Origin: Methylococcales bacterium
GTDB taxonomy: Bacteria; Pseudomonadota; Gammaproteobacteria; Methylococcales; Methylomonadaceae
Reading direction: 5' to 3'
Assembly (NCBI GenBank): GCA_026399095.1
Contig: JAPLRP010000061.1
Location: 1-64,000 of the forward strand
DNA length: 64,000 nt
Made by a program: the position numbers and the translations under genes. Under the pieces are notes generated by a model that had not been told where the DNA came from, searched no databases, and worked only from the letters and a program-made list of their open reading frames with translations. This document shows, piece after piece, positions 1-64,000 of the stretch. Each line of letters opens with the position of its first letter. The stretch's first letter is position 1.

Positions 1-307
1 TTTTTACCTTATCTATTAAACGCCTAAATTGAGCCTGTTCTTCATTTGCCGTCTTGGCAATTAACGCATTATCGGCATTGGCCTCATTAATCAAACAGGT
101 CATAAAGTCATTGGCTTTACGCTGCCATTCATTAATCGCTGCAATACTTTTGTTGTAAGCCTCAACACTGTTTTGATCCACAACCGGAGAATCTGGTTGA
201 GTTCCGCAAGTAACTGGCGACCAAACACCATTTGAAATACTACCCGCATTAGCAGCAGAAAGAGCTGACGACAACATAACTAAGGCTAACAAAGTTCTTT
301 TAAACAT
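1..307 (-). CDS. Hypothetical secreted protein, 3' end truncated by window edge
   Basis: Read by eye on the minus strand from ATG at 307: MFKRTLLALVMLSSALSAANAGSISNGVWSPVTCGTQ...; N-terminal signal peptide; open to the window edge, absent from ORF track; AGGTGG-like RBS upstream. Confidence 0.65.
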   Translation of the reverse strand, partial: MFKRTLLALVMLSSALSAANAGSISNGVWSPVTCGTQPDSPVVDQNSVEAYNKSIAAINEWQRKANDFMTCLINEANADNALIAKTANEEQAQFRRLIDKVK

Positions 308-350
308 ACAGACCACCTACTCTATTTTAGTTTTTTAAACTACCATATTA

Positions 351-3300
351 TTACTTCACCATAACAGCATAACACACGGGCGTTAAAATCAAACTGGCAG
401 CCATACCCATCAACAAACCTGACGACAACGACAAGGTCATAGGCACCAGAAACTGTGCTTGTGGACTGGTCTCCAACAAAGCCGGCAAAAAACCGGCAAA
501 GTTGGTAAGGAATGCAAGAAATATTGGCCTAAAACGAGCCGTACAGGCATCACAAATCAATTCGCTAATCGGCTTCTTTTCATGCTCATGCTCTTTTAGG
601 TAATCCAACAACACCAAACTATCATTAACGACGACACCACTAGCCGCAATCATACCGACCAAGGATTCCATAGACAGCGGCAAACCCATCAAGCCATGGG
701 CAATAACAGAGCCACTCCAAGCAACGGGGGCTGCTAAAAGCAAAATAAACGGTTTTAGATATGAGCGAAAAGGGACTGCTATTAAGACATAAATCACCAA
801 TAATGCGATTAGTGTATTTTGCTTTAATGCCAAGGCCATGGCTAATTGATCTTGACGCTCTTGCCCGATGTTGATATTTATTCCCGGGAAACGTTGGCGC
901 AACTCTATCAAATCTGAAGCTTCCAATGAATTATAGATTGTATTAACATCAGCTCTCTGTGTGTCAACTCGCGCTTGTATTTTAAATACTCGGCGTTGAT
1001 CTTGCCGAATCAGGGTATTAATCCCTGGAATTAAGGTGATTTCAGCCAAGACGCCTAGCGATACTTGTTGACCATCGGCAAGTTGTATTGGCATTGCTAG
1101 TAAATTTTCAAGCGATTGTCGCTCCTCACGTGGATATCGAACTATGATTTTGACCTCATTACGCCCACGCTGCAAACGTTCGACTTCATCACCAAAATAG
1201 CCGGAACGCACTTGCTCGGACAGATCCTCAAGACGAACACCCAAACGCTCTGCTTCCGGCTTTAAGATTAAGCGAACTTCTGGCTGACCGGGATCGTTAG
1301 AGTCAATAATATCGTAAACACCTGGATAAGCCGCCAACTTTTGTTTGAATGCTTCAGTTACTTTCGGAAGTAACTGAGGGTCAGTAGCACTAAGATCAAA
1401 TTCAAGATCATAAGGCACATCACCCTCCTTATATAAAAAATCTATCTTGGTCCGCCCCAAATCACCAACACGCTTACGCCACTCGTTAATAAAATCTTCA
1501 ACGTCTATACGTTTACGACCCTCTGCTGAAAATTCAGTCCAAAACCCGGCGCCATGCTCCCAGATAATAGTCTCCAACCCCAAAACCACACTGACAGGTT
1601 TTGAATCTTCTATTTTGATGTGTTGCTTAGTAACACCATCCAACTCATCACGAAGTGAAAAAAAGGCTCGCTCAACTTGCTGTGCTCGAAGCATGGCTTC
1701 ACTATACGGCATATCTTGTGGTGTCTTTAATGATACCCAAAAACTATCCTTAACCACATCGGCCTGAACAGACAAACGAATCCGACCGCTATTAACCCAT
1801 GCGGCACATAAAAGCATCAACACCATAAAAACAGCTATCGTCAGATAACGCCACATCAATACAACGTGTAAAAAAGGACGATAATAACGGTGAACAAAAC
1901 ACTCAAGACATTTATTAAGTATTATTCGTAGCCGCTCTAAACTGAAGGGCGATAGTAATTGCAAATCTTCCGTATTTTTTTTATAAAATCGATGAAAAAA
2001 AGTACATAACCAATTTACCTTATCAGGGGCAGCCAAATGAGCAGGTAAAATCCACAATGCTTCAATTAAAGAAAATACTAATGTTAGAATCATAACCAGA
2101 CAAATTGGCTTCATCATTTGTCCAGCCCAGCCAGGTAAAAAAAGTCCAGGCAAAAAAGCAACCAAAGCTACCAGTACTGACAAAATTACCGGCAGAGCCA
2201 CCGCCTGCACACCTTTAATTGCAGCGTTAAGACCGGATTCATTATCCTGTACAACATCTTCTTGTTGATGGGTGTAAATACTTTCACCAATAATAATGGC
2301 ATCATCTACTAAAATACCCATTGCCAACAAAAAACCAAACAAAGACAACATATTGAGCGACACATCGAGCAAGGGCATTAGCCATAGTGCACCCAATACC
2401 GAGGTAAAAATACCCACACCAGCCCAAAGCGCTACACGCAAACGGAGGAACAAGGTTAATACTAAACATACCAGCACAAAACCACCTAAGCCATCTTCAA
2501 CCAAACTGGTTATTCGTTCTTCAAAAGCTTGGGAATCATCCCACCAAGTCGTTATTGCAAGACCTTCTGGCAATAACAACTGTTGATTAGCAACATACTC
2601 ATTAACTTTTCGAGCGACTTCGACGGCACTGCTTTTAGTATGAATCTCCCAACCTTGTGCTGGTTGGCCGTTATACCGCCACTCAGAAACTCCCTCCACC
2701 AAACCATCTTTAATAACAGCCACGTCGCCCAAATATAAACGCACACCATCTGTTGATGTACGTAAAACCAAATTACAAAGGCTGGAAGTATCCTGCGCTT
2801 TACCTTTAACTCTAAGCTGCAAATCACCTGTCGCCGCTTTTACCAAACCGTTTGATTGATCCAATGAAACGCGATGTATGGCTTCAGTAATTTCATGTAA
2901 TGACAAATGATACTGTTGCAATTTGGCTGCCGTAATTTCAATTGCCACTTCATATTGCGTTTCGAAATAATTACGTACTAACCGCACACCAGGAATTTGC
3001 TCCAGATCAGCACGAATCTTTTCACCGTAATGTTTAAGCGAAAGTTGATCGCTAGGACCATGCAAAGAAACCCAAATAACTCCGTCATCTTCATTACGCT
3101 GCGCCAATTGCACCGTGATTTTCTCTAGATTTTTAGGCAGGCGCGGTATCCCTTGGATTCTGCCCTGTAAAGCGGTTAAAACTTGTTCTACATTATAATC
3201 CGGCAATACCGAGACCTTTATTAGGCATGATCCTTGTATTATCTCAGTATAAAGCCGCTTGACCCCGGGTATATCATTAATGGCCACTTCAATGCGTACA

Positions 3301-3518
3301 CAAACCGATTCTTCAATCTCTAAAGGACCGACCCCCGGATATAGTGCAGTTATTTCAATCTGATGTGGGTTAAATCGAGGAAATACCTCCTTATCCATCA
3401 CGCTGTAACCCGTCAAACCACCGATAATAATCAGAAGCATTAATAAATTAGCCGCTACAGGATTTGCAGCAAACCAGGCAAGCCAACCAACCGTGTTAAA
3501 TTTTTTGGATGATCTCAT
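351..3518 (-). CDS. RND efflux transporter permease (AcrB/HAE family)
   Basis: 1055 aa, multi-TM RND architecture; motif GFLLAMGILVDDAIIIGESI; overlaps MFP gene as an operon. Confidence 0.93.
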   Translation of the reverse strand: MRSSKKFNTVGWLAWFAANPVAANLLMLLIIIGGLTGYSVMDKEVFPRFNPHQIEITALYPGVGPLEIEESVCVRIEVAINDIPGVKRLYTEIIQGSCLIKVSVLPDYNVEQVLTALQGRIQGIPRLPKNLEKITVQLAQRNEDDGVIWVSLHGPSDQLSLKHYGEKIRADLEQIPGVRLVRNYFETQYEVAIEITAAKLQQYHLSLHEITEAIHRVSLDQSNGLVKAATGDLQLRVKGKAQDTSSLCNLVLRTSTDGVRLYLGDVAVIKDGLVEGVSEWRYNGQPAQGWEIHTKSSAVEVARKVNEYVANQQLLLPEGLAITTWWDDSQAFEERITSLVEDGLGGFVLVCLVLTLFLRLRVALWAGVGIFTSVLGALWLMPLLDVSLNMLSLFGFLLAMGILVDDAIIIGESIYTHQQEDVVQDNESGLNAAIKGVQAVALPVILSVLVALVAFLPGLFLPGWAGQMMKPICLVMILTLVFSLIEALWILPAHLAAPDKVNWLCTFFHRFYKKNTEDLQLLSPFSLERLRIILNKCLECFVHRYYRPFLHVVLMWRYLTIAVFMVLMLLCAAWVNSGRIRLSVQADVVKDSFWVSLKTPQDMPYSEAMLRAQQVERAFFSLRDELDGVTKQHIKIEDSKPVSVVLGLETIIWEHGAGFWTEFSAEGRKRIDVEDFINEWRKRVGDLGRTKIDFLYKEGDVPYDLEFDLSATDPQLLPKVTEAFKQKLAAYPGVYDIIDSNDPGQPEVRLILKPEAERLGVRLEDLSEQVRSGYFGDEVERLQRGRNEVKIIVRYPREERQSLENLLAMPIQLADGQQVSLGVLAEITLIPGINTLIRQDQRRVFKIQARVDTQRADVNTIYNSLEASDLIELRQRFPGININIGQERQDQLAMALALKQNTLIALLVIYVLIAVPFRSYLKPFILLLAAPVAWSGSVIAHGLMGLPLSMESLVGMIAASGVVVNDSLVLLDYLKEHEHEKKPISELICDACTARFRPIFLAFLTNFAGFLPALLETSPQAQFLVPMTLSLSSGLLMGMAASLILTPVCYAVMVK

Positions 3519-4717
3519 CGAACAACCGTTTTAGCTGCTTCTAAGTTTAAAACCTTATCAACCCTAACTGTCATACCTTCGATTGGCACATCAACACCCG
3601 ACACAATAACGCGATCACCTGCTATAAGCCCAGACTTTACCAGTACTCTATCCGGTTCATTACGTAAAACATCAACATGCCGTATGTGTAATTTTTGTCC
3701 TGAATCAACAATTAATATTTCTTGAAGGGCATTGATAGCTGCTTGAGGCAATACAAATAACCCGTGTACTTCCTTACCTTCAATTTCTGCCTTAACAAAT
3801 AGATTTGACAGCAATGGGGGGCTTTTACTAGCTTGCTGATAGGGTTGCAACACTTCTGTAACAGCATAAAGTACACCGGTATTTTCATCCAATGCACCTT
3901 CAGTGCGTACGATACGTCCTTGCCAAGTTCGCATAACACCGGCTATATCAGCGGTAAGAACAACTTTTGGGTTGATTTCGTCTGTATAAGCAAGCCCTTT
4001 TGAATTACCTAGTTGCAAATTCAAATAACCAAGTTGACTATTGGTCAGTGGTAATCTTATTTCTGCAACATCCGTAGAATAAATCCGCGCTAATTTGTCG
4101 CCTGCTTGAATAAATTGGCCCAAGCCGACATTCTTACTTTGTAAACGACCGGTAAAAGGGGCTCGCAGTTCACAACGACTCCGTTTGATTTGGGCTAATA
4201 ACAAATTGGCTTCAGCAGCTTTAAGCTTAGCTCTTGCCTCAGCTAATTGTGGTACTCGCATGACCAGTTCAGATGGCTCACCCTGCCCCAAAGCTTGCCA
4301 TTCACTGTCAGCTTGTTCTGCCTGAGCCTCTTCCATTACCATCAAACGTTTGGCTTCGGCAATTTGAGCCTGAGCCAAAACAATACCCGCTTCATAATCA
4401 CGTGAATCAATACTTGCCAATAAGTCACCCTGCTGAAAAAAACCACCGTTAACAAATTCAGGATGAAGCTTTATTAATTTACCGAAAACCTCCGCTATCA
4501 AATCAATTTCATTACGGGGCGTAACAATCCCTTGGGAATGAACACTTAACCTTATTATTTGCGGCTCTACCAGAATAACTGAAACTAGGGGAGGTTCATT
4601 CTTCTGTACCTGCTTGGTAATTTGTGGACGCATTGCCATAATTAGCCAAGCAATAAAAATACCCAACACAACTAATACCATTGGCAATATTATTTTTAAC
4701 TGCTTTGCTGTTATCAC
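3515..4717 (-). CDS. RND efflux periplasmic adaptor (MFP) subunit
   Basis: N-terminal TM anchor, coiled-coil hairpin, lipoyl-like RAPFTGRLQSKNVGLGQFIQAGDKLARI. Confidence 0.92.
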   Translation of the reverse strand: MITAKQLKIILPMVLVVLGIFIAWLIMAMRPQITKQVQKNEPPLVSVILVEPQIIRLSVHSQGIVTPRNEIDLIAEVFGKLIKLHPEFVNGGFFQQGDLLASIDSRDYEAGIVLAQAQIAEAKRLMVMEEAQAEQADSEWQALGQGEPSELVMRVPQLAEARAKLKAAEANLLLAQIKRSRCELRAPFTGRLQSKNVGLGQFIQAGDKLARIYSTDVAEIRLPLTNSQLGYLNLQLGNSKGLAYTDEINPKVVLTADIAGVMRTWQGRIVRTEGALDENTGVLYAVTEVLQPYQQASKSPPLLSNLFVKAEIEGKEVHGLFVLPQAAINALQEILIVDSGQKLHIRHVDVLRNEPDRVLVKSGLIAGDRVIVSGVDVPIEGMTVRVDKVLNLEAAKTVVR

Positions 4718-6126
4718 GAAATACCACCACCCAATGCCAAATAAAATTCAATACGATTGGTTAGTAATTGCCGCTGCACTGTTAAATGGGCGCTTTGAGC
4801 ATTAAGAGTGCTTCGATAACTATCCAGTAAAGTCAAAATATCAATCAAGCCTTGTTGATATGAACTAATGGCTAATTTTCGACTGGCCACGGTTTGTTCA
4901 ACAGCAAACATAAGCGCTTTTTCCTGTGCTCTTAACCATTGTTCTGCAGCCAACGTTTGTTCAACTTCGCGGAAGGCATTAAGCACTGTATTTTTATAAT
5001 TATTGAGTGCTTCGTTAGTAAGCGCCTCGTTTAATCGTATTTCACTGGTTAAACGGCCCCCAGTAAAAATGGGCTGAACCAAACCAGTCGCCAAGTTCCA
5101 AGCAGCAGTTCGAGGATCAATTAAATCGGCTAACGCAGTACTAGTAGTTCCACCACTGGTTGTTAAGGTAATACGAGGTAATAACGCTTTTTTTGCACTT
5201 TCAACACGGGAGTCCATCGCTCGCAATTTTAAAAGTGCAGCTATCAAATCGGGCCGCCTTTCTAATAGCTCTGATGGTAAACCAGCAGATAAAACTGCAG
5301 GTGGCTTGGGTAAAAAACCTACCGATTTGATGTTTTCATTTTTTTGTCCATCAGGATATCGGCCCAGCAAAACGTCAAACTGCTTGGCAATGAGTTGCAC
5401 TTGGTTACGAGATTGCGCTAGCTGTGCTTCTGCATTTGCCAGATCAGTTAAAGCTAAACGCAAATCCAATCCTCTGGTCAAGCCTCGACTAAAACGTCCA
5501 CGAACGAGCTCAACAACCTTATGCCGATCTTTGATAGATTGTTCTGCAACCTGAACCTGAAGATTAGCTTCAATTAACTCATAATAAGTTTGTGCAGTGC
5601 GAGCAGCCAAAGATAAGCGGGCACCGTAAAAATCTACTGATACCGATTCGGCATCTTGTTGGGCTGCTTGTTGGCCCGCTTTAATTCTGCCCCAGACATC
5701 AATTTCCCAGCGCAAAGAAAATAATGCCTCAAAAACACTATAATTTGCACCCACTATATTATTGTTTAAAATGCCAGGGCCCGCGCCAGTGTGCAAATAG
5801 CCAGTTGTAAAACTTAATTGTGGCCAACGATCTGCGCCGGCAATAATAGCCTGCTGTTTTGCAATATCTACTCGAGCTGAGGCGGCTTTAAGGTCTAAAT
5901 TATTATTTAACGCATCATTTACCAAACGCGTCAAAACTGGATCAACAAAAGTAATAAGCCATTGGTTATTTATATGCGCTTCCGATTTAACATTTTTCCA
6001 ATTGCTTGGTATTTGTCTATTAATATATGCCGCATTTCTTTCCGGTGTCGTTGCACAACTGTTAGTTAATAAACTCAATGCAGCACATAACAAGCTATGA
6101 TTTAAAGTTTTTTTGTTAAAAATCAT
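4714..6126 (-). CDS. Outer membrane efflux lipoprotein, NodT/TolC family
   Basis: Lipobox-like LLTNSCA; NNLDLKAASARVDIAKQQ and ERRPDLIAALLKLRAMDSRVESAKKALLPRITL typical of NodT OMFs. Confidence 0.92.
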   Translation of the reverse strand: MIFNKKTLNHSLLCAALSLLTNSCATTPERNAAYINRQIPSNWKNVKSEAHINNQWLITFVDPVLTRLVNDALNNNLDLKAASARVDIAKQQAIIAGADRWPQLSFTTGYLHTGAGPGILNNNIVGANYSVFEALFSLRWEIDVWGRIKAGQQAAQQDAESVSVDFYGARLSLAARTAQTYYELIEANLQVQVAEQSIKDRHKVVELVRGRFSRGLTRGLDLRLALTDLANAEAQLAQSRNQVQLIAKQFDVLLGRYPDGQKNENIKSVGFLPKPPAVLSAGLPSELLERRPDLIAALLKLRAMDSRVESAKKALLPRITLTTSGGTTSTALADLIDPRTAAWNLATGLVQPIFTGGRLTSEIRLNEALTNEALNNYKNTVLNAFREVEQTLAAEQWLRAQEKALMFAVEQTVASRKLAISSYQQGLIDILTLLDSYRSTLNAQSAHLTVQRQLLTNRIEFYLALGGGIS

Positions 6127-6203
6127 TTAAAACAATACATTCTGTGAACACATGTAAAAAAACCATATCGGCTTATCTTCACTATCGCTATCTCTTAAAC
6201 AGA

Positions 6204-6614
6204 CTATTGCTTCACAGATACAAAAGCAATCTTTGTAACGCCGGCATGCTGTACAGTTGCCATCACTTCAGCTACCTTTGCGTAAACAACCGTTTGATCT
6301 GCGTATAAATGAATAGCTGCTTCTGGATTTTTGACTAACTCATCTTTCAATGTAGTTTCCAAAACAATAAGATCAGATAGTGGTAATTTATTAAGAGTTA
6401 TGAGACCCTGCGCATCAATGCCTAATTGTAAAGGCACATCCTTTATATCTGCAGTGGTTTCAACCGTTTTTGGTAAAGTCACATGTACCGATTGGGTTAA
6501 TAAGGGTGCAGTCACTAATAAAATAATCACCAAAACCAACATCACATCCACCAAAGGTGTAACGTTGATTTCACTCATGGCAACATCAGATTCTGATTGG
6601 GGTTTAAAAGCCAT
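6204..6614 (-). CDS. exbD: Biopolymer transport protein ExbD/TolR
   Basis: MSEINVTPLVDVMLVLVIILLVTAPLLTQSV. Confidence 0.93.
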   Translation of the reverse strand: MAFKPQSESDVAMSEINVTPLVDVMLVLVIILLVTAPLLTQSVHVTLPKTVETTADIKDVPLQLGIDAQGLITLNKLPLSDLIVLETTLKDELVKNPEAAIHLYADQTVVYAKVAEVMATVQHAGVTKIAFVSVKQ

Positions 6615-6616
6615 AA

Positions 6617-7276
6617 TTAGTCCTTAACATTACTGGTAAAAGCGACATGAATAAAACCGACCATGAAATTTTCAAGTTCTGTTCGGTGTTGTTTGACATG
6701 TCTTAATAAAAAGTTATAGGCCAATACTGCTGGAACGGCCACGGCAATACCAATTGCGGTAGCCACTAGTGCATCACCAATAGGACCAGCCACCACATCA
6801 AGACTTGTTGAGCCGCTGGCTGTAATTTCATGCATGGCATGCATAATCCCCAATACTGTTCCAAACAACCCCACAAAAGGCGCTGTACTGCCAATACTGG
6901 CAAGTAAAGTTAAACCTGATTCCATACTACGAACTTCATATTGCATAACCCCTAATAAAGTTTGCGACAACAACTCTTCCTGTGTACCCAAATATTTAAG
7001 ATGTTTACCTGATAACTGTTTACTATCTTGCAACCACAGAAAGCCTTTTTTTGCGACTCTTGCCAGTGGGCCTCTAACTATTGTTTCAGGTAATTGTTTA
7101 GCACCAACCAAATCAGTTGCATCCCAAAAAGCATCTTTATAACGTCGATTGTAGTAGCTGTTCTTACTAAACTGCCATAATTTAAATAGTATCATCGTCC
7201 AGGTTAGCACCGAAAAAACCAGCAATGTATATAATGTCCCATCAATGATGAGTTGAGGAGCTATATGATCGGGCAT
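6617..7276 (-). CDS. exbB: MotA/TolQ/ExbB proton channel family protein
   Basis: SIGSTAPFVGLFGTVLGIMHAMHEI; start trimmed from ORF end 7336 to MPDHIAPQ. Confidence 0.9.
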   Translation of the reverse strand: MPDHIAPQLIIDGTLYTLLVFSVLTWTMILFKLWQFSKNSYYNRRYKDAFWDATDLVGAKQLPETIVRGPLARVAKKGFLWLQDSKQLSGKHLKYLGTQEELLSQTLLGVMQYEVRSMESGLTLLASIGSTAPFVGLFGTVLGIMHAMHEITASGSTSLDVVAGPIGDALVATAIGIAVAVPAVLAYNFLLRHVKQHRTELENFMVGFIHVAFTSNVKD

Positions 7277-7293
7277 TTTAACTTTCCTTATAA

Positions 7294-8109
7294 TTAATTG
7301 TTTAACGTAAAAATGATAGGCACGATAACCGAACATGCTTCGGCTGTATTGCCTCGTTTAGCAGGTATAAATTGCCATTTTTTGACAGCGTCCATTGCAG
7401 ATTCATCTAAATCTTCATGACCACTACTTTGATGTATGGTGACAGCCTGACTTAACCCTTTAGATGAAACCTCTACCCTTAGTAATACCTTTCCTTGCCA
7501 GCCTCTTCTTTTGGCAATCGCAGGATAAACCGGCTTAGGATTAGACTCGTAATTTGCATTAAAACTGGCTTCGGTAAATGGCTCGGAGTTACCTTCTGTA
7601 GGATTTGAAGTTTTGGCTACGCTCGTAGTAGCTGAAGAAGTGCTTTCGCTATTCTCTGTATTCGCAATCGATTCAGTTAATGAAGGTTTGGGTAGCAATG
7701 CCTCGCTTGATTGGGTCTTGGGAAGCTTAAGTTGTTTGTGAACTACGACCTTCTTTTTACTAGACTTCTTAATGATCGATTTTTTTGGTTTAATTGGTTC
7801 TAATTGTTTTGCCGGTTCTGTAGGATTCATTGAGGCCAGTTTACCTTGTTCAGATACCATGGATACTTCCATAATTAAAGGTATTGCCTGAGTAACCGTT
7901 TCAGCAGGCCTTAACAACTTAAGTCCTCCCCATACATGAATCAATAGCGCTAATACTAGCAATAATACAGCCATCGAATGCGGACTTTCTTCACCGGTTA
8001 AAGCAGTGTATAACCTTCTTGTTTTTGATACTGGCTGCGTTATTGAATTAACCATTGACTTGAAGTTCTGCTGCGACAGATCGTCATGATGGTTATGAGG
8101 TAAATACAT
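7294..8109 (-). CDS. tonB: TonB family energy transducer
   Basis: N-terminal TM, P/K-rich linker, C-terminal YPAIAKRRGWQGKVLLRVEVSSKGL...AVKKWQFIPAKRG; start trimmed to MYLPHNHHDD. Confidence 0.92.
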   Translation of the reverse strand: MYLPHNHHDDLSQQNFKSMVNSITQPVSKTRRLYTALTGEESPHSMAVLLLVLALLIHVWGGLKLLRPAETVTQAIPLIMEVSMVSEQGKLASMNPTEPAKQLEPIKPKKSIIKKSSKKKVVVHKQLKLPKTQSSEALLPKPSLTESIANTENSESTSSATTSVAKTSNPTEGNSEPFTEASFNANYESNPKPVYPAIAKRRGWQGKVLLRVEVSSKGLSQAVTIHQSSGHEDLDESAMDAVKKWQFIPAKRGNTAEACSVIVPIIFTLNN

Positions 8110-8281
8110 AAAGAGAATTTCCTTTTTTTTATTTGTACACAAGACAAATGAGGACTATTTAAAATCCGCTGAAGTTTACAGTTATGAGATTAGTTAACAG
8201 CCAAGCATTCTAATTTACTTAACTTTTAAAATTGAGCCAATTTCGGATAATGTTTCAGCAATAATTCTGTCATTGTTTATT

Positions 8282-8572
8282 TTAAATTTTATTTTCCAAT
8301 GAGATAAAAAAAGCATCTATTTTGTCTTCTATTCTGACAAGTGATTTCTTAAGTTCATCTAATTGATCCTGAATATCTTGATTAATATGGTTTAACTTTC
8401 CTTGAACATCATAAGAATTATGATGGATATGTTCAAAATGAATCTGAAAATAGCGCGGCAATGGAAATAAATCCATTAATTTTTCCTCATTATTGATAAT
8501 TTGTTTATTCGGTTTTACGGACTGCAGTGGATCTTTTTTATACCCAGGTTCATCTGATTTAATTGTTTTCAT
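8282..8572 (-). CDS. Hypothetical protein with C-terminal coiled coil
   Basis: 96 aa ORF; QDQLDELKKSLVRIEDKIDAF heptad-like region; no family recognised. Confidence 0.5.
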   Translation of the reverse strand: MKTIKSDEPGYKKDPLQSVKPNKQIINNEEKLMDLFPLPRYFQIHFEHIHHNSYDVQGKLNHINQDIQDQLDELKKSLVRIEDKIDAFFISLENKI

Positions 8573-8758
8573 AGCCTCACTCCACTTGGTTAATTTAGAA
8601 CTATTAGCCTTTTTAAAGTCGGTATTAAAATAACTATTTGTTTTTACAAATCCTCAAAACTACATGCTACGAATAAGACATTTCAGACTTTAAAACCACA
8701 ATTTACAATAAAATCAATTAGACCAATTAACCAGGTGATTTCTTTTGTAAAGCCAATA

Positions 8759-9922
8759 CTACATAAGTCTATTTTTAACTCGCCTTTTCTGTAACCAACG
8801 AATATATCCGGTCGTATAGAGCACTAAAGGGACAAACCCCATCACTAATATAATACTTTGACCGATAATACCAAACGCTTCACCTGTATGGAGTGGATAT
8901 AACCATTGCTCAAAAACTTCACCTGAACTAGCAGTTTTACTTTCTCGTATATTCAAAATTTTACCGCTGTATTGATCTAACCATAAACAACGGTAAGGCA
9001 TTTTTTGATTTACCTCATTAACTTCTCGTTTACCCACTTGATAAACATCTCGTTCATTCTGGGGAAAGCCAATCCATCGATAATCACCGCCTTGAAAACG
9101 TTCATCAGTTATGATTACGACCTCAGCTAGATTGATAGGAGTTGTTTTGTCATTAGGTAAAGTGCTTTGAAGTTGCGGCCAAGGATCAGGAACCGGAGAA
9201 AACATATTAACAACTAAACGCCCATAATCGGGGAAAATCAAATACACCCCTGACATAATCAAAAACAAAAGAATAATACTGCCATAAACACCAACGGATT
9301 TATGCAAATCAAATACAAACCTTTCAGAACTGGCATTGCGCTTGATAGTAAGTGCTGTTTTATATTTTCCGGTTTTAGGCCACCATAATATCAATCCGGT
9401 TAATACCAAAAACAATAAACCCATACCAATAAAGCCAACTATAGTCATTCCGGTTGAAGCAAGTCCTAAGGAATAATGCAAGCGTAAAATAAAATCTTTA
9501 AGTGGATCGCGCCATATCTTCTCGAAATCAATCAATAAACGTTGGCCTGTAACTTGAGCGGTATAAGGATTAATAAAAATCTGATGTCTTTCCATGTTTT
9601 CGGGGTTTGATGACGGTTGCTCAAACCATAGATCAAATGCTAATCCTTGTTGCCTTGGAAATCCTAGACTAAGTAATTTGCCATTAACCGGTAATACTTG
9701 CATACCTGCTGCGACTATTTCATCTAGTGGTCGATAAGTTTCATTTTGAGAAACTATCGGGACTGTCATTAACTCAGGGTTCAGCCATTCATCAATCGGA
9801 AGATCAAAGGCCAGAAAACTGCCTGTCAAACCTATCAAAACAAAAATAGCCCCCGCAAACAAACCCAGATAAAGATGTAGTTTAAGCCAGATTTTACGAA
9901 GCAATTGTTGGGTTAACGCCAT
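8759..9922 (-). CDS. PepSY-associated TM domain protein (iron-regulated membrane protein family)
   Basis: KLHLYLGLFAGAIFVLIGLTGSFLAF, FDLHKSVGVYG, YPLHTGEAFGIIGQ; downstream of siderophore receptor. Confidence 0.9.
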   Translation of the reverse strand: MALTQQLLRKIWLKLHLYLGLFAGAIFVLIGLTGSFLAFDLPIDEWLNPELMTVPIVSQNETYRPLDEIVAAGMQVLPVNGKLLSLGFPRQQGLAFDLWFEQPSSNPENMERHQIFINPYTAQVTGQRLLIDFEKIWRDPLKDFILRLHYSLGLASTGMTIVGFIGMGLLFLVLTGLILWWPKTGKYKTALTIKRNASSERFVFDLHKSVGVYGSIILLFLIMSGVYLIFPDYGRLVVNMFSPVPDPWPQLQSTLPNDKTTPINLAEVVIITDERFQGGDYRWIGFPQNERDVYQVGKREVNEVNQKMPYRCLWLDQYSGKILNIRESKTASSGEVFEQWLYPLHTGEAFGIIGQSIILVMGFVPLVLYTTGYIRWLQKRRVKNRLM

Positions 9923-10132
9923 AGGAAATTTTTATAAGATATCTGTCAATTAACGATTATTCAATCCCCCTCCTACTCTTTTTCAAGAGTACGAGAGACT
10001 TGTAGGGGATTAAATAATGACTTTTTTCATATATCAAGAATGTAATGCGTTTAAATTGCTTAATTAATAAAACATCCTTGTACCTGCTAAATGAATCGGA
10101 TTGCCTCTTGAGACAATCCGATCAATAGGGCA

Positions 10133-12568
10133 TTAATATTCTATTTTAATTGACCCCATTACTGTCCTTGGTGCTCCATAGTTGGAAGGTCCATAACTAT
10201 AAACGCTACTGTAGTAGTTTTTATCTATCAAATTATCAAGATTTATTTGAGTAGTTAATCTTGACTTACCCACTTTCCATAATTTACTAGCCATTAAATT
10301 AACGGTTACATAACCTGGTGCTTGTGCAGAATTGTTATAACCAATTTCACGTTGCCCTATAGCTTGAACGCCACCACCCACTTTAACGCCTTGTATTGCT
10401 TGGTGTTGGAATTCATAAGTAGTCCATAAATTCCCATTATTAATAGGTGCATTGTCCAGGCGCATACCTTCTGTTCCAGCTCCAACACTATCTTTCAGTG
10501 TTTTAGCAAAGGGCATGTAAGAATAACCGCCAATAATATTCCAGCCCGGTAAAATTTGACCTGACACATCAAGTTCTAAACCTCTGGTTTCTGCCTCACC
10601 AATAGCTTGTGTAATTAAGGGAGCAACTTGTACAGGTACATTTTGTTTTTTGAGATCATAGTATGCGAGCGTGGCATTAAACTTACCATCGAATAGTTCT
10701 GTTTTAATGCCCGTCTCCCATTGCTGACCTGTTTGGGGTGGAAGTGGTTGTGTATTTGCCCCGTAATTATTTGCAGCACCAAAATTTTCTGTATAACTGC
10801 CATACAGGGATAATTCAGGTATAGGTTGCCATACCAATCCACCTCTTGGGGAAACTTTGTCGTAACTTGAGCTTTGTACAGGACCACCATATTCACCAGT
10901 ACTGCTACCTGATGTTTCTGCGTTGTCATAGCGAAAACCACCTAAAAGATTAATGTGAAAAGGTAGTTCAATTTGATCTTGGGCATAGAGACCAAACCAT
11001 GGCAGAGAAAAGTTACCGGTTGTTACATCAGCGGATGTAATGGTAGGAGGTCCTGCCATATGAGTAGGATGGTAAATATTAGTAGTGTCGTATTGATTGG
11101 GATTGGCACCAAACCCGGCCATCGTAGAGCGATAATCAGATCGATAATAATCACCCCCCATTAAGGTGGTATGTTTAGCAAAACCGGTATTAAACTTTCC
11201 TGTCAGTTCAAGCGCGTTGAAAAAATTATGCTGGTAATCATGCCCATCTGTATTTTGTGCAAAAAAACTACGGGTTATATTGCCATTTGGTGCAACAGGC
11301 GCCCAATTTCCATCTGGATTAATGGCGGACATTGTTAAAGTATGGTTACTGAAATTGAATCGATGCTGTAATTTCCAATCTTTATTAAAATTGTGTTCAG
11401 TATTTAGAGAAACCATTGTGTACTCATCTTCCTGAAGATTCCAGGGATCCCCCAGGTTTTCTGATCGTGGTATAGGTGCCGGACGATTACCCATCAAAGG
11501 TACTGTGCCATTCCCGGTTTCTTTAATATCGCTATAAGTTACTTGTATTGTTGAAGTCGTTTTATCGCTGATATTCCAGCGTAAACTTGGTGCAACCAAA
11601 AGTCTTTCATTACCACCAAATTGCTGAAATGTATTATTAGTTTGGTATCCCAAATTAAACCGATAAGCAAGGTCTTTATTTGCAGTCAAAGGTCCCGTTG
11701 CATCAACACTTGTCCGGTATAAATCAAAAGAACCAAACTGCTGACTTAAGCTATAGTAAGCCGTGTCTAATGGTTTTTTGGTGACAAAATTCACTAACCC
11801 ACCGGGTTCGGTTCGACCATATAATACTGAACCCGGTCCTTTTAAAACCTCTACCCTTTCCACATTAGCTAGATCTTCGGTATGGGCCCATTGACTTTGG
11901 TTTAAGAAACCATCACGGTAAATATTTGAATTTCCAAAGCCACGCAAGAAAAAGTTACCTGTTCCACCTGCACCGGGTACAGCTCCACTCACATTTCGGA
12001 GCGCTTGATCAACAGTAATAACTTGTTGATCTTTAATTACTTGTTGCGTTACGACTTTTACCGACATCGGTGTCAGCATTAAAGGTGTGTCGGTCTTTGT
12101 CGCTGTACTTGAATCTACAACAGTATACGTTTGATTATAAGGATCATTGGGATCTTGAGCACCCACTACGGTCATTGCTTTTAATGTTGTTTCTGTTGGT
12201 TTACTAGACTTGCCCGATACAGTAATGAGTGTTTTATCAACGACTTTATAATTAAGACCACTTTTACCTAAAGCAATATTTAACGCTTGTTGTGCCGTGT
12301 ATTGTCCTTTGACGGGTGCTGCGCTTAAGCCTTTAACAGATGTATCAGTATAAACCAGTTTAGTATGCGAAGATTGCGCCAAACTATTTAATGTGGCAGA
12401 TAGCGGTTGTGCGGGTAAGTTAAATTTATAGGTTTGTTCAGGACTTGCATAAGCGTTGCCAATTAATAAAGGTGTAATTAAAGCGCTTTGCTTTAGCAAC
12501 TCAAGGGATGTAATTTTTTTCCTTGAACCAACAGCTTTATGAGTTGTGTGAAATAAATTATTAACCAT
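10133..12568 (-). CDS. TonB-dependent siderophore receptor with N-terminal STN signalling domain
   Basis: STN domain (FNLPAQPLSATLNSLAQSSHTKLVY), plug VEVLKGPGSVLYGRTEPGGLVNFVTKKP, C-terminal beta-barrel strands. Confidence 0.95.
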   Translation of the reverse strand: MVNNLFHTTHKAVGSRKKITSLELLKQSALITPLLIGNAYASPEQTYKFNLPAQPLSATLNSLAQSSHTKLVYTDTSVKGLSAAPVKGQYTAQQALNIALGKSGLNYKVVDKTLITVSGKSSKPTETTLKAMTVVGAQDPNDPYNQTYTVVDSSTATKTDTPLMLTPMSVKVVTQQVIKDQQVITVDQALRNVSGAVPGAGGTGNFFLRGFGNSNIYRDGFLNQSQWAHTEDLANVERVEVLKGPGSVLYGRTEPGGLVNFVTKKPLDTAYYSLSQQFGSFDLYRTSVDATGPLTANKDLAYRFNLGYQTNNTFQQFGGNERLLVAPSLRWNISDKTTSTIQVTYSDIKETGNGTVPLMGNRPAPIPRSENLGDPWNLQEDEYTMVSLNTEHNFNKDWKLQHRFNFSNHTLTMSAINPDGNWAPVAPNGNITRSFFAQNTDGHDYQHNFFNALELTGKFNTGFAKHTTLMGGDYYRSDYRSTMAGFGANPNQYDTTNIYHPTHMAGPPTITSADVTTGNFSLPWFGLYAQDQIELPFHINLLGGFRYDNAETSGSSTGEYGGPVQSSSYDKVSPRGGLVWQPIPELSLYGSYTENFGAANNYGANTQPLPPQTGQQWETGIKTELFDGKFNATLAYYDLKKQNVPVQVAPLITQAIGEAETRGLELDVSGQILPGWNIIGGYSYMPFAKTLKDSVGAGTEGMRLDNAPINNGNLWTTYEFQHQAIQGVKVGGGVQAIGQREIGYNNSAQAPGYVTVNLMASKLWKVGKSRLTTQINLDNLIDKNYYSSVYSYGPSNYGAPRTVMGSIKIEY

Positions 12569-12751
12569 GTTATTTTCTCTGGTTTATTTTGTTATTAAGA
12601 TTTCAACGCTTATTAGGCGTCTTAATAATATTAACAATGCAAAGTGATCTAACTGGACAAAATAAAATTTTTTTTTAACTCAATAAACCTATTTCATTAT
12701 AAAAATATAACAATTATTAGAGAAAGCGAACGATTGTCTATTCCAGTTTTT

Positions 12752-13741
12752 CTACCGAACAACACGATGTAGCTCGACGTTTTGACCTTTTCGCTTGGTT
12801 TGGACAGGAAGCATAGATTCAAGCGCATGTAAAAATGGATTTAGGTCATCAGAATTAAATGTACCACTAAGTGTTTCTTTGGCCAGGTTTTGGTCGTCAA
12901 AAGTAAATTTAACCGGATGATAGCGCTCTAATTCGGTCATTACCTCCAAAAGTGGTGTTTCTTTAAAAAACAAATCACCATTTACCCAAGCTTTCAATTT
13001 ATCAACTTGAACACTTTGCAACGGCCCTAAGCCTTTATTTTGAGTATAACTGCGTTGATCACCTGCAATCAGATGTTCATTATTTACATTGTGATCATTA
13101 TTTAGTTCGACCTCCCCTTCCAATACTGAAATAGTGGCCTTCTGCCCTTGCTTAATAACATTAAACACAGTGCCAACATCTCGAATAGTTAAATCTCCGA
13201 CATCGACTAAAAACGGTCGTAATTGATTATGAGTAACGTTAAATTGTGCTTCACCTTGAGCTAAATTGACCTTGCGCTGTAACAATGACATTCTTACGGT
13301 AATACTGGAATCGGTGTTTAGATCTATAAAAGAGTTGTCGGCTAATTCAATACGACGATGCTCTCCCTTACGGGTGACATATATGATAGTTTGTGCGTTG
13401 TATTCCAACCAAGCACCACTGATTAATGTCGCAGAGAGAACAAAAACAACCCATGACGCTAATTTAGCAATATTTGATTTCAAAGGTGTTGCAGATCGAG
13501 CCGCTTTTAGAGCAGGCACTGGAATGAATTTCAGATCATCCATATTAGCCCAGATATTTTCAGCATGAGTATAAGCGGCTCGATGACTCTCACTAAGGTC
13601 TAACCAATTTTCAAAGCTGGATTGTTCTTTTAAAGAACAATTCTCAGATTGTAATTGTACAAACCATTCAATTGCTTGTTTTAATTGTTGGTTACTAAAA
13701 ACTGATGTATCTGCAGATAGCATATGTTTTAAGCTACCCAA
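12752..13741 (-). CDS. fecR: FecR family anti-sigma/sigma-regulator
   Basis: DUF4880-like N-terminus (FENWLDLSESHRAAYTHAENIW), TM, GEHRRIELADNSFIDLNTDSSITV. Confidence 0.92.
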   Translation of the reverse strand: MGSLKHMLSADTSVFSNQQLKQAIEWFVQLQSENCSLKEQSSFENWLDLSESHRAAYTHAENIWANMDDLKFIPVPALKAARSATPLKSNIAKLASWVVFVLSATLISGAWLEYNAQTIIYVTRKGEHRRIELADNSFIDLNTDSSITVRMSLLQRKVNLAQGEAQFNVTHNQLRPFLVDVGDLTIRDVGTVFNVIKQGQKATISVLEGEVELNNDHNVNNEHLIAGDQRSYTQNKGLGPLQSVQVDKLKAWVNGDLFFKETPLLEVMTELERYHPVKFTFDDQNLAKETLSGTFNSDDLNPFLHALESMLPVQTKRKGQNVELHRVVR

Positions 13742-14253
13742 GCTTGTGTATTATGCATATAGTTGTGGCAATGAAGCATAGCTTGCACTAAACGGCGCTG
13801 TACCGTTTTCTCTGATATACCAAGCTTTAGCGAAATTTCCGAATAGCTTAATTCATCAATTTTACGGAGTAAAAAAACATACTGGTATTTTTCTGGTAAC
13901 GAATTAATAGCCGATAACAATATTTCACATTGCTGGCGTAATGAGATTATTTCATCCGGCAAATGCTTTGGACACACTATTAAATCGGTAAGTTGCGAGC
14001 CGTTATTTTTAGCTTGTTTTTGCCACTTTATGTAGTTTAGAGCTAATCTATCAGCTATACGAAAAAGAAAACCAGCTAAATTTTCATCATGTTTAAGCGC
14101 ATCATCACGTAATAAACGCAAATAAGTTTCTTGACACAAATCTTGAGCCGTTTCTGGACAGCGTATTTTGTAGACCAAAAACTGAGTAAGTGCCTCATTA
14201 TGCTCTTGAAACAATTTAGTTACTTGTTCTTGGCTAAGTGAGATAGAAGACAT
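13729..14253 (-). CDS. fecI: ECF RNA polymerase sigma factor, FecI family
   Basis: AQDLCQETYLRLLRD; LPEKYQYVFLLRKIDELSYSEISLKLGISEKTVQRRLVQAM. Confidence 0.92.
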   Translation of the reverse strand: MSSISLSQEQVTKLFQEHNEALTQFLVYKIRCPETAQDLCQETYLRLLRDDALKHDENLAGFLFRIADRLALNYIKWQKQAKNNGSQLTDLIVCPKHLPDEIISLRQQCEILLSAINSLPEKYQYVFLLRKIDELSYSEISLKLGISEKTVQRRLVQAMLHCHNYMHNTQAWVA

Positions 14254-14475
14254 TAGCTATTTTCCAGGGTATTATTTTGCCTTAAGCAACATATTAGATT
14301 TTTTAATAACATTGTCTTTAGAGCGTATCCAGTGCAATTAAATAAAAAATAAGCACGATTGATGCCATGATATTTAAAAATTTAAAAATCAATAAATACG
14401 CGCCTAATACATTGTTGTTTTTTTGTGAAAAAATATTTCAAATGGAATTAATGATGAAGAAGATAAAATTAAAAC

Positions 14476-14510
14476 TGTGTCATATGACACAACTACTGTG
14501 TCATATGACC
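14476..14510. promoter_or_regulatory. Two 21-bp-spaced copies of CTGTGTCATATGAC, the first a perfect 16-bp palindrome TGTGTCATATGACACA
   Basis: Read directly: ctgtgtcatatgacacaactactgtgtcatatgacc. Confidence 0.6.
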
Positions 14511-14519
14511 TATTAAATA

Positions 14520-14900
14520 TTATTTTCCATTCTTGTATTTCAATTTGTCAGAAACCTCTGGAAAGACATTCATTGCGTCCAATTTGAAATTTGGGCCTTT
14601 CATTACATCAACTTTGGGATCATTTAATCCTACTTTACTTATTGGTTGTTTTTGAACAGGCCTAGTAACAGGCTTTGCTGGCTTTACTACTTTCCTAACT
14701 GGTACCAATGGTTTTCTTATCATTGCCCTAGCAGGTCCAACTTTTCGTACAGGCGTATTTGCCCTAATCATTGTTTTCCTTGGATAAGATATTGCTTCCT
14801 TAACATCGCTATCTGCCATCAGTACGTCCCATAAACCATCTGTTAGCAGCAACCAAAGTTCATAGAGATCGTTATCATTTAATAGTTCTTTAATTTTCAT
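14520..14900 (-). CDS. Hypothetical protein, Pro/Lys/Arg/Val-rich middle
   Basis: 126 aa ORF; low-complexity TPVRKVGPARAMIRKPLVPVRKVVKPAKPVTRPVQKQP. Confidence 0.5.
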   Translation of the reverse strand: MKIKELLNDNDLYELWLLLTDGLWDVLMADSDVKEAISYPRKTMIRANTPVRKVGPARAMIRKPLVPVRKVVKPAKPVTRPVQKQPISKVGLNDPKVDVMKGPNFKLDAMNVFPEVSDKLKYKNGK

Positions 14901-15006
14901 CGTGTCATTCCTCTTAAGGTATTTATCAGTTATACCCAGAGAGGTATTAATTTAGGCCACTGCCCACAATCCTTCCTGAGATTACAAACAGTAGCCAGTG
15001 CATTTA

Positions 15007-16662
15007 TTAATGCGTCTTCTTCATACCGATCAAATGAAATAGCGTGCCTTTTTTAATCCCTGAATAGCCTTTCCAACAATGCCATGACTTACTGGCATCC
15101 TTGGCTGTTTTAGAATGACTGATATAAGGTGTCAGCTCAATGAATTCACTTTCAGTAAAACCGGCATCATTCATTGCTGCAGCCATACGGCCATAGGTGT
15201 GATGATCACCCAGGTGTTTAAAGTCACCTTGCTTAATGAGTGTTTTGATCGCGTTTAAATCAATTACTTCTTGATCCAAGCTATCACTATGGATGCCTTG
15301 TCTTATTGGGCTTTCATAAACTAATTCAGCCAGTTCAGTCATCGCTGGCGCGTATTGAATGACCTTTTCAACATCAATGGCATAACGGGTTAATTGCGCT
15401 TCATCTTTCAAATTACCACGCCAAAAGAACGACCAATCTAAGCGACTTTGTACTTTGCAAGGTAGATAAAAGAAGCTAGCTGTATGAGTTTTAGATAAAT
15501 CAATGCCGGAGAATTTAGCATTGGAATTCTTATCCAGGTGTTTTACTCGGTCTTTTGGCCAGCAAGTGATATAACCTTGTTGAGCAATAATCCGTTGAAT
15601 ATAAGATTGTACTTCTCGATAAATCTCATCATTAACGACTTGCTTAATGAAGAACATCACCCGGTAATTATTGGGTTTTGTTGCACTTCGACTGAATGAA
15701 TTACACATAAAGAAGCTATGTTTGGTCTTCTGGGTAAATATCGCCTTAAATTCCTCGGGTGATAAATCGCCATCATCAATATCAACCACCACCAAGGACG
15801 CATAATCGACATTACTGAGTGCTCTTGATTGCTCGGTTTTATAAGTCACGCCATTAAATAAAACACTTTCATCCTTGGTGCTAATGATGTGATTGGTATA
15901 AATGGATTGCATGGTCTTAACGAATTCCATTGGCGAACTATTAATCCCTGCCAATGACTTGTTATAAATGCTACTGAGAAATGTCACACCGAATGACATA
16001 TCCAAGAACTCAGGGGGTTTTGGGAGATATTGGGTACTAAATCCTATAGATAAGCAATTGGTAGTCAAATTATCCCAAGTATTATCTTCTGGATCACTAT
16101 CTGCATTAATAGAAGGAATTAATGATGTGGTTTTTACATCATTTGTTTCTGGGAGATTTTGGGTACTAGATCCTATAGATAAGCAATTGATACCCAAATT
16201 ATCCCAAGTATTATTTCCTCGATCACTATCTGCATTAATAGGAGGAATTAATGATGTGGTTTTTACATCATTTGTTGCTGGGAGATCTTGGGTACTAAAT
16301 CCTATAGATAAGCCATTGATACCCAAATTATCCCAAGTATTATTTTCTGGATCACTATCTGCATTAATAGGAGGAATTAATGATGTGGTTTTTACATCAT
16401 TTGTTTCTGGGAGATTTTGACTACCAGATCCTATAGATAAGCAATTGGTAGTCAAATTATCCCAAGTATTATTTTCTGGATCACTATCTGCATTAATAGG
16501 ACTGACCTGCTTACTGCTTTCGTATTGACCGTTATTCAAAGCGGTTATTACGATGGAATTTAATGCCTTTAAATCAATGAGCTTCTTGAGTCGGCTTTTT
16601 GAATTCTTCTCCACTTGCGTTAAGGCCACAACTTTTTTAAGACAACCATTTATCACAGACAA
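15007..16662 (-). CDS. Primase-like (archaeo-eukaryotic primase/PrimPol-type) replication protein with N-terminal tandem repeats
   Basis: YASLVVVDIDDGDLS...FFMCNSFSRSATKPNNYRVMFFI...DLSKTHTASFFYLPCKVQ resembles DxD / S..(T)..RhR / FhyLP patterns of mobile-element primases; overlaps a helicase-like gene; N-terminus carries about 4 repeats of 43 aa. Confidence 0.55.
   Translation of the reverse strand: MSVINGCLKKVVALTQVEKNSKSRLKKLIDLKALNSIVITALNNGQYESSKQVSPINADSDPENNTWDNLTTNCLSIGSGSQNLPETNDVKTTSLIPPINADSDPENNTWDNLGINGLSIGFSTQDLPATNDVKTTSLIPPINADSDRGNNTWDNLGINCLSIGSSTQNLPETNDVKTTSLIPSINADSDPEDNTWDNLTTNCLSIGFSTQYLPKPPEFLDMSFGVTFLSSIYNKSLAGINSSPMEFVKTMQSIYTNHIISTKDESVLFNGVTYKTEQSRALSNVDYASLVVVDIDDGDLSPEEFKAIFTQKTKHSFFMCNSFSRSATKPNNYRVMFFIKQVVNDEIYREVQSYIQRIIAQQGYITCWPKDRVKHLDKNSNAKFSGIDLSKTHTASFFYLPCKVQSRLDWSFFWRGNLKDEAQLTRYAIDVEKVIQYAPAMTELAELVYESPIRQGIHSDSLDQEVIDLNAIKTLIKQGDFKHLGDHHTYGRMAAAMNDAGFTESEFIELTPYISHSKTAKDASKSWHCWKGYSGIKKGTLFHLIGMKKTH
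16021..16500. repeat. Tandem 129-bp repeats (about 3.7 copies), in frame inside the primase-like gene
   Basis: tgggagat... anchors at 16021, 16150, 16279, 16408 and (c/g)gatcactatctgcattaatag anchors at 16091, 16220, 16349, 16478: constant 129-bp period. Confidence 0.95.
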
Positions 16663-17947
16663 TGGCGGTTACCGGTGCGGTGCTATCTGGACGCCTGAGT
16701 GAGGTCCGCATAATAGCTTGGTGAGCCACTTCATAAGACATAGCCCGCTTGATGAAAACCTTATCAAAGCCCAAGTCAATTAACATGGCGGTATGTTTGG
16801 GTTGATTATTTAATGCCGGTGAAAAGTATATATCATTGATAGTATCGAAGTGATTAATGCCGTGGGATATGACAGGGGCTTTCCTGCCTTTTCTAAAGGC
16901 TGTGCTGTCATCATTGTTGGTCATGTAAATGAACTCACGCTCACCCATGAAGCGTGCCACGACCTCAGCGAAATAGTCGAGCTTGGTTTTTCCTTTAATG
17001 AGTTGATTGGCTGAATGCTTACTCCAATCGGCTTCTTGTAAATAACGCAACGTTAAGCGATGGCCATTGCTGTATTGGTTGTAACGTAATTGCTGGGTAA
17101 TGGGCGTAAATGGCCGGAATACCACGCTGCAATAGTCCGACCAATAGCGATATAAAAGCGATTGTTCAAAGTTCGCACCCATCATAATGACTTGCGCAAA
17201 GCCCTGGTAGATTGAAGGCTGTAATAAGCTTAAAAAATACAGCTTGTTGAGTTCATTACCATACAGATAATCATCAGGACTATCATCCGTGACTTGATTC
17301 CTTTCTACTAATTTGTCCCAGTTTGCTTTATCGGTATAGCAGCGGTAATGGTCATCATACAGATCATCGACAATGGCTTTGAATACGTCATTGACAGCAT
17401 CTTGATTATGACCCAGCCGTTCGGCACTTGGATGAATTTCATATAAGCCAGTACCCGCGACCTCACCGGTTTCTATATACTGGGCTAATAAGTGATGGTT
17501 ATAGGGTAAAGATGGCGCTGCAAAATTATCCACTTTGGGGATTTCATCCACAATCAATACCCACTCACTTTGATTTTCGATAAATTGAAGTTTAGGAAAT
17601 ACTTGCTGGGTACAGATGATGACGCCCTGCCCCATTACGTTAATGTCCCGAATAGCCGCCATAATCTGTGCCGGTACATTCGAGGAGCGACTTCTGGTTT
17701 GTGAATAAATCTTTTGAATAGCGCCAATCCCCAAGTCATCTAATTGCTTGTAGATCTGGTCAGCCAACGCTTTAGATGGCGTGGTGATGATAAACTTCTG
17801 GTGTAAGCCTGATAGCTTAATAAACTGCCCTAAACCATAGGTCTTACCGGCACCACAGAGACCATCGACATAATGAATGGTCAGTGGTGGGTTATGTTCT
17901 TTACTGATTTTAAAATGGTTTTGTACAACATCCTTGTTGTTTTTCAT
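16637..17947 (-). CDS. SF2-like DEAD/DEAH-type ATPase/helicase of a mobile element
   Basis: Walker A DGLCGAGKTYG; TTPSKALADQI; Walker B VLIVDEIPK. Confidence 0.7.
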   Translation of the reverse strand: MKNNKDVVQNHFKISKEHNPPLTIHYVDGLCGAGKTYGLGQFIKLSGLHQKFIITTPSKALADQIYKQLDDLGIGAIQKIYSQTRSRSSNVPAQIMAAIRDINVMGQGVIICTQQVFPKLQFIENQSEWVLIVDEIPKVDNFAAPSLPYNHHLLAQYIETGEVAGTGLYEIHPSAERLGHNQDAVNDVFKAIVDDLYDDHYRCYTDKANWDKLVERNQVTDDSPDDYLYGNELNKLYFLSLLQPSIYQGFAQVIMMGANFEQSLLYRYWSDYCSVVFRPFTPITQQLRYNQYSNGHRLTLRYLQEADWSKHSANQLIKGKTKLDYFAEVVARFMGEREFIYMTNNDDSTAFRKGRKAPVISHGINHFDTINDIYFSPALNNQPKHTAMLIDLGFDKVFIKRAMSYEVAHQAIMRTSLRRPDSTAPVTAIVCDKWLS

Positions 17948-18133
17948 TGGTTTTAACTCCTGTTAAATTGAACCACTGTGTAGGGCTCAATGAAGCAAGA
18001 TCACGTTTAATAGAATGATTGATTGGCTTTTGATAAATACCTATACCGTTAGGTTGTTCATCTTAGCTGGGGTACTGCTCTCTATCAGTGCTCTGGCTTT
18101 TTGGGTGTGTGCTTCCTGCACATTCCCATATTA

Positions 18134-18334
18134 CTATTGCTTACTTGGCTCGCTGTTGTTTCGACTGATAATACAGTTCTCCATCCACGCTTCAATTTCA
18201 TCCGCTAACCACACCACACTTCGCGTACTGACCTTAATCTGTGTGGGAAAGTCACCCTTTGCTATGGCCCAATAAACAGATGATCGGGGTAAGCCTGTCA
18301 TCATCATGACGTCTTTTAATTTAATAAATCTCAT
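18134..18334 (-). CDS. AlpA family phage/island transcriptional regulator (excisionase-like wHTH)
   Basis: MRFIKLKDVMMMTGLPRSSVYWAIAKGDFPTQIKVSTRSVVWLADEIEAWM is the AlpA signature. Confidence 0.88.
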   Translation of the reverse strand: MRFIKLKDVMMMTGLPRSSVYWAIAKGDFPTQIKVSTRSVVWLADEIEAWMENCIISRNNSEPSKQ

Positions 18335-18472
18335 AATCCCTCCTGGATAGTTTTAGAATTCTTTAGATTCACTGGTATTTAGCAAATGGCGAGAAATAGT
18401 GGGATTTTTATGAAAAAAGAAGGGAATTGAGACCAAAGAGATAAATACTTTTGTCATACAGGAGTATTAATA

Positions 18473-18634
18473 ATGAGAAAGACAACCAAACACCTAAGAA
18501 CAATTAAGTCATTTAGATTTACACCATCATTTGCACATAGCATTTATGCTACGGCTAGACAATTGAATCTCAGTGAATCTGAATTTGTGAGAATGGCACT
18601 GATGGAAGTGATTGATCGAATACAGCAAAATTAA
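18473..18634 (+). CDS. Small ribbon-helix-helix DNA-binding protein (53 aa), not in ORF track
   Basis: ATG at 18473, RBS AGGAG upstream; MRKTTKHLRTIKSFRFTPSFAHSIYATARQLNLSESEFVRMALMEVIDRIQQN*. Confidence 0.65.
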   Translation: MRKTTKHLRTIKSFRFTPSFAHSIYATARQLNLSESEFVRMALMEVIDRIQQN

Positions 18635-18793
18635 AAATAGCTTGATGGAAATCCAGCTCCTGAATTTCTCTCAGGGAACAGTATTATTTCATTAAGATTT
18701 GAAGTTTGAGCGACACCGAAAAAGAGAACAAAAATAGAACGTAATTCGATTTTAATGTTATCCTGATAAGTAAAAACAGTCCATTAAATACTT

Positions 18794-19300
18794 ATGACTA
18801 CTAATATCAAAATAGAAAGATCATCTAAATTCAGTTATCCAATTGAATTGAATTTATCTCTACTTCAATCATTGGAAGTCGAGATATTTCATTTTGATAA
18901 AAACTCACCGAGAATTCCTCTTCCTATTTTTGGATCAAAAGTAGCCGCAGGTTTTCCATCCCCTGCTGATGACTATATAGAAAAATCATTGGACCTAAAT
19001 GAATTGCTGATCCAAAAACCAGCAGCAACTTTTTTCGTTAGGGCACAAGGTGAATCAATGCTAGGTGCAGGAATTCATCCTAACGATATTTTGGTTGTCG
19101 ATAAGTCAGCAGATGCTATTGATGGCAAAGTTGTCATTGCTGCACTTAATGGTGAATTGACCGTGAAAAGATTGACTAAAAATCTTGATGGTACTTGGTA
19201 TTTAAAAGCAGAGAATAACGCCTTCCCTGATATTTTATTACATGATGAACTAGAATTGGTTATCTGGGGTGTAGTCACTAGCGTTATTCATAATCTTTGA
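18794..19300 (+). CDS. S24 family peptidase, UmuD/LexA-like autoprotease
   Basis: Cleavage-site-like VAAGFPSP; catalytic Ser in RAQGESMLGAGI; Lys in VVIAALNGELTVKRL. Confidence 0.9.
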   Translation: MTTNIKIERSSKFSYPIELNLSLLQSLEVEIFHFDKNSPRIPLPIFGSKVAAGFPSPADDYIEKSLDLNELLIQKPAATFFVRAQGESMLGAGIHPNDILVVDKSADAIDGKVVIAALNGELTVKRLTKNLDGTWYLKAENNAFPDILLHDELELVIWGVVTSVIHNL

Positions 19301-19538
19301 TAGGGAAAACTATCATTAACTATTTCTAGCCAGTTTTTTTTGATTTTTTATCTAAAGAAGTCCAAACAATTCCTATTACAACCAGAAATGTTATGAAGCA
19401 TTGATATTTGAAATGAATTATTGATCTTTGTAATTTAGGATAAACATAAGAATTAATAAATGTTATCCCATAAGTTATCCCATAAACGTTATTTTCTCAT
19501 TTTTCCAAATAACGAATTTCATAACTCATTGATTTAAT

Positions 19539-19615
<77 letters not shown>

Positions 19616-19710
19616 ACATTAAATTTTTATCTAACTTTGAAAGGATTGCGATTACAACCCCAATAACATCAACGGCATATTATACTACATAAAAAAATTA
19701 CCAATGGACT

Positions 19711-20064
19711 CTATTTAAGAAACTCTAAAATATCTTCAAGCTCTAAAATCATATTACGTATTTCTTTCTTAGAACAATTTGAATCTTCTACTGCCTTATC
19801 AGTGGTTAAGTGAGATCGGGCGCCACTTATAGTATAGCCTTGTTCATATAACAACGACCTAATTTGACGAATCAGCAATACTTCGTGGCGTTGATAATAG
19901 CGACGGTTACCTCGTCTTTTTACCGGGCTAAGCTCGGTAAATTCTTGCTCCCAGTATCTTAAAACATGTGGTTTAACACCACACAACTCACTTACTTCAC
20001 CAATTGTAAAATAACGTTTGTCCGGGATAACTGGAAGCTCGTTATTATTGCTCGGTTCCAACAT
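19711..20064 (-). CDS. MerR family transcriptional regulator (ihfA-linked)
   Basis: [64 protein letters not shown]. Confidence 0.93.
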
Positions 20065-20344
20065 AAGCTTCTACACGGGCTTTAAGTTTTTGTCCAGAAC
20101 GGAAAGTTACCACACGCCTGGCAGTAATAGGTATTTCCTCGCCTGTTTTAGGATTTCTGCCTGGGCGACTGGTTTTATCGCGAAGTTCAAATTTACCAAA
20201 TCCAGAAATCTTTACTTGTTTTCCCTCTTCTAAAGAACTCTTGATTTCTTCAAAAAAGACTTCAACCATTTCTTTTGCTTCACGCTTATTTAAACCTAGA
20301 TCATCAAATAATTTTTCAGCAAAATCTGCTTTTGTTAATGCCAT
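20045..20344 (-). CDS. ihfA: Integration host factor subunit alpha
   Basis: [75 protein letters not shown]. Confidence 0.97.
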
Positions 20345-20347
20345 ATA

Positions 20348-22723
20348 TTAATCTCTCAGCTTTGCATTTAATTCGTTGGTCAATATATTTAACAGTCTGC
20401 TAACGATTGGGTCTATTTCAGATTCTGTTAGTGTATGAGTATCATCTTGCATAATTAAACTTAAGGCAACGCTTTTATTGCCCTCTTCAATACCTTTACC
20501 TCGATAAATATCGAAAATAACAACATCCTGTAAGGCAGTCTCAAAATTACTCTTAATACAACTAATTATTTGATTAGCTGTGACAACTTCCTTCACAATC
20601 AACGCTAAATCTCGTCGAACAGACGGGTATTTAGAAAGTGATTTAAATACGGGTATACGCTTATTAAGTAATAAGTTTTGATCCACTTCAAATAGAAAAA
20701 CTTGAGTATCAAAACCTAATTGTTTCTCAAAATCAGGATGCAACATCCCCATCCAACCAATTTGTTGCCCATCGGGTGAAATAATTTCTGCAGCCTGACC
20801 TGGGTGTAAAGCAGAATGAAGCGCTGATATATAGTTAGCTTCACATCCGTTTAAAGCAAATATTGCTTGTAAATCAGCTTTAATATCAAAAAAGTCAACT
20901 TTACGGTTTTTTTCGCCCCATTGTTCAGTGCAAACATCACCTAATACCAAACCAGCGAGCATTTTCTGTTGATAAGTCTCGCCGTCTTTTTTGATAAAAC
21001 GAAGACCCGTTTCAAATAACCGAACTCTATTTTGTTGGCGATTGGTATTGTACAGAGCTGCTTTTAACAAACCACACCACAAGGTAGTTCTCATTACAGC
21101 CAATTCCGAAGAAATTGGGTTTTTAAGTCTGATTACCTCAATATCTGGAGCAATGAACTTTTGAATATCCTCATCAACAAAACTATAAGTAATTGCTTCT
21201 TGATAACCACGATCAACCAGTAAATCTTTAACACGATCTATGTCTAAAACCGCTTCAGTTGCTGAACTTAATTCAGAACGCATTAAGAAACTGCTACTAG
21301 GTAGATTATTATAACCATAAACACGTGCAATTTCTTCAATTAAATCAGCTTCAATTGCAATATCAAAACGAAATCCCGGCGGCCTAATTTCCCAGCCATC
21401 CATTTTTATTTGAACTGTCATTCCAAGACGTTGAAAAATATCAATAACGAGCTCATCAGACAACGTAACACCTAGCATCTTTTCAATGCGTAGACGTCTT
21501 AGCAAGACGGCTTCGCGTTTTGGCAACGAAGTTTCAGTGGTTACCTCAATGATTGGGCCTGTAATTCCCCCGGCAATATCAATAATCAATTGTGTCGCAC
21601 GCTCAATCGCCCTTGCTTGCAATGTAGCATCAACTCCACGCTCAAAACGATGAGATGAATCTGTGTGCAAACCAAAACGACGTGCTTTACCGGCTATTGA
21701 TTGAGGTGCAAAAAATGCACACTCTAAAAAGATAGTGTGCGTATCGTCGTTAACTGCTGATTTGCTTCCACCCATAATACCAGCCAGTGCCAATACTTGT
21801 TTGTCATCTGCAATAACCAATGCTTCTTTATCCAGCTTGATAATTTCATTATTTAATAAAGTTACAGCTTCATCGGCTTTTGCAAAACGAACCGATATGC
21901 TTCCAGAAAGCTTCTCTGCATCAAACACATGTAATGGTTGGCCTAATTCCAACATGACATAATTTGTCACATCAACTAAAGGCCCCAAACTTCTAATCCC
22001 TGATCGACGCAAGCGCTCCTGCATCCATAAAGGTGTGACTGCTGTTGCATTAACGTTTTTAATCAATCGACCCAAATAACGAGGGCAATCTTTTATTGCT
22101 TCTACCGAAACATTTAGTACATCTTGATGACCAATAGAAACCTTTTCAACTTGAATCGCTGAAAAAGCCATTTTATTCAATAAAGCAACTTCACGCGCCA
22201 AACCTTCAACACTTAAACAATCGGCCCTGTTAGGCGTCAAATCAACTTCAATAATTGAATCATCCAGTGATAAATATTCACGAATATCAACACCAACAGG
22301 CGCGTCATCAGATAATTCCATTAACCCGTTAGCATCCGATGCTAATCCAAGTTCCTTTTCTGAACATAGCATGCCAAACGATTCTTCGCCACGCAGTTTG
22401 GATTTTTTTATTTTAAAATCCCCTGGCAATATCGCTCCACAAAGTGCGGCGGGGATTTTTAAGCCCACTCTTACATTGCTCGCACCGCATACGATTTGCA
22501 AGGGATGCCCTTCACCAACATTAACCTGACAAACACGAAGACGATCTGCATCGGGATGTTGTTGCATGGATAATACCTGGCCTACCACAACACCACTAAA
22601 TTTAGCAGCTGCAGGCTCAACAGAACCAACTTCAAGACCTGCCATCGTTAATTGCTCTACCAGTGTTTCTGTACTTATCTCTGGATTTACAAACGACCTT
22701 AACCAGGCTTCACTAATTTGCAT
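20348..22723 (-). CDS. pheT: Phenylalanine--tRNA ligase subunit beta
   Basis: 791 aa full-length PheT; order pheS-pheT-ihfA. Confidence 0.97.
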   Translation of the reverse strand: MQISEAWLRSFVNPEISTETLVEQLTMAGLEVGSVEPAAAKFSGVVVGQVLSMQQHPDADRLRVCQVNVGEGHPLQIVCGASNVRVGLKIPAALCGAILPGDFKIKKSKLRGEESFGMLCSEKELGLASDANGLMELSDDAPVGVDIREYLSLDDSIIEVDLTPNRADCLSVEGLAREVALLNKMAFSAIQVEKVSIGHQDVLNVSVEAIKDCPRYLGRLIKNVNATAVTPLWMQERLRRSGIRSLGPLVDVTNYVMLELGQPLHVFDAEKLSGSISVRFAKADEAVTLLNNEIIKLDKEALVIADDKQVLALAGIMGGSKSAVNDDTHTIFLECAFFAPQSIAGKARRFGLHTDSSHRFERGVDATLQARAIERATQLIIDIAGGITGPIIEVTTETSLPKREAVLLRRLRIEKMLGVTLSDELVIDIFQRLGMTVQIKMDGWEIRPPGFRFDIAIEADLIEEIARVYGYNNLPSSSFLMRSELSSATEAVLDIDRVKDLLVDRGYQEAITYSFVDEDIQKFIAPDIEVIRLKNPISSELAVMRTTLWCGLLKAALYNTNRQQNRVRLFETGLRFIKKDGETYQQKMLAGLVLGDVCTEQWGEKNRKVDFFDIKADLQAIFALNGCEANYISALHSALHPGQAAEIISPDGQQIGWMGMLHPDFEKQLGFDTQVFLFEVDQNLLLNKRIPVFKSLSKYPSVRRDLALIVKEVVTANQIISCIKSNFETALQDVVIFDIYRGKGIEEGNKSVALSLIMQDDTHTLTESEIDPIVSRLLNILTNELNAKLRD

Positions 22724-22751
22724 GATTTAAGCTTTCCTGTGTTACGACAAC

Positions 22752-23846
<1,095 letters not shown>

Positions 23847-23870
23847 TTAAGAGGCGAGTTGTGGTATTAC

Positions 23871-24236
23871 TTAAGAAACAGGACTTACGTTGGCTTTAGC
23901 AATTTCTGCTATTTTACCAAATGATTCAATATCACGAACGGCAATATCAGCTAAAACCTTACGGTCTATTTTAACATTCGCTTTTGTTAAACCATTAATC
24001 AAACGACTATAGGATATACCATACATACGTGCAGCAGCATTGATACGAACTATCCATAGAGCGCGGAATTGACGTTTTCTTTGTTTGCGATCGCGGTATG
24101 CATATTGACCCGCTTTAATAACCGCTTGTTTAGCTACACGATAGACTCTACTACGAGCACCATAATAACCTTTTGCTTGTTTTAATACTTTTTTGTGTCT
24201 TGCTCTGGCAGTTACGCCGCGTTTAACTCTAGGCAT
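23871..24236 (-). CDS. rplT: 50S ribosomal protein L20
   Basis: [55 protein letters not shown]. Confidence 0.98.
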
Positions 24237-24249
24237 TGTTATTCACCTC

Positions 24250-24447
24250 TCAACTGTATGGCATCATACGTGCAGCCATGCGCACGTCTGAAGGATGAAT
24301 AGTTGCGGGTGAACGTAACTGTCTTTTTCTTTTTGTCGACTTTTTAGTCAAGATGTGACGACGATGAGACTGTCCACATTTAAAACCGCCATTGCCAGTA
24401 CGTCTAAAACGTTTGGCAGCACCACGGTTAGTTTTTATCTTTGGCAT
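24250..24447 (-). CDS. rpmI: 50S ribosomal protein L35
   Basis: [45 protein letters not shown]; start trimmed from ORF end 24504. Confidence 0.97.
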
Positions 24448-24529
24448 TTTTTTGCTCCAATAATATAAAAATAAAAATCCCTGAGATATAACCCAGCAAG
24501 GCAAAATGCATGGCCCTGAAGAATTAATG

Positions 24530-24606
24530 GCATTACCAATGGTAATGCATAAAACAGCAAATCCTGTGCTGTTATTCTTAGAGACGTAAAAAATTATGTC
24601 TCTAAG
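24530..24606 (-). promoter_or_regulatory. infC-rpmI intergenic hairpins (candidate L20-type leader/attenuation structures)
   Basis: Inverted repeats GCATTACC-AAT-GGTAATGC (24530-24548), AACAGCA..TGCTGTT (about 24553-24573), CTTAGAGAC..GTCTCTAAG (24577-24606). Confidence 0.5.
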
Positions 24607-24648
24607 TACCTCATCTCAATAATAAATATAAGAGAGGAAACTTTTTTG

Positions 24649-25173
24649 TTATTTTTTCTTTTTGGGTGACATAACCATAATCATTTGTCGACCTTCCATT
24701 TTAGGGAACTGTTCAACAATGGCTATTTCTTCCAAATCTTTTTCTATACGCTTCAACAAGTCCATGCCGATTTCACGATGAGCCATTTCACGCCCACGAT
24801 AACGAACTGTAACTTTTGTTTTATCGCCTTCATTAAGGAATTTGGTTAAACTTCTCAGTTTAACCTGATAATCTCCCTCATCGGTTCCAGGCCTGAATTT
24901 AATTTCTTTAACTTGTATCTGCTTTTGTTTCTTTTTGGCAACTTGAAGTTTTTTATTAAGTTCAAACTGGTATTTACCGTAGTTCATTATCTTACAAACC
25001 GGGGGATCCGCGTTTGGTGATATTTCTACTAAATCCAAGTCTGCAGCATAAGCAATCTGTTTGGCCTCATCCAGCGAGATAATTCCTAATACTTCACCTT
25101 CTGCCCCTGTAACTCTCACTCGTCTAGCAGTGATCGAATCATTCAGGCGCGTTTCATCTTTTTTAGCAGCGAT
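24649..25173 (-). CDS. infC: Translation initiation factor IF-3 with ATC start codon
   Basis: ORF track begins at internal GTG (25119); in-frame upstream ATC at 25173 gives (M)[22 protein letters not shown], with GGAGGA at 25181-25186. Confidence 0.93.
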
Positions 25174-25192
25174 ACCCTATTCCTCCAAAATA

Positions 25193-27103
25193 CTATAATT
25201 TTCTATCCGCAATCTCTTGCTGAATACGTTCGGCAAATTTACCGACTGACAGACTACCTAAATCTTCACCTTTTTGCGTGCGTACGGTGATATTTTGCTC
25301 TTCTAGTTCTTTATCACCAATAATAACAAGATACGGTATTCTTTGCATTGAATGCTCACGAATTTTAAACCCGATCTTCTCATTTCTCAAGTCAATTTTT
25401 ACTCTGACACCTTGTTTCTCTAACAATTTCATAACTTGAGTAGCATATTCCGCATGCCGATCGGCGATATCAAGCACCATTACCTGAACTGGCGACAACC
25501 AAACAGGGAAGGTTCCGGCGTATTGTTCAATCAATATTCCAATAAACCGTTCCAGCGAACCCAGTATGGCTCTATGTAACATCACTGGAACCTGTTTTGA
25601 ACCGTCTTCGGCAATATAAGTTGCACCAAGTCGACCAGGCATTGAAAAATCAACCTGAATTGTTCCGCACTGCCATACTCGCCCAATACAATCTTTTAAT
25701 GAAAACTCAATTTTAGGCCCGTAAAAAGCGCCCTCTCCGGGCTGTAGTTCCCACTTCAAACCTTTGTTATTAAGCGCCAATTCAAGCGCTGTTTCTGCTT
25801 TATCCCAAACCGAGTCATCACCCACCCTGTTTTCAGGACGAGTTGACAACTTCATAATAACTTCTTCAAAGCCAAAATCACTGTACACCGAGAACAGCAT
25901 ATCAATAAATGTAGACACTTCATCCTGAATTTGACCTTCTGTACAGAATATATGCGCATCATCCTGAACAAAGTTTCTAACTCTCATCAAGCCATGTAAC
26001 GTGCCTGAGGGTTCATTACGGTGACACGACCCAAATTCTGCTATGCGAATAGGTAAATCACGATAACTTTTGATGCCTTGGTTGTATATTTGAACATGAC
26101 AAGGACAATTCATCGGCTTAATCGCGTAATCACGATTTTCCGAATGGGTTGTAAAGATCATGGCGCCAAACTTATCCCAATGGCCTGATTTTTCCCAAAG
26201 CGATCGATCTACCAACTGTGGTGTTTTAACCTCACCATAACCATTTACACGCAATTTTTCACGTATAAATTGTTCTATTTGTTGATAAATAACCCAACCT
26301 TTCTCATGCCAAAACACCATTCCAGGCGCTTCTTCTTGGGTATGAAACAAATCCTGTGTTTTTGCAAGCTTACGATGATCACGTTTTTCAGCTTCTTCCA
26401 GACGATGTAAATAAGCCTGTAATTCCTTTTTATCGCCCCAAGCAGTACCATATATTCGTTGTAACATTTCATTTTCTGAATTGCCACGCCAATAAGCACC
26501 CGCAATTTTCATCAGCTTAAAACTGCTTAATTTACCGGTACTGGGCACATGAGGTCCTCGACACAGATCAGTAAATTCACCTTGCTGATATAACGATAAA
26601 TCCTGATCCGCTGGTATCGATTCGATAAGTTCTGCTTTATAACTTTCGCCCGACCCCCTAAAAAAATCAACCGCTGCATCCCTGCTTAAAACTGACCGAC
26701 TAATAGCAAAATCTTCTGCAACCAATTGTTGCATTTTTGCTTCGATAGCAATCAAATCATCGGGGGTAAAAGGTCTTTGATATGCAAAATCATAATAAAA
26801 GCCATTTTCTATAACCGGGCCTATCGTGACTTGTGCTTCAGGATATAATTGTTTTACAGCCTGCGCCAATAAATGCGCGGTTGAATGACGAATCACCTCA
26901 ACGCCATCATCATCTTTTGCAGTAATAATTTGTAAAGAAGCATCTTGAGCCAACAATGTACTGGCATCAACCAAAACGCCGTCAACCCGACCGGCCAAGG
27001 TTGCTTTAGCCAACCCTGAACCTATCGACTTAGCAACATCCATCACTGTAACAGCGTGGTCAAACTCACGACTAGATCCATCAGGAAGTGTAATTACAGG
27101 CAT
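25193..27103 (-). CDS. thrS: Threonine--tRNA ligase
   Basis: TGS domain, [31 protein letters not shown]; immediately upstream of infC. Confidence 0.98.
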
Positions 27104-27128
27104 TTTAATATTTTTAAAGTTGCTACAA

Positions 27129-27156
27129 TAAAAAAAGCACCGCAGAGCAGTGCTTT
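27129..27156 (-). terminator. Rho-independent terminator downstream of tRNA-Val
   Basis: Minus strand AAAGCAC-TGCTCTGCG-GTGCTTTTTT: 7-bp stem followed by T-run. Confidence 0.7.
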
Positions 27157-27162
27157 AATGTA

Positions 27163-27239
27163 TGGTAGGCACGATTGGACTCGAACCAACGACCCCCACC
27201 ATGTCAAGGTGGTGCTCTAACCAACTGAGCTACGCGCCT
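27163..27239 (-). tRNA. tRNA-Val (GAC)
   Basis: AGGCGCGTAGCTCAGTTGGTTAGAGCACCACCTTGACATGGTGGGGGTCGTTGGTTCGAGTCCAATCGTGCCTACCA. Confidence 0.95.
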
Positions 27240-27354
27240 GAAGTTTCTCTTAACTTCATTAGCTTGCCATTATACCAATAGGAATAACTTAATCAACCCT
27301 TTAATAAATTGTTGCCGAGTAAGCCTGTTAACCTGAGAATTGAAAACTGATTTT

Positions 27355-27792
27355 TTACATAAATCCAAGAATAAATAAACATAATATACTGACTGTAAAA
27401 GCCACCACCCACTTTGCTTTCTCAATTAATGACAACTTATCCCAGAAAGCTACAATAAATAGCTTAAAGGCATAAAATGCGCTACTTATCTTCTTTTTTA
27501 GCCTGCCAAACCACACGGAAAAAACCATCAAAACTCGATATATTCCGTAAAAACCAATTAACCACAATAAATAAAAAACAATAATCTGACTTTGTTGGCG
27601 ATTTGTGTCAAATAAATGCTCGATAACCCTATCCAAAAGAAACTCTAACCATTCAAAAGCAATATGCACCACCAAGAACAATGTATGCAACATGACATCG
27701 TAAAAAACGATTAAAATTCCAATAATGGATAATTGGATAAATAATTTTGTATAAGCTGATGAAATCAAGTTATGTCCATAAAATAAATTCAT
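27355..27792 (-). CDS. Hypothetical membrane protein
   Basis: 145 aa ORF with several hydrophobic segments; no family recognised. Confidence 0.6.
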   Translation of the reverse strand: MNLFYGHNLISSAYTKLFIQLSIIGILIVFYDVMLHTLFLVVHIAFEWLEFLLDRVIEHLFDTNRQQSQIIVFYLLWLIGFYGIYRVLMVFSVWFGRLKKKISSAFYAFKLFIVAFWDKLSLIEKAKWVVAFTVSILCLFILGFM

Positions 27793-27834
27793 AATTTAAA
27801 CTTACGCTCTATTTGTTTCCATATTATTTAAAAC

Positions 27835-30087
27835 TTAATAGAATTTAACTTTTCCGGTATCAATATCATACATTCCACCCACTATACCAATTTCACCCTT
27901 TTTCTCCATTGCATCCAGCAGAGGGCTTTGAATCTTTATCTGATCCACAGTCAGTCGTACATTTATATTAGCAACCTCTTGAATAAATTTCTCATCACTA
28001 ATAACATTATTTTTTAATTCATTAACCTTTACCGCATCTATAGCCGGCTTTATTTTGCACAAAAGACCTGTTAAGTGATCAAGATTAACATTACTACAAG
28101 CTCCCTTAATTGCACCACAATGCGAATGACCCAGCACAACAATTAACTTCGAACCAGCCAACTTACAGGCAAATTCCATACTACCCAGAATATCATCATT
28201 AATAATATTTCCAGCTACCCTTGTACTGAACACATCACCCAAGCCCTGATCGAAAATTAATTCAACCGATGTGCGTGAATCCATACAACTAAGAATAATC
28301 GCAATGGGAAATTGTCCCTGCCGAGTATCATTAATCTGCTCCAATAAATTTCGGTTTGATTTCAGATTATTTACAAATCGTTCATTACCTTCTTTTAATA
28401 ATTTCATAACTTCATCTGGCGTTAATGCCTGCTGAATATCATAGGTTGGTGCACGCGCATTCTTTATCGACGGCAACACACCATAACCGCGCAAATTCTC
28501 AATAGTTAGCTTAATATTTTTTAGCTTAGCTTCAACCCTGAAGTTTTGAATAATTTCGTAAACATCGTAATCAATATATTTTGAACGGGTTGCATCAATA
28601 ACAACATCGGAATCATCAGGAAACTGTTCAAGAATTTGCTTAATATTGGCTTTGTTCAGAAATGAAACATGCTCGGATAAACGAATTATGGTCTTATTAC
28701 CGATACGTGATTCATTAAAATAAAATGCACTTTTATAGTTTTCAAGCAATATTGAAAATAAAGCAGCAATTAATCCTATACCAAGGCCGACTAGCAGATC
28801 AGTAAAAACCATACCCAATATAGTGATGCAAAAAGGAATGAAATGATACATCCCTGCCTTGTACATCATTTTAAATACTTCTGGTCTTGTCAATTTATAG
28901 CCAACGACCAGTAATACACTTGCGAGACTGGCTAGGGGGATTTTATTAAGAAGGCTCGGAATATAAATGACCGCAATTATCAACAGTAACCCACAGATAA
29001 TCGCCGATACTTTTGTTTTTGCACCCGATTGAATATTTATAGAACTGCGCAAGATCACTTGCGCCATTGGTAGACCACCTAATAAGCCACAACAGGCATT
29101 ACCGACGCCTTGTGCAATCAACTCCCGATTTGTAGATGTCATCCTTTTATAGGGATCCATTTTGTCGACGGCTTCTACAGAGAGCATAGTCTTTAAACTA
29201 GCTACAACAGCCACGGTTAAAGCAGTCAAATAAACTGCCGGATTCCCAAGTTGGGAAAAATCAGGGTAATGCAACTGACTCAATAAATCTCCTGCATTAT
29301 TTAATACCGGCAACATCACCAAATGATTTCCACTTAAAGCCAGCTCAGGAAAATATTTATGCAACCCTTGGTTGATCAATACACCAACTAAAATGGCGAC
29401 TAAAACACCTTGGAACAAATGAAAAAATCGATATTTTTTCATAAATGACTGCTCCCATAAAATAAGTATGGCCAAGGATATAAGTGCAATCATAATAGCG
29501 GTGGGCGAGATAAACTCCAGCATATTCAACAGCTCAGAAAAAGATGAGTAGTTGTCAGCCTGAAAAAACGAGGTATCACCTTCATAATCCCTATCATAAC
29601 CAATGGCATGAGGGATTTGTTTAAGAACAATAATTAAGCCTATCCCCGACAACATGCCATTAACAACAGAGGATGGAAAATAATACGCAATAACCCCTGC
29701 TTTGGTCAGACCCATCACTATCTGAATAATACCCGCTACCACTAAAGCCAACAGAAAACCATTGAAGCCAAGTTTTTCAATAGCTGTCAATACAATTACT
29801 GTTAGACCTGCCGTTGGACGACTGATTCCTAAAGAAGAACCACTTAAAGGCGCTACTATTATTCCGCCAATAATACCGGCAATTAATCCGGAAAACAAAG
29901 GCGCACCTGAAGCCAGCGCAATCCCCAATAATAGTGGTATAGCTATCAAAAAAACCGCAATACCAGCTGGAATATCATATTTTAAATTGACTAACAGGCG
30001 ACTGTTATTAATTTTAGGACTTGTATTGCTTTGCAAATTTATTGTTTGTTTTTTCATAAAATTAACTTTACCGAAATAATATTTCAC
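27835..30087 (-). CDS. SulP anion transporter - STAS - beta-carbonic anhydrase fusion
   Basis: SulP core (DIPAGIAVFLIAIPLLLGIALASGAPLFSGL), STAS-like VVIDATRSKYIDYDV, C-terminal beta-CA LSCMDSRTSVELIFDQGLGDVFSTRVAGN...LGHSHCGAIKGA. Confidence 0.93.
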   Translation of the reverse strand: MKYYFGKVNFMKKQTINLQSNTSPKINNSRLLVNLKYDIPAGIAVFLIAIPLLLGIALASGAPLFSGLIAGIIGGIIVAPLSGSSLGISRPTAGLTVIVLTAIEKLGFNGFLLALVVAGIIQIVMGLTKAGVIAYYFPSSVVNGMLSGIGLIIVLKQIPHAIGYDRDYEGDTSFFQADNYSSFSELLNMLEFISPTAIMIALISLAILILWEQSFMKKYRFFHLFQGVLVAILVGVLINQGLHKYFPELALSGNHLVMLPVLNNAGDLLSQLHYPDFSQLGNPAVYLTALTVAVVASLKTMLSVEAVDKMDPYKRMTSTNRELIAQGVGNACCGLLGGLPMAQVILRSSINIQSGAKTKVSAIICGLLLIIAVIYIPSLLNKIPLASLASVLLVVGYKLTRPEVFKMMYKAGMYHFIPFCITILGMVFTDLLVGLGIGLIAALFSILLENYKSAFYFNESRIGNKTIIRLSEHVSFLNKANIKQILEQFPDDSDVVIDATRSKYIDYDVYEIIQNFRVEAKLKNIKLTIENLRGYGVLPSIKNARAPTYDIQQALTPDEVMKLLKEGNERFVNNLKSNRNLLEQINDTRQGQFPIAIILSCMDSRTSVELIFDQGLGDVFSTRVAGNIINDDILGSMEFACKLAGSKLIVVLGHSHCGAIKGACSNVNLDHLTGLLCKIKPAIDAVKVNELKNNVISDEKFIQEVANINVRLTVDQIKIQSPLLDAMEKKGEIGIVGGMYDIDTGKVKFY

Positions 30088-30131
30088 AGGTTATCTTTCA
30101 AAGCGCATTTTCAAAGCGCTTAGTCTATTTA

Positions 30132-31733
30132 TTACCTGTCATTCAATATCACCATTGGATTATGTTTTTGAATTTTTTCTTTACCGCGCAACTCAATAGT
30201 ATTGATGATAATAATGTTGTCGTCTGATGCAGTTGACAAAAAATTTTCAATCGTCTCAAAAATATCATAATCAATAAATGTCGCTTTACTAGCGTCAATA
30301 GTGACAGTACTTTTTTCCGGAATTTTCAAAATAAATTTTCTTAACAGTGCTTTGTTCAGAAAAGATACATCTTTGTTTAAAGACAGTAAGTAATGAGAAC
30401 CATCCTGGGTAAGCGTAATAGCAGCTTGATAATTGGCTTTAATAACAAAAAACAGACCAACAACCATCCCTATAGCCATTCCCTTCAATAAATCAGTTAT
30501 AAGTATTGCCACGACGGTAATAACAAAAGGCAGAAATTGACTCATACCTTTTTGGTAAAACTTCTTGAATAAAACCGGATTAGCTAATTTATAACCGGTA
30601 TTCAATAAGATAGCGGCTAAACAAGCGAGTGGAATAGTGTTTAAGTAATGAGCAAAAAACATAACACTGAGCAACAAAAACACACCATGCGTGAAACAAG
30701 CTATCCGTGATTGGCCTCCCGCGTTTATATTGGCTGCACTTCGAACAATAACAGCAGTTATCGGCAAGCCGCCTAAAAAGCCACTTATGATGTTACCAAC
30801 ACCTTGCGCCTTTAGCTCACGATTTGTTGGCGCGAGCCGTTTCAAGGGATCCAACTTATCCGTCGCTTCAAGACTTAGCAAAGTTTCCAAGCTAGCGATA
30901 ATTGCAATTGTCACAGCAACTATATAAACATTTGGATTACTAAGATGCATTAGATAGCTTGAATCTGGCAAAACAAAGTTGTTAAAAAAATCAGTGGCTT
31001 TTTCCGAAACAGGTAAACTGACCAAATGTAAATTACTAACCGCCCAGTCAGGCACAAATTGCTGGGTAAAACTATTGTAGCCAACCCCCCAAATCACCGC
31101 CATTAAAGGACCAGGAATTAGCTTTAACCATCTTTGCTTTTTAAACCCAGCTGTATTCCATAAAATTAAGATTAACAATGCCACAACACTGATAACAACA
31201 GAACCTGGCGATACACCACTAAAAGCATCAAACAGCTCAAGAAAGCTCGATTCAGCAGTTTCTTTCATATAGCTCTCATCGCCTTCATAACTGGAATGAT
31301 AACCTGTGGCGTGAGGAATTTGCTTAATAATCAAAATCAAACCAATTGCTGCCAACATACCTTCAATGACAGCAGCAGGAAAAAATGCACCAATAATTCC
31401 AGCCCTGAGAAATCCCAACACCAACTGCATGACACCCGCTAAAATACCCGCAACTAGCAACCCTTGAAAACTACCCAAGGTTTCAATGGCATTAAAGACT
31501 ATAACGGTCAAACCTGCGGCTGGTCCAGAAACGGCAAGTTGCGAACCACTCAACCAAGAAACAACCAGACCACCAACAAGACCTCCGATTAACCCCGAAA
31601 ACAAAGGCGCCCCAGATGCAAGCGCTATCCCTAGACACAAAGGTAAAGCAACTAAAAAAACGACGATACCTGCAGGAATATCATCCTTAAGATGACGAAA
31701 ATAATATTGCGTATGTTTATGTATCATGTCCAA
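30132..31733 (-). CDS. SulP family inorganic anion transporter
   Basis: DIPAGIVVFLVALPLCLGIALASGAPLFSGLIGGLVGG; STAS-like C-terminus TVTIDASKATFIDYDIFETI. Confidence 0.93.
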   Translation of the reverse strand: MDMIHKHTQYYFRHLKDDIPAGIVVFLVALPLCLGIALASGAPLFSGLIGGLVGGLVVSWLSGSQLAVSGPAAGLTVIVFNAIETLGSFQGLLVAGILAGVMQLVLGFLRAGIIGAFFPAAVIEGMLAAIGLILIIKQIPHATGYHSSYEGDESYMKETAESSFLELFDAFSGVSPGSVVISVVALLILILWNTAGFKKQRWLKLIPGPLMAVIWGVGYNSFTQQFVPDWAVSNLHLVSLPVSEKATDFFNNFVLPDSSYLMHLSNPNVYIVAVTIAIIASLETLLSLEATDKLDPLKRLAPTNRELKAQGVGNIISGFLGGLPITAVIVRSAANINAGGQSRIACFTHGVFLLLSVMFFAHYLNTIPLACLAAILLNTGYKLANPVLFKKFYQKGMSQFLPFVITVVAILITDLLKGMAIGMVVGLFFVIKANYQAAITLTQDGSHYLLSLNKDVSFLNKALLRKFILKIPEKSTVTIDASKATFIDYDIFETIENFLSTASDDNIIIINTIELRGKEKIQKHNPMVILNDR

Positions 31734-31921
31734 TAATCCATTTAAGTACTTTTATTACCTGTGCAATTAACATCAAATGCAAAGTAGTTTCTTTAGCGCT
31801 TATACGTCCAAATTAAGCCATCTATAAAAAGAAGCTTTTTGCTTTGGGCCACCAACTTTTAACGGTATCATTTTCAAAACGTTATAAGATAATCTTTCCG
31901 ACCTGTATATTAACCTCACTT

Positions 31922-31940
31922 CCTTTCACGAACCTTTCAC
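31922..31940 (+). promoter_or_regulatory. CCTTTCAC direct repeat with 11-bp period; candidate OmpR-family operator
   Basis: tCCTTTCACgaaCCTTTCACaat, 17 bp upstream of the response regulator ATG. Confidence 0.4.
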
Positions 31941-31957
31941 AATAGTTAAGTCAGCTT

Positions 31958-32632
31958 ATGAAGCTTTTATTAATAGAAGACGATGCTGTTTTGGCTGACG
32001 GCTTAATACATACATTAACGAATAGTGGCTATGCAGTTACCTGTGCAACAACAGGCTCTTATGCTAAACAGTTACTACAAGCCCAAGATTTTGATTTAAT
32101 AATTCTTGATTTAGGCTTGCCGGATATCGATGGATTGGAATTATTACGTCGACTCAGGCGACTAAAAGTACCTTTACCAATTATGATCTTAACTGCTCGC
32201 GATGGTATCAATGACCGAATTACTGGTATTGAGCAAGGCGCTGATGACTACATGACCAAGCCGTTCGAACTAAGAGAATTGGAAGTGCGGATTAATGCCC
32301 TGATTCGGCGCTGTTATGGTGGCTTTAGTCACGCAATTGTCATTGGACAGCTCGCACTGGATACGCATAACCACCAAGTATTGGCAGAAGGGCAACCGAT
32401 TTTACTATCAGCTCGTGAATATGGCATTTTAGAAATTTTACTGCTACAAGCCGGAAAAGTGGTCGCCAAGGATCGGATTGCCCAACGTTTATCAATTGAC
32501 GGTGATGCACTCACCGACAATGCCATTGAAATTATTGTACATCGCATACGCAAACGCATAGAACCTTACCAAGCAGTAATTCGAACGGTTCGAGGACTGG
32601 GTTACTTATTAGAGAAATCAGTAAATGAATAA
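31958..32632 (+). CDS. OmpR-family response regulator (QseB/PmrA-like)
   Basis: MKLLLIEDDAVLADGLIHTL; DLIILDLGLPDIDGLELLRRLR; C-terminal wHTH TDNAIEIIVHRIRKRIEP..IRTVRGLGYLLE. Confidence 0.95.
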   Translation: MKLLLIEDDAVLADGLIHTLTNSGYAVTCATTGSYAKQLLQAQDFDLIILDLGLPDIDGLELLRRLRRLKVPLPIMILTARDGINDRITGIEQGADDYMTKPFELRELEVRINALIRRCYGGFSHAIVIGQLALDTHNHQVLAEGQPILLSAREYGILEILLLQAGKVVAKDRIAQRLSIDGDALTDNAIEIIVHRIRKRIEPYQAVIRTVRGLGYLLEKSVNE

Positions 32633-33995
32633 AAATAGAAGCCTAAAATCGGAAATGCTTTTTCGCTTAGTCATTCCCTTGATTTTATTTGTAATATTTG
32701 ATGCATTTCTATCTTATTTCGTTACCCTGCATTATGTCGATGAGGCTTATGATCGCTGGTTACTCGATTCTGCCAGATCATTAACGCAGGAAATCAAAGT
32801 CCGGAACGGTAAAATAGTAGTCGAATTACCCACTGCCGCTTTGGAAATATTTAAGTGGGATGAAGGCGATAAAACCTATTTTAAAATCGCTTCTACCAAC
32901 CAAGAGCTATTGGCTGGCGACAATCTTGTGCCTGTACCTCAAAATCCAGAAGTTGATTGGACTAAACCCATCTATTTTAACGACAAGATGTATGGAGAAC
33001 CTGTTAGAGTGGTTTCCATGTTAATCCCAATTGATTCAACACCCTACAAAGCTTTTGTTCATGTAGCAGAAACCATGAATATACGTAGGGCCATGATGGT
33101 CGATATTTTATTGGCCGACCTGATTCCGCAATTAATATTAATTTTACTAACCGGCATCTACCTACTAACCGGCTTAACAAAAGGCTTAAAACCCTTACAC
33201 TTATTAGCAACTAAAATTGCACAGAGATCATCTCGTGACCTAAGCCCTATACCTGAAAAACTCGTATTCCTCGAAGTTCGGACACTGACAGACACCATTA
33301 ATGGGTTATTGGAAGCCCATACACAGGCAATTGAAACTCAACAGCGTTTTATTGCCAATGCCGCTCATCAACTCCGTACCCCGCTAGCAGGTTTAAAACT
33401 ACAGGCAGAACGCGCATTACGAGAACAAGATCTGTCAGCCATGCAGCCAGCGCTTCAGCAGATTCAGTACTCTGCTGATCGAATGTCGCATTTAACATCA
33501 CAACTATTAGTCTTGGCCAAATCTGAACCCATCAGTGGTCAACACGAATTAATGACCATTGATCTTTATAAACTTTCCAAACAAATTTGCATGGATTGGG
33601 CGCCGAAAGCACTGCAAAGAAAAATAGAACTAAATTTTGATGGTCAGAATGAGCCCTTATACATCAAGGGGGATGCCATACTGCTTGGAGAATTAATAAA
33701 TAACCTCTTGGATAATGCTATTTCTTACGGTCAATTCGGAGGGAATATTTGGATCAAGTTAACGCGTTCTCCGGCTCCCTGCTTAACGATAGAAGATGAT
33801 GGTCAAGGCATTCCGGACAGTGAACTGAATAAAGTATTTGAACGTTTTTATCGCATCCCCGGAAGCCCAGGCAATGGATGTGGCTTGGGATTAGCGATTG
33901 TCAAAGAAATAGCTGACCTACACAAGGCCAGCTTTAAAATCGGTAAATCCAATCACTCAAGCGGTCTTAAAGTAGAATTAATGTTTAATCATTGA
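32625..33995 (+). CDS. Sensor histidine kinase (QseC-like)
   Basis: H-box AAHQLRTPLAGLKLQAERAL; N-box LINNLLDNAISYG; G-box NGCGLGLAIVKEIA. Confidence 0.95.
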   Translation: MNKNRSLKSEMLFRLVIPLILFVIFDAFLSYFVTLHYVDEAYDRWLLDSARSLTQEIKVRNGKIVVELPTAALEIFKWDEGDKTYFKIASTNQELLAGDNLVPVPQNPEVDWTKPIYFNDKMYGEPVRVVSMLIPIDSTPYKAFVHVAETMNIRRAMMVDILLADLIPQLILILLTGIYLLTGLTKGLKPLHLLATKIAQRSSRDLSPIPEKLVFLEVRTLTDTINGLLEAHTQAIETQQRFIANAAHQLRTPLAGLKLQAERALREQDLSAMQPALQQIQYSADRMSHLTSQLLVLAKSEPISGQHELMTIDLYKLSKQICMDWAPKALQRKIELNFDGQNEPLYIKGDAILLGELINNLLDNAISYGQFGGNIWIKLTRSPAPCLTIEDDGQGIPDSELNKVFERFYRIPGSPGNGCGLGLAIVKEIADLHKASFKIGKSNHSSGLKVELMFNH

Positions 33996-34014
33996 ACTCC
34001 ATTTATTAAAACAA

Positions 34015-35016
34015 CTATCTTCTTCTGGGCGCGGTATTTTTAGGTTCAGACTGACCCTTTGGCATTACCGGCTCATTACGCTCAAGGCCTGCAAATTCAA
34101 ATAACAGCTCCAACTCTTTTTCGGTTAACTCATAAAAAGTGCTAGCCTTTAAACGCTCCGGCAAAACCACAGGTCCGTAACGAACACGCATCAAGCGACT
34201 AACAACAACCTCTTGAGATTCCCATAAGCGCCTAACCAAACGGTTACGTCCTTCACTAACAATAACGTGGTACCATTTATTAGCGCCTTCGCCACCAAAA
34301 AACCTAATCGCATCAAACTTGGCTTTTCCATCTTCAAGCTCAACACCTTGCTTTAACTTTTCAAGAGTTGCTTCAGATACATCACCTAAAATACGCACGG
34401 CGTATTCACGCTCGACTTCAGTTGACGGATGCATTAATTTATTAGCCAACTCACCATTATTGGTAACCAATAACAAGCCTGATGTATTAATATCCAATCT
34501 GCCCACTGAAATCCAGCGAGCCGTTGTTAAAGTAGGTAATTGGGTAAACACGACCGGCCGACCTTCAGGATCACGGCGAGTCACTACCTCACCGGTAGGC
34601 TTGTGATAAAGCAAAACACGCGTAGGTTGAACAGCAAACTTCTCCCAATGCACCACTCTGTCATTGAGCTGTAAATAATCCCCCACCTTTAAACGATCGC
34701 CCAACTTCACAAGCTCTCCATTTAACTTGAAACGTCCTTCATTGATCCAGCCCTCTATTTCTCTTCTGGAACCGACACCGCCGCGAGCCAATACTTTTTG
34801 AATGCGCTCGCCCTCACCTGCGACAACATGACCACTCTTTTTTACCGTTTTTATTTCAGCAGACTGTTTTGGAGAACTACCGCCTTGCTTATAGCTTGCT
34901 TCTTTTGGTTGATTTCTGTCCTGATTTTTACGCTGCTGTTTCGGCGACTTATTCACTCTACTGGAAGAATTACCTGGCTGCTTTGATGAATCATTAGTTG
35001 GTTTCTTGCTTTTCAC
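34015..35016 (-). CDS. rluB: 23S rRNA pseudouridine synthase RluB-like
   Basis: S4 domain GERIQKVLARGGVGSRREIEGWI; SVGRLDINTSGLLLVTNNGELANKLMHPS. Confidence 0.93.
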   Translation of the reverse strand: MKSKKPTNDSSKQPGNSSSRVNKSPKQQRKNQDRNQPKEASYKQGGSSPKQSAEIKTVKKSGHVVAGEGERIQKVLARGGVGSRREIEGWINEGRFKLNGELVKLGDRLKVGDYLQLNDRVVHWEKFAVQPTRVLLYHKPTGEVVTRRDPEGRPVVFTQLPTLTTARWISVGRLDINTSGLLLVTNNGELANKLMHPSTEVEREYAVRILGDVSEATLEKLKQGVELEDGKAKFDAIRFFGGEGANKWYHVIVSEGRNRLVRRLWESQEVVVSRLMRVRYGPVVLPERLKASTFYELTEKELELLFEFAGLERNEPVMPKGQSEPKNTAPRRR

Positions 35017-36055
35017 TCGTTACCTGCGTGGTTTGTTGCTTGTTATCTATCGACCCTTCAAGATGCTTAATCTCCTCTAAAGTCGGTAGTTGATTTAATG
35101 ATGTAATATTAAAATAATCAAGAAATTGCTTGGTCGTTCCATATAAACCGGGTCTTCCAGGCACTTCCTTATGACCAATCACCCTAACCCATTCACGCTC
35201 AAGCAAGGTCTGGATAATGCTTGAACTCACACCAACCCCTCTTATATCCTCAATATCCGCCCGAGTGACAGGTTGCCGATAAGCAATAATAGCCAAGGTC
35301 TCGAGTAAAGCCCGCGAGTATTTTGGCGGTTTTTCTTCAAATAAACGTGAAACCCACTTTGATAAATCCTGCTTAATCTGAAATCGATAACCACTGGCAA
35401 CCTGTTTTAATTCGATGGGCCGATATTTATAATCCTCAATAATAGCGTCTATAGCAACCTGTATCTCCTGTAATTGCGGCTGCTCAAGCTCAGGAAAAGT
35501 TTGCAATACTTGCTTTGCTGTCATGGGACGTTTGGCGACAAATAGAATCGCCTCGACTATTCGCTGTATTTTCACGTTCGCTTCTAGTGGCTCAATAACT
35601 GGATTGGGTGTATTTAAGGTAATTGTTTTTAACTGGATGTTTCGGTTTCTAAACTTGCCCAAAGGTCTAAGTCTGAGTGGTCGACTATTCTTTATTTCAA
35701 AACCATCAAGCCCAACAGTATCTAAAACAACGTTATTTTGGACTGCTATTAAACCGGCATCAGGGACAACAGTCTTTTTTCTTGGCTTAGAGACCTTCTT
35801 TAATGGAGGCGAAACCGGCGCTTCTGACTCGTATGTCGGCAAAGGGCTCTGACTGGATGATCTCGATGAGTCCTTCTTTGCCGAGCTCGAGGATGGCCAG
35901 AAACGAGACAACGACTCCGTGTCGACCTTCTTGTCGGATAAATAATTGAGAGAAAAGGAGACTATTTTCTCCTTTAAGTTTTGCCAAAATGGTTGCCATT
36001 CGTTCACGGACAGATAAAGCTTCTTTGGTAATTTGATGATGACTAAGTTGGTCAA
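34994..36055 (-). CDS. scpB: Segregation and condensation protein B (start uncertain)
   Basis: IQRIVEAILFVAKRPMTAKQVLQTFPE; LLETLAIIAYRQPVTRADIEDIRGVGVSSSIIQTLLEREWVRVIGHKEVPGRPGLYGTT; N-terminal about 90 aa overlap scpA. Confidence 0.92.
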   Translation of the reverse strand: MTNLVIIKLPKKLYLSVNEWQPFWQNLKEKIVSFSLNYLSDKKVDTESLSRFWPSSSSAKKDSSRSSSQSPLPTYESEAPVSPPLKKVSKPRKKTVVPDAGLIAVQNNVVLDTVGLDGFEIKNSRPLRLRPLGKFRNRNIQLKTITLNTPNPVIEPLEANVKIQRIVEAILFVAKRPMTAKQVLQTFPELEQPQLQEIQVAIDAIIEDYKYRPIELKQVASGYRFQIKQDLSKWVSRLFEEKPPKYSRALLETLAIIAYRQPVTRADIEDIRGVGVSSSIIQTLLEREWVRVIGHKEVPGRPGLYGTTKQFLDYFNITSLNQLPTLEEIKHLEGSIDNKQQTTQVTSEKQETN

Positions 36056-36614
36056 CCCGTTTCAGAACATCCTGGAATGCCAATAGCATATCCTTTAACT
36101 GAATGTCAGGTAACTGCTGCTCAACGCTTAAGGGTGATACATCAACATCTATGGCAAATATATCACGTTCAACTCTGGGTAATAAATCAATCTCTTCCGC
36201 AGCCGCTTTAATACATTCATATTCTTGCAATCTTCGTATTAAAGTAGCCCTTGGGTCTTCTTCATCGTCTTCTTGTTCTGTTTGTCTCGGTAATAACATT
36301 CTTGACTTTATTTCTGCCAATAATGCCGCCATTACCAAATACTCTGCTGCCAACTCCAGATTTAATACACCCATTATTTGTATATAAGTGATGTATTGAT
36401 GCGTAATTTGGGCAATAGGGATATTAACAATATCCAGATTCTGCCTTCGGATTAAATACAGTAATAAATCGAGAGGTCCTTCAAACAAATCCAAAAAAAC
36501 CTCCATCGCATCCGGAGGTATATAAAGATCAACCGGCAATTGATTAAAAGGCGCACCATTAACCAATGCAAAAGAAGGTGCCAAATCAGAAGATTCTTCA
36601 ACAATTTCAGTCAT
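35787..36614 (-). CDS. scpA: Segregation and condensation protein A
   Basis: VFLDLFEGPLDLLLYLIRRQNLDIVNIPIAQITHQYITYI. Confidence 0.95.
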   Translation of the reverse strand: MTEIVEESSDLAPSFALVNGAPFNQLPVDLYIPPDAMEVFLDLFEGPLDLLLYLIRRQNLDIVNIPIAQITHQYITYIQIMGVLNLELAAEYLVMAALLAEIKSRMLLPRQTEQEDDEEDPRATLIRRLQEYECIKAAAEEIDLLPRVERDIFAIDVDVSPLSVEQQLPDIQLKDMLLAFQDVLKRVDQLSHHQITKEALSVRERMATILAKLKGENSLLFSQLFIRQEGRHGVVVSFLAILELGKEGLIEIIQSEPFADIRVRSAGFASIKEGL

Positions 36615-36674
36615 TAGTTAGGTATGGCAAAAAAACACGATCTAAAATTATAAAGTAAGCTAGACTTTGAACAA

Positions 36675-37331
36675 TCATAAACCTGCAATCGTGAAAAACA
36701 CATTTTGAGCGATATACAAAGGATATTCCAATAGCACATTCAATATCCTAAAATATAAAAGCGCCAACAATATAATAAAGCCATAGCGTTCCAAGCGATT
36801 ATATTGCCATGCCCAATAACTGGGCAAAATACCCGTCAAAATACGACTGCCATCCAGCGGTGGAATAGGTAATAAGTTAATTAAAGCCAAAACCAGATTA
36901 ATCGAAATACCCGCAACGCCGGTATAAATCAAAGGGTGGGCAATTGCTTCATTCCCGGCACCAATAGTGACACCTATTCGTGCAATTAACGCCCAAAAAA
37001 CAGCCATCAATAAATTAGAAACCGGCCCCGCTAGGGCTACAACAGCCATATCTTGCAAAGGTTTTTTAAAATTTCGGGGATCGACAGGAACCGGCTTTGC
37101 CCAGCCAAAAATAAAACCCGTCCCTGTCATGAGTAATAACCCGGGAAGAATGATGGTTCCGAATAAATCGATATGCTTAACAGGATTTAACGTTAAGCGC
37201 CCCAATCTCAAGGCCGTGTTATCGCCATATTTTTTAGCCACCCAACCGTGCGCAACCTCATGCACAGTAATTGCAAAAACTACTGGCAATATCCAAACCA
37301 CTATGCGCTGAATTAAAGTTAACTCATCCAT
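36675..37331 (-). CDS. Site-2 protease family (M50) membrane metalloprotease
   Basis: FAITVHEVAHGWVAKKYGD (HExxH); NLLPIPPLDGSRIL. Confidence 0.92.
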   Translation of the reverse strand: MDELTLIQRIVVWILPVVFAITVHEVAHGWVAKKYGDNTALRLGRLTLNPVKHIDLFGTIILPGLLLMTGTGFIFGWAKPVPVDPRNFKKPLQDMAVVALAGPVSNLLMAVFWALIARIGVTIGAGNEAIAHPLIYTGVAGISINLVLALINLLPIPPLDGSRILTGILPSYWAWQYNRLERYGFIILLALLYFRILNVLLEYPLYIAQNVFFTIAGL

Positions 37332-37347
37332 TATATTAAAACCCCAA

Positions 37348-37977
37348 TTAATCTAACATAGGAGCAAGACCCTTGCCTTGCCTGATAATTTCTGCCCCAT
37401 CACTGGAAAACTCAATCATGGTTGTCTCGCCACCTTCAATAATACCGGCATCAATTATCAAATCCAATTCATGCTCAAGCTTGTCTCTGATCTCGTAAGC
37501 ATCCGTCATTACTTCCGTTTCGCCAGGCAATATCAAGGTAGAACTAAACAGCGCCTCACCCAACTCCTGAAGTAATAATTGCGCTACCGCATGATCCGGA
37601 ATACGTATGCCTATGGTTTTTTTCTTGGGATGCTGTAGCCTTTTGGGCACTTCGCGCGTTGCATCCAAAATAAAGGTAAAAGGCCCCGGTGTTAATGTTT
37701 TAATAAGCCTATAAGCATCATTACTGATTTTGGTAAACGTCGATACCTGAGTCAGATCTTTACACGCCAAGGTAAAATTATGCTTATCATCCAACTGCCT
37801 GATACGTCGTATCTTATCCAAAGCCTGTTTATCACCGACCTGACAGCCCAACGCATAAGATGAATCCGTCGGGTATACAATAACCCCTCCTTTACGAATG
37901 ATTTCCACCGCACGGTGAATCAAACGCAGTTGCGGATTTTCCGGATGAATTTCAAAAAACTGGGACATCATTACCAT
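37348..37977 (-). CDS. Sua5/YciO/YrdC family (L-threonylcarbamoyladenylate synthase-like)
   Basis: GGVIVYPTDSSYALGCQVGDKQALDKIRRIRQLDDKHNFTLACKDL. Confidence 0.92.
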   Translation of the reverse strand: MVMMSQFFEIHPENPQLRLIHRAVEIIRKGGVIVYPTDSSYALGCQVGDKQALDKIRRIRQLDDKHNFTLACKDLTQVSTFTKISNDAYRLIKTLTPGPFTFILDATREVPKRLQHPKKKTIGIRIPDHAVAQLLLQELGEALFSSTLILPGETEVMTDAYEIRDKLEHELDLIIDAGIIEGGETTMIEFSSDGAEIIRQGKGLAPMLD

Positions 37978-38081
37978 TCAAAAAATTTTAAAATATGCAT
38001 TATACTCTACATCAGCTTTAGCTGGCAGTATGAATACCAAGTTGGATTTAGAAGCATTATGGGTATTAAGAATTAAGGATT

Positions 38082-38660
38082 TTGACAATAAATTGGGTAC
38101 AATACCTAACAGATAAACACAAACACCAATCGTCCATGATTATTAGAATAGCTCTATTATTATTGTTTGCTGCATTTGCTGTTTTTTTATCGGTCGACTT
38201 TTTACTATGGCTTACCCTACCCGGACTGCCCCCGTTATTAACAAAAATCGGCTTGGCACTTCTCCTTAGTGCTTTCTCAATACTGATTGTTAACGGCCTA
38301 TTCGTCATCATCAAACTAACAACACAAACCTGTTTAGATTATCTTTCAGCACCCAATCGCGCGCACCGTCGATTATTGTTCTTCCAAGCCAAACAACACC
38401 AAATTAAGCAATTATTCTTTTTTAAAAAGATCCAAATCAATTACTTTAATGAAGTTAACAGAAAAAAACTGTTGATCGCCAATAATCATCACCACCTCCA
38501 GTCACTATCCAAAGCTATCGATAACGACTTACGCTCGTTAAAAAACCAACTACCGGTAGCCAACTACCAAGCTTTTCAGCATGAAAATAGACTGCATCGC
38601 AAAAAAAAGGATATTGAGGCGTTATTAAAACTGCAAAATAAAATAGCGACTAGTGAATAG
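38082..38660 (+). CDS. Hypothetical membrane protein with C-terminal coiled coil
   Basis: Two N-terminal hydrophobic segments then basic/helical tail; RBS-adjacent to next ORF. Confidence 0.65.
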   Translation: MTINWVQYLTDKHKHQSSMIIRIALLLLFAAFAVFLSVDFLLWLTLPGLPPLLTKIGLALLLSAFSILIVNGLFVIIKLTTQTCLDYLSAPNRAHRRLLFFQAKQHQIKQLFFFKKIQINYFNEVNRKKLLIANNHHHLQSLSKAIDNDLRSLKNQLPVANYQAFQHENRLHRKKKDIEALLKLQNKIATSE

Positions 38661-38662
38661 CC

Positions 38663-39196
38663 ATGAGTACCTTAAAAAACTGGACATTAACGTTGCTTAA
38701 GTTATTTCATACCGTTAAAAATGAAAATCTGCAATGGCAAGAAAATAATCAAGAGCAGCAAAACAAACTCAAGCACTCGCGCATACTGGCAACAAAAGCA
38801 TTGGAAGCTGAATTAAAAAAGAAAAGCCTCCAGTTAGAGCATGAAATTTCGGTAATAAGAACCCAAAATGAAACTGAACTGACCCTGTTCAAAACCAAAT
38901 GTAAACAAGATATCAAAGATTATAAGCAATACCTCAGCGCTTTGGATCAACTAAAACAGTCCATACAAACCAGTTACCAGCACCTACCCGAAGCCGTCGC
39001 CTTTACCATTCATCATCATGCCAAACATTTATTAAACCAAATGTGGGAAGCCAAAGACTTTGAACAAAAAATGTTTCATGAGATGCAATTGATTAACTTC
39101 ATGACCACCCTACATGAAGATACCCGCTTACATCTGGAAGGCACCAGCACAGAAAAACTCCCCCAAAGAACACTGGGGTTGATTCAAAACCAGTAA
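38663..39196 (+). CDS. Hypothetical coiled-coil protein
   Basis: 177 aa, Q/K/E-rich helical; 2 nt after preceding ORF. Confidence 0.65.
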   Translation: MSTLKNWTLTLLKLFHTVKNENLQWQENNQEQQNKLKHSRILATKALEAELKKKSLQLEHEISVIRTQNETELTLFKTKCKQDIKDYKQYLSALDQLKQSIQTSYQHLPEAVAFTIHHHAKHLLNQMWEAKDFEQKMFHEMQLINFMTTLHEDTRLHLEGTSTEKLPQRTLGLIQNQ

Positions 39197-39203
39197 TCTT
39201 TAA

Positions 39204-41510
39204 TCAAACCACTGTCGCATCCAAAACACACAACGCCGTCATATTAATAATACGACGTACCGTCGCCGATGGCGTAAGAATATGCACAGGCTTGGCACAA
39301 CCCAATAACACAGGCCCCACTGCAACACCATTACTTGCAGCAACTTTCAGTAAATTGTAAGCAATATTGGCAGCGTCTATATTGGGCAAGACCAATAAAT
39401 TAGCACTGGCTTTTAAGCTTGAATGAGGCATCATACTTTGTAAAATATCATAATTTAACGCCGCATCCCCGTGCATTTCACCTTCAATTTCCAACTCCGG
39501 CGCCTGCCCTTGAACAATAGCCAAAACAGCGCGCATCTTTTTTGCAGACTCACTGTTACTCGAGCCAAAACTCGAATGTGAAAGCAAAGCCGCTCTGGGC
39601 ACCAAGCCTAATTGACGCATTTTATCTGCTGCCAATAAGGTTATTTCGGCTAGTTGTTCAGCATTTGGATTCTCGTTAACGTGCGTATCAACCAATATAA
39701 TTTGCCGCTCCGGCAAGATCAACACATTCATTGCTGCATAAACATTGGCACCCGACCGCTTACCCAATACTTGATCAATGTAATTCAGATGCAAAGCATT
39801 ATCACCAAAAGTACCACAAATCATCCCGTCGGCATCGCCTTTATAAATCAACATCGCACCGATTAAAGTATGGCGGCGGCGCATTTCCATGCGGGCATAT
39901 TGCTCCGTTACCCCTTTACGATCTGTCATGCTTAAATAAGTCTGCCAAAAATCACGGTAGCGTTTATCATATTCAGGATTAACTACCTCAAAATCAATGG
40001 TTGGTCGAATACGTAAACCATATTTCTCGATACGAGCTTGCAATACGGCAGGGCGACCTATCAAAATGGGTGTTGCGATATTTTCATCAACGATGACTTG
40101 CACCGCTCGCAAAACTCGTTCTTCTTCACCTTCTGCAAAGACAATCCGTTTTTTCTCCGCAGGCACACTTTTAGCCAACTGAAAGACCGGCTTCATAAAC
40201 GTGCCACTATGATAAACAAATTGCTGCAAACGCTCGATATAGGCCTGCATATCCTGGATTGGCCGCTGGGCAACACCGGACTCCTCGGCGGCCTTGGCAA
40301 CCGCCGGCGCAATCTTGGTCATCAATCGCGGATCAAAAGGCAACGGAATTAAATAGTCCGGACCAAAAGATCGGTTAGCAATGCCGTAAGCACTGGCGAC
40401 AATATCCGATTGTTCCGCCTGTGCCAGTTCGGCAATGGCTATAACAGCCGCTATTTCCATTTTACGCGTGATGGTGGTTGCTCCACAGTCCAGCGCACCA
40501 CGAAAAATATAAGGAAAACACAACACATTATTAACCTGATTAGGATAATCAGAGCGCCCTGTCGCAATAATGGCATCCTCACGAACCGCTTTAGCCAGTT
40601 CGGGTAAAATCTCGGGAGTTGGATTAGCCAAAGCCAAAATCAAAGGCTTGGCAGCCATACTTTTAACCATATCCGGTTTTAAAATACCACCCGACGATAA
40701 GCCTAAAAAGATATCCGCACCGGGCATCACTTCTGCCAAGGTTCGCGCAGAAGTATCTTGTGCAAAGCGTGCTTTATTTTGATCTTTTTCTATACGACCT
40801 TTATAAATAACACCCGCTTGGTCAGTCACAAAAATATTCTCTAACGGAAATCCCAACTCAACAATCAAATCAAGACACGCCATGGCCGCCGCACCGGCAC
40901 CAGATACCACCAGCTTGCAGCTTTTAATATCTTTACCAACCACTTTTAATGCATTCAAAATGGCCGCACTGGTAATAATCGCAGTGCCATGCTGATCATC
41001 ATGAAAAACCGGTATCTGCATACGGTCTCGTAATTGACGCTCGATATAAAAACATTCGGGGGCTTTAATGTCCTCCAAATTTATACCGCCAAAAGTGGGC
41101 TCCAAGGCAGCAATAATATCGCAAAGCTTATCCGGATCCAGTTCATTAATCTCTATATCAAATACATCAATACCCGCAAACTTTTTAAATAAAACACCCT
41201 TCCCTTCCATCACTGGTTTGGAGGCCAGCGGCCCAATATTACCCAAACCCAGCACTGCCGTGCCATTGGAAATGACGGCAACCAAATTACCACGAGATGT
41301 ATATTTATAAACATTAGCAGGATCAGCAACGATCTCCTCACAAGCCGCTGCAACACCGGGCGAATAAGCCAAAGCCAGATCGCGTTGATTGGTTAAATGC
41401 TTGGTAGGGGTAACACTGATTTTGCCGGGCGTAGGAAACTGATGATACTCCAGCGCTGCCTCGCGTAATTGCTGACTGACTTCTTCTTTTTGATCAATAG
41501 GGGAATTCAT
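39204..41510 (-). CDS. maeB: NADP-dependent malic enzyme (malic domain + phosphate acetyl/butyryltransferase domain)
   Basis: [30 protein letters not shown]-terminal PTA-like domain; start trimmed to [11 protein letters not shown]. Confidence 0.95.
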
Positions 41511-41750
41511 ACTCTGCCTTATAAACAGTGAACGATTAGGAAAGCGGTCAACGCTAAGATTAGCACAATTAAGACAACACATCCTCTGGAAAAAACAGCC
41601 ACCCCAGTACTTTAATATCCGCATGTTTTATAAAAGCCAAGGCGATTATGTGATCTATTACGTAACCTAGGCAAAGGATACCTCAGGGCCAGCCCCCCTT
41701 TATGTCCTTTATTTAGGTCGGGATTACAATCCCCAGCCAGCATAGTAGTG

Positions 41751-41813
41751 CTTGTACGTCTGTCCAGATAGCTCGTACGTCCGATCAGAGAGCTAGAGCG
41801 TCCGTCCAGATAA
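41751..41813. repeat. Three imperfect 21-bp tandem repeats
   Basis: cttgtacgtctgtccagatag / ctcgtacgtccgatcagagag / ctagagcgtccgtccagataa. Confidence 0.8.
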
Positions 41814-42459
41814 TCGATGGGGCCAGGTTAAATTAATCTTACCTAAATATATATTGCCATTGATTTAGTAATGTCCAAAGCAAGTTGGTTGTAAATTTAA
41901 CCGATGATGTGCGTGGGATAATGGATCGTATTATTGATCAAGGTTAATCTGAACCCATGAAAACCGACACGCCCGAAATAACCGCAGTTCGTGAAGCGAC
42001 TCCTGCCATAGATGCCTCTCGTTAGCCTGAAGTGAAGCTATATACACAGGAAAATATGGATTCATGACGAGGACTGATGAAGAAACTGCTTTTGCTGATC
42101 AAGTCGAGACAGCGTCTACAAGAATTATTCTATTTATAGGGTTTTTAATACCTTAACTCTAGGTAAATATTACCCTATGAATAGGGCTTTTAATGCCTAC
42201 TATTAGTAAAAAGTTATTTTTTTCATAACGTACTTAACCATCTATATATCTGCCTTTAAATACATAATAATTCAATATGATATATTTTTTTATGTATGAA
42301 TAAAATATTCAACTTTAAAAAATTATAACAATGTTTTTTGGCTTAGTTTTTGCTATTTCAATTGTACAAATATATATCTTTGCTTAAAAGAAAGGTGGAT
42401 TTGTAATTTATTGAAAGAAAGAGTAATTTTTTTAAATCAAAGCTCTAAGGAGTATCAAA

Positions 42460-43789
42460 ATGTTGCCTATAAATACAATAAATAAAATTTCAATTATTGC
42501 TGGGTTATTTCTTGCTATTAGCGTAAATATTGCAGTAGCAAACCCCCACTAAAGCCTTGTTAATATTTCCGGTATTTTACCCTGTTCCTCCCCAAAATAC
42601 CGCCCAAACAATTTATATGTATGATTGCTTCACCGATTCTACTTGTGCGTCACCTCGTCAGTCGTCAAATTATGGTTATATTACTAACGTACCCTCATTT
42701 CATGGCCCCGGTAATGCAACATGGGTAACCTTAGACACAGGTGGCGCCCATAGCTACTATAAATTATGGCAAAACACCGGCACTCCACGTTCTCCTGTTT
42801 GGCAGACTTGCCAACTCGGTATTCTTGCTAATGGAGTAGTTGCAACTGATCGAACTAATACTTGTGTAGGACCAGGAAAGATATCCAGCGGGTCTACCGC
42901 TCAAGTATTTCAAATTAATATGGGAGTAATCAAATTCCCTACTCCTCGATCACCAATTTTTCCAGCCCCCTCCCCCCACAAATATAATGATATGCCGACG
43001 CGTACCATAAGTTTTGAAAACACAACCAGTGATACAGATATCTGTATGAGTAGAGATACTCTTATCACGCATGCCCTATGTAGCGGTTATAATGTCATGC
43101 GTATTAATGCTAATACCAGATACGTATATAGCATTGCTAAAAATGGTGAAAATTCTCGTAATGCTCAAGTATTCGGAGAAAAGAATACGGGTAACGGGCC
43201 GGGGACTGCATGGAAGAAAACTGGAATTGTTTCCTATCAACATACGAACCTTTTAGAATGGAATATGTATCCAGTAGAAGCTATGTCGAGGACTACTCCA
43301 CTTAACAAAACAGATCACAGTATCGGCGCATCAACTATTGATATTTCATTAGTTAATGGCTTTAATACGGCTGTCCGTCTAATTCCAACTGAAGATATTG
43401 TGTGTTCTGTTTCAAAATCAGAAGGGGGGCCAAGTATATTCAATTTATATCCAGCTGGACGGCCTATGGCAAGCTTTCCAACATCATCATTAACAAAAAT
43501 TAAAGATATTTGTCCTCTAGGGTTTAATGCTGGTCAATCTGGTTGTTTCAGCCAATGTGCGCTGGCACATCAAAAAAATCTAAGTCAAGAGCAAATTGAT
43601 AGCAATTGCTGTACGGGGGATTATGATACTTACGCAACTTGTAATCCTGTTATCAGTCATAATTATATAAATGCTGTAACTAATCACTCACAGGGTGTTT
43701 ATGCATGGGCGTATAATGACTATAGGGGAACGTTTACCTGTCAAGCGGATGCAAGTTTTATTTACGAAGTAACTCAAACTAAATATTAA
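42460..43789 (+). pseudogene. Thaumatin-like secreted protein; signal peptide and mature domain separated by a frameshift at the C5 tract 42543-42547
   Basis: RBS AAGGAG then ATG 42460: MLPINTINKISIIAGLFLAISVNIAVANPH*; removing one C joins it to ORF 42557-43789. Thaumatin hallmarks: IDISLVNGFNTAVRLIPT, CPLGFNAGQSGCFSQC, NCCTGDYDTYATCNP, YAWAYNDYRGTFTCQADASFIYEVTQ. Confidence 0.75.
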
Positions 43790-43843
43790 TTTAGCTATTC
43801 ATAAAAGTTAACTTATTGATTTTTTTAATCTCTATAAATTGAA

Positions 43844-43894
43844 AATTAAGTGCACGAAAATAAACATGCTTTCATGAATCTTGTGCACTTAATT
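43844..43894. repeat. Perfect 12-bp inverted repeat AATTAAGTGCAC..GTGCACTTAATT
   Basis: Arms 43844-43855 and 43883-43894, downstream of the thaumatin-like gene. Confidence 0.75.
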
Positions 43895-43960
43895 AAAGTC
43901 CACTTAAAAATCCAAAAGCCAAGAATTTGCATAGGCATTCGTGATTAATTTTTCCTGACG

Positions 43961-44101
43961 ATGTTACGTTCGTTTTTATCCTTTTGGACAAAAAGAAAAA
44001 ACGAAGAACTTATTGGAATAGTGCTGAATTATTGCGAGCACAAAAAAGTATCTGAGTATTACAAACAAGTTCATGACCAAGAAGATGCTGTTTATACATG
44101 A
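43961..44101 (+). CDS. Small hypothetical ORF, possibly a remnant
   Basis: MLRSFLSFWTKRKNEELIGIVLNYCEHKKVSEYYKQVHDQEDAVYT*; no clear RBS or family. Confidence 0.25.
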   Translation: MLRSFLSFWTKRKNEELIGIVLNYCEHKKVSEYYKQVHDQEDAVYT

Positions 44102-44385
44102 CATCGTCATGCGCAAAGACTTTGCCACGACCTGTTACGGTTGCTCTTGTCAAAAACTGGATCGTTAGCTTGCAGATAGGCTTTTATAGCCTGATTGGGT
44201 TGACTCTTTTTATTATTAACCTTATTTTTAATCTAGCTAAACAATTTGATTGATTTAATCTACGAAAATCTTCAAAAGTTACAATAAGCAGCGCATTACC
44301 TAAAGGATGATAGGCTTTAAAATATAACAGACTGATTACTTTAGTATCTTTCGTGCTTTTCGTGGTCTCATTGCGGGTTTTAAGA

Positions 44386-45483
44386 TTAAGGAATCGACAA
44401 CATATTATCAAGCGCATGTTTAGCCAATTTTGCTTCTTCTACTGGCACTGATATGCGATTAATGACATGCCCCGCTGCGAGGTTTTCCAGTACCCAAGCT
44501 AAATGCTGTGGGTCGGTTCTAAACATGGTTGAACACATGCATAGGGTGGGTGACATAAAATGAACGTTTTTACCTTGTGTTTTACATTCATCATGCAAAC
44601 GATTAACCAGATTTAATTCGGTGGCAACCAGCCAACGGGTATTGGCTTCTGCTTCACGAACCGTTTTAAGAATGTACTCGGTTGAACCGACATATTCCGC
44701 TTTTTGACAGACTTCAAAACAAGCTTCCGGATGAGAAATAACCTTGGTTTCCGGATAACGCGCAAGAAAGTTATCAATTTGTTCCGGCTTAAAGACTTGA
44801 TGAACGGAACAATAGCCATTCCATAAGATAATTTTGGCCTTGCGAATTTGGTCTTCCGTCAAACCACCCATGGGTTTATTAAAATCCCATGTCACCATTT
44901 CTTCCAAGGGTATACCCATACGGTAACCGGTATTACGGCCTAAATGTTGATCAGGGAAAAACAACACTTTAGAACGTCTGGCAAAACTCCATTCCAATAT
45001 CTTTTGTGCATTAGACGAGGTGCACACGATACCATCATGCTTACCACAAAAAGCTTTTAAATCGGCAGCAGAATTAATGTAAGTAACTGGTGTTACTTCA
45101 TTGTCTACATCAATAACTTGCGCTAATTCTTGCCAGCATTTTTGTACCTTTAAAAGGTTGGCCATATCTGCCATTGAACAACCGGCAGCCAAATCAGGCA
45201 AGATGGCTATTTGTTCAGGACGCGACAAAATATCAGCCACTTCTGCCATAAAATGCACGCCGCAAAATACAATATATTCGGCTTCTGATTGTGCGGCATC
45301 TCTGGAGAGCTTTAATGAATCACCCGAAAAATCTGCGTGTTTAAATACTTCGTCACGTTGATAATGATGACCGAGTACCACACAACGATTACCCAGCTTG
45401 GCTTTGGCTGAAATAATACGGGCATCACATTCTTCATCATCGAGTAAGGCGTAATCTTGAATTGGAAACGGCGTTGAAGTCAT
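44386..45483 (-). CDS. nadA: Quinolinate synthase
   Basis: VVLGHHYQRDEVFKHADFSGDSLKLSRDAA; VCTSSNAQKILEW; MSPTLCMCSTMFRTDPQHLAWVLENL. Confidence 0.96.
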   Translation of the reverse strand: MTSTPFPIQDYALLDDEECDARIISAKAKLGNRCVVLGHHYQRDEVFKHADFSGDSLKLSRDAAQSEAEYIVFCGVHFMAEVADILSRPEQIAILPDLAAGCSMADMANLLKVQKCWQELAQVIDVDNEVTPVTYINSAADLKAFCGKHDGIVCTSSNAQKILEWSFARRSKVLFFPDQHLGRNTGYRMGIPLEEMVTWDFNKPMGGLTEDQIRKAKIILWNGYCSVHQVFKPEQIDNFLARYPETKVISHPEACFEVCQKAEYVGSTEYILKTVREAEANTRWLVATELNLVNRLHDECKTQGKNVHFMSPTLCMCSTMFRTDPQHLAWVLENLAAGHVINRISVPVEEAKLAKHALDNMLSIP

Positions 45484-45602
45484 TTATTTACCAGTGGAAG
45501 AACGAAAATATTGAAAATTTGATAGCTGTATTATGACGGCTAATACTTGATTTCTGAAGTGCTAAAACGGAAACAACGCATTAATATTTAATTAACATTA
45601 CA

Positions 45603-45956
45603 TCAGGCTAATCGTGCGATAACCGAGGGTAGGTTTTTGGGGGCTTTAATACGCAGTTGTTTGTTAATATTCATGCGTCCAAATACCACGACAATATCAG
45701 AGGTAGAGACATCAAATTCTTTAGCTAAAAACTTTACCATGTGATCAGTTGCCTTGCCTGCACGTGGCGCTTCGGTAACACTGATTTTAAGTTGATTACC
45801 TTTAACTTTACCAATAACATCTTGCTTGGCCCCGGGCGTACCCAACACATTCAGTATTAATATATCGCCATCCCAGGCAAAAAATGAACTCATCTTTTTT
45901 GGATTGATTGATATTTTCTTGGCCGTTTTTTCAGCGCTGTTTTTTTTTGCCGCCAT
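45603..45956 (-). CDS. DUF167/YggU family protein
   Basis: ILILNVLGTPGAKQDVIGKVKGNQLKISVTEAPRAGKATDHMVKFLAKEF. Confidence 0.88.
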   Translation of the reverse strand: MAAKKNSAEKTAKKISINPKKMSSFFAWDGDILILNVLGTPGAKQDVIGKVKGNQLKISVTEAPRAGKATDHMVKFLAKEFDVSTSDIVVVFGRMNINKQLRIKAPKNLPSVIARLA

Positions 45957-45989
45957 TATGTCAATGTTTGATATTGGTTGTCATTTGTA

Positions 45990-46024
45990 TAGGTCGGGTT
46001 AAGCGTTAGCGTTAGCCCAACCTA
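45990..46024. repeat. REP-like imperfect palindrome
   Basis: taggtcgggttaagcgttagcgttagcccaaccta pairs with itself; followed by gtgggttacgc. Confidence 0.55.
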
Positions 46025-46081
46025 TCACAGACAAATAGTGGGTTACGCATCGCGATACAACCGATACACAACCCAACAATG

Positions 46082-47875
46082 TTAGTCTTGCTTAACTTTG
46101 TCTTTTCCTGCGGGTTTAATCAAGCGAATCCCCAACTCTTTTAATTGCTCGTCGGTAACCACCGCAGGCGCATTGACTAAAGGACAGGCGGCTGATTGGG
46201 TTTTAGGAAAAGCAATAACATCACGAATAGAGCTTGATCCGGTCATTAACATGACTAAACGATCCAAACCAAAGGCCAAGCCACCATGCGGTGGCGCACC
46301 GTATTTTAGGGCATCCAACAAGAAGCCGAATTTTTCTTTGGCTTCTTCTTCGCCAATACCTAAAATTCCAAACACGGTTTGTTGCATTGAGGTACGGTTA
46401 ATACGAATTGAACCGCCACCCACTTCGGTACCGTTTAAAACCAAATCATAAGCGCGTGATAAGGCAACGCCGGGATTAGCAACCAAGTCTTCAACTGAAC
46501 AACTAGGCGCTGTAAAAGGATGATGAATGGCATTAAAACGACCTGATTTTTCATCCCAGTCAAACATGGGGAAATCAACGACCCAAACCGGTTTCCATTC
46601 GCCTTGCAGTAAGTTGAGATCTTGCCCTAATTTAACACGTAAAGCACCCATTGCTTCATTAACGATATTGGCTTTATCGGCACCAAAGAAGATTAAATCG
46701 CCGGTTTGTGCGCCTGTTTTAGCCAAGACACTGTCCCAAACTTCTTTGGGGGCAAATTTAACAATCGGAGATTGCAAGCCTTCCAGACCGGCGGCCAAGT
46801 CATTTACTTTAATATAAGCCAAACCTTTGGCGCCATAAATACTAACAAATTTGGTTAGTTCATCAATGTCTTTACGACTTAAATCTCCCGCGTTTGGAAC
46901 GCGCATGGCAACTACACGACCTTTTGGATCATTAGCAGGTGCTGAAAAAACTTTAAAATCTACCGCTTTCATTTCATCGGCTATGTCGACTAATTCTAAT
47001 GGAATGCGTAAATCAGGACGATCAACACCAAAACGAGATACCGCTTCTTGATAGCTCATGCGAGGAAATTGAGCGCCTAAATCAACGTTAATTACTTTTG
47101 CAAATAATTGACGAATCATTTCTTCCATCACCGTCATGATTTCATTTTCATCCATGAAGGATGTCTCTATATCAAGCTGGGTAAACTCGGGTTGCCTGTC
47201 GGCACGTAAATCTTCGTCGCGGAAACAACGCACGACTTGATAATATCTGTCCATACCGGCAATCATCAACATTTGTTTATACAATTGTGGTGATTGTGGC
47301 AGGGCAAAAAATGAATTCTCGTGGGTTCGGCTCGGTACGATGTAATCGCGAGCCCCTTCTGGAGTTGCTTTGGTTAAGTAAGGCGTTTCAATTTCAAAAA
47401 ACTCATTATCATCCAGGAAGTTTCTTAATACTCTTGTCACATCACGACGCACTTTCATTTTTTCTTGCATCGCAGTTCGACGCAAATCTATATAGCGATA
47501 GCGTAAACGTAACTCTTCGTTGACTTCAATTTCACTTTCTATAGGAAAAGGTGGTGTTTCTGATTCATTTAAAACTACAATGTTTTTAGCTAATATTTCA
47601 ATTGCACCAGAATGCATGTTGGCGTTGCTTGTTCCCGCAGGACGATCACGAACCAGCCCGGTAATTTGTAATACATACTCACTGCGGACTTGTTCGGCAA
47701 TGGCAAAAGTATCTTCTACATCAGGATCAACTACAACTTGTACCAAGCCGGCACGATCTCTAAGATCGATAAAAATAACGCCGCCATGATCTCGACGTCT
47801 GTGTACCCAACCGCAGATTGAAACGGTTTCGCCTAGCTGTTGTGTATTTAATTCTCCGCACTTGTGGGTACGCAT
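46082..47875 (-). CDS. aspS: Aspartate--tRNA(Asp/Asn) ligase
   Basis: [68 protein letters not shown]. Confidence 0.97.
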
Positions 47876-47973
47876 AGATTTTCCCTGTGTATTTAAAAGT
47901 TGTTTGTTTAGTGTAATTAAAATAAAAACTTAAGACAGCATCTTAACTCTGTCTGGTTTTGCGTATCTATTGG

Positions 47974-48228
47974 TTAATCGCTTTTAGTGCTACCGGCTTT
48001 TGGAGTACTGGGTGTTGATGCTTCACCCGCTACATTTTTCTTGGCACCACTCTTAAAATCGGTTTCGTACCAGCCGGTACCTTTTAATCTGAATCCGGCT
48101 GCAGAAATTTTTTTCATTAACTCCGGCTTCGTACAAGCAGGACAAACAACTATGGGATCAGAACCCAGCTTCTGTAATGCTTCGTGCTCATGGCCACAGG
48201 ACTGACATTGATATTCGTAAATTGGCAT
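47974..48228 (-). CDS. FmdB family zinc ribbon protein
   Basis: MPIYEYQCQSCGHEHEALQKLGSDPIVVCPACTKPELMKKISAAGFRLKGTGWYETDFK; start trimmed. Confidence 0.93.
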   Translation of the reverse strand: MPIYEYQCQSCGHEHEALQKLGSDPIVVCPACTKPELMKKISAAGFRLKGTGWYETDFKSGAKKNVAGEASTPSTPKAGSTKSD

Positions 48229-48333
48229 TAACCACTCCGACAACAAAAAAAATAGCTACTATAAGGACTGAATTTAGTTTTTCCAAGTACTTACTATAGA
48301 ATAACCGTCTATTTTACAGATACACTGCCAACA

Positions 48334-49368
48334 ATGAAAACATTAACCATTACCCGTCCCGATGACTTTCATATTCATGTTCGAAACGGCGCTATTTTAA
48401 AAACCGTTCTGCCTCATACTGCAAAGCAATTCGCACGGGCGATTATTATGCCAAATCTTAAGCCCCCAGTGACGACCGTGCCGCAGGCCTTGGCTTATCG
48501 GAAGGAGATTTTACAAGCGGTTCCTACCGGTATTGATTTTACACCTTTGATGACTTTATATTTGACAACCTCAACACCTGTCTCTGAAATAAAAAAAGCC
48601 GCCGCTTCCGAACATATTTACGCCTTTAAACTCTACCCTGCTGGCGCCACCACCAATTCTGATTCTGGTGTGGCCGATATTAAGGCTATTTATCATTTGC
48701 TGGCAGAACTCGAAAGTCTAGCTATTCCGTTACTGATTCATGGTGAAGTCACCGATCAGAACTGTGATATATTTGACCGTGAACGAGTGTTTGTCGAGTC
48801 CAGTCTAACTCAAATCACCCAGAACTTTCCTGATTTGCGTATTGTACTTGAACACGTTACCACCTCTGAAGCCGTGCAGTTTGTAAAATCCTCCGGCAGT
48901 AATATTGCAGCAACTATTACCCCCCAACATCTTTTATATAATCGAAATGCCCTGCTCGCTGGCGGCATTCGACCGCATTATTATTGCCTACCCATCATCA
49001 AACGAGAACATCATCGACTGGCATTGCTTGAAGCAGCAACCAGCGGCAACCCAAAATTCTTTTTAGGTACAGACAGCGCTCCACATATTACTTCATTAAA
49101 AGAAACCGCATGCGGATGCGCAGGTTGCTTTAGTGCACACGCAGCGCTGGAACTCTATGCAACTGCCTTTGAAGCAGTCGATGCCTTAGACAAACTCGAA
49201 GGCTTTGCCAGTTTTTTCGGAGCCGATTTTTACCGCTTACCCAGAAACATAGGCACCGTTACTTTAGAAAAATCTGCGTGGACAATTCCGTCAAAGTATG
49301 GAGAACACGAGAATATAATCACACCTCTTAAAGCAGATGAAGATTTATATTGGAAAATTCAGTCGTAA
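48334..49368 (+). CDS. pyrC: Dihydroorotase
   Basis: TRPDDFHIHVRNG; FKLYPAGATTNSDSGV; FFLGTDSAPH. Confidence 0.96.
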   Translation: MKTLTITRPDDFHIHVRNGAILKTVLPHTAKQFARAIIMPNLKPPVTTVPQALAYRKEILQAVPTGIDFTPLMTLYLTTSTPVSEIKKAAASEHIYAFKLYPAGATTNSDSGVADIKAIYHLLAELESLAIPLLIHGEVTDQNCDIFDRERVFVESSLTQITQNFPDLRIVLEHVTTSEAVQFVKSSGSNIAATITPQHLLYNRNALLAGGIRPHYYCLPIIKREHHRLALLEAATSGNPKFFLGTDSAPHITSLKETACGCAGCFSAHAALELYATAFEAVDALDKLEGFASFFGADFYRLPRNIGTVTLEKSAWTIPSKYGEHENIITPLKADEDLYWKIQS

Positions 49369-49448
49369 CATAATATTTTACGTCTCTTCGCCAACTTGGC
49401 GTAACATGCACTAAATTTTCTATACCTTTCAGGATACAACCGAACACA

Positions 49449-50072
49449 ATGGAAAGCCCCGTAATTCCTTTAGATCAACGCTTTAGAGGGTATCTCCCTG
49501 TCATCGTTGATATAGAAACAGCTGGATTTAATCCAAAAAAAAATGCCTTACTGGAAATTGCTGCTGTTATTGTTGAACTAAACGAAAATAATGATTTAGA
49601 GATTACCGAACGTTATACAACGCATGTTGTTCCCTTTAAAAATTCTGAATTGGATGCCGCCGCTTTAAAATTTAATGGTATCGATCCGCACCACCCTTTT
49701 CGCATGGCAATTGATGAGAAAGAGGCTCTGGATATGCTGTTTAAACCCATTAAAGTTGCTGTAAAGCGTAATAATTGCACACGGGCAATTTTGGTAGGCC
49801 ATAATCCTGCTTTTGATATTGCTTTTTTAAATGCAGCTATACAGCGTACACAAATTAAACGCAGCCCTTTTCATCCTTTTAGTACCTTTGATACGGCTAC
49901 TTTAGGGGGATTGGCTTATCAACAAACAGTGCTCGCTAAAATTGCACAGACGGCGGGTTTGGATTGGGACAATGAAAAAGCACATTCAGCTTTATATGAC
50001 GCTGAAAAAACAGCCGAGCTATTTTGTATGATTGTAAACAAATGGAAGCAACTCGAAGCGCTTAATATTTAA
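49449..50072 (+). CDS. rnt: Ribonuclease T
   Basis: FRGYLPVIVDIETAGFNPKKNALLEIAAV; VGHNPAFDIAFLNAA; HSALYDAEKTAELF. Confidence 0.95.
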   Translation: MESPVIPLDQRFRGYLPVIVDIETAGFNPKKNALLEIAAVIVELNENNDLEITERYTTHVVPFKNSELDAAALKFNGIDPHHPFRMAIDEKEALDMLFKPIKVAVKRNNCTRAILVGHNPAFDIAFLNAAIQRTQIKRSPFHPFSTFDTATLGGLAYQQTVLAKIAQTAGLDWDNEKAHSALYDAEKTAELFCMIVNKWKQLEALNI

Positions 50073-50145
50073 ATAACACAACACGAATGACGAAGTCTTA
50101 GCAGATAAGATTCTACGATATGACTGTCATTCGTGTACTTATAAC

Positions 50146-50469
50146 TTATTCCGCTACACCATCAACTGCCACCAACATAGTGGCCAACTCGCCTTTTTTA
50201 TACAAATCAATAACAATGTCACAACCACCAACCAATTCTCCATTGATATACAATTGCGGATAGGTTGGCCAGTTTGAATATTCCTTAAGCGCTTCGCGCA
50301 ATTCAGGATCTTCAAATATATTCACATACATAAATTTAGCCTGACAGGCATTTAATATTTGCACTGTTTGACCAGAAAATCCACATTGTGGAAAATCAGG
50401 TGAACCTTTCATGTATAAAACGACCGGATTGTTATCAATCTGGTCTTTAATTCTTTCTATAACGCTCAT
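50146..50469 (-). CDS. grxD: Monothiol glutaredoxin, Grx4 family
   Basis: NPVVLYMKGSPDFPQCGFSGQTVQIL; NWPTYPQLYINGELVGGCDIV. Confidence 0.96.
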   Translation of the reverse strand: MSVIERIKDQIDNNPVVLYMKGSPDFPQCGFSGQTVQILNACQAKFMYVNIFEDPELREALKEYSNWPTYPQLYINGELVGGCDIVIDLYKKGELATMLVAVDGVAE

Positions 50470-50636
50470 TGTAATCACTCAAATTAAGTAAATGTTCGTT
50501 AATTTTATCAACTTTACTTCACTTACAAAAGCAAATCTTATCATCCATCACTTGCCTGTGATTAAATTGGTACTTATAATCGAACATTTTTCCATAAGAT
50601 AGTTATTAACTATCTATTTGTCTGCAGGCAGAAACC

Positions 50637-51818
50637 ATGACCAGCCATATCATGCCAACATACAATCGCTTACCGGTCACTTTTGATCGGGGAGAAGGTG
50701 TTTGGTTGATCGATGAAAACAACAATCGCTATCTTGATGCATTATCCGGCATAGCTGTTTGTAATTTAGGTCATGCTCATAGTGCTGTTCACAAGGCCAT
50801 CTGCGAACAAAGCAAAAAACTTCTCCACACCTCCAATATCTATAAGATAGCAAACCAGGAGAAACTTGCTGATAAATTGATAGAAAAGAGCGGCATGGAT
50901 AACGTGTTTTTCTGTAACTCGGGCGCAGAGGCGAATGAAGCCGCCATAAAATTAGCTCGTAAGTTCGGTCATGAAAAAGGCTTAGACAGCCCGGCAATTA
51001 TTGTCATGGAAAAAAGCTTTCATGGCCGAACCTTGGCTACCTTAAGTGCTACCGGAAACAGTAAAATACAACAAGGTTTCGCACCTCTTGTTGAAGGCTT
51101 TGTTCGAGTACCCTACAACGACATCAATGCTATTAAAACAGCACTAGCGCACAATAAAAATATCGTTGCTATTTTGGTAGAGCCAATACAAGGTGAAGGT
51201 GGCATCAACATCCCTGCGCCAGACTATCTTAACGAATTGCGTAAATTATGTGACCAACATGAACTATTACTGATGCTGGATGAAATTCAGTCTGGTGTAG
51301 GTCGCACTGGAAAATTCTTTGCTTTTCAACATAATGATATTATTCCTGATGTTTGTACTCTTGCAAAAGCACTAGGTAACGGCGTCCCAATTGGTGCTTG
51401 TCTTGCTCGCGGCAAAGCAGCACAATTACTCACGGCAGGCGCACATGGTTCAACATTTGGCGGAAATCCCTTAGCCTGCAGCGCTGCTATAGCGGTATTA
51501 GCAACACTGGATAATGAAAATCTGATTGAGTTAGCTACTCAAAAGGGCAAACTTATCCACGATGGATTTACAGAGCACCTTAAAAATAACAGTCATGTTG
51601 TAGATGTTCGTAATAAAGGCCTAATGATTGGCATCGAACTTGACAGACCTTGCGCCGAATTAGTTAAAATTGCATTGGAACAACATTTGTTAATTAATGT
51701 AACCAATGACACAACCATACGTTTGTTACCACCTTTAATTATTGATGAATTACAAATCAAGCTGCTGGTAGAAACCTTGTCGACCATTATTAATGACTAC
51801 ACTGAGAAAACTGCTTAA
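50637..51818 (+). CDS. argD: Acetylornithine/succinyldiaminopimelate-type aminotransferase
   Basis: PLP fold [55 protein letters not shown]; followed by argF. Confidence 0.95.
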
Positions 51819-51829
51819 ATTACACCATC

Positions 51830-52744
51830 ATGAATCCAAGACATTTCACTAGCCTACTCGATTTATCCAGCGATGAATTTCGTCACATAATCTATAGAGC
51901 AATAGAACTTAAAAATAACCGTAATCCCGATTACCAGCCCTTAAAAGGTCAGGTTTTAGCGATGATTTTTGAGAAATCTTCTACTCGAACCCGCATTTCC
52001 TTTGAAGCAGGAATGGTTCATTTTGGTGGTAGCGCTTTGTTTTTATCGCCCAGAGATACGCAACTGGGCCGTGGTGAACCGTTACATGACAGTGCCAAAG
52101 TTATTTCCAGCATGGTCGACTGCATCATGTTAAGAACCGACAAACACGATACCGTAACCACCTTTGCACAACATTCAAGTGTACCTGTCATTAACGGATT
52201 AACAGATCTTCAACACCCTTGCCAATTGCTGGCTGACATGCAAACATACTTCGAATGTCGCGGCGATATTAAAGGTAAAACCGTTACTTGGATTGGTGAC
52301 GGTAACAATATGTGTCACTCTTATATGCATGCTGCGATGCTGCTTGACTTTACTTTGAACATTGCTTGTCCATCGAACTACCAACCCCTACCAGAATTTA
52401 TTGAAGCGGCCGGCAAACATGTTAAATTTTTTGCGACACCCTTGGAAGCCGCCCAAAATAGTGACCTTTGTGTGACAGATGTTTGGGCCAGTATGGGACA
52501 AGAAGAAGAACAAAAACTACGCGAAGTCGCTTTTAATGATTATCAAATTAATGCCAAGATTATGAACGTTGCTCATAATGATGCACTCTTTATGCACTGT
52601 TTACCGGCTCACCGAGGTGAAGAAGTAACCGCTGAAGTGATTGACGGTCCGCAAAGCGTTATTTTTGCAGAAGCAGAAAATCGCTTGCACGCCCAAAAAG
52701 CCCTGCTGGAATTTCTACTTTGCAAAAAAGAATATAAAAATTAA
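51830..52744 (+). CDS. argF: Ornithine carbamoyltransferase
   Basis: [41 protein letters not shown]. Confidence 0.96.
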
Positions 52745-52776
52745 CTTTAACAAACCACTACCAACAGAAGATACCC

Positions 52777-53445
52777 TTGAAAAAATTACTCAGCGCTTCT
52801 TTTATCTTGCTACTTACTTTAGATTTAGCTCAAGCCGAAACAATCTATGTTTCAGATGATGCAAATTTAACACTAAGGAGCTCCCCCAGCATTCATGGCA
52901 AAGCTTTAAAGTTGCTTCCCGTTGGAACACCTCTGACGGTTATTGAAAATGAAAGCAAATTTGATTTTATTAAAGTCCGTCTTATAGATGGCACAGAGGG
53001 TCACATTAAGTTACGTTTTACCACAAAACAAGCTCCGACTATTGACCCTAAAGACACTGCAAGCAAAACAATAGCGCAGTTACAGACCAATAACAGCGAA
53101 CTGGCCTCTGAATTAAATACGCTTAAAGAAAAACTGACCCCGGGAAACTCTTTAGAGAAGTCTTTGGCAACAGAACGAGACCAATTGGCTAAAGAACTCA
53201 ATGAGCTGAAAAAAACTGCGGCTAATTCTTTCCAATTAAAAAACGAGCGTGACGAACTCCAAGAGCGCGTCGTTAATGTTGAACGAGAATTGCAACAATA
53301 TAAACTTGAAAATCAGGCTTTAAAGGACACAGCCAGCCAAGACTGGTTCTTATATGGTGGCTTGCTGTCACTTGTCGGTGTCATTTTAGGCTTTATACTG
53401 CCTAAACTTAGCTGGCGCCGCAAAAGTAGCTGGGATTCATATTAA
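52777..53445 (+). CDS. SH3-domain protein with coiled coil and C-terminal TM (TIGR04211-like)
   Basis: Signal peptide, YVSDDANLTLRSSPSIHGKALKLLPVGTPLTV, coiled coil, TM GGLLSLVGVILGFILPKLSWRRK; TTG start. Confidence 0.85.
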   Translation: MKKLLSASFILLLTLDLAQAETIYVSDDANLTLRSSPSIHGKALKLLPVGTPLTVIENESKFDFIKVRLIDGTEGHIKLRFTTKQAPTIDPKDTASKTIAQLQTNNSELASELNTLKEKLTPGNSLEKSLATERDQLAKELNELKKTAANSFQLKNERDELQERVVNVERELQQYKLENQALKDTASQDWFLYGGLLSLVGVILGFILPKLSWRRKSSWDSY

Positions 53446-53539
53446 TATAGGTTCAATGTGTAAGAATAAAGACTTAAGAAACCTATTCCTTGCATCTTTT
53501 GCTACGTAACTTTTACCTTAAACACCAGGAATCGACCCC

Positions 53540-55231
53540 ATGGCTCATTCAGATGACCACAACACCCGCCCTTTTTCATCACTCGTTGTTGACGGCATGG
53601 AACGCGCACCTAGTCGCGCCATGTTACATGCTGTTGGTTTTAAGAGTGAAGATTTTAAAAAACCGCAAATAGGCATTGCTTCTACATGGAGTATGGTGAC
53701 TCCTTGCAATATGCACATCAACAAATTGGCTGATTCTGCTGCAGCGGGTGTTGATAACGCCAATGGAAAAGCGGTTATCTTTAATACCATCACGATTTCT
53801 GACGGCATATCAATGGGGACTGAAGGTATGAAATACTCGCTGGTATCACGCGAAGTCATTGCCGATTCTATTGAAACTGTCGTTGGTTGCCAGGGTTTTG
53901 ACGGCATTGTTGCGATTGGGGGCTGCGATAAAAATATGCCTGGTTGTATGATAGGCATATCACGCTTAAATCGTCCCGCCATTTTTGTGTATGGCGGCAC
54001 TATTATGCCGGGTTGCCATAAAGACAAAAAACTGGATGTGGTTTCTGTTTTTGAAGCGGTTGGTGCACGAGCCAACAACCAAATTAATGATGCCGAACTG
54101 GCTGATATTGAAGCTAAAGCCATTCCCGGTGCTGGTTCTTGCGGTGGCATGTACACAGCTAACACAATGGCATCTGCGATCGAAGCGCTGGGGATGAGTC
54201 TACCCAACAGCTCGGCCCAAGCAGCTATTTCAAATGACAAAAGACTGGACTGTGAACGCGCCGGTGCTGCCGTGCTTGAACTCATAAAACACAATATCAA
54301 ACCCAGCGATATTATGACCAAAGCGGCATTTGAAAATGCCATTACGATTGTTATCGCACTAGGTGGTTCAACTAATGCCGTGTTGCATATTCTGGCGATG
54401 GCTAATGCTAGTAATGTAGATATAACGCTTGATGATTTTACCCGTATTGGTAAGCGTGTACCTATGTTGGCTGATTTAAAACCCAGCGGCCATTACTTGA
54501 TGACTGAATTAATTGAAATCGGCGGGATTCAACCACTCATGAAAATCCTGCTGGATAAGGGTTTACTGCATGGTGATTGCTTAACCGTTACCGGCAAAAC
54601 ACTGGCGGAAAATTTAGCCGATGTTAAACCTTATCCTGAAGATCAGGATGTTATTCACTCCTTGGATAATCCCATTAAAAAAGACAGTCACTTAGTTGTT
54701 TTATATGGCAATCTGGCTCCGGGTGGGTCAGTTGCAAAAATTACCGGCAAAGAAGGCTTACGTTTTGTAGGTGTTGCCAAAGTATTTGACGCTGAAGAAC
54801 AAGCCCTTCATAGTATTTTAAACGGCGACATCGTAAAGGGTGATGTGATTGTTATTCGCTATGAAGGCCCCAAAGGCGGCCCTGGTATGCGTGAAATGCT
54901 CTCCCCGACTTCTGCCATTATGGGCAAAGGTTTGGGTAAAGAAGTGGCCTTAATTACCGATGGTCGTTTTTCCGGAGGCACACATGGATTTGTAGTGGGC
55001 CACATTACACCAGAAGCCTACGTTGGTGGTCCGCTAGCCATTATTGAAAATGGGGACACCATCATTATCGATGCAGAAACCAATGAGCTTAAATTAGTTA
55101 TCGATGAACATGAAATAACCAGACGCCTAGAATCATGGCAACAACCTGCCCCACGCTACACACGTGGCGTGTTGGCAAAATATGCCAAGCTGGTGAGTTC
55201 GGCTTCGTTAGGCGCGGTTACGGATAATTAA
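53540..55231 (+). CDS. ilvD: Dihydroxy-acid dehydratase
   Basis: [69 protein letters not shown]. Confidence 0.97.
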
Positions 55232-55238
55232 GATTGAT

Positions 55239-55274
55239 TGCAAGATGCGCTAAAGCAATAAAGCTCATCTTGCA
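55239..55274 (+). terminator. Hairpin downstream of ilvD (terminator-like, no clear T-run)
   Basis: TGCAAGATG-c-GCT..AGC-t-CATCTTGCA. Confidence 0.4.
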
Positions 55275-55399
55275 TACCGACAACCCATGTGTTTCGTAAC
55301 TCACCGTAGTGCCTAAAAAACGTTAGTCCTATTACAATCCAGGTTGGCGCAACATATGATTCAGTTATTGCGCCGTAAGCACAAAACTGGAGGTTATTT

Positions 55400-55624
55400 A
55401 TGAATATAGAAACTATTGCCGAACAAGTGTTAAAACTTGAACCTGTGTCAAGAGCTTATATCGCAGAAATATTACTGGAAAGTCTGGATTTCGAGGAAGA
55501 CTTTATTGTTTCAGAAGCATGGCGACAAGAAATACAAAAACGTTGTAATAAAATAGATACCAATCCTTCATTATTAATTAATGGTGAACAATTTATGAGC
55601 GAGCTAACACAGCGTTATCTATGA
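55400..55624 (+). CDS. Addiction module antitoxin-type protein
   Basis: IETIAEQVLKLEPVSRAYIAEILLESLDFEEDFIVSEAWRQEIQKRCNKI; overlaps the toxin start. Confidence 0.85.
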   Translation: MNIETIAEQVLKLEPVSRAYIAEILLESLDFEEDFIVSEAWRQEIQKRCNKIDTNPSLLINGEQFMSELTQRYL

Positions 55625-55911
55625 AATATTTCCTGCATCCTCAAGCAAAAGAGGAACTGGAACAGACTGTTTTATTTTATAAAAAACAACAAGCGGGATT
55701 AGAAAAACGCTTTATTGAGGCAGTTGAAGATGCCATCAATAGAGTATATCGGAACCCCATGATGTACAGAAAGATAGATGATAATGTCAGAAAATGTCGA
55801 CTATTACATTTTCCCTATGCAAATATTTTTTGACCAAGACCAGCTCAGATAGAAATAATTGCTTTTATGCACTTGAGAAAGCAGCCCAATTATTGGCAAT
55901 CGCGAAAATAG
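55621..55911 (+). pseudogene. RelE/ParE family toxin interrupted by an in-frame TGA (55831-55833)
   Basis: ...RKCRLLHFPYANIF*PRPAQIEIIAFMHLRKQPNYWQSRK*: same frame continues with the normal RelE/ParE C-terminus after TGA. Confidence 0.8.
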
Positions 55912-55916
55912 TCATT

Positions 55917-57233
55917 ATGAATACACAAAACTCTTTCGTCAGTTGGTTTAGAGACTCATCACCCTATATCCATGCACATCGCAATAAAACCTTTGTCATT
56001 TCCTTTGGTGGCGAAGCGGTGATGGCTGATGATTTTGATCATCATGTCCACGATTTTGCGTTGCTTAGCAGTTTGGGAATACGTTTGGTCTTGGTTCATG
56101 GCATACGTCCACAGATAGATCAAAGACTGTCTAAGCTCAAAGCCACTGCCCTTTTCCATAAGCATTTACGTATTACCGATGACTTGGCGCTGCAATGCGT
56201 AAAAGAAGCAGCAGGCTTGGTGCGTGTTGAAATAGAAGCATTGTTATCAATGGGCTTAGCAAACTCGCCTATGGCGGGCTGTGGCCTAAAAGTGGCGTCA
56301 GGTAATTTTGTCACTGCGAAACCCATTGGCGTAATAGACGGCATTGATTATTGTCATACCGGTGAAGTGCGTCGTATTGACAGCATTGCCATTCATCAAC
56401 ATCTCGATCAAAACAATGTCGTCCTTATCTCACCGATTGGTTATTCTCCCAGCGGGGAAATTTTCAATCTATCTGCCGAACAGGTTGCTACCGCTGTTTC
56501 AATTGCATTAAAAGCGGAGAAATTAATCCTGTTAACGGAGCAAACGTGTTGCAATCCGGATAACGGCGAGCAAATCAGGCAAATGACCACTCACGAAGCT
56601 AATATCTTCCTAAAAGAACATCAGAACATTGATGACACCATTAGCCTGCCTTTAAAAGCAGCCATTCAAAGTTGCCAAGCGAATATAGAGCGAATTCATT
56701 TAATTGACCGAAACATTGATGGCGCGTTATTGTTAGAACTATTCAGCCGTGACGGCATCGGCACACTGATTAGCTCTACACCTTTTGAGGAGTTACGACC
56801 AGCCACACTAAACGACATAGCAGGTATCCTTGAATTGATCAAACCCCTGGAGCAACAAGGCATATTGGCCAAACGTTCCAGAGAAAAAATTGAAATGGAA
56901 ATAGCAGATTACATTATCATCGAAAGAGACGGTTTGATTATTGGCTGTACAGCTTTGCATCCAAATATTGACGATCATTTTGGCGCTATTGCTTGCCTTG
57001 CAGTTCATCATGATTATCAAGGATCAGCCCGAGGGACTCGATTGCTTGATTATGTTTATAAAAAAGCCGAACAATTGGCACTTAAAAAATTATACGTTTT
57101 ATCCACACAAACCATGCACTGGTTTATTGAGCGTGGCTTTCTAGCTATAGATATCAATGAGTTGCCTATACCTCTAAAAGTGATATATAAACCGGAAAGA
57201 AATTCTAAAATTTTTATTAAGGCTATTGAATAA
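55917..57233 (+). CDS. argA: Amino-acid N-acetyltransferase (kinase-like domain + GNAT domain)
   Basis: YIHAHRNKTFVISFGGEAVMADDF; LVLVHGIRPQIDQRL; GNAT IACLAVHHDYQGSARGTRLLDYV; start trimmed to MNTQNSFVSWF. Confidence 0.94.
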   Translation: MNTQNSFVSWFRDSSPYIHAHRNKTFVISFGGEAVMADDFDHHVHDFALLSSLGIRLVLVHGIRPQIDQRLSKLKATALFHKHLRITDDLALQCVKEAAGLVRVEIEALLSMGLANSPMAGCGLKVASGNFVTAKPIGVIDGIDYCHTGEVRRIDSIAIHQHLDQNNVVLISPIGYSPSGEIFNLSAEQVATAVSIALKAEKLILLTEQTCCNPDNGEQIRQMTTHEANIFLKEHQNIDDTISLPLKAAIQSCQANIERIHLIDRNIDGALLLELFSRDGIGTLISSTPFEELRPATLNDIAGILELIKPLEQQGILAKRSREKIEMEIADYIIIERDGLIIGCTALHPNIDDHFGAIACLAVHHDYQGSARGTRLLDYVYKKAEQLALKKLYVLSTQTMHWFIERGFLAIDINELPIPLKVIYKPERNSKIFIKAIE

Positions 57234-57241
57234 TACCGGCC

Positions 57242-58036
57242 ATGACTAGCTTTTCAATATTACAGATAACAGACCTCCACATAATGCCTGGCAAGGACGA
57301 TACCTTTAAAGGGATCAGCACAGAGCATTATTTTAAAGCCGTTCTTGAACAAGCTTTTAGTGAAAATAATTATTTTGATTTAATACTGGTTAGCGGTGAC
57401 TTGGCTCAAGATCCATGCCCCGACAGCTATCAACGTATATTAAATAAAATTAAGGCGACTAATACACTCAGCATTTGCCTTCCCGGTAATCATGATGATT
57501 ATAAGCTCATGCTAGAGATCTTTAACACTGACAAAGTAAGCTGTCAAAAACAACTATTTTTAGAAAATTGGCAACTCATTTGCCTTAACAGCCAAATACT
57601 TGGCGGATATGAAGTCGGTCGTTTATCAAAACAAGAATTACTATTTCTTGAAGATTGCCTCATTAATCATCCCAATCACCACGTACTTATCGCCGTTCAT
57701 CATCATTGCTTGGCAACCCAAAGCGCGTGGTTGGACACCATGATTATTGAAAACAACGAAGCGTTTTTGAATATTATCACTCGATATCCGCAAATAAAAG
57801 CTGTGACTTGTGGACACATTCATCAAGAAATGGATATCAAAATGGGGGCGCTACGATTTTTTGGAACGCCTTCAAGTTGCTTTCAGTTTACGCCGAAAAG
57901 CGAGACCTTCAGTATGGATAAAACACCGCCAGGTTATCGAATAATAAAACTGCATCCTGACGGTCTTATTGACACAGAAATCAGGCGCCTACTTGAACCG
58001 ATAATTGGGTTGCAAATAGATACGCAGGGCTATTAA
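57242..58036 (+). CDS. cpdA: 3',5'-cyclic-AMP phosphodiesterase / metallophosphoesterase
   Basis: ILQITDLHIMPGKDDTFKGIST; LVSGDLAQD; LPGNHDD; VTCGHIHQEM. Confidence 0.9.
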   Translation: MTSFSILQITDLHIMPGKDDTFKGISTEHYFKAVLEQAFSENNYFDLILVSGDLAQDPCPDSYQRILNKIKATNTLSICLPGNHDDYKLMLEIFNTDKVSCQKQLFLENWQLICLNSQILGGYEVGRLSKQELLFLEDCLINHPNHHVLIAVHHHCLATQSAWLDTMIIENNEAFLNIITRYPQIKAVTCGHIHQEMDIKMGALRFFGTPSSCFQFTPKSETFSMDKTPPGYRIIKLHPDGLIDTEIRRLLEPIIGLQIDTQGY

Positions 58037-58128
58037 TTCAAACCGCCACTTTTTCATAGATAAATTCTTAATACTATCCGAATAAGTGGCGTTTGCTATA
58101 AAGATTCTTATGCGTTTCTTATTATCAC

Positions 58129-58581
58129 TTACAACTCAAATTCAGATGGGTTAATGCCTAATTCCTTGGCAATCTTAAAAGCTATCTTTTTTTCATCATT
58201 ATCAAAAAGACCATCAGAAGAAGCGATAGAAATTATCATTCTAACCAACAAACGTGAAGCTTCTGTATTTGACTTCATTTTTCCTATTGCTTGATAAGCT
58301 TTGGCTTCCCCTATGTCTTTATCAAATTCCAGTTGACCCACGAAATCCTGAAAAGCTTTGATAACATCACTGGTGGTGAAAATCGACAACGCATCGTTAC
58401 TTTCGATGAACTTAATCATTTTTTGTTTTTCTGTAGAACTAATACTGCCATCAGCCATAGCAATTAGAGCTGAACCCGCCATGGCGGCATTCAAAAAATC
58501 CTTGTTTTTAAATTTAAGCGCCTCTGTTTTTAATTCATTCGCTTTTGTTTTTAATTGGCTTAAAAAATTATCAAAACTCAT
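58129..58581 (-). CDS. terB: TerB family tellurite-resistance-type protein
   Basis: AGSALIAMADGSISSTEKQKMIKFIE...IISIASSDGLFDNDEKKIAFKIAKELGI. Confidence 0.9.
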   Translation of the reverse strand: MSFDNFLSQLKTKANELKTEALKFKNKDFLNAAMAGSALIAMADGSISSTEKQKMIKFIESNDALSIFTTSDVIKAFQDFVGQLEFDKDIGEAKAYQAIGKMKSNTEASRLLVRMIISIASSDGLFDNDEKKIAFKIAKELGINPSEFEL

Positions 58582-58653
58582 ATGTGCTATCCTCGTTATA
58601 GGTTTAGGGATGTTTCAAATTATAGTGGATGTTATTTTAACATTTTTAAATCT

Positions 58654-59589
58654 TTAAATAGACAACTCAGCGTATTCTTTCAATAACAACGCCTCTTTAA
58701 TGCCATAACAGCGTTGTCGATTAATAATATCGGTTGCCCAATTTTGATGGGTTGCCACTTCACACATGGCGTCGTGCATTCTAAAAACCGCCGGTGCTTC
58801 TATATCACTTAAGCTTTGCGCCATCTCGTAATCTTCCAAATCAACTGTGTAGGCCGCTTCAATGATGGATACTTGTGTAGGATGGATAGCCGTTTTACCC
58901 AGCAAACCATACGCCAAATCCAGCTGCATTTCTTTTTGTAAAGTAGTCGAATCATCCAAATATTCAAACACAGGAGCGGACAGTGAAAAGCCATAAGGCT
59001 TAAAAATAGTCACCAGTTGTGAGATCACATTGCCCAACGGCGTTTCATAAATCGTAAAAGAGCGGGGCCGACGAATACCTAAATGATTCATCAGGTCATT
59101 ACCCCCAATTCTAAGCATCAACACCCGCTTTGCAATATCTTCTTGTAATAAACCCTGACGTAATGCCGTCATGGCATTAATATCAAAAACCTCTTTGGTT
59201 TCAAGTGTGGGCATCACCTTAAAATTCGTGCCCTGCAATTGATCAAAATAAGCATTAAATACGTCTTCGGTAAACTTTGGCAATACAAAGCCATCCACTT
59301 TTTCAATGTCAGGAAGCTCCAGTAAACGCGCCAAAATTTCGGGATTTCTCGCGCGTATAAACCTGAATCGACTGGAAGACTCTCTAAAACCTTGCAAGCA
59401 TAAGCCAATATGGCGCACACAACTATCTACTTCAGACTTTGATATCGCATCCTCCGTACAAAAAATCATTGAGCGCAACATGGAATACTTTTCGCCATTG
59501 GCGATTTCCATAATGTCGCGGCGATTTCCCGGCATATAAAGTGGCGCCCCCAACATCCAGGGTGAAAACGACTTTAATAGTTGGCTCAT
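58654..59589 (-). CDS. HpcH/HpaI aldolase/citrate lyase family protein (Ter-associated)
   Basis: LGAPLYMPGNRRDIMEIANGEKYSMLRSMIFCTEDAI; LLGKTAIHPTQVSIIEAAY. Confidence 0.9.
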   Translation of the reverse strand: MSQLLKSFSPWMLGAPLYMPGNRRDIMEIANGEKYSMLRSMIFCTEDAISKSEVDSCVRHIGLCLQGFRESSSRFRFIRARNPEILARLLELPDIEKVDGFVLPKFTEDVFNAYFDQLQGTNFKVMPTLETKEVFDINAMTALRQGLLQEDIAKRVLMLRIGGNDLMNHLGIRRPRSFTIYETPLGNVISQLVTIFKPYGFSLSAPVFEYLDDSTTLQKEMQLDLAYGLLGKTAIHPTQVSIIEAAYTVDLEDYEMAQSLSDIEAPAVFRMHDAMCEVATHQNWATDIINRQRCYGIKEALLLKEYAELSI

Positions 59590-60686
59590 AATTCAATCTC
59601 TTTAATTAACGCGACTGCACGATAGGGTAAATCTTTAAAAATCGCTATCGGAATAGACTTGGACTCGGCTAACCAACGTAAATGTTGGGTCGCTTCACAA
59701 TCCGAATTCTGTAACAGCAATAACTGTGCTTCACGACGCAATAATACACGCGTTGCTTCACCAATACCGGGCTTAATATAGTTGTGATGAGTAATGCCGT
59801 AACGTTCGGTAGCCCAGTGTAAAAACGCTTGCGAAGACGTTTGTAATTGTTCGCAATGACCCAAATGATCGGTAAATCGGCCGTCAAAAGCAGGCCTTAT
59901 GATAGCCACTCGCTCAAGTATTGAATCGATAAAAAAAGTTGATAAATCATGTTCTGCAAATTGTTCATAATAAAGACAACCATGAAAATCAGTAGGGCTA
60001 GCTGTGTGCGGATCATAAACTGACCGACTCACCAGTCCCGATATCGTAGCATTTAAGATACTGGAAGGAATTAAATAATCTTCTGAAGCCGCTGCAACCT
60101 TAGCCCACCCTGACAAATCGGTTAACACATACAATTCAGGGGGAATAGTGATGCCATCACTGACTTCAAAAGCCTGTAAACTGCTTGCCAACTGCCGTGC
60201 GATAACACCTTTTCCTGTCCAGCCATCAACAAAAACCAATGACTCCGGCGTATGATTTTTTAAAATATAACGCAAGGCATTTGCATCTATGCCGACATCT
60301 CTAAGAATGGAAATAGAGAAATGTTCAACTTCGACATTAAAATGACGTTTTAAAACATGTTTGAGTAGCACCCCTACTGGCGTTCCTGCGCGAGCCAATG
60401 ACACCAGCGTTATACCTTGCGGACGTGTCGCTAGAATAGCCTCTGCCAATAACAACAAGTGCTCAGCCATACGATCCTGATTTAAGGTCATGGCCCGGTA
60501 AAACAAAGGCAAATAGTCAGCCGGTGGTAAGGATTCGTGAGTCAACATTTCCGAATAATGTTTTTGACCGGATTGAATCAGTGCTTCTTTAAGGTGAACC
60601 GGCGTATCAACCAGCGTCATCGGTTTTAATAAAAACTGTACATCGTCAGATCTGTAACTGCCGGTAAAAGGTAGCCTGTTTTTCAT
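59586..60686 (-). CDS. StiP family protein (cysteine protease/phosphoribosyltransferase-like, Ter-associated)
   Basis: GSYRSDDVQFLLKPMTL...ITLVSLARAGTPVGVLLKHVL...SLVFVDGWTGKGVIARQL. Confidence 0.85.
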   Translation of the reverse strand: MKNRLPFTGSYRSDDVQFLLKPMTLVDTPVHLKEALIQSGQKHYSEMLTHESLPPADYLPLFYRAMTLNQDRMAEHLLLLAEAILATRPQGITLVSLARAGTPVGVLLKHVLKRHFNVEVEHFSISILRDVGIDANALRYILKNHTPESLVFVDGWTGKGVIARQLASSLQAFEVSDGITIPPELYVLTDLSGWAKVAAASEDYLIPSSILNATISGLVSRSVYDPHTASPTDFHGCLYYEQFAEHDLSTFFIDSILERVAIIRPAFDGRFTDHLGHCEQLQTSSQAFLHWATERYGITHHNYIKPGIGEATRVLLRREAQLLLLQNSDCEATQHLRWLAESKSIPIAIFKDLPYRAVALIKEIEL

Positions 60687-61441
60687 TAAGCAAAAGCCAG
60701 CGATTGATACAATTGCGTATTTTTAGGAATTAACGCGTAATCACACAACCCCATAAAAGGGGCGTCAGTGTTACTGTCGCCCGCACCAAAAGTCACTAAT
60801 TCGGGATGTTGCTGTTTGTAGCCATTAATTAAATAACTGACTGCACTTTCCTTGTTAATAATTTTGGGTAAAACAGCCAGATTATTACCATTTAAATGCC
60901 AATACAAGCTGCCGTCCAGAATATGCGGATGAATTTTTATAATACTTTCCAGTACAGTTTTTAGTAATGCTTCAGTACCATCTTCATGCTTGATGACACC
61001 ATACCACGTGACTTCAAAATCATTAACCAAGTGGATTTTAAAACCTGTGAAGCGCTGGCAATAGCCCTCAATTTCGGCCCATACTTCAAGTAATTTATCA
61101 TGATATGCTGGTAACTCATGCATCATGCCATCCATCCAAACACGATCAATAGTACGATCTTTATCCAGAATAACGGCACCATGATTCAAAACCACTTCTT
61201 CCTGAAAAGACAGCATAACGCGATCAAAAGCATGGCCGTCACGTCCGGTAACCGGCACAATTTTGAAACCTTTTTCCAGCCAATGCCACAACCATTGCTG
61301 CTTGTGGGTCGCGAAAGAATTGGGAGTACCATCAGGCAAACAAGCCCGAACCTGTAATTTGGGATCATCAGTACCCAAGGCACATTTTCTTAAGGTCTGA
61401 AACAACGTGTCATCAAGGTCTAAAAAAATGTAGCTTTGCAT
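60686..61441 (-). CDS. HAD family hydrolase (Ter-associated)
   Basis: MQSYIFLDLDDTLFQTLRKC; KIVPVTGRDGHAF; LVTFGAGDSNTDAPFMGLCDYALIP; start trimmed. Confidence 0.88.
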   Translation of the reverse strand: MQSYIFLDLDDTLFQTLRKCALGTDDPKLQVRACLPDGTPNSFATHKQQWLWHWLEKGFKIVPVTGRDGHAFDRVMLSFQEEVVLNHGAVILDKDRTIDRVWMDGMMHELPAYHDKLLEVWAEIEGYCQRFTGFKIHLVNDFEVTWYGVIKHEDGTEALLKTVLESIIKIHPHILDGSLYWHLNGNNLAVLPKIINKESAVSYLINGYKQQHPELVTFGAGDSNTDAPFMGLCDYALIPKNTQLYQSLAFA

Positions 61442-62612
61442 GATTAAGGTTTTGTTGTTTGAGTTCAAACCGTGCACTAATAGCTTGCCACGCGTGCAGT
61501 CGGTCAATTAATGCTTGATTAAGCGGCGTTTCATGACACAAAATAATGTCGCGATAATCATTAGGATTTAAATTGTAAATAAAATTGGGAATACCGTCTT
61601 CATAGTTGTCTTCAAATTGACAGACCAACCCAATATCGTTGCCCTGATGAATCGGTGAACGTGTGGTACTTTGCACCTTTACCTTAAAACCCTTAGCTTC
61701 CAGCGCCCGTCCCAACAAATAAGCCGGCGCATTACATTCGCCAGTACCTAATACCAAAATGGGTCTAATATCATTAGGCTCAGAATAAAAACCGCATTGG
61801 ACTAATTGTTCAACAATATCACCATCCAAACCAATCGGTGCAACCATTCCCAGTCGTCCTGGCCAAGCCAATAAATGTTTTTTACACGCCCCATTACCTG
61901 ACACATTAACAGTAATACTATCAATGGCTGCATTTTGACTGTCTTCAAAATACAATAAACCCTGCCTAAAACATACCCATTCCACCGCAACCCCCGCTTG
62001 TGATTCCAAAGCGGCACGATCATCAGGATGCGCGAAATTAACCAGACTGACGATAAACACCTTACGCACCGCTGGATTAACAACTTGATAAGCTTTAATC
62101 AGGCGTAAAAAGGTTTTACCCGTACTGATTTCATCATCAATCAATACCAGGGTTTCTGCATTTAAGAATTGTTTTCGGTAATCCGATTGCTCAGGATAAT
62201 ACAAAAAAAAGTCAGTAGCATGACTATGCGCTTCTTCAAACTCTAGCCGGTCTATTTTATCCATGTGATAACGCGTAGTTTGCATAAACAAAGCCTTTTG
62301 AACGCCCGTATGACAAGCCGCTTCAAACACCCCATAACCCAGCCCTGTTGCTGTTTCAGCCATGCCTATCCACAATGACGACGCCCCTGCCCCTTTTTTT
62401 AAAACCGCTCTTGCCAAGGCGCGATAAGACCAACTCATGAGTTTGGGCGTAACCGGATAATGTTTACCCAACACTTTACTAACCAGCAAAAATTTACGTT
62501 TACTACTGACCCGAGCCGCAAAACCCAGCAAACGCTTAAGTGGTATGTGTCCAGGTTCAACATGGAACTGAAGCATACCTGTATCTAACTTGATGGTAAC
62601 TGTTTTGTGCAT
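61413..62612 (-). CDS. TRSP-domain phosphoribosyltransferase-like protein (Ter-associated)
   Basis: PRTase binding loop LVLIDDEISTGKTFLRLI; C-terminal LVLGTGECNAPAYLLGRALEAKG; start trimmed to MHKTVTIK. Confidence 0.87.
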   Translation of the reverse strand: MHKTVTIKLDTGMLQFHVEPGHIPLKRLLGFAARVSSKRKFLLVSKVLGKHYPVTPKLMSWSYRALARAVLKKGAGASSLWIGMAETATGLGYGVFEAACHTGVQKALFMQTTRYHMDKIDRLEFEEAHSHATDFFLYYPEQSDYRKQFLNAETLVLIDDEISTGKTFLRLIKAYQVVNPAVRKVFIVSLVNFAHPDDRAALESQAGVAVEWVCFRQGLLYFEDSQNAAIDSITVNVSGNGACKKHLLAWPGRLGMVAPIGLDGDIVEQLVQCGFYSEPNDIRPILVLGTGECNAPAYLLGRALEAKGFKVKVQSTTRSPIHQGNDIGLVCQFEDNYEDGIPNFIYNLNPNDYRDIILCHETPLNQALIDRLHAWQAISARFELKQQNLNHAKLHFFRP

Positions 62613-62646
62613 AGTTATGTTGTTTAGGTCGCTATTGGATGAGTTA

Positions 62647-62976
62647 TTAATTAAAAAGGCTGGATAGTTGAACAAAAGCATACTGCCCGGCAACTTTAAA
62701 TTCCAAGAATGAAAAAGCACTGGCTCTCAACATTCCAACGACACCCACCAGAATCCAAAAGACATTCAACAAGGTATAGGCATTATCTTTTTTAAGAATT
62801 GAACACCAAGAGAGTAAGACTGCATCAGTCGTATTAAAAGCCCAGACAAATAAGAACGGACTTTCTGCGCCCAGCCAACTCACCAACGAGAAACTGAAAA
62901 TTCGCATTAACACACCGACCATTTCGATGTATTTGATGTATTTAATAACGATAAAATTTATTGTATTGAAGGGCAT
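62647..62976 (-). CDS. Small hypothetical membrane protein
   Basis: Hydrophobic, AFNTTDAVLLSWCSILKKDNAYTLLNVFWILVGVVGMLRA; lies inside the Ter-associated set. Confidence 0.55.
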   Translation of the reverse strand: MPFNTINFIVIKYIKYIEMVGVLMRIFSFSLVSWLGAESPFLFVWAFNTTDAVLLSWCSILKKDNAYTLLNVFWILVGVVGMLRASAFSFLEFKVAGQYAFVQLSSLFN

Positions 62977-63063
62977 TTTTAAGACCCACTAATGTTCTTG
63001 ACATTAAGTATTATAAAACATTAGCTTTCAGAAATGGTTTTAACAGAAAATAACAAACCCTTA

Positions 63064-63999
63064 TTAAGAAGCTTGCAAAACCACTGGCGTATTGACCTCA
63101 GTTACTCTAAGTCCATAATTGATAATAGGCAATTTAAAGCTTTCACCTTTAATACCTTGCAAGGCAATATGTGCCAAATGTGCACCGGACAAACAAGCCA
63201 TACCAAAGCCACCGGAAGGTCTTGGATTAATTTCCAGTAAACGCGGCCCGTTTTCACTGTCTTTAAACTGAATATTAAATAAACCGTTAAGTCGGTAATG
63301 CTTGGTTAAGCGCGTCACCGTAATTTGTATCTCGGGGTTGTTATCTATGGTTTGACCATGACCTGCCAATGGGGATTTTTTTCGTTGCACCGCGCACAGT
63401 AATTCGCCGTGTCTTCCTGCACAATCCACGCTCCATTCATGCCCACCCAAATGTTCCATAACCAATAGCGTATCGAATTGCGGTGTTTTATTCATGCCGT
63501 CACGCAACTCTTGTAACGGAATTTGATATTCAACACCCTTTAGTAAATGGGCAATGCTATCTCGCTTCGTATCTAAAACCCGAAAGCCCAAACCAAAAAC
63601 TGAAACTGCCGGCTTAACACACAACCTTTGATGTTTTGCTGATAATTCAGTAACAGCCGCATCGAACTCATCAACATTATTAACAGCGATAAAATCCATC
63701 ACTTTTGCTATATCAGGATTTAATTCCGCATAAAAAACAGCTTTGTCATGCAACATCATCAACGTTTGGTAATCTGCAACCGACATGACCTGAACGCCAA
63801 TCGCCTGAAACATCTCATGATATTCACTAAGCAAAGCCGCTTCTTTGCCGGGCCAAAATAAATTAATCTGATGCTGACGACAAAAATTCACGCACCACTC
63901 GACATAATCAAGGCCGTTTAAATTAGCAGGCTCAAGATAACTTTCATCAGCCGCCAAAAAAGCAGATGCCGTTGCGTGAGAGTGGGAGCATATCAAGGT
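63064..63999 (-). CDS. ATP-grasp domain protein (Ter-associated), 5' truncated at window edge
   Basis: ATP-grasp C-lobe HYRLNGLFNIQFKDSENGPRLLEINPRPSGGFGMACLSGAHLAHI; frame open to the window end. Confidence 0.87.
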   Translation of the reverse strand, partial: TLICSHSHATASAFLAADESYLEPANLNGLDYVEWCVNFCRQHQINLFWPGKEAALLSEYHEMFQAIGVQVMSVADYQTLMMLHDKAVFYAELNPDIAKVMDFIAVNNVDEFDAAVTELSAKHQRLCVKPAVSVFGLGFRVLDTKRDSIAHLLKGVEYQIPLQELRDGMNKTPQFDTLLVMEHLGGHEWSVDCAGRHGELLCAVQRKKSPLAGHGQTIDNNPEIQITVTRLTKHYRLNGLFNIQFKDSENGPRLLEINPRPSGGFGMACLSGAHLAHIALQGIKGESFKLPIINYGLRVTEVNTPVVLQAS

Positions 64000-64000
64000 G

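What the first reader, a model, noticed from the sequence alone, without database searches (positions are those of the whole stretch)
42557..43789. Bacterial thaumatin-like protein in an AT-rich island
Cys-rich C-terminal motifs (CPLGF..GCFSQC..CCTGDYDTYATCNP..YAYND-type segment YAWAYNDYRGTFTC) and IDISLVNGFN closely echo plant/fungal/animal thaumatin-like proteins. Such proteins are uncommon in bacteria. The flanks are AT-rich and contain debris, suggesting horizontal acquisition. Function (glucan binding, antimicrobial or otherwise) is unknown.
Basis: partly seen in the sequence, partly recalled or inferred. Interest (0 to 1): 0.6.

Follow-up and report, generated by a model that had tools for sequence, protein, structure and literature searches.

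The report
Frame-broken bacterial two-domain thaumatin-like protein
A methane-eating bacterium carries a gene for a rare bacterial cousin of plant thaumatin-like proteins, fused to an extra undescribed domain and inserted where its relatives have nothing, but in this assembly its export signal is one base out of frame, so the copy is probably broken or mis-sequenced.

Summary
The ORF at 42557-43789 is real and encodes a thaumatin-fold protein: Pfam PF00314 at 51.6 bits (cut-off 27.4), and the AlphaFold model's best PDB matches are all thaumatin-like proteins, including a solved bacterial one. (1) The gene begins upstream: an ATG at 42460, behind a good ribosome-binding site, gives a textbook Sec signal peptide, but it is one base out of frame with the thaumatin part and stops at 42550-42552. 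As assembled, the exported protein cannot be made. (2) The ORF is two-domain: a conserved N-terminal all-beta domain unknown to Pfam or PDB, then a thaumatin domain keeping four of eight canonical disulfide pairs and three of five acidic-cleft residues. At least 14 bacterial proteins share this plan. (3) The gene is an insertion between maeB and nadA: two same-genus genomes have 381 bp there, against 2,875 bp here, and none of 34 congeners has the protein. A decayed DDE-transposase tail lies downstream. (4) The host is a Methylococcales methanotroph, and the closest proteins come from other Methylococcales, so a recent eukaryotic donor is not indicated. The gene itself is not AT-rich; its upstream flank is. 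Most likely function of intact members: secreted glycan binding (inferred).

The parts
42447..42452 (+). Shine-Dalgarno-like AAGGAG, 7 nt before ATG 42460
   Evidence: read directly
42460..42552 (+). Short ORF: Sec-type signal peptide (30 aa, AXA-like end 'AVA'), stops at TAA 42550-42552; one base out of frame with the thaumatin ORF
   Evidence: relatives have leader and mature part in one frame
42539..43003 (+). N-terminal all-beta domain, conserved in the 14-protein family (Cys85 and Cys103 invariant); no Pfam, NCBIfam or confident PDB match
43001..43789 (+). Thaumatin-like domain and stop codon: PF00314 over residues 254-401; first half recognised only by profile-profile comparison and predicted fold
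42557..43789 (+). The ORF given in the finding (TTG start, no ribosome-binding site of its own)
43844..43894 (+). Strong hairpin just downstream (125-nt fold z = -4.6), possible transcript end
43888..44100 (-). Decayed C-terminal end of a DDE (IS5-like) transposase gene; 70-80% identical to copies near contig ends in the same genome
42141..42459 (.). Upstream region, 22% GC, most AT-rich part of the window
41511..44385 (.). Whole maeB-nadA interval holding the insertion (2,875 bp here, 381 bp in G019 and G034)

Best explanation
The locus is a horizontally acquired, stand-alone gene of a rare bacterial family of exported two-domain thaumatin-like proteins (signal peptide, N-terminal beta domain, thaumatin domain), in a Methylococcales methanotroph. 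Intact members are most likely exported by Sec, oxidised in the periplasm, and bind beta-glucan-like or other polysaccharide at the remodelled cleft (Glu234, Asp262, Asp388), the N-terminal domain adding binding surface or placement. In this genome the leader and the mature part are one base out of frame, so this copy is most likely a recently broken gene or, less likely, carries a base error in the assembly. Shown: fold, family, architecture, insertion, frame break. Inferred: glycan binding and its biological use.
For: Fold and family: all 18 PDB hits under E 0.001 are thaumatin-like; hhalign prob. 99.5, E 6.7e-23. Family and architecture. Export: signal peptide here and N-terminal leaders in relatives. 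Disulfide logic: Cys pairs co-vary, e.g. 319/330 lost together in L012 and 24/30 present together only in the four Methylococcales proteins of the window's clade. Three acidic-cleft residues invariant in 14 of 14. Glycan link of canonical bacterial relatives: one spirochaete protein joins Thaumatin, three CBM6 stretches and GH16; others carry CBM6 or F5/8 domains. Eukaryotic members are associated with glycan-lytic or antifungal activity (PMC3048497). Insertion. Methanotroph: PmoA family. No conserved neighbours. Neighbouring genes align to relatives in unbroken stretches over about 15 kb, so the assembly is not generally error-prone.
Against: No activity or ligand was tested. Two of the five REDDD residues, including the arginine, are not conserved in the whole family, so the canonical ligand may not apply. 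A mature frame open for 410 codons with all key cysteines does not look decayed, which fits a sequencing error or a very recent break.
Confidence: 0.5

Rival explanations
1. The gene is intact in the living cell and the frame offset is a base error in the assembly; the protein is made and exported normally.
For: The 416-codon frame has no stops and keeps the family cysteines; synonymous codon usage is ordinary for the window (rank 11 of 37 from the low end); ribosome-binding site and leader are well formed.
Against: Neighbouring genes over about 15 kb show no frame breaks against relatives, so an error just here would be a coincidence.
Confidence: 0.35
2. Intact members are enzymes, endo-beta-1,3-glucanase-like, using the cleft Glu and Asp, and help the bacterium degrade algal or fungal glucan.
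For: [quoted passage not shown] Glu234, Asp262 and Asp388 invariant; a GH16-thaumatin fusion exists in another bacterium.
Against: Arg and one Asp of REDDD are not conserved in the family; methanotrophs do not need polysaccharide as carbon source (general knowledge); no glycoside hydrolase or uptake gene was seen next to the gene.
Confidence: 0.15
3. The protein acts on eukaryotes (protists, fungi, algae), as a defence protein or effector, comparable in role to Legionella LegT.
For: LegT (lpg1328) is listed among Legionella secreted proteins as having a thaumatin domain (PMC2824747), and thaumatin motifs occur in several Legionella (PMC4256840); family members include a Coxiellaceae MAG and Cysteiniphilum.
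Against: Family members have N-terminal leaders, and most hosts are free-living; no secretion-system genes lie beside the gene here; LegT was not compared.
Confidence: 0.15
4. The gene was transferred directly from a eukaryote to this bacterium.
For: The domain is far commoner in eukaryotes (general knowledge); the gene is absent in congeners.
Against: Closest proteins found are bacterial, from other Methylococcales, with the same extra N-terminal domain; codon usage matches the window. Eukaryotic genomes were not searched.
Confidence: 0.03

Closest known systems
Thaumatin family PF00314 (plant PR-5, osmotin, zeamatin, Pru av 2, Mal d 2)
   Same: Fold (Foldseek E down to 6.5e-8), four canonical disulfide pairs, E and two D of the acidic cleft, C-terminal YAY-D-TFTC motif
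   Different: Extra N-terminal domain; only 10 Cys in the thaumatin part instead of 16; Arg and one Asp of REDDD missing; 12-16% identity in structural alignments
Amycolatopsis rifamycinica thaumatin-like protein (PDB 7p22)
   Same: A solved bacterial thaumatin-like structure; matches the model at E 1.5e-6
   Different: About 220-residue chain without the N-terminal domain; 13-15% identity
Two-domain bacterial thaumatin-like proteins (Methylobacter tundripaludum L025, Methylotetracoccus oryzae L011, Thalassospira L024, G088 L004 and others)
   Same: Leader, N-terminal beta domain, thaumatin domain; invariant Cys and acidic residues
   Different: At most 37% identical; their leader and mature part are in one frame
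Legionella LegT (lpg1328)
   Same: Named as a thaumatin-domain protein of a gammaproteobacterium
   Different: Listed among secreted effectors; sequence not fetched or compared here

Membership tests
Thaumatin-like proteins (PF00314) | HMM score above the curated cut-off | tested here: met
   51.6 bits against 27.4; 14 of 14 family members match
Thaumatin-like proteins (PF00314) | Thaumatin fold | tested here: met
   AlphaFold model pTM 0.83; all PDB hits with E under 0.001 are thaumatin-like, TM-score by target up to 0.73
Thaumatin-like proteins (PF00314) | 16 conserved cysteines, eight disulfides (typical members) | tested here: not met
   10 cysteines in the thaumatin part; positions fit four canonical pairs plus Cys163/Cys175. 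Small TLPs with 10 Cys are accepted members (PMC3048497), so this marks a variant, not an exclusion
Thaumatin-like proteins (PF00314) | REDDD acidic cleft (typical members) | tested here: not met
   E234, D262, D388 invariant; Arg position variable; first Asp is Ser/Thr in 14 of 14. Not universal in accepted members either (13 of 18 in PMC3048497)
Thaumatin-like proteins (PF00314) | Secreted, N-terminal signal peptide | tested here: inconclusive
   Leader present at 42460 but one base out of frame; in frame in relatives
Thaumatin-like proteins (PF00314) | Glucan binding or hydrolysis, antifungal activity | not testable with these tools
   needs purified protein
Two-domain bacterial thaumatin-like family (defined here) | Conserved N-terminal beta domain before the thaumatin domain, invariant Cys85 and Cys103 | tested here: met
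Legionella LegT-type effectors | Sequence similarity to LegT and type IV secretion | not tested
   effector sequence deliberately not fetched; only the literature was used

The most novel reading that the evidence does not exclude
The N-terminal domain and the remodelled cleft define a separate bacterial branch of exported thaumatin-fold proteins with its own ligand, spread horizontally among Pseudomonadota and Thermodesulfobacteriota and used in contacts with algae, fungi or protists; the methanotroph copy has just been lost by frameshift or is switched by it.
Probability: 0.2. Interest if true: 0.5.

Novelty: new variant of a known kind. Interest (0 to 1): 0.33.

Why it matters
Bacterial thaumatin-like proteins are few and almost unstudied. 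This locus points to a coherent, uncharacterised two-domain branch with a partly dismantled acidic cleft, which would help separate what the cleft does from what the fold does. It also gives a clean insertion site for timing the gain, and shows that this copy should not be cloned as the TTG-started ORF and assumed functional.

Tried and rejected
Close relatives by single-sequence scans of genome contigs and viral contigs, plasmids and phages: none; only alignment-based or family-based searches found the family. Phage cargo: no viral or PHROG match by sequence; the BFVD hits are thaumatin-like proteins of plant, algal and giant viruses, which share only the fold. Conserved operon: none across 14 loci, apart from two related loci (L014, L024) that share local synteny. 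Fold of the N-terminal domain: no PDB match below E 0.04; the weak resemblance to CnaB-like and intradiol-dioxygenase beta sandwiches was not taken further. RNA element: no Rfam match. Promoter scan: no more sites than in shuffles. Foreign codon usage: not seen. Exact insertion junctions: the relatives' 381-bp spacer shows no alignable remnant in the window flanks. Other flank peptides: no Pfam match. No literature on bacterial thaumatin-like function was found beyond the Legionella genome papers.

Full report
Observation. The ORF at 42557-43789 is present and long beyond chance. Its C-terminal half matches Pfam Thaumatin (PF00314) at 51.6 bits against a cut-off of 27.4, over profile positions 91-203. 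phmmer against PDB sequences finds the cherry thaumatin-like protein 2ahn at E 0.0013. It is the only copy in a 2.77-Mb, 94-contig genome.

TTG 42557 has no ribosome-binding site. At 42460 an ATG, preceded by AAGGAG, opens a 30-codon frame with a typical Sec leader, MLPINTINKISIIAGLFLAISVNIAVANPH, ending at TAA 42550-42552. The thaumatin frame is open from 42539, one base out of register. In the relatives recovered, leader and mature part are in one frame. As assembled, the locus would make only a short leader peptide and no exported protein. Neighbouring genes from 39216 to about 54168 align to two congeneric genomes without frame breaks, so the assembly is not generally poor here. I therefore put a real break at about 0.6, an assembly error at about 0.35 and some switching or recoding at about 0.05. 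This is judgement, because the reads are not available.

What the protein is. An alignment scan of bacterial genomes found proteins with the same plan in Methylotetracoccus, Methylobacter, Thalassospira, Shewanella, Cysteiniphilum, a BD1-7 clade bacterium and MAGs of Coxiellaceae, Rhodospirillales, Lysobacterales and Syntrophobacteraceae, among others. With the order-level genomes G087 and G088 this gives a 14-member family (alignment A2). All members match PF00314 and nothing else in Pfam. The N-terminal 150 residues form a second domain with invariant Cys85 and Cys103. It is predicted to be all beta (pLDDT 73, pTM 0.73), with no PDB match better than E 0.04 and no convincing sequence match. 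The whole-protein model (pLDDT 78, pTM 0.83) matches only thaumatin-like structures at E below 0.001, including bacterial 7p22 from Amycolatopsis. Profile-profile comparison with canonical bacterial thaumatin-like proteins gives probability 99.5, E 6.7e-23, and aligns the first half of the domain as well.

Active-site and disulfide anatomy. By that alignment and known thaumatin numbering (own knowledge for the pairs), the cysteines 319-330, 334-351, 352-362 and 283-395 correspond to four of eight canonical disulfides. Pair 319/330 is lost jointly in L012, as expected of a bond. Cys163/Cys175 and, in the Methylococcales clade of the window only, Cys24/Cys30 are extra. Of the REDDD residues, Glu234, Asp262 and Asp388 are invariant in 14 of 14. 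The first Asp is Ser or Thr in all, and the Arg position is variable. The family is thus a thaumatin-fold branch with a partial acidic cleft. Disulfides were inferred from positions, not read from coordinates.

Host, rarity, origin. Loci of known organisms place the genome in Methylococcales, and a PmoA-family gene marks it as a methanotroph. Its genus was not named. PF00314 occurs in 8 of 311 genomes of the order including this one, five of them with this two-domain plan, in none of 34 congeners, and in 0 of 398 other sampled genomes of the phylum. The nearest proteins are from Methylococcales: L004 at 35-37% identity, then L006 and L011. The tree joins the window protein to L004 and L006 (96/92), though branches are long and the placement is unsure. 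In G019 and G034 the syntenic maeB-nadA interval is 381 bp; here it is 2,875 bp. This supports gain in this lineage, although loss elsewhere is not formally excluded. Downstream lies the decayed tail of a DDE transposase gene with copies near contig ends in the same genome. The gene's GC (40.0%) and codon usage are ordinary for the window; the upstream 319 nt are 22% GC, the most AT-rich part of the window. So 'AT-rich island' applies to the flank only, and a recent transfer from a eukaryote is not indicated.

How it most likely works. There is no conserved neighbourhood, so the protein probably acts alone. The leader, the disulfide pattern and the domain plan indicate an exported, oxidised protein. 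Canonical bacterial relatives are joined to CBM6, F5/8 and GH16 domains, and eukaryotic members are associated with glycan-lytic or antifungal activity (PMC3048497), so polysaccharide binding is the best inference. Hydrolysis, or an effector-like role as suggested by LegT in Legionella (PMC2824747), are rivals. None of this was tested biochemically.

Verdict. A genuine thaumatin-like protein, correctly spotted, but a member of a rare uncharacterised two-domain bacterial branch, and in this assembly out of frame with its own export signal. New variant of a known kind; moderate to low interest.

Noticed in passing
L022:17-2647: Spirochaetales MAG protein joining a Thaumatin domain, three CBM6 stretches and a GH16 domain: direct architectural link of a bacterial thaumatin-like protein to beta-glucan processing. 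The same MAG has several other thaumatin-like proteins (L020, L023, L029).
   Followed up: partly
L008, L009, L010: A different thaumatin-related group in Methylococcales matching only the central profile region (about positions 70-115), ending soon after the DISLVNGFN motif; apparently a truncated domain.
   Followed up: no
window 43844-43894: Strong hairpin (fold z = -4.6) with a perfect 12-bp inverted repeat between the gene and the transposase remnant.
   Followed up: no
window 41696-41808: Short tandem of three 21-bp repeats; the stretch has a second copy (87% identical) on contig C19 of the same genome.
   Followed up: no
window 44271-44385: Dispersed repeat next to nadA with copies on at least three other contigs.
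   Followed up: no
L025:10013-11215: Gene downstream of the Methylobacter thaumatin-like gene looks like it carries a Hint/intein-like segment (read by eye, not tested).
   Followed up: no
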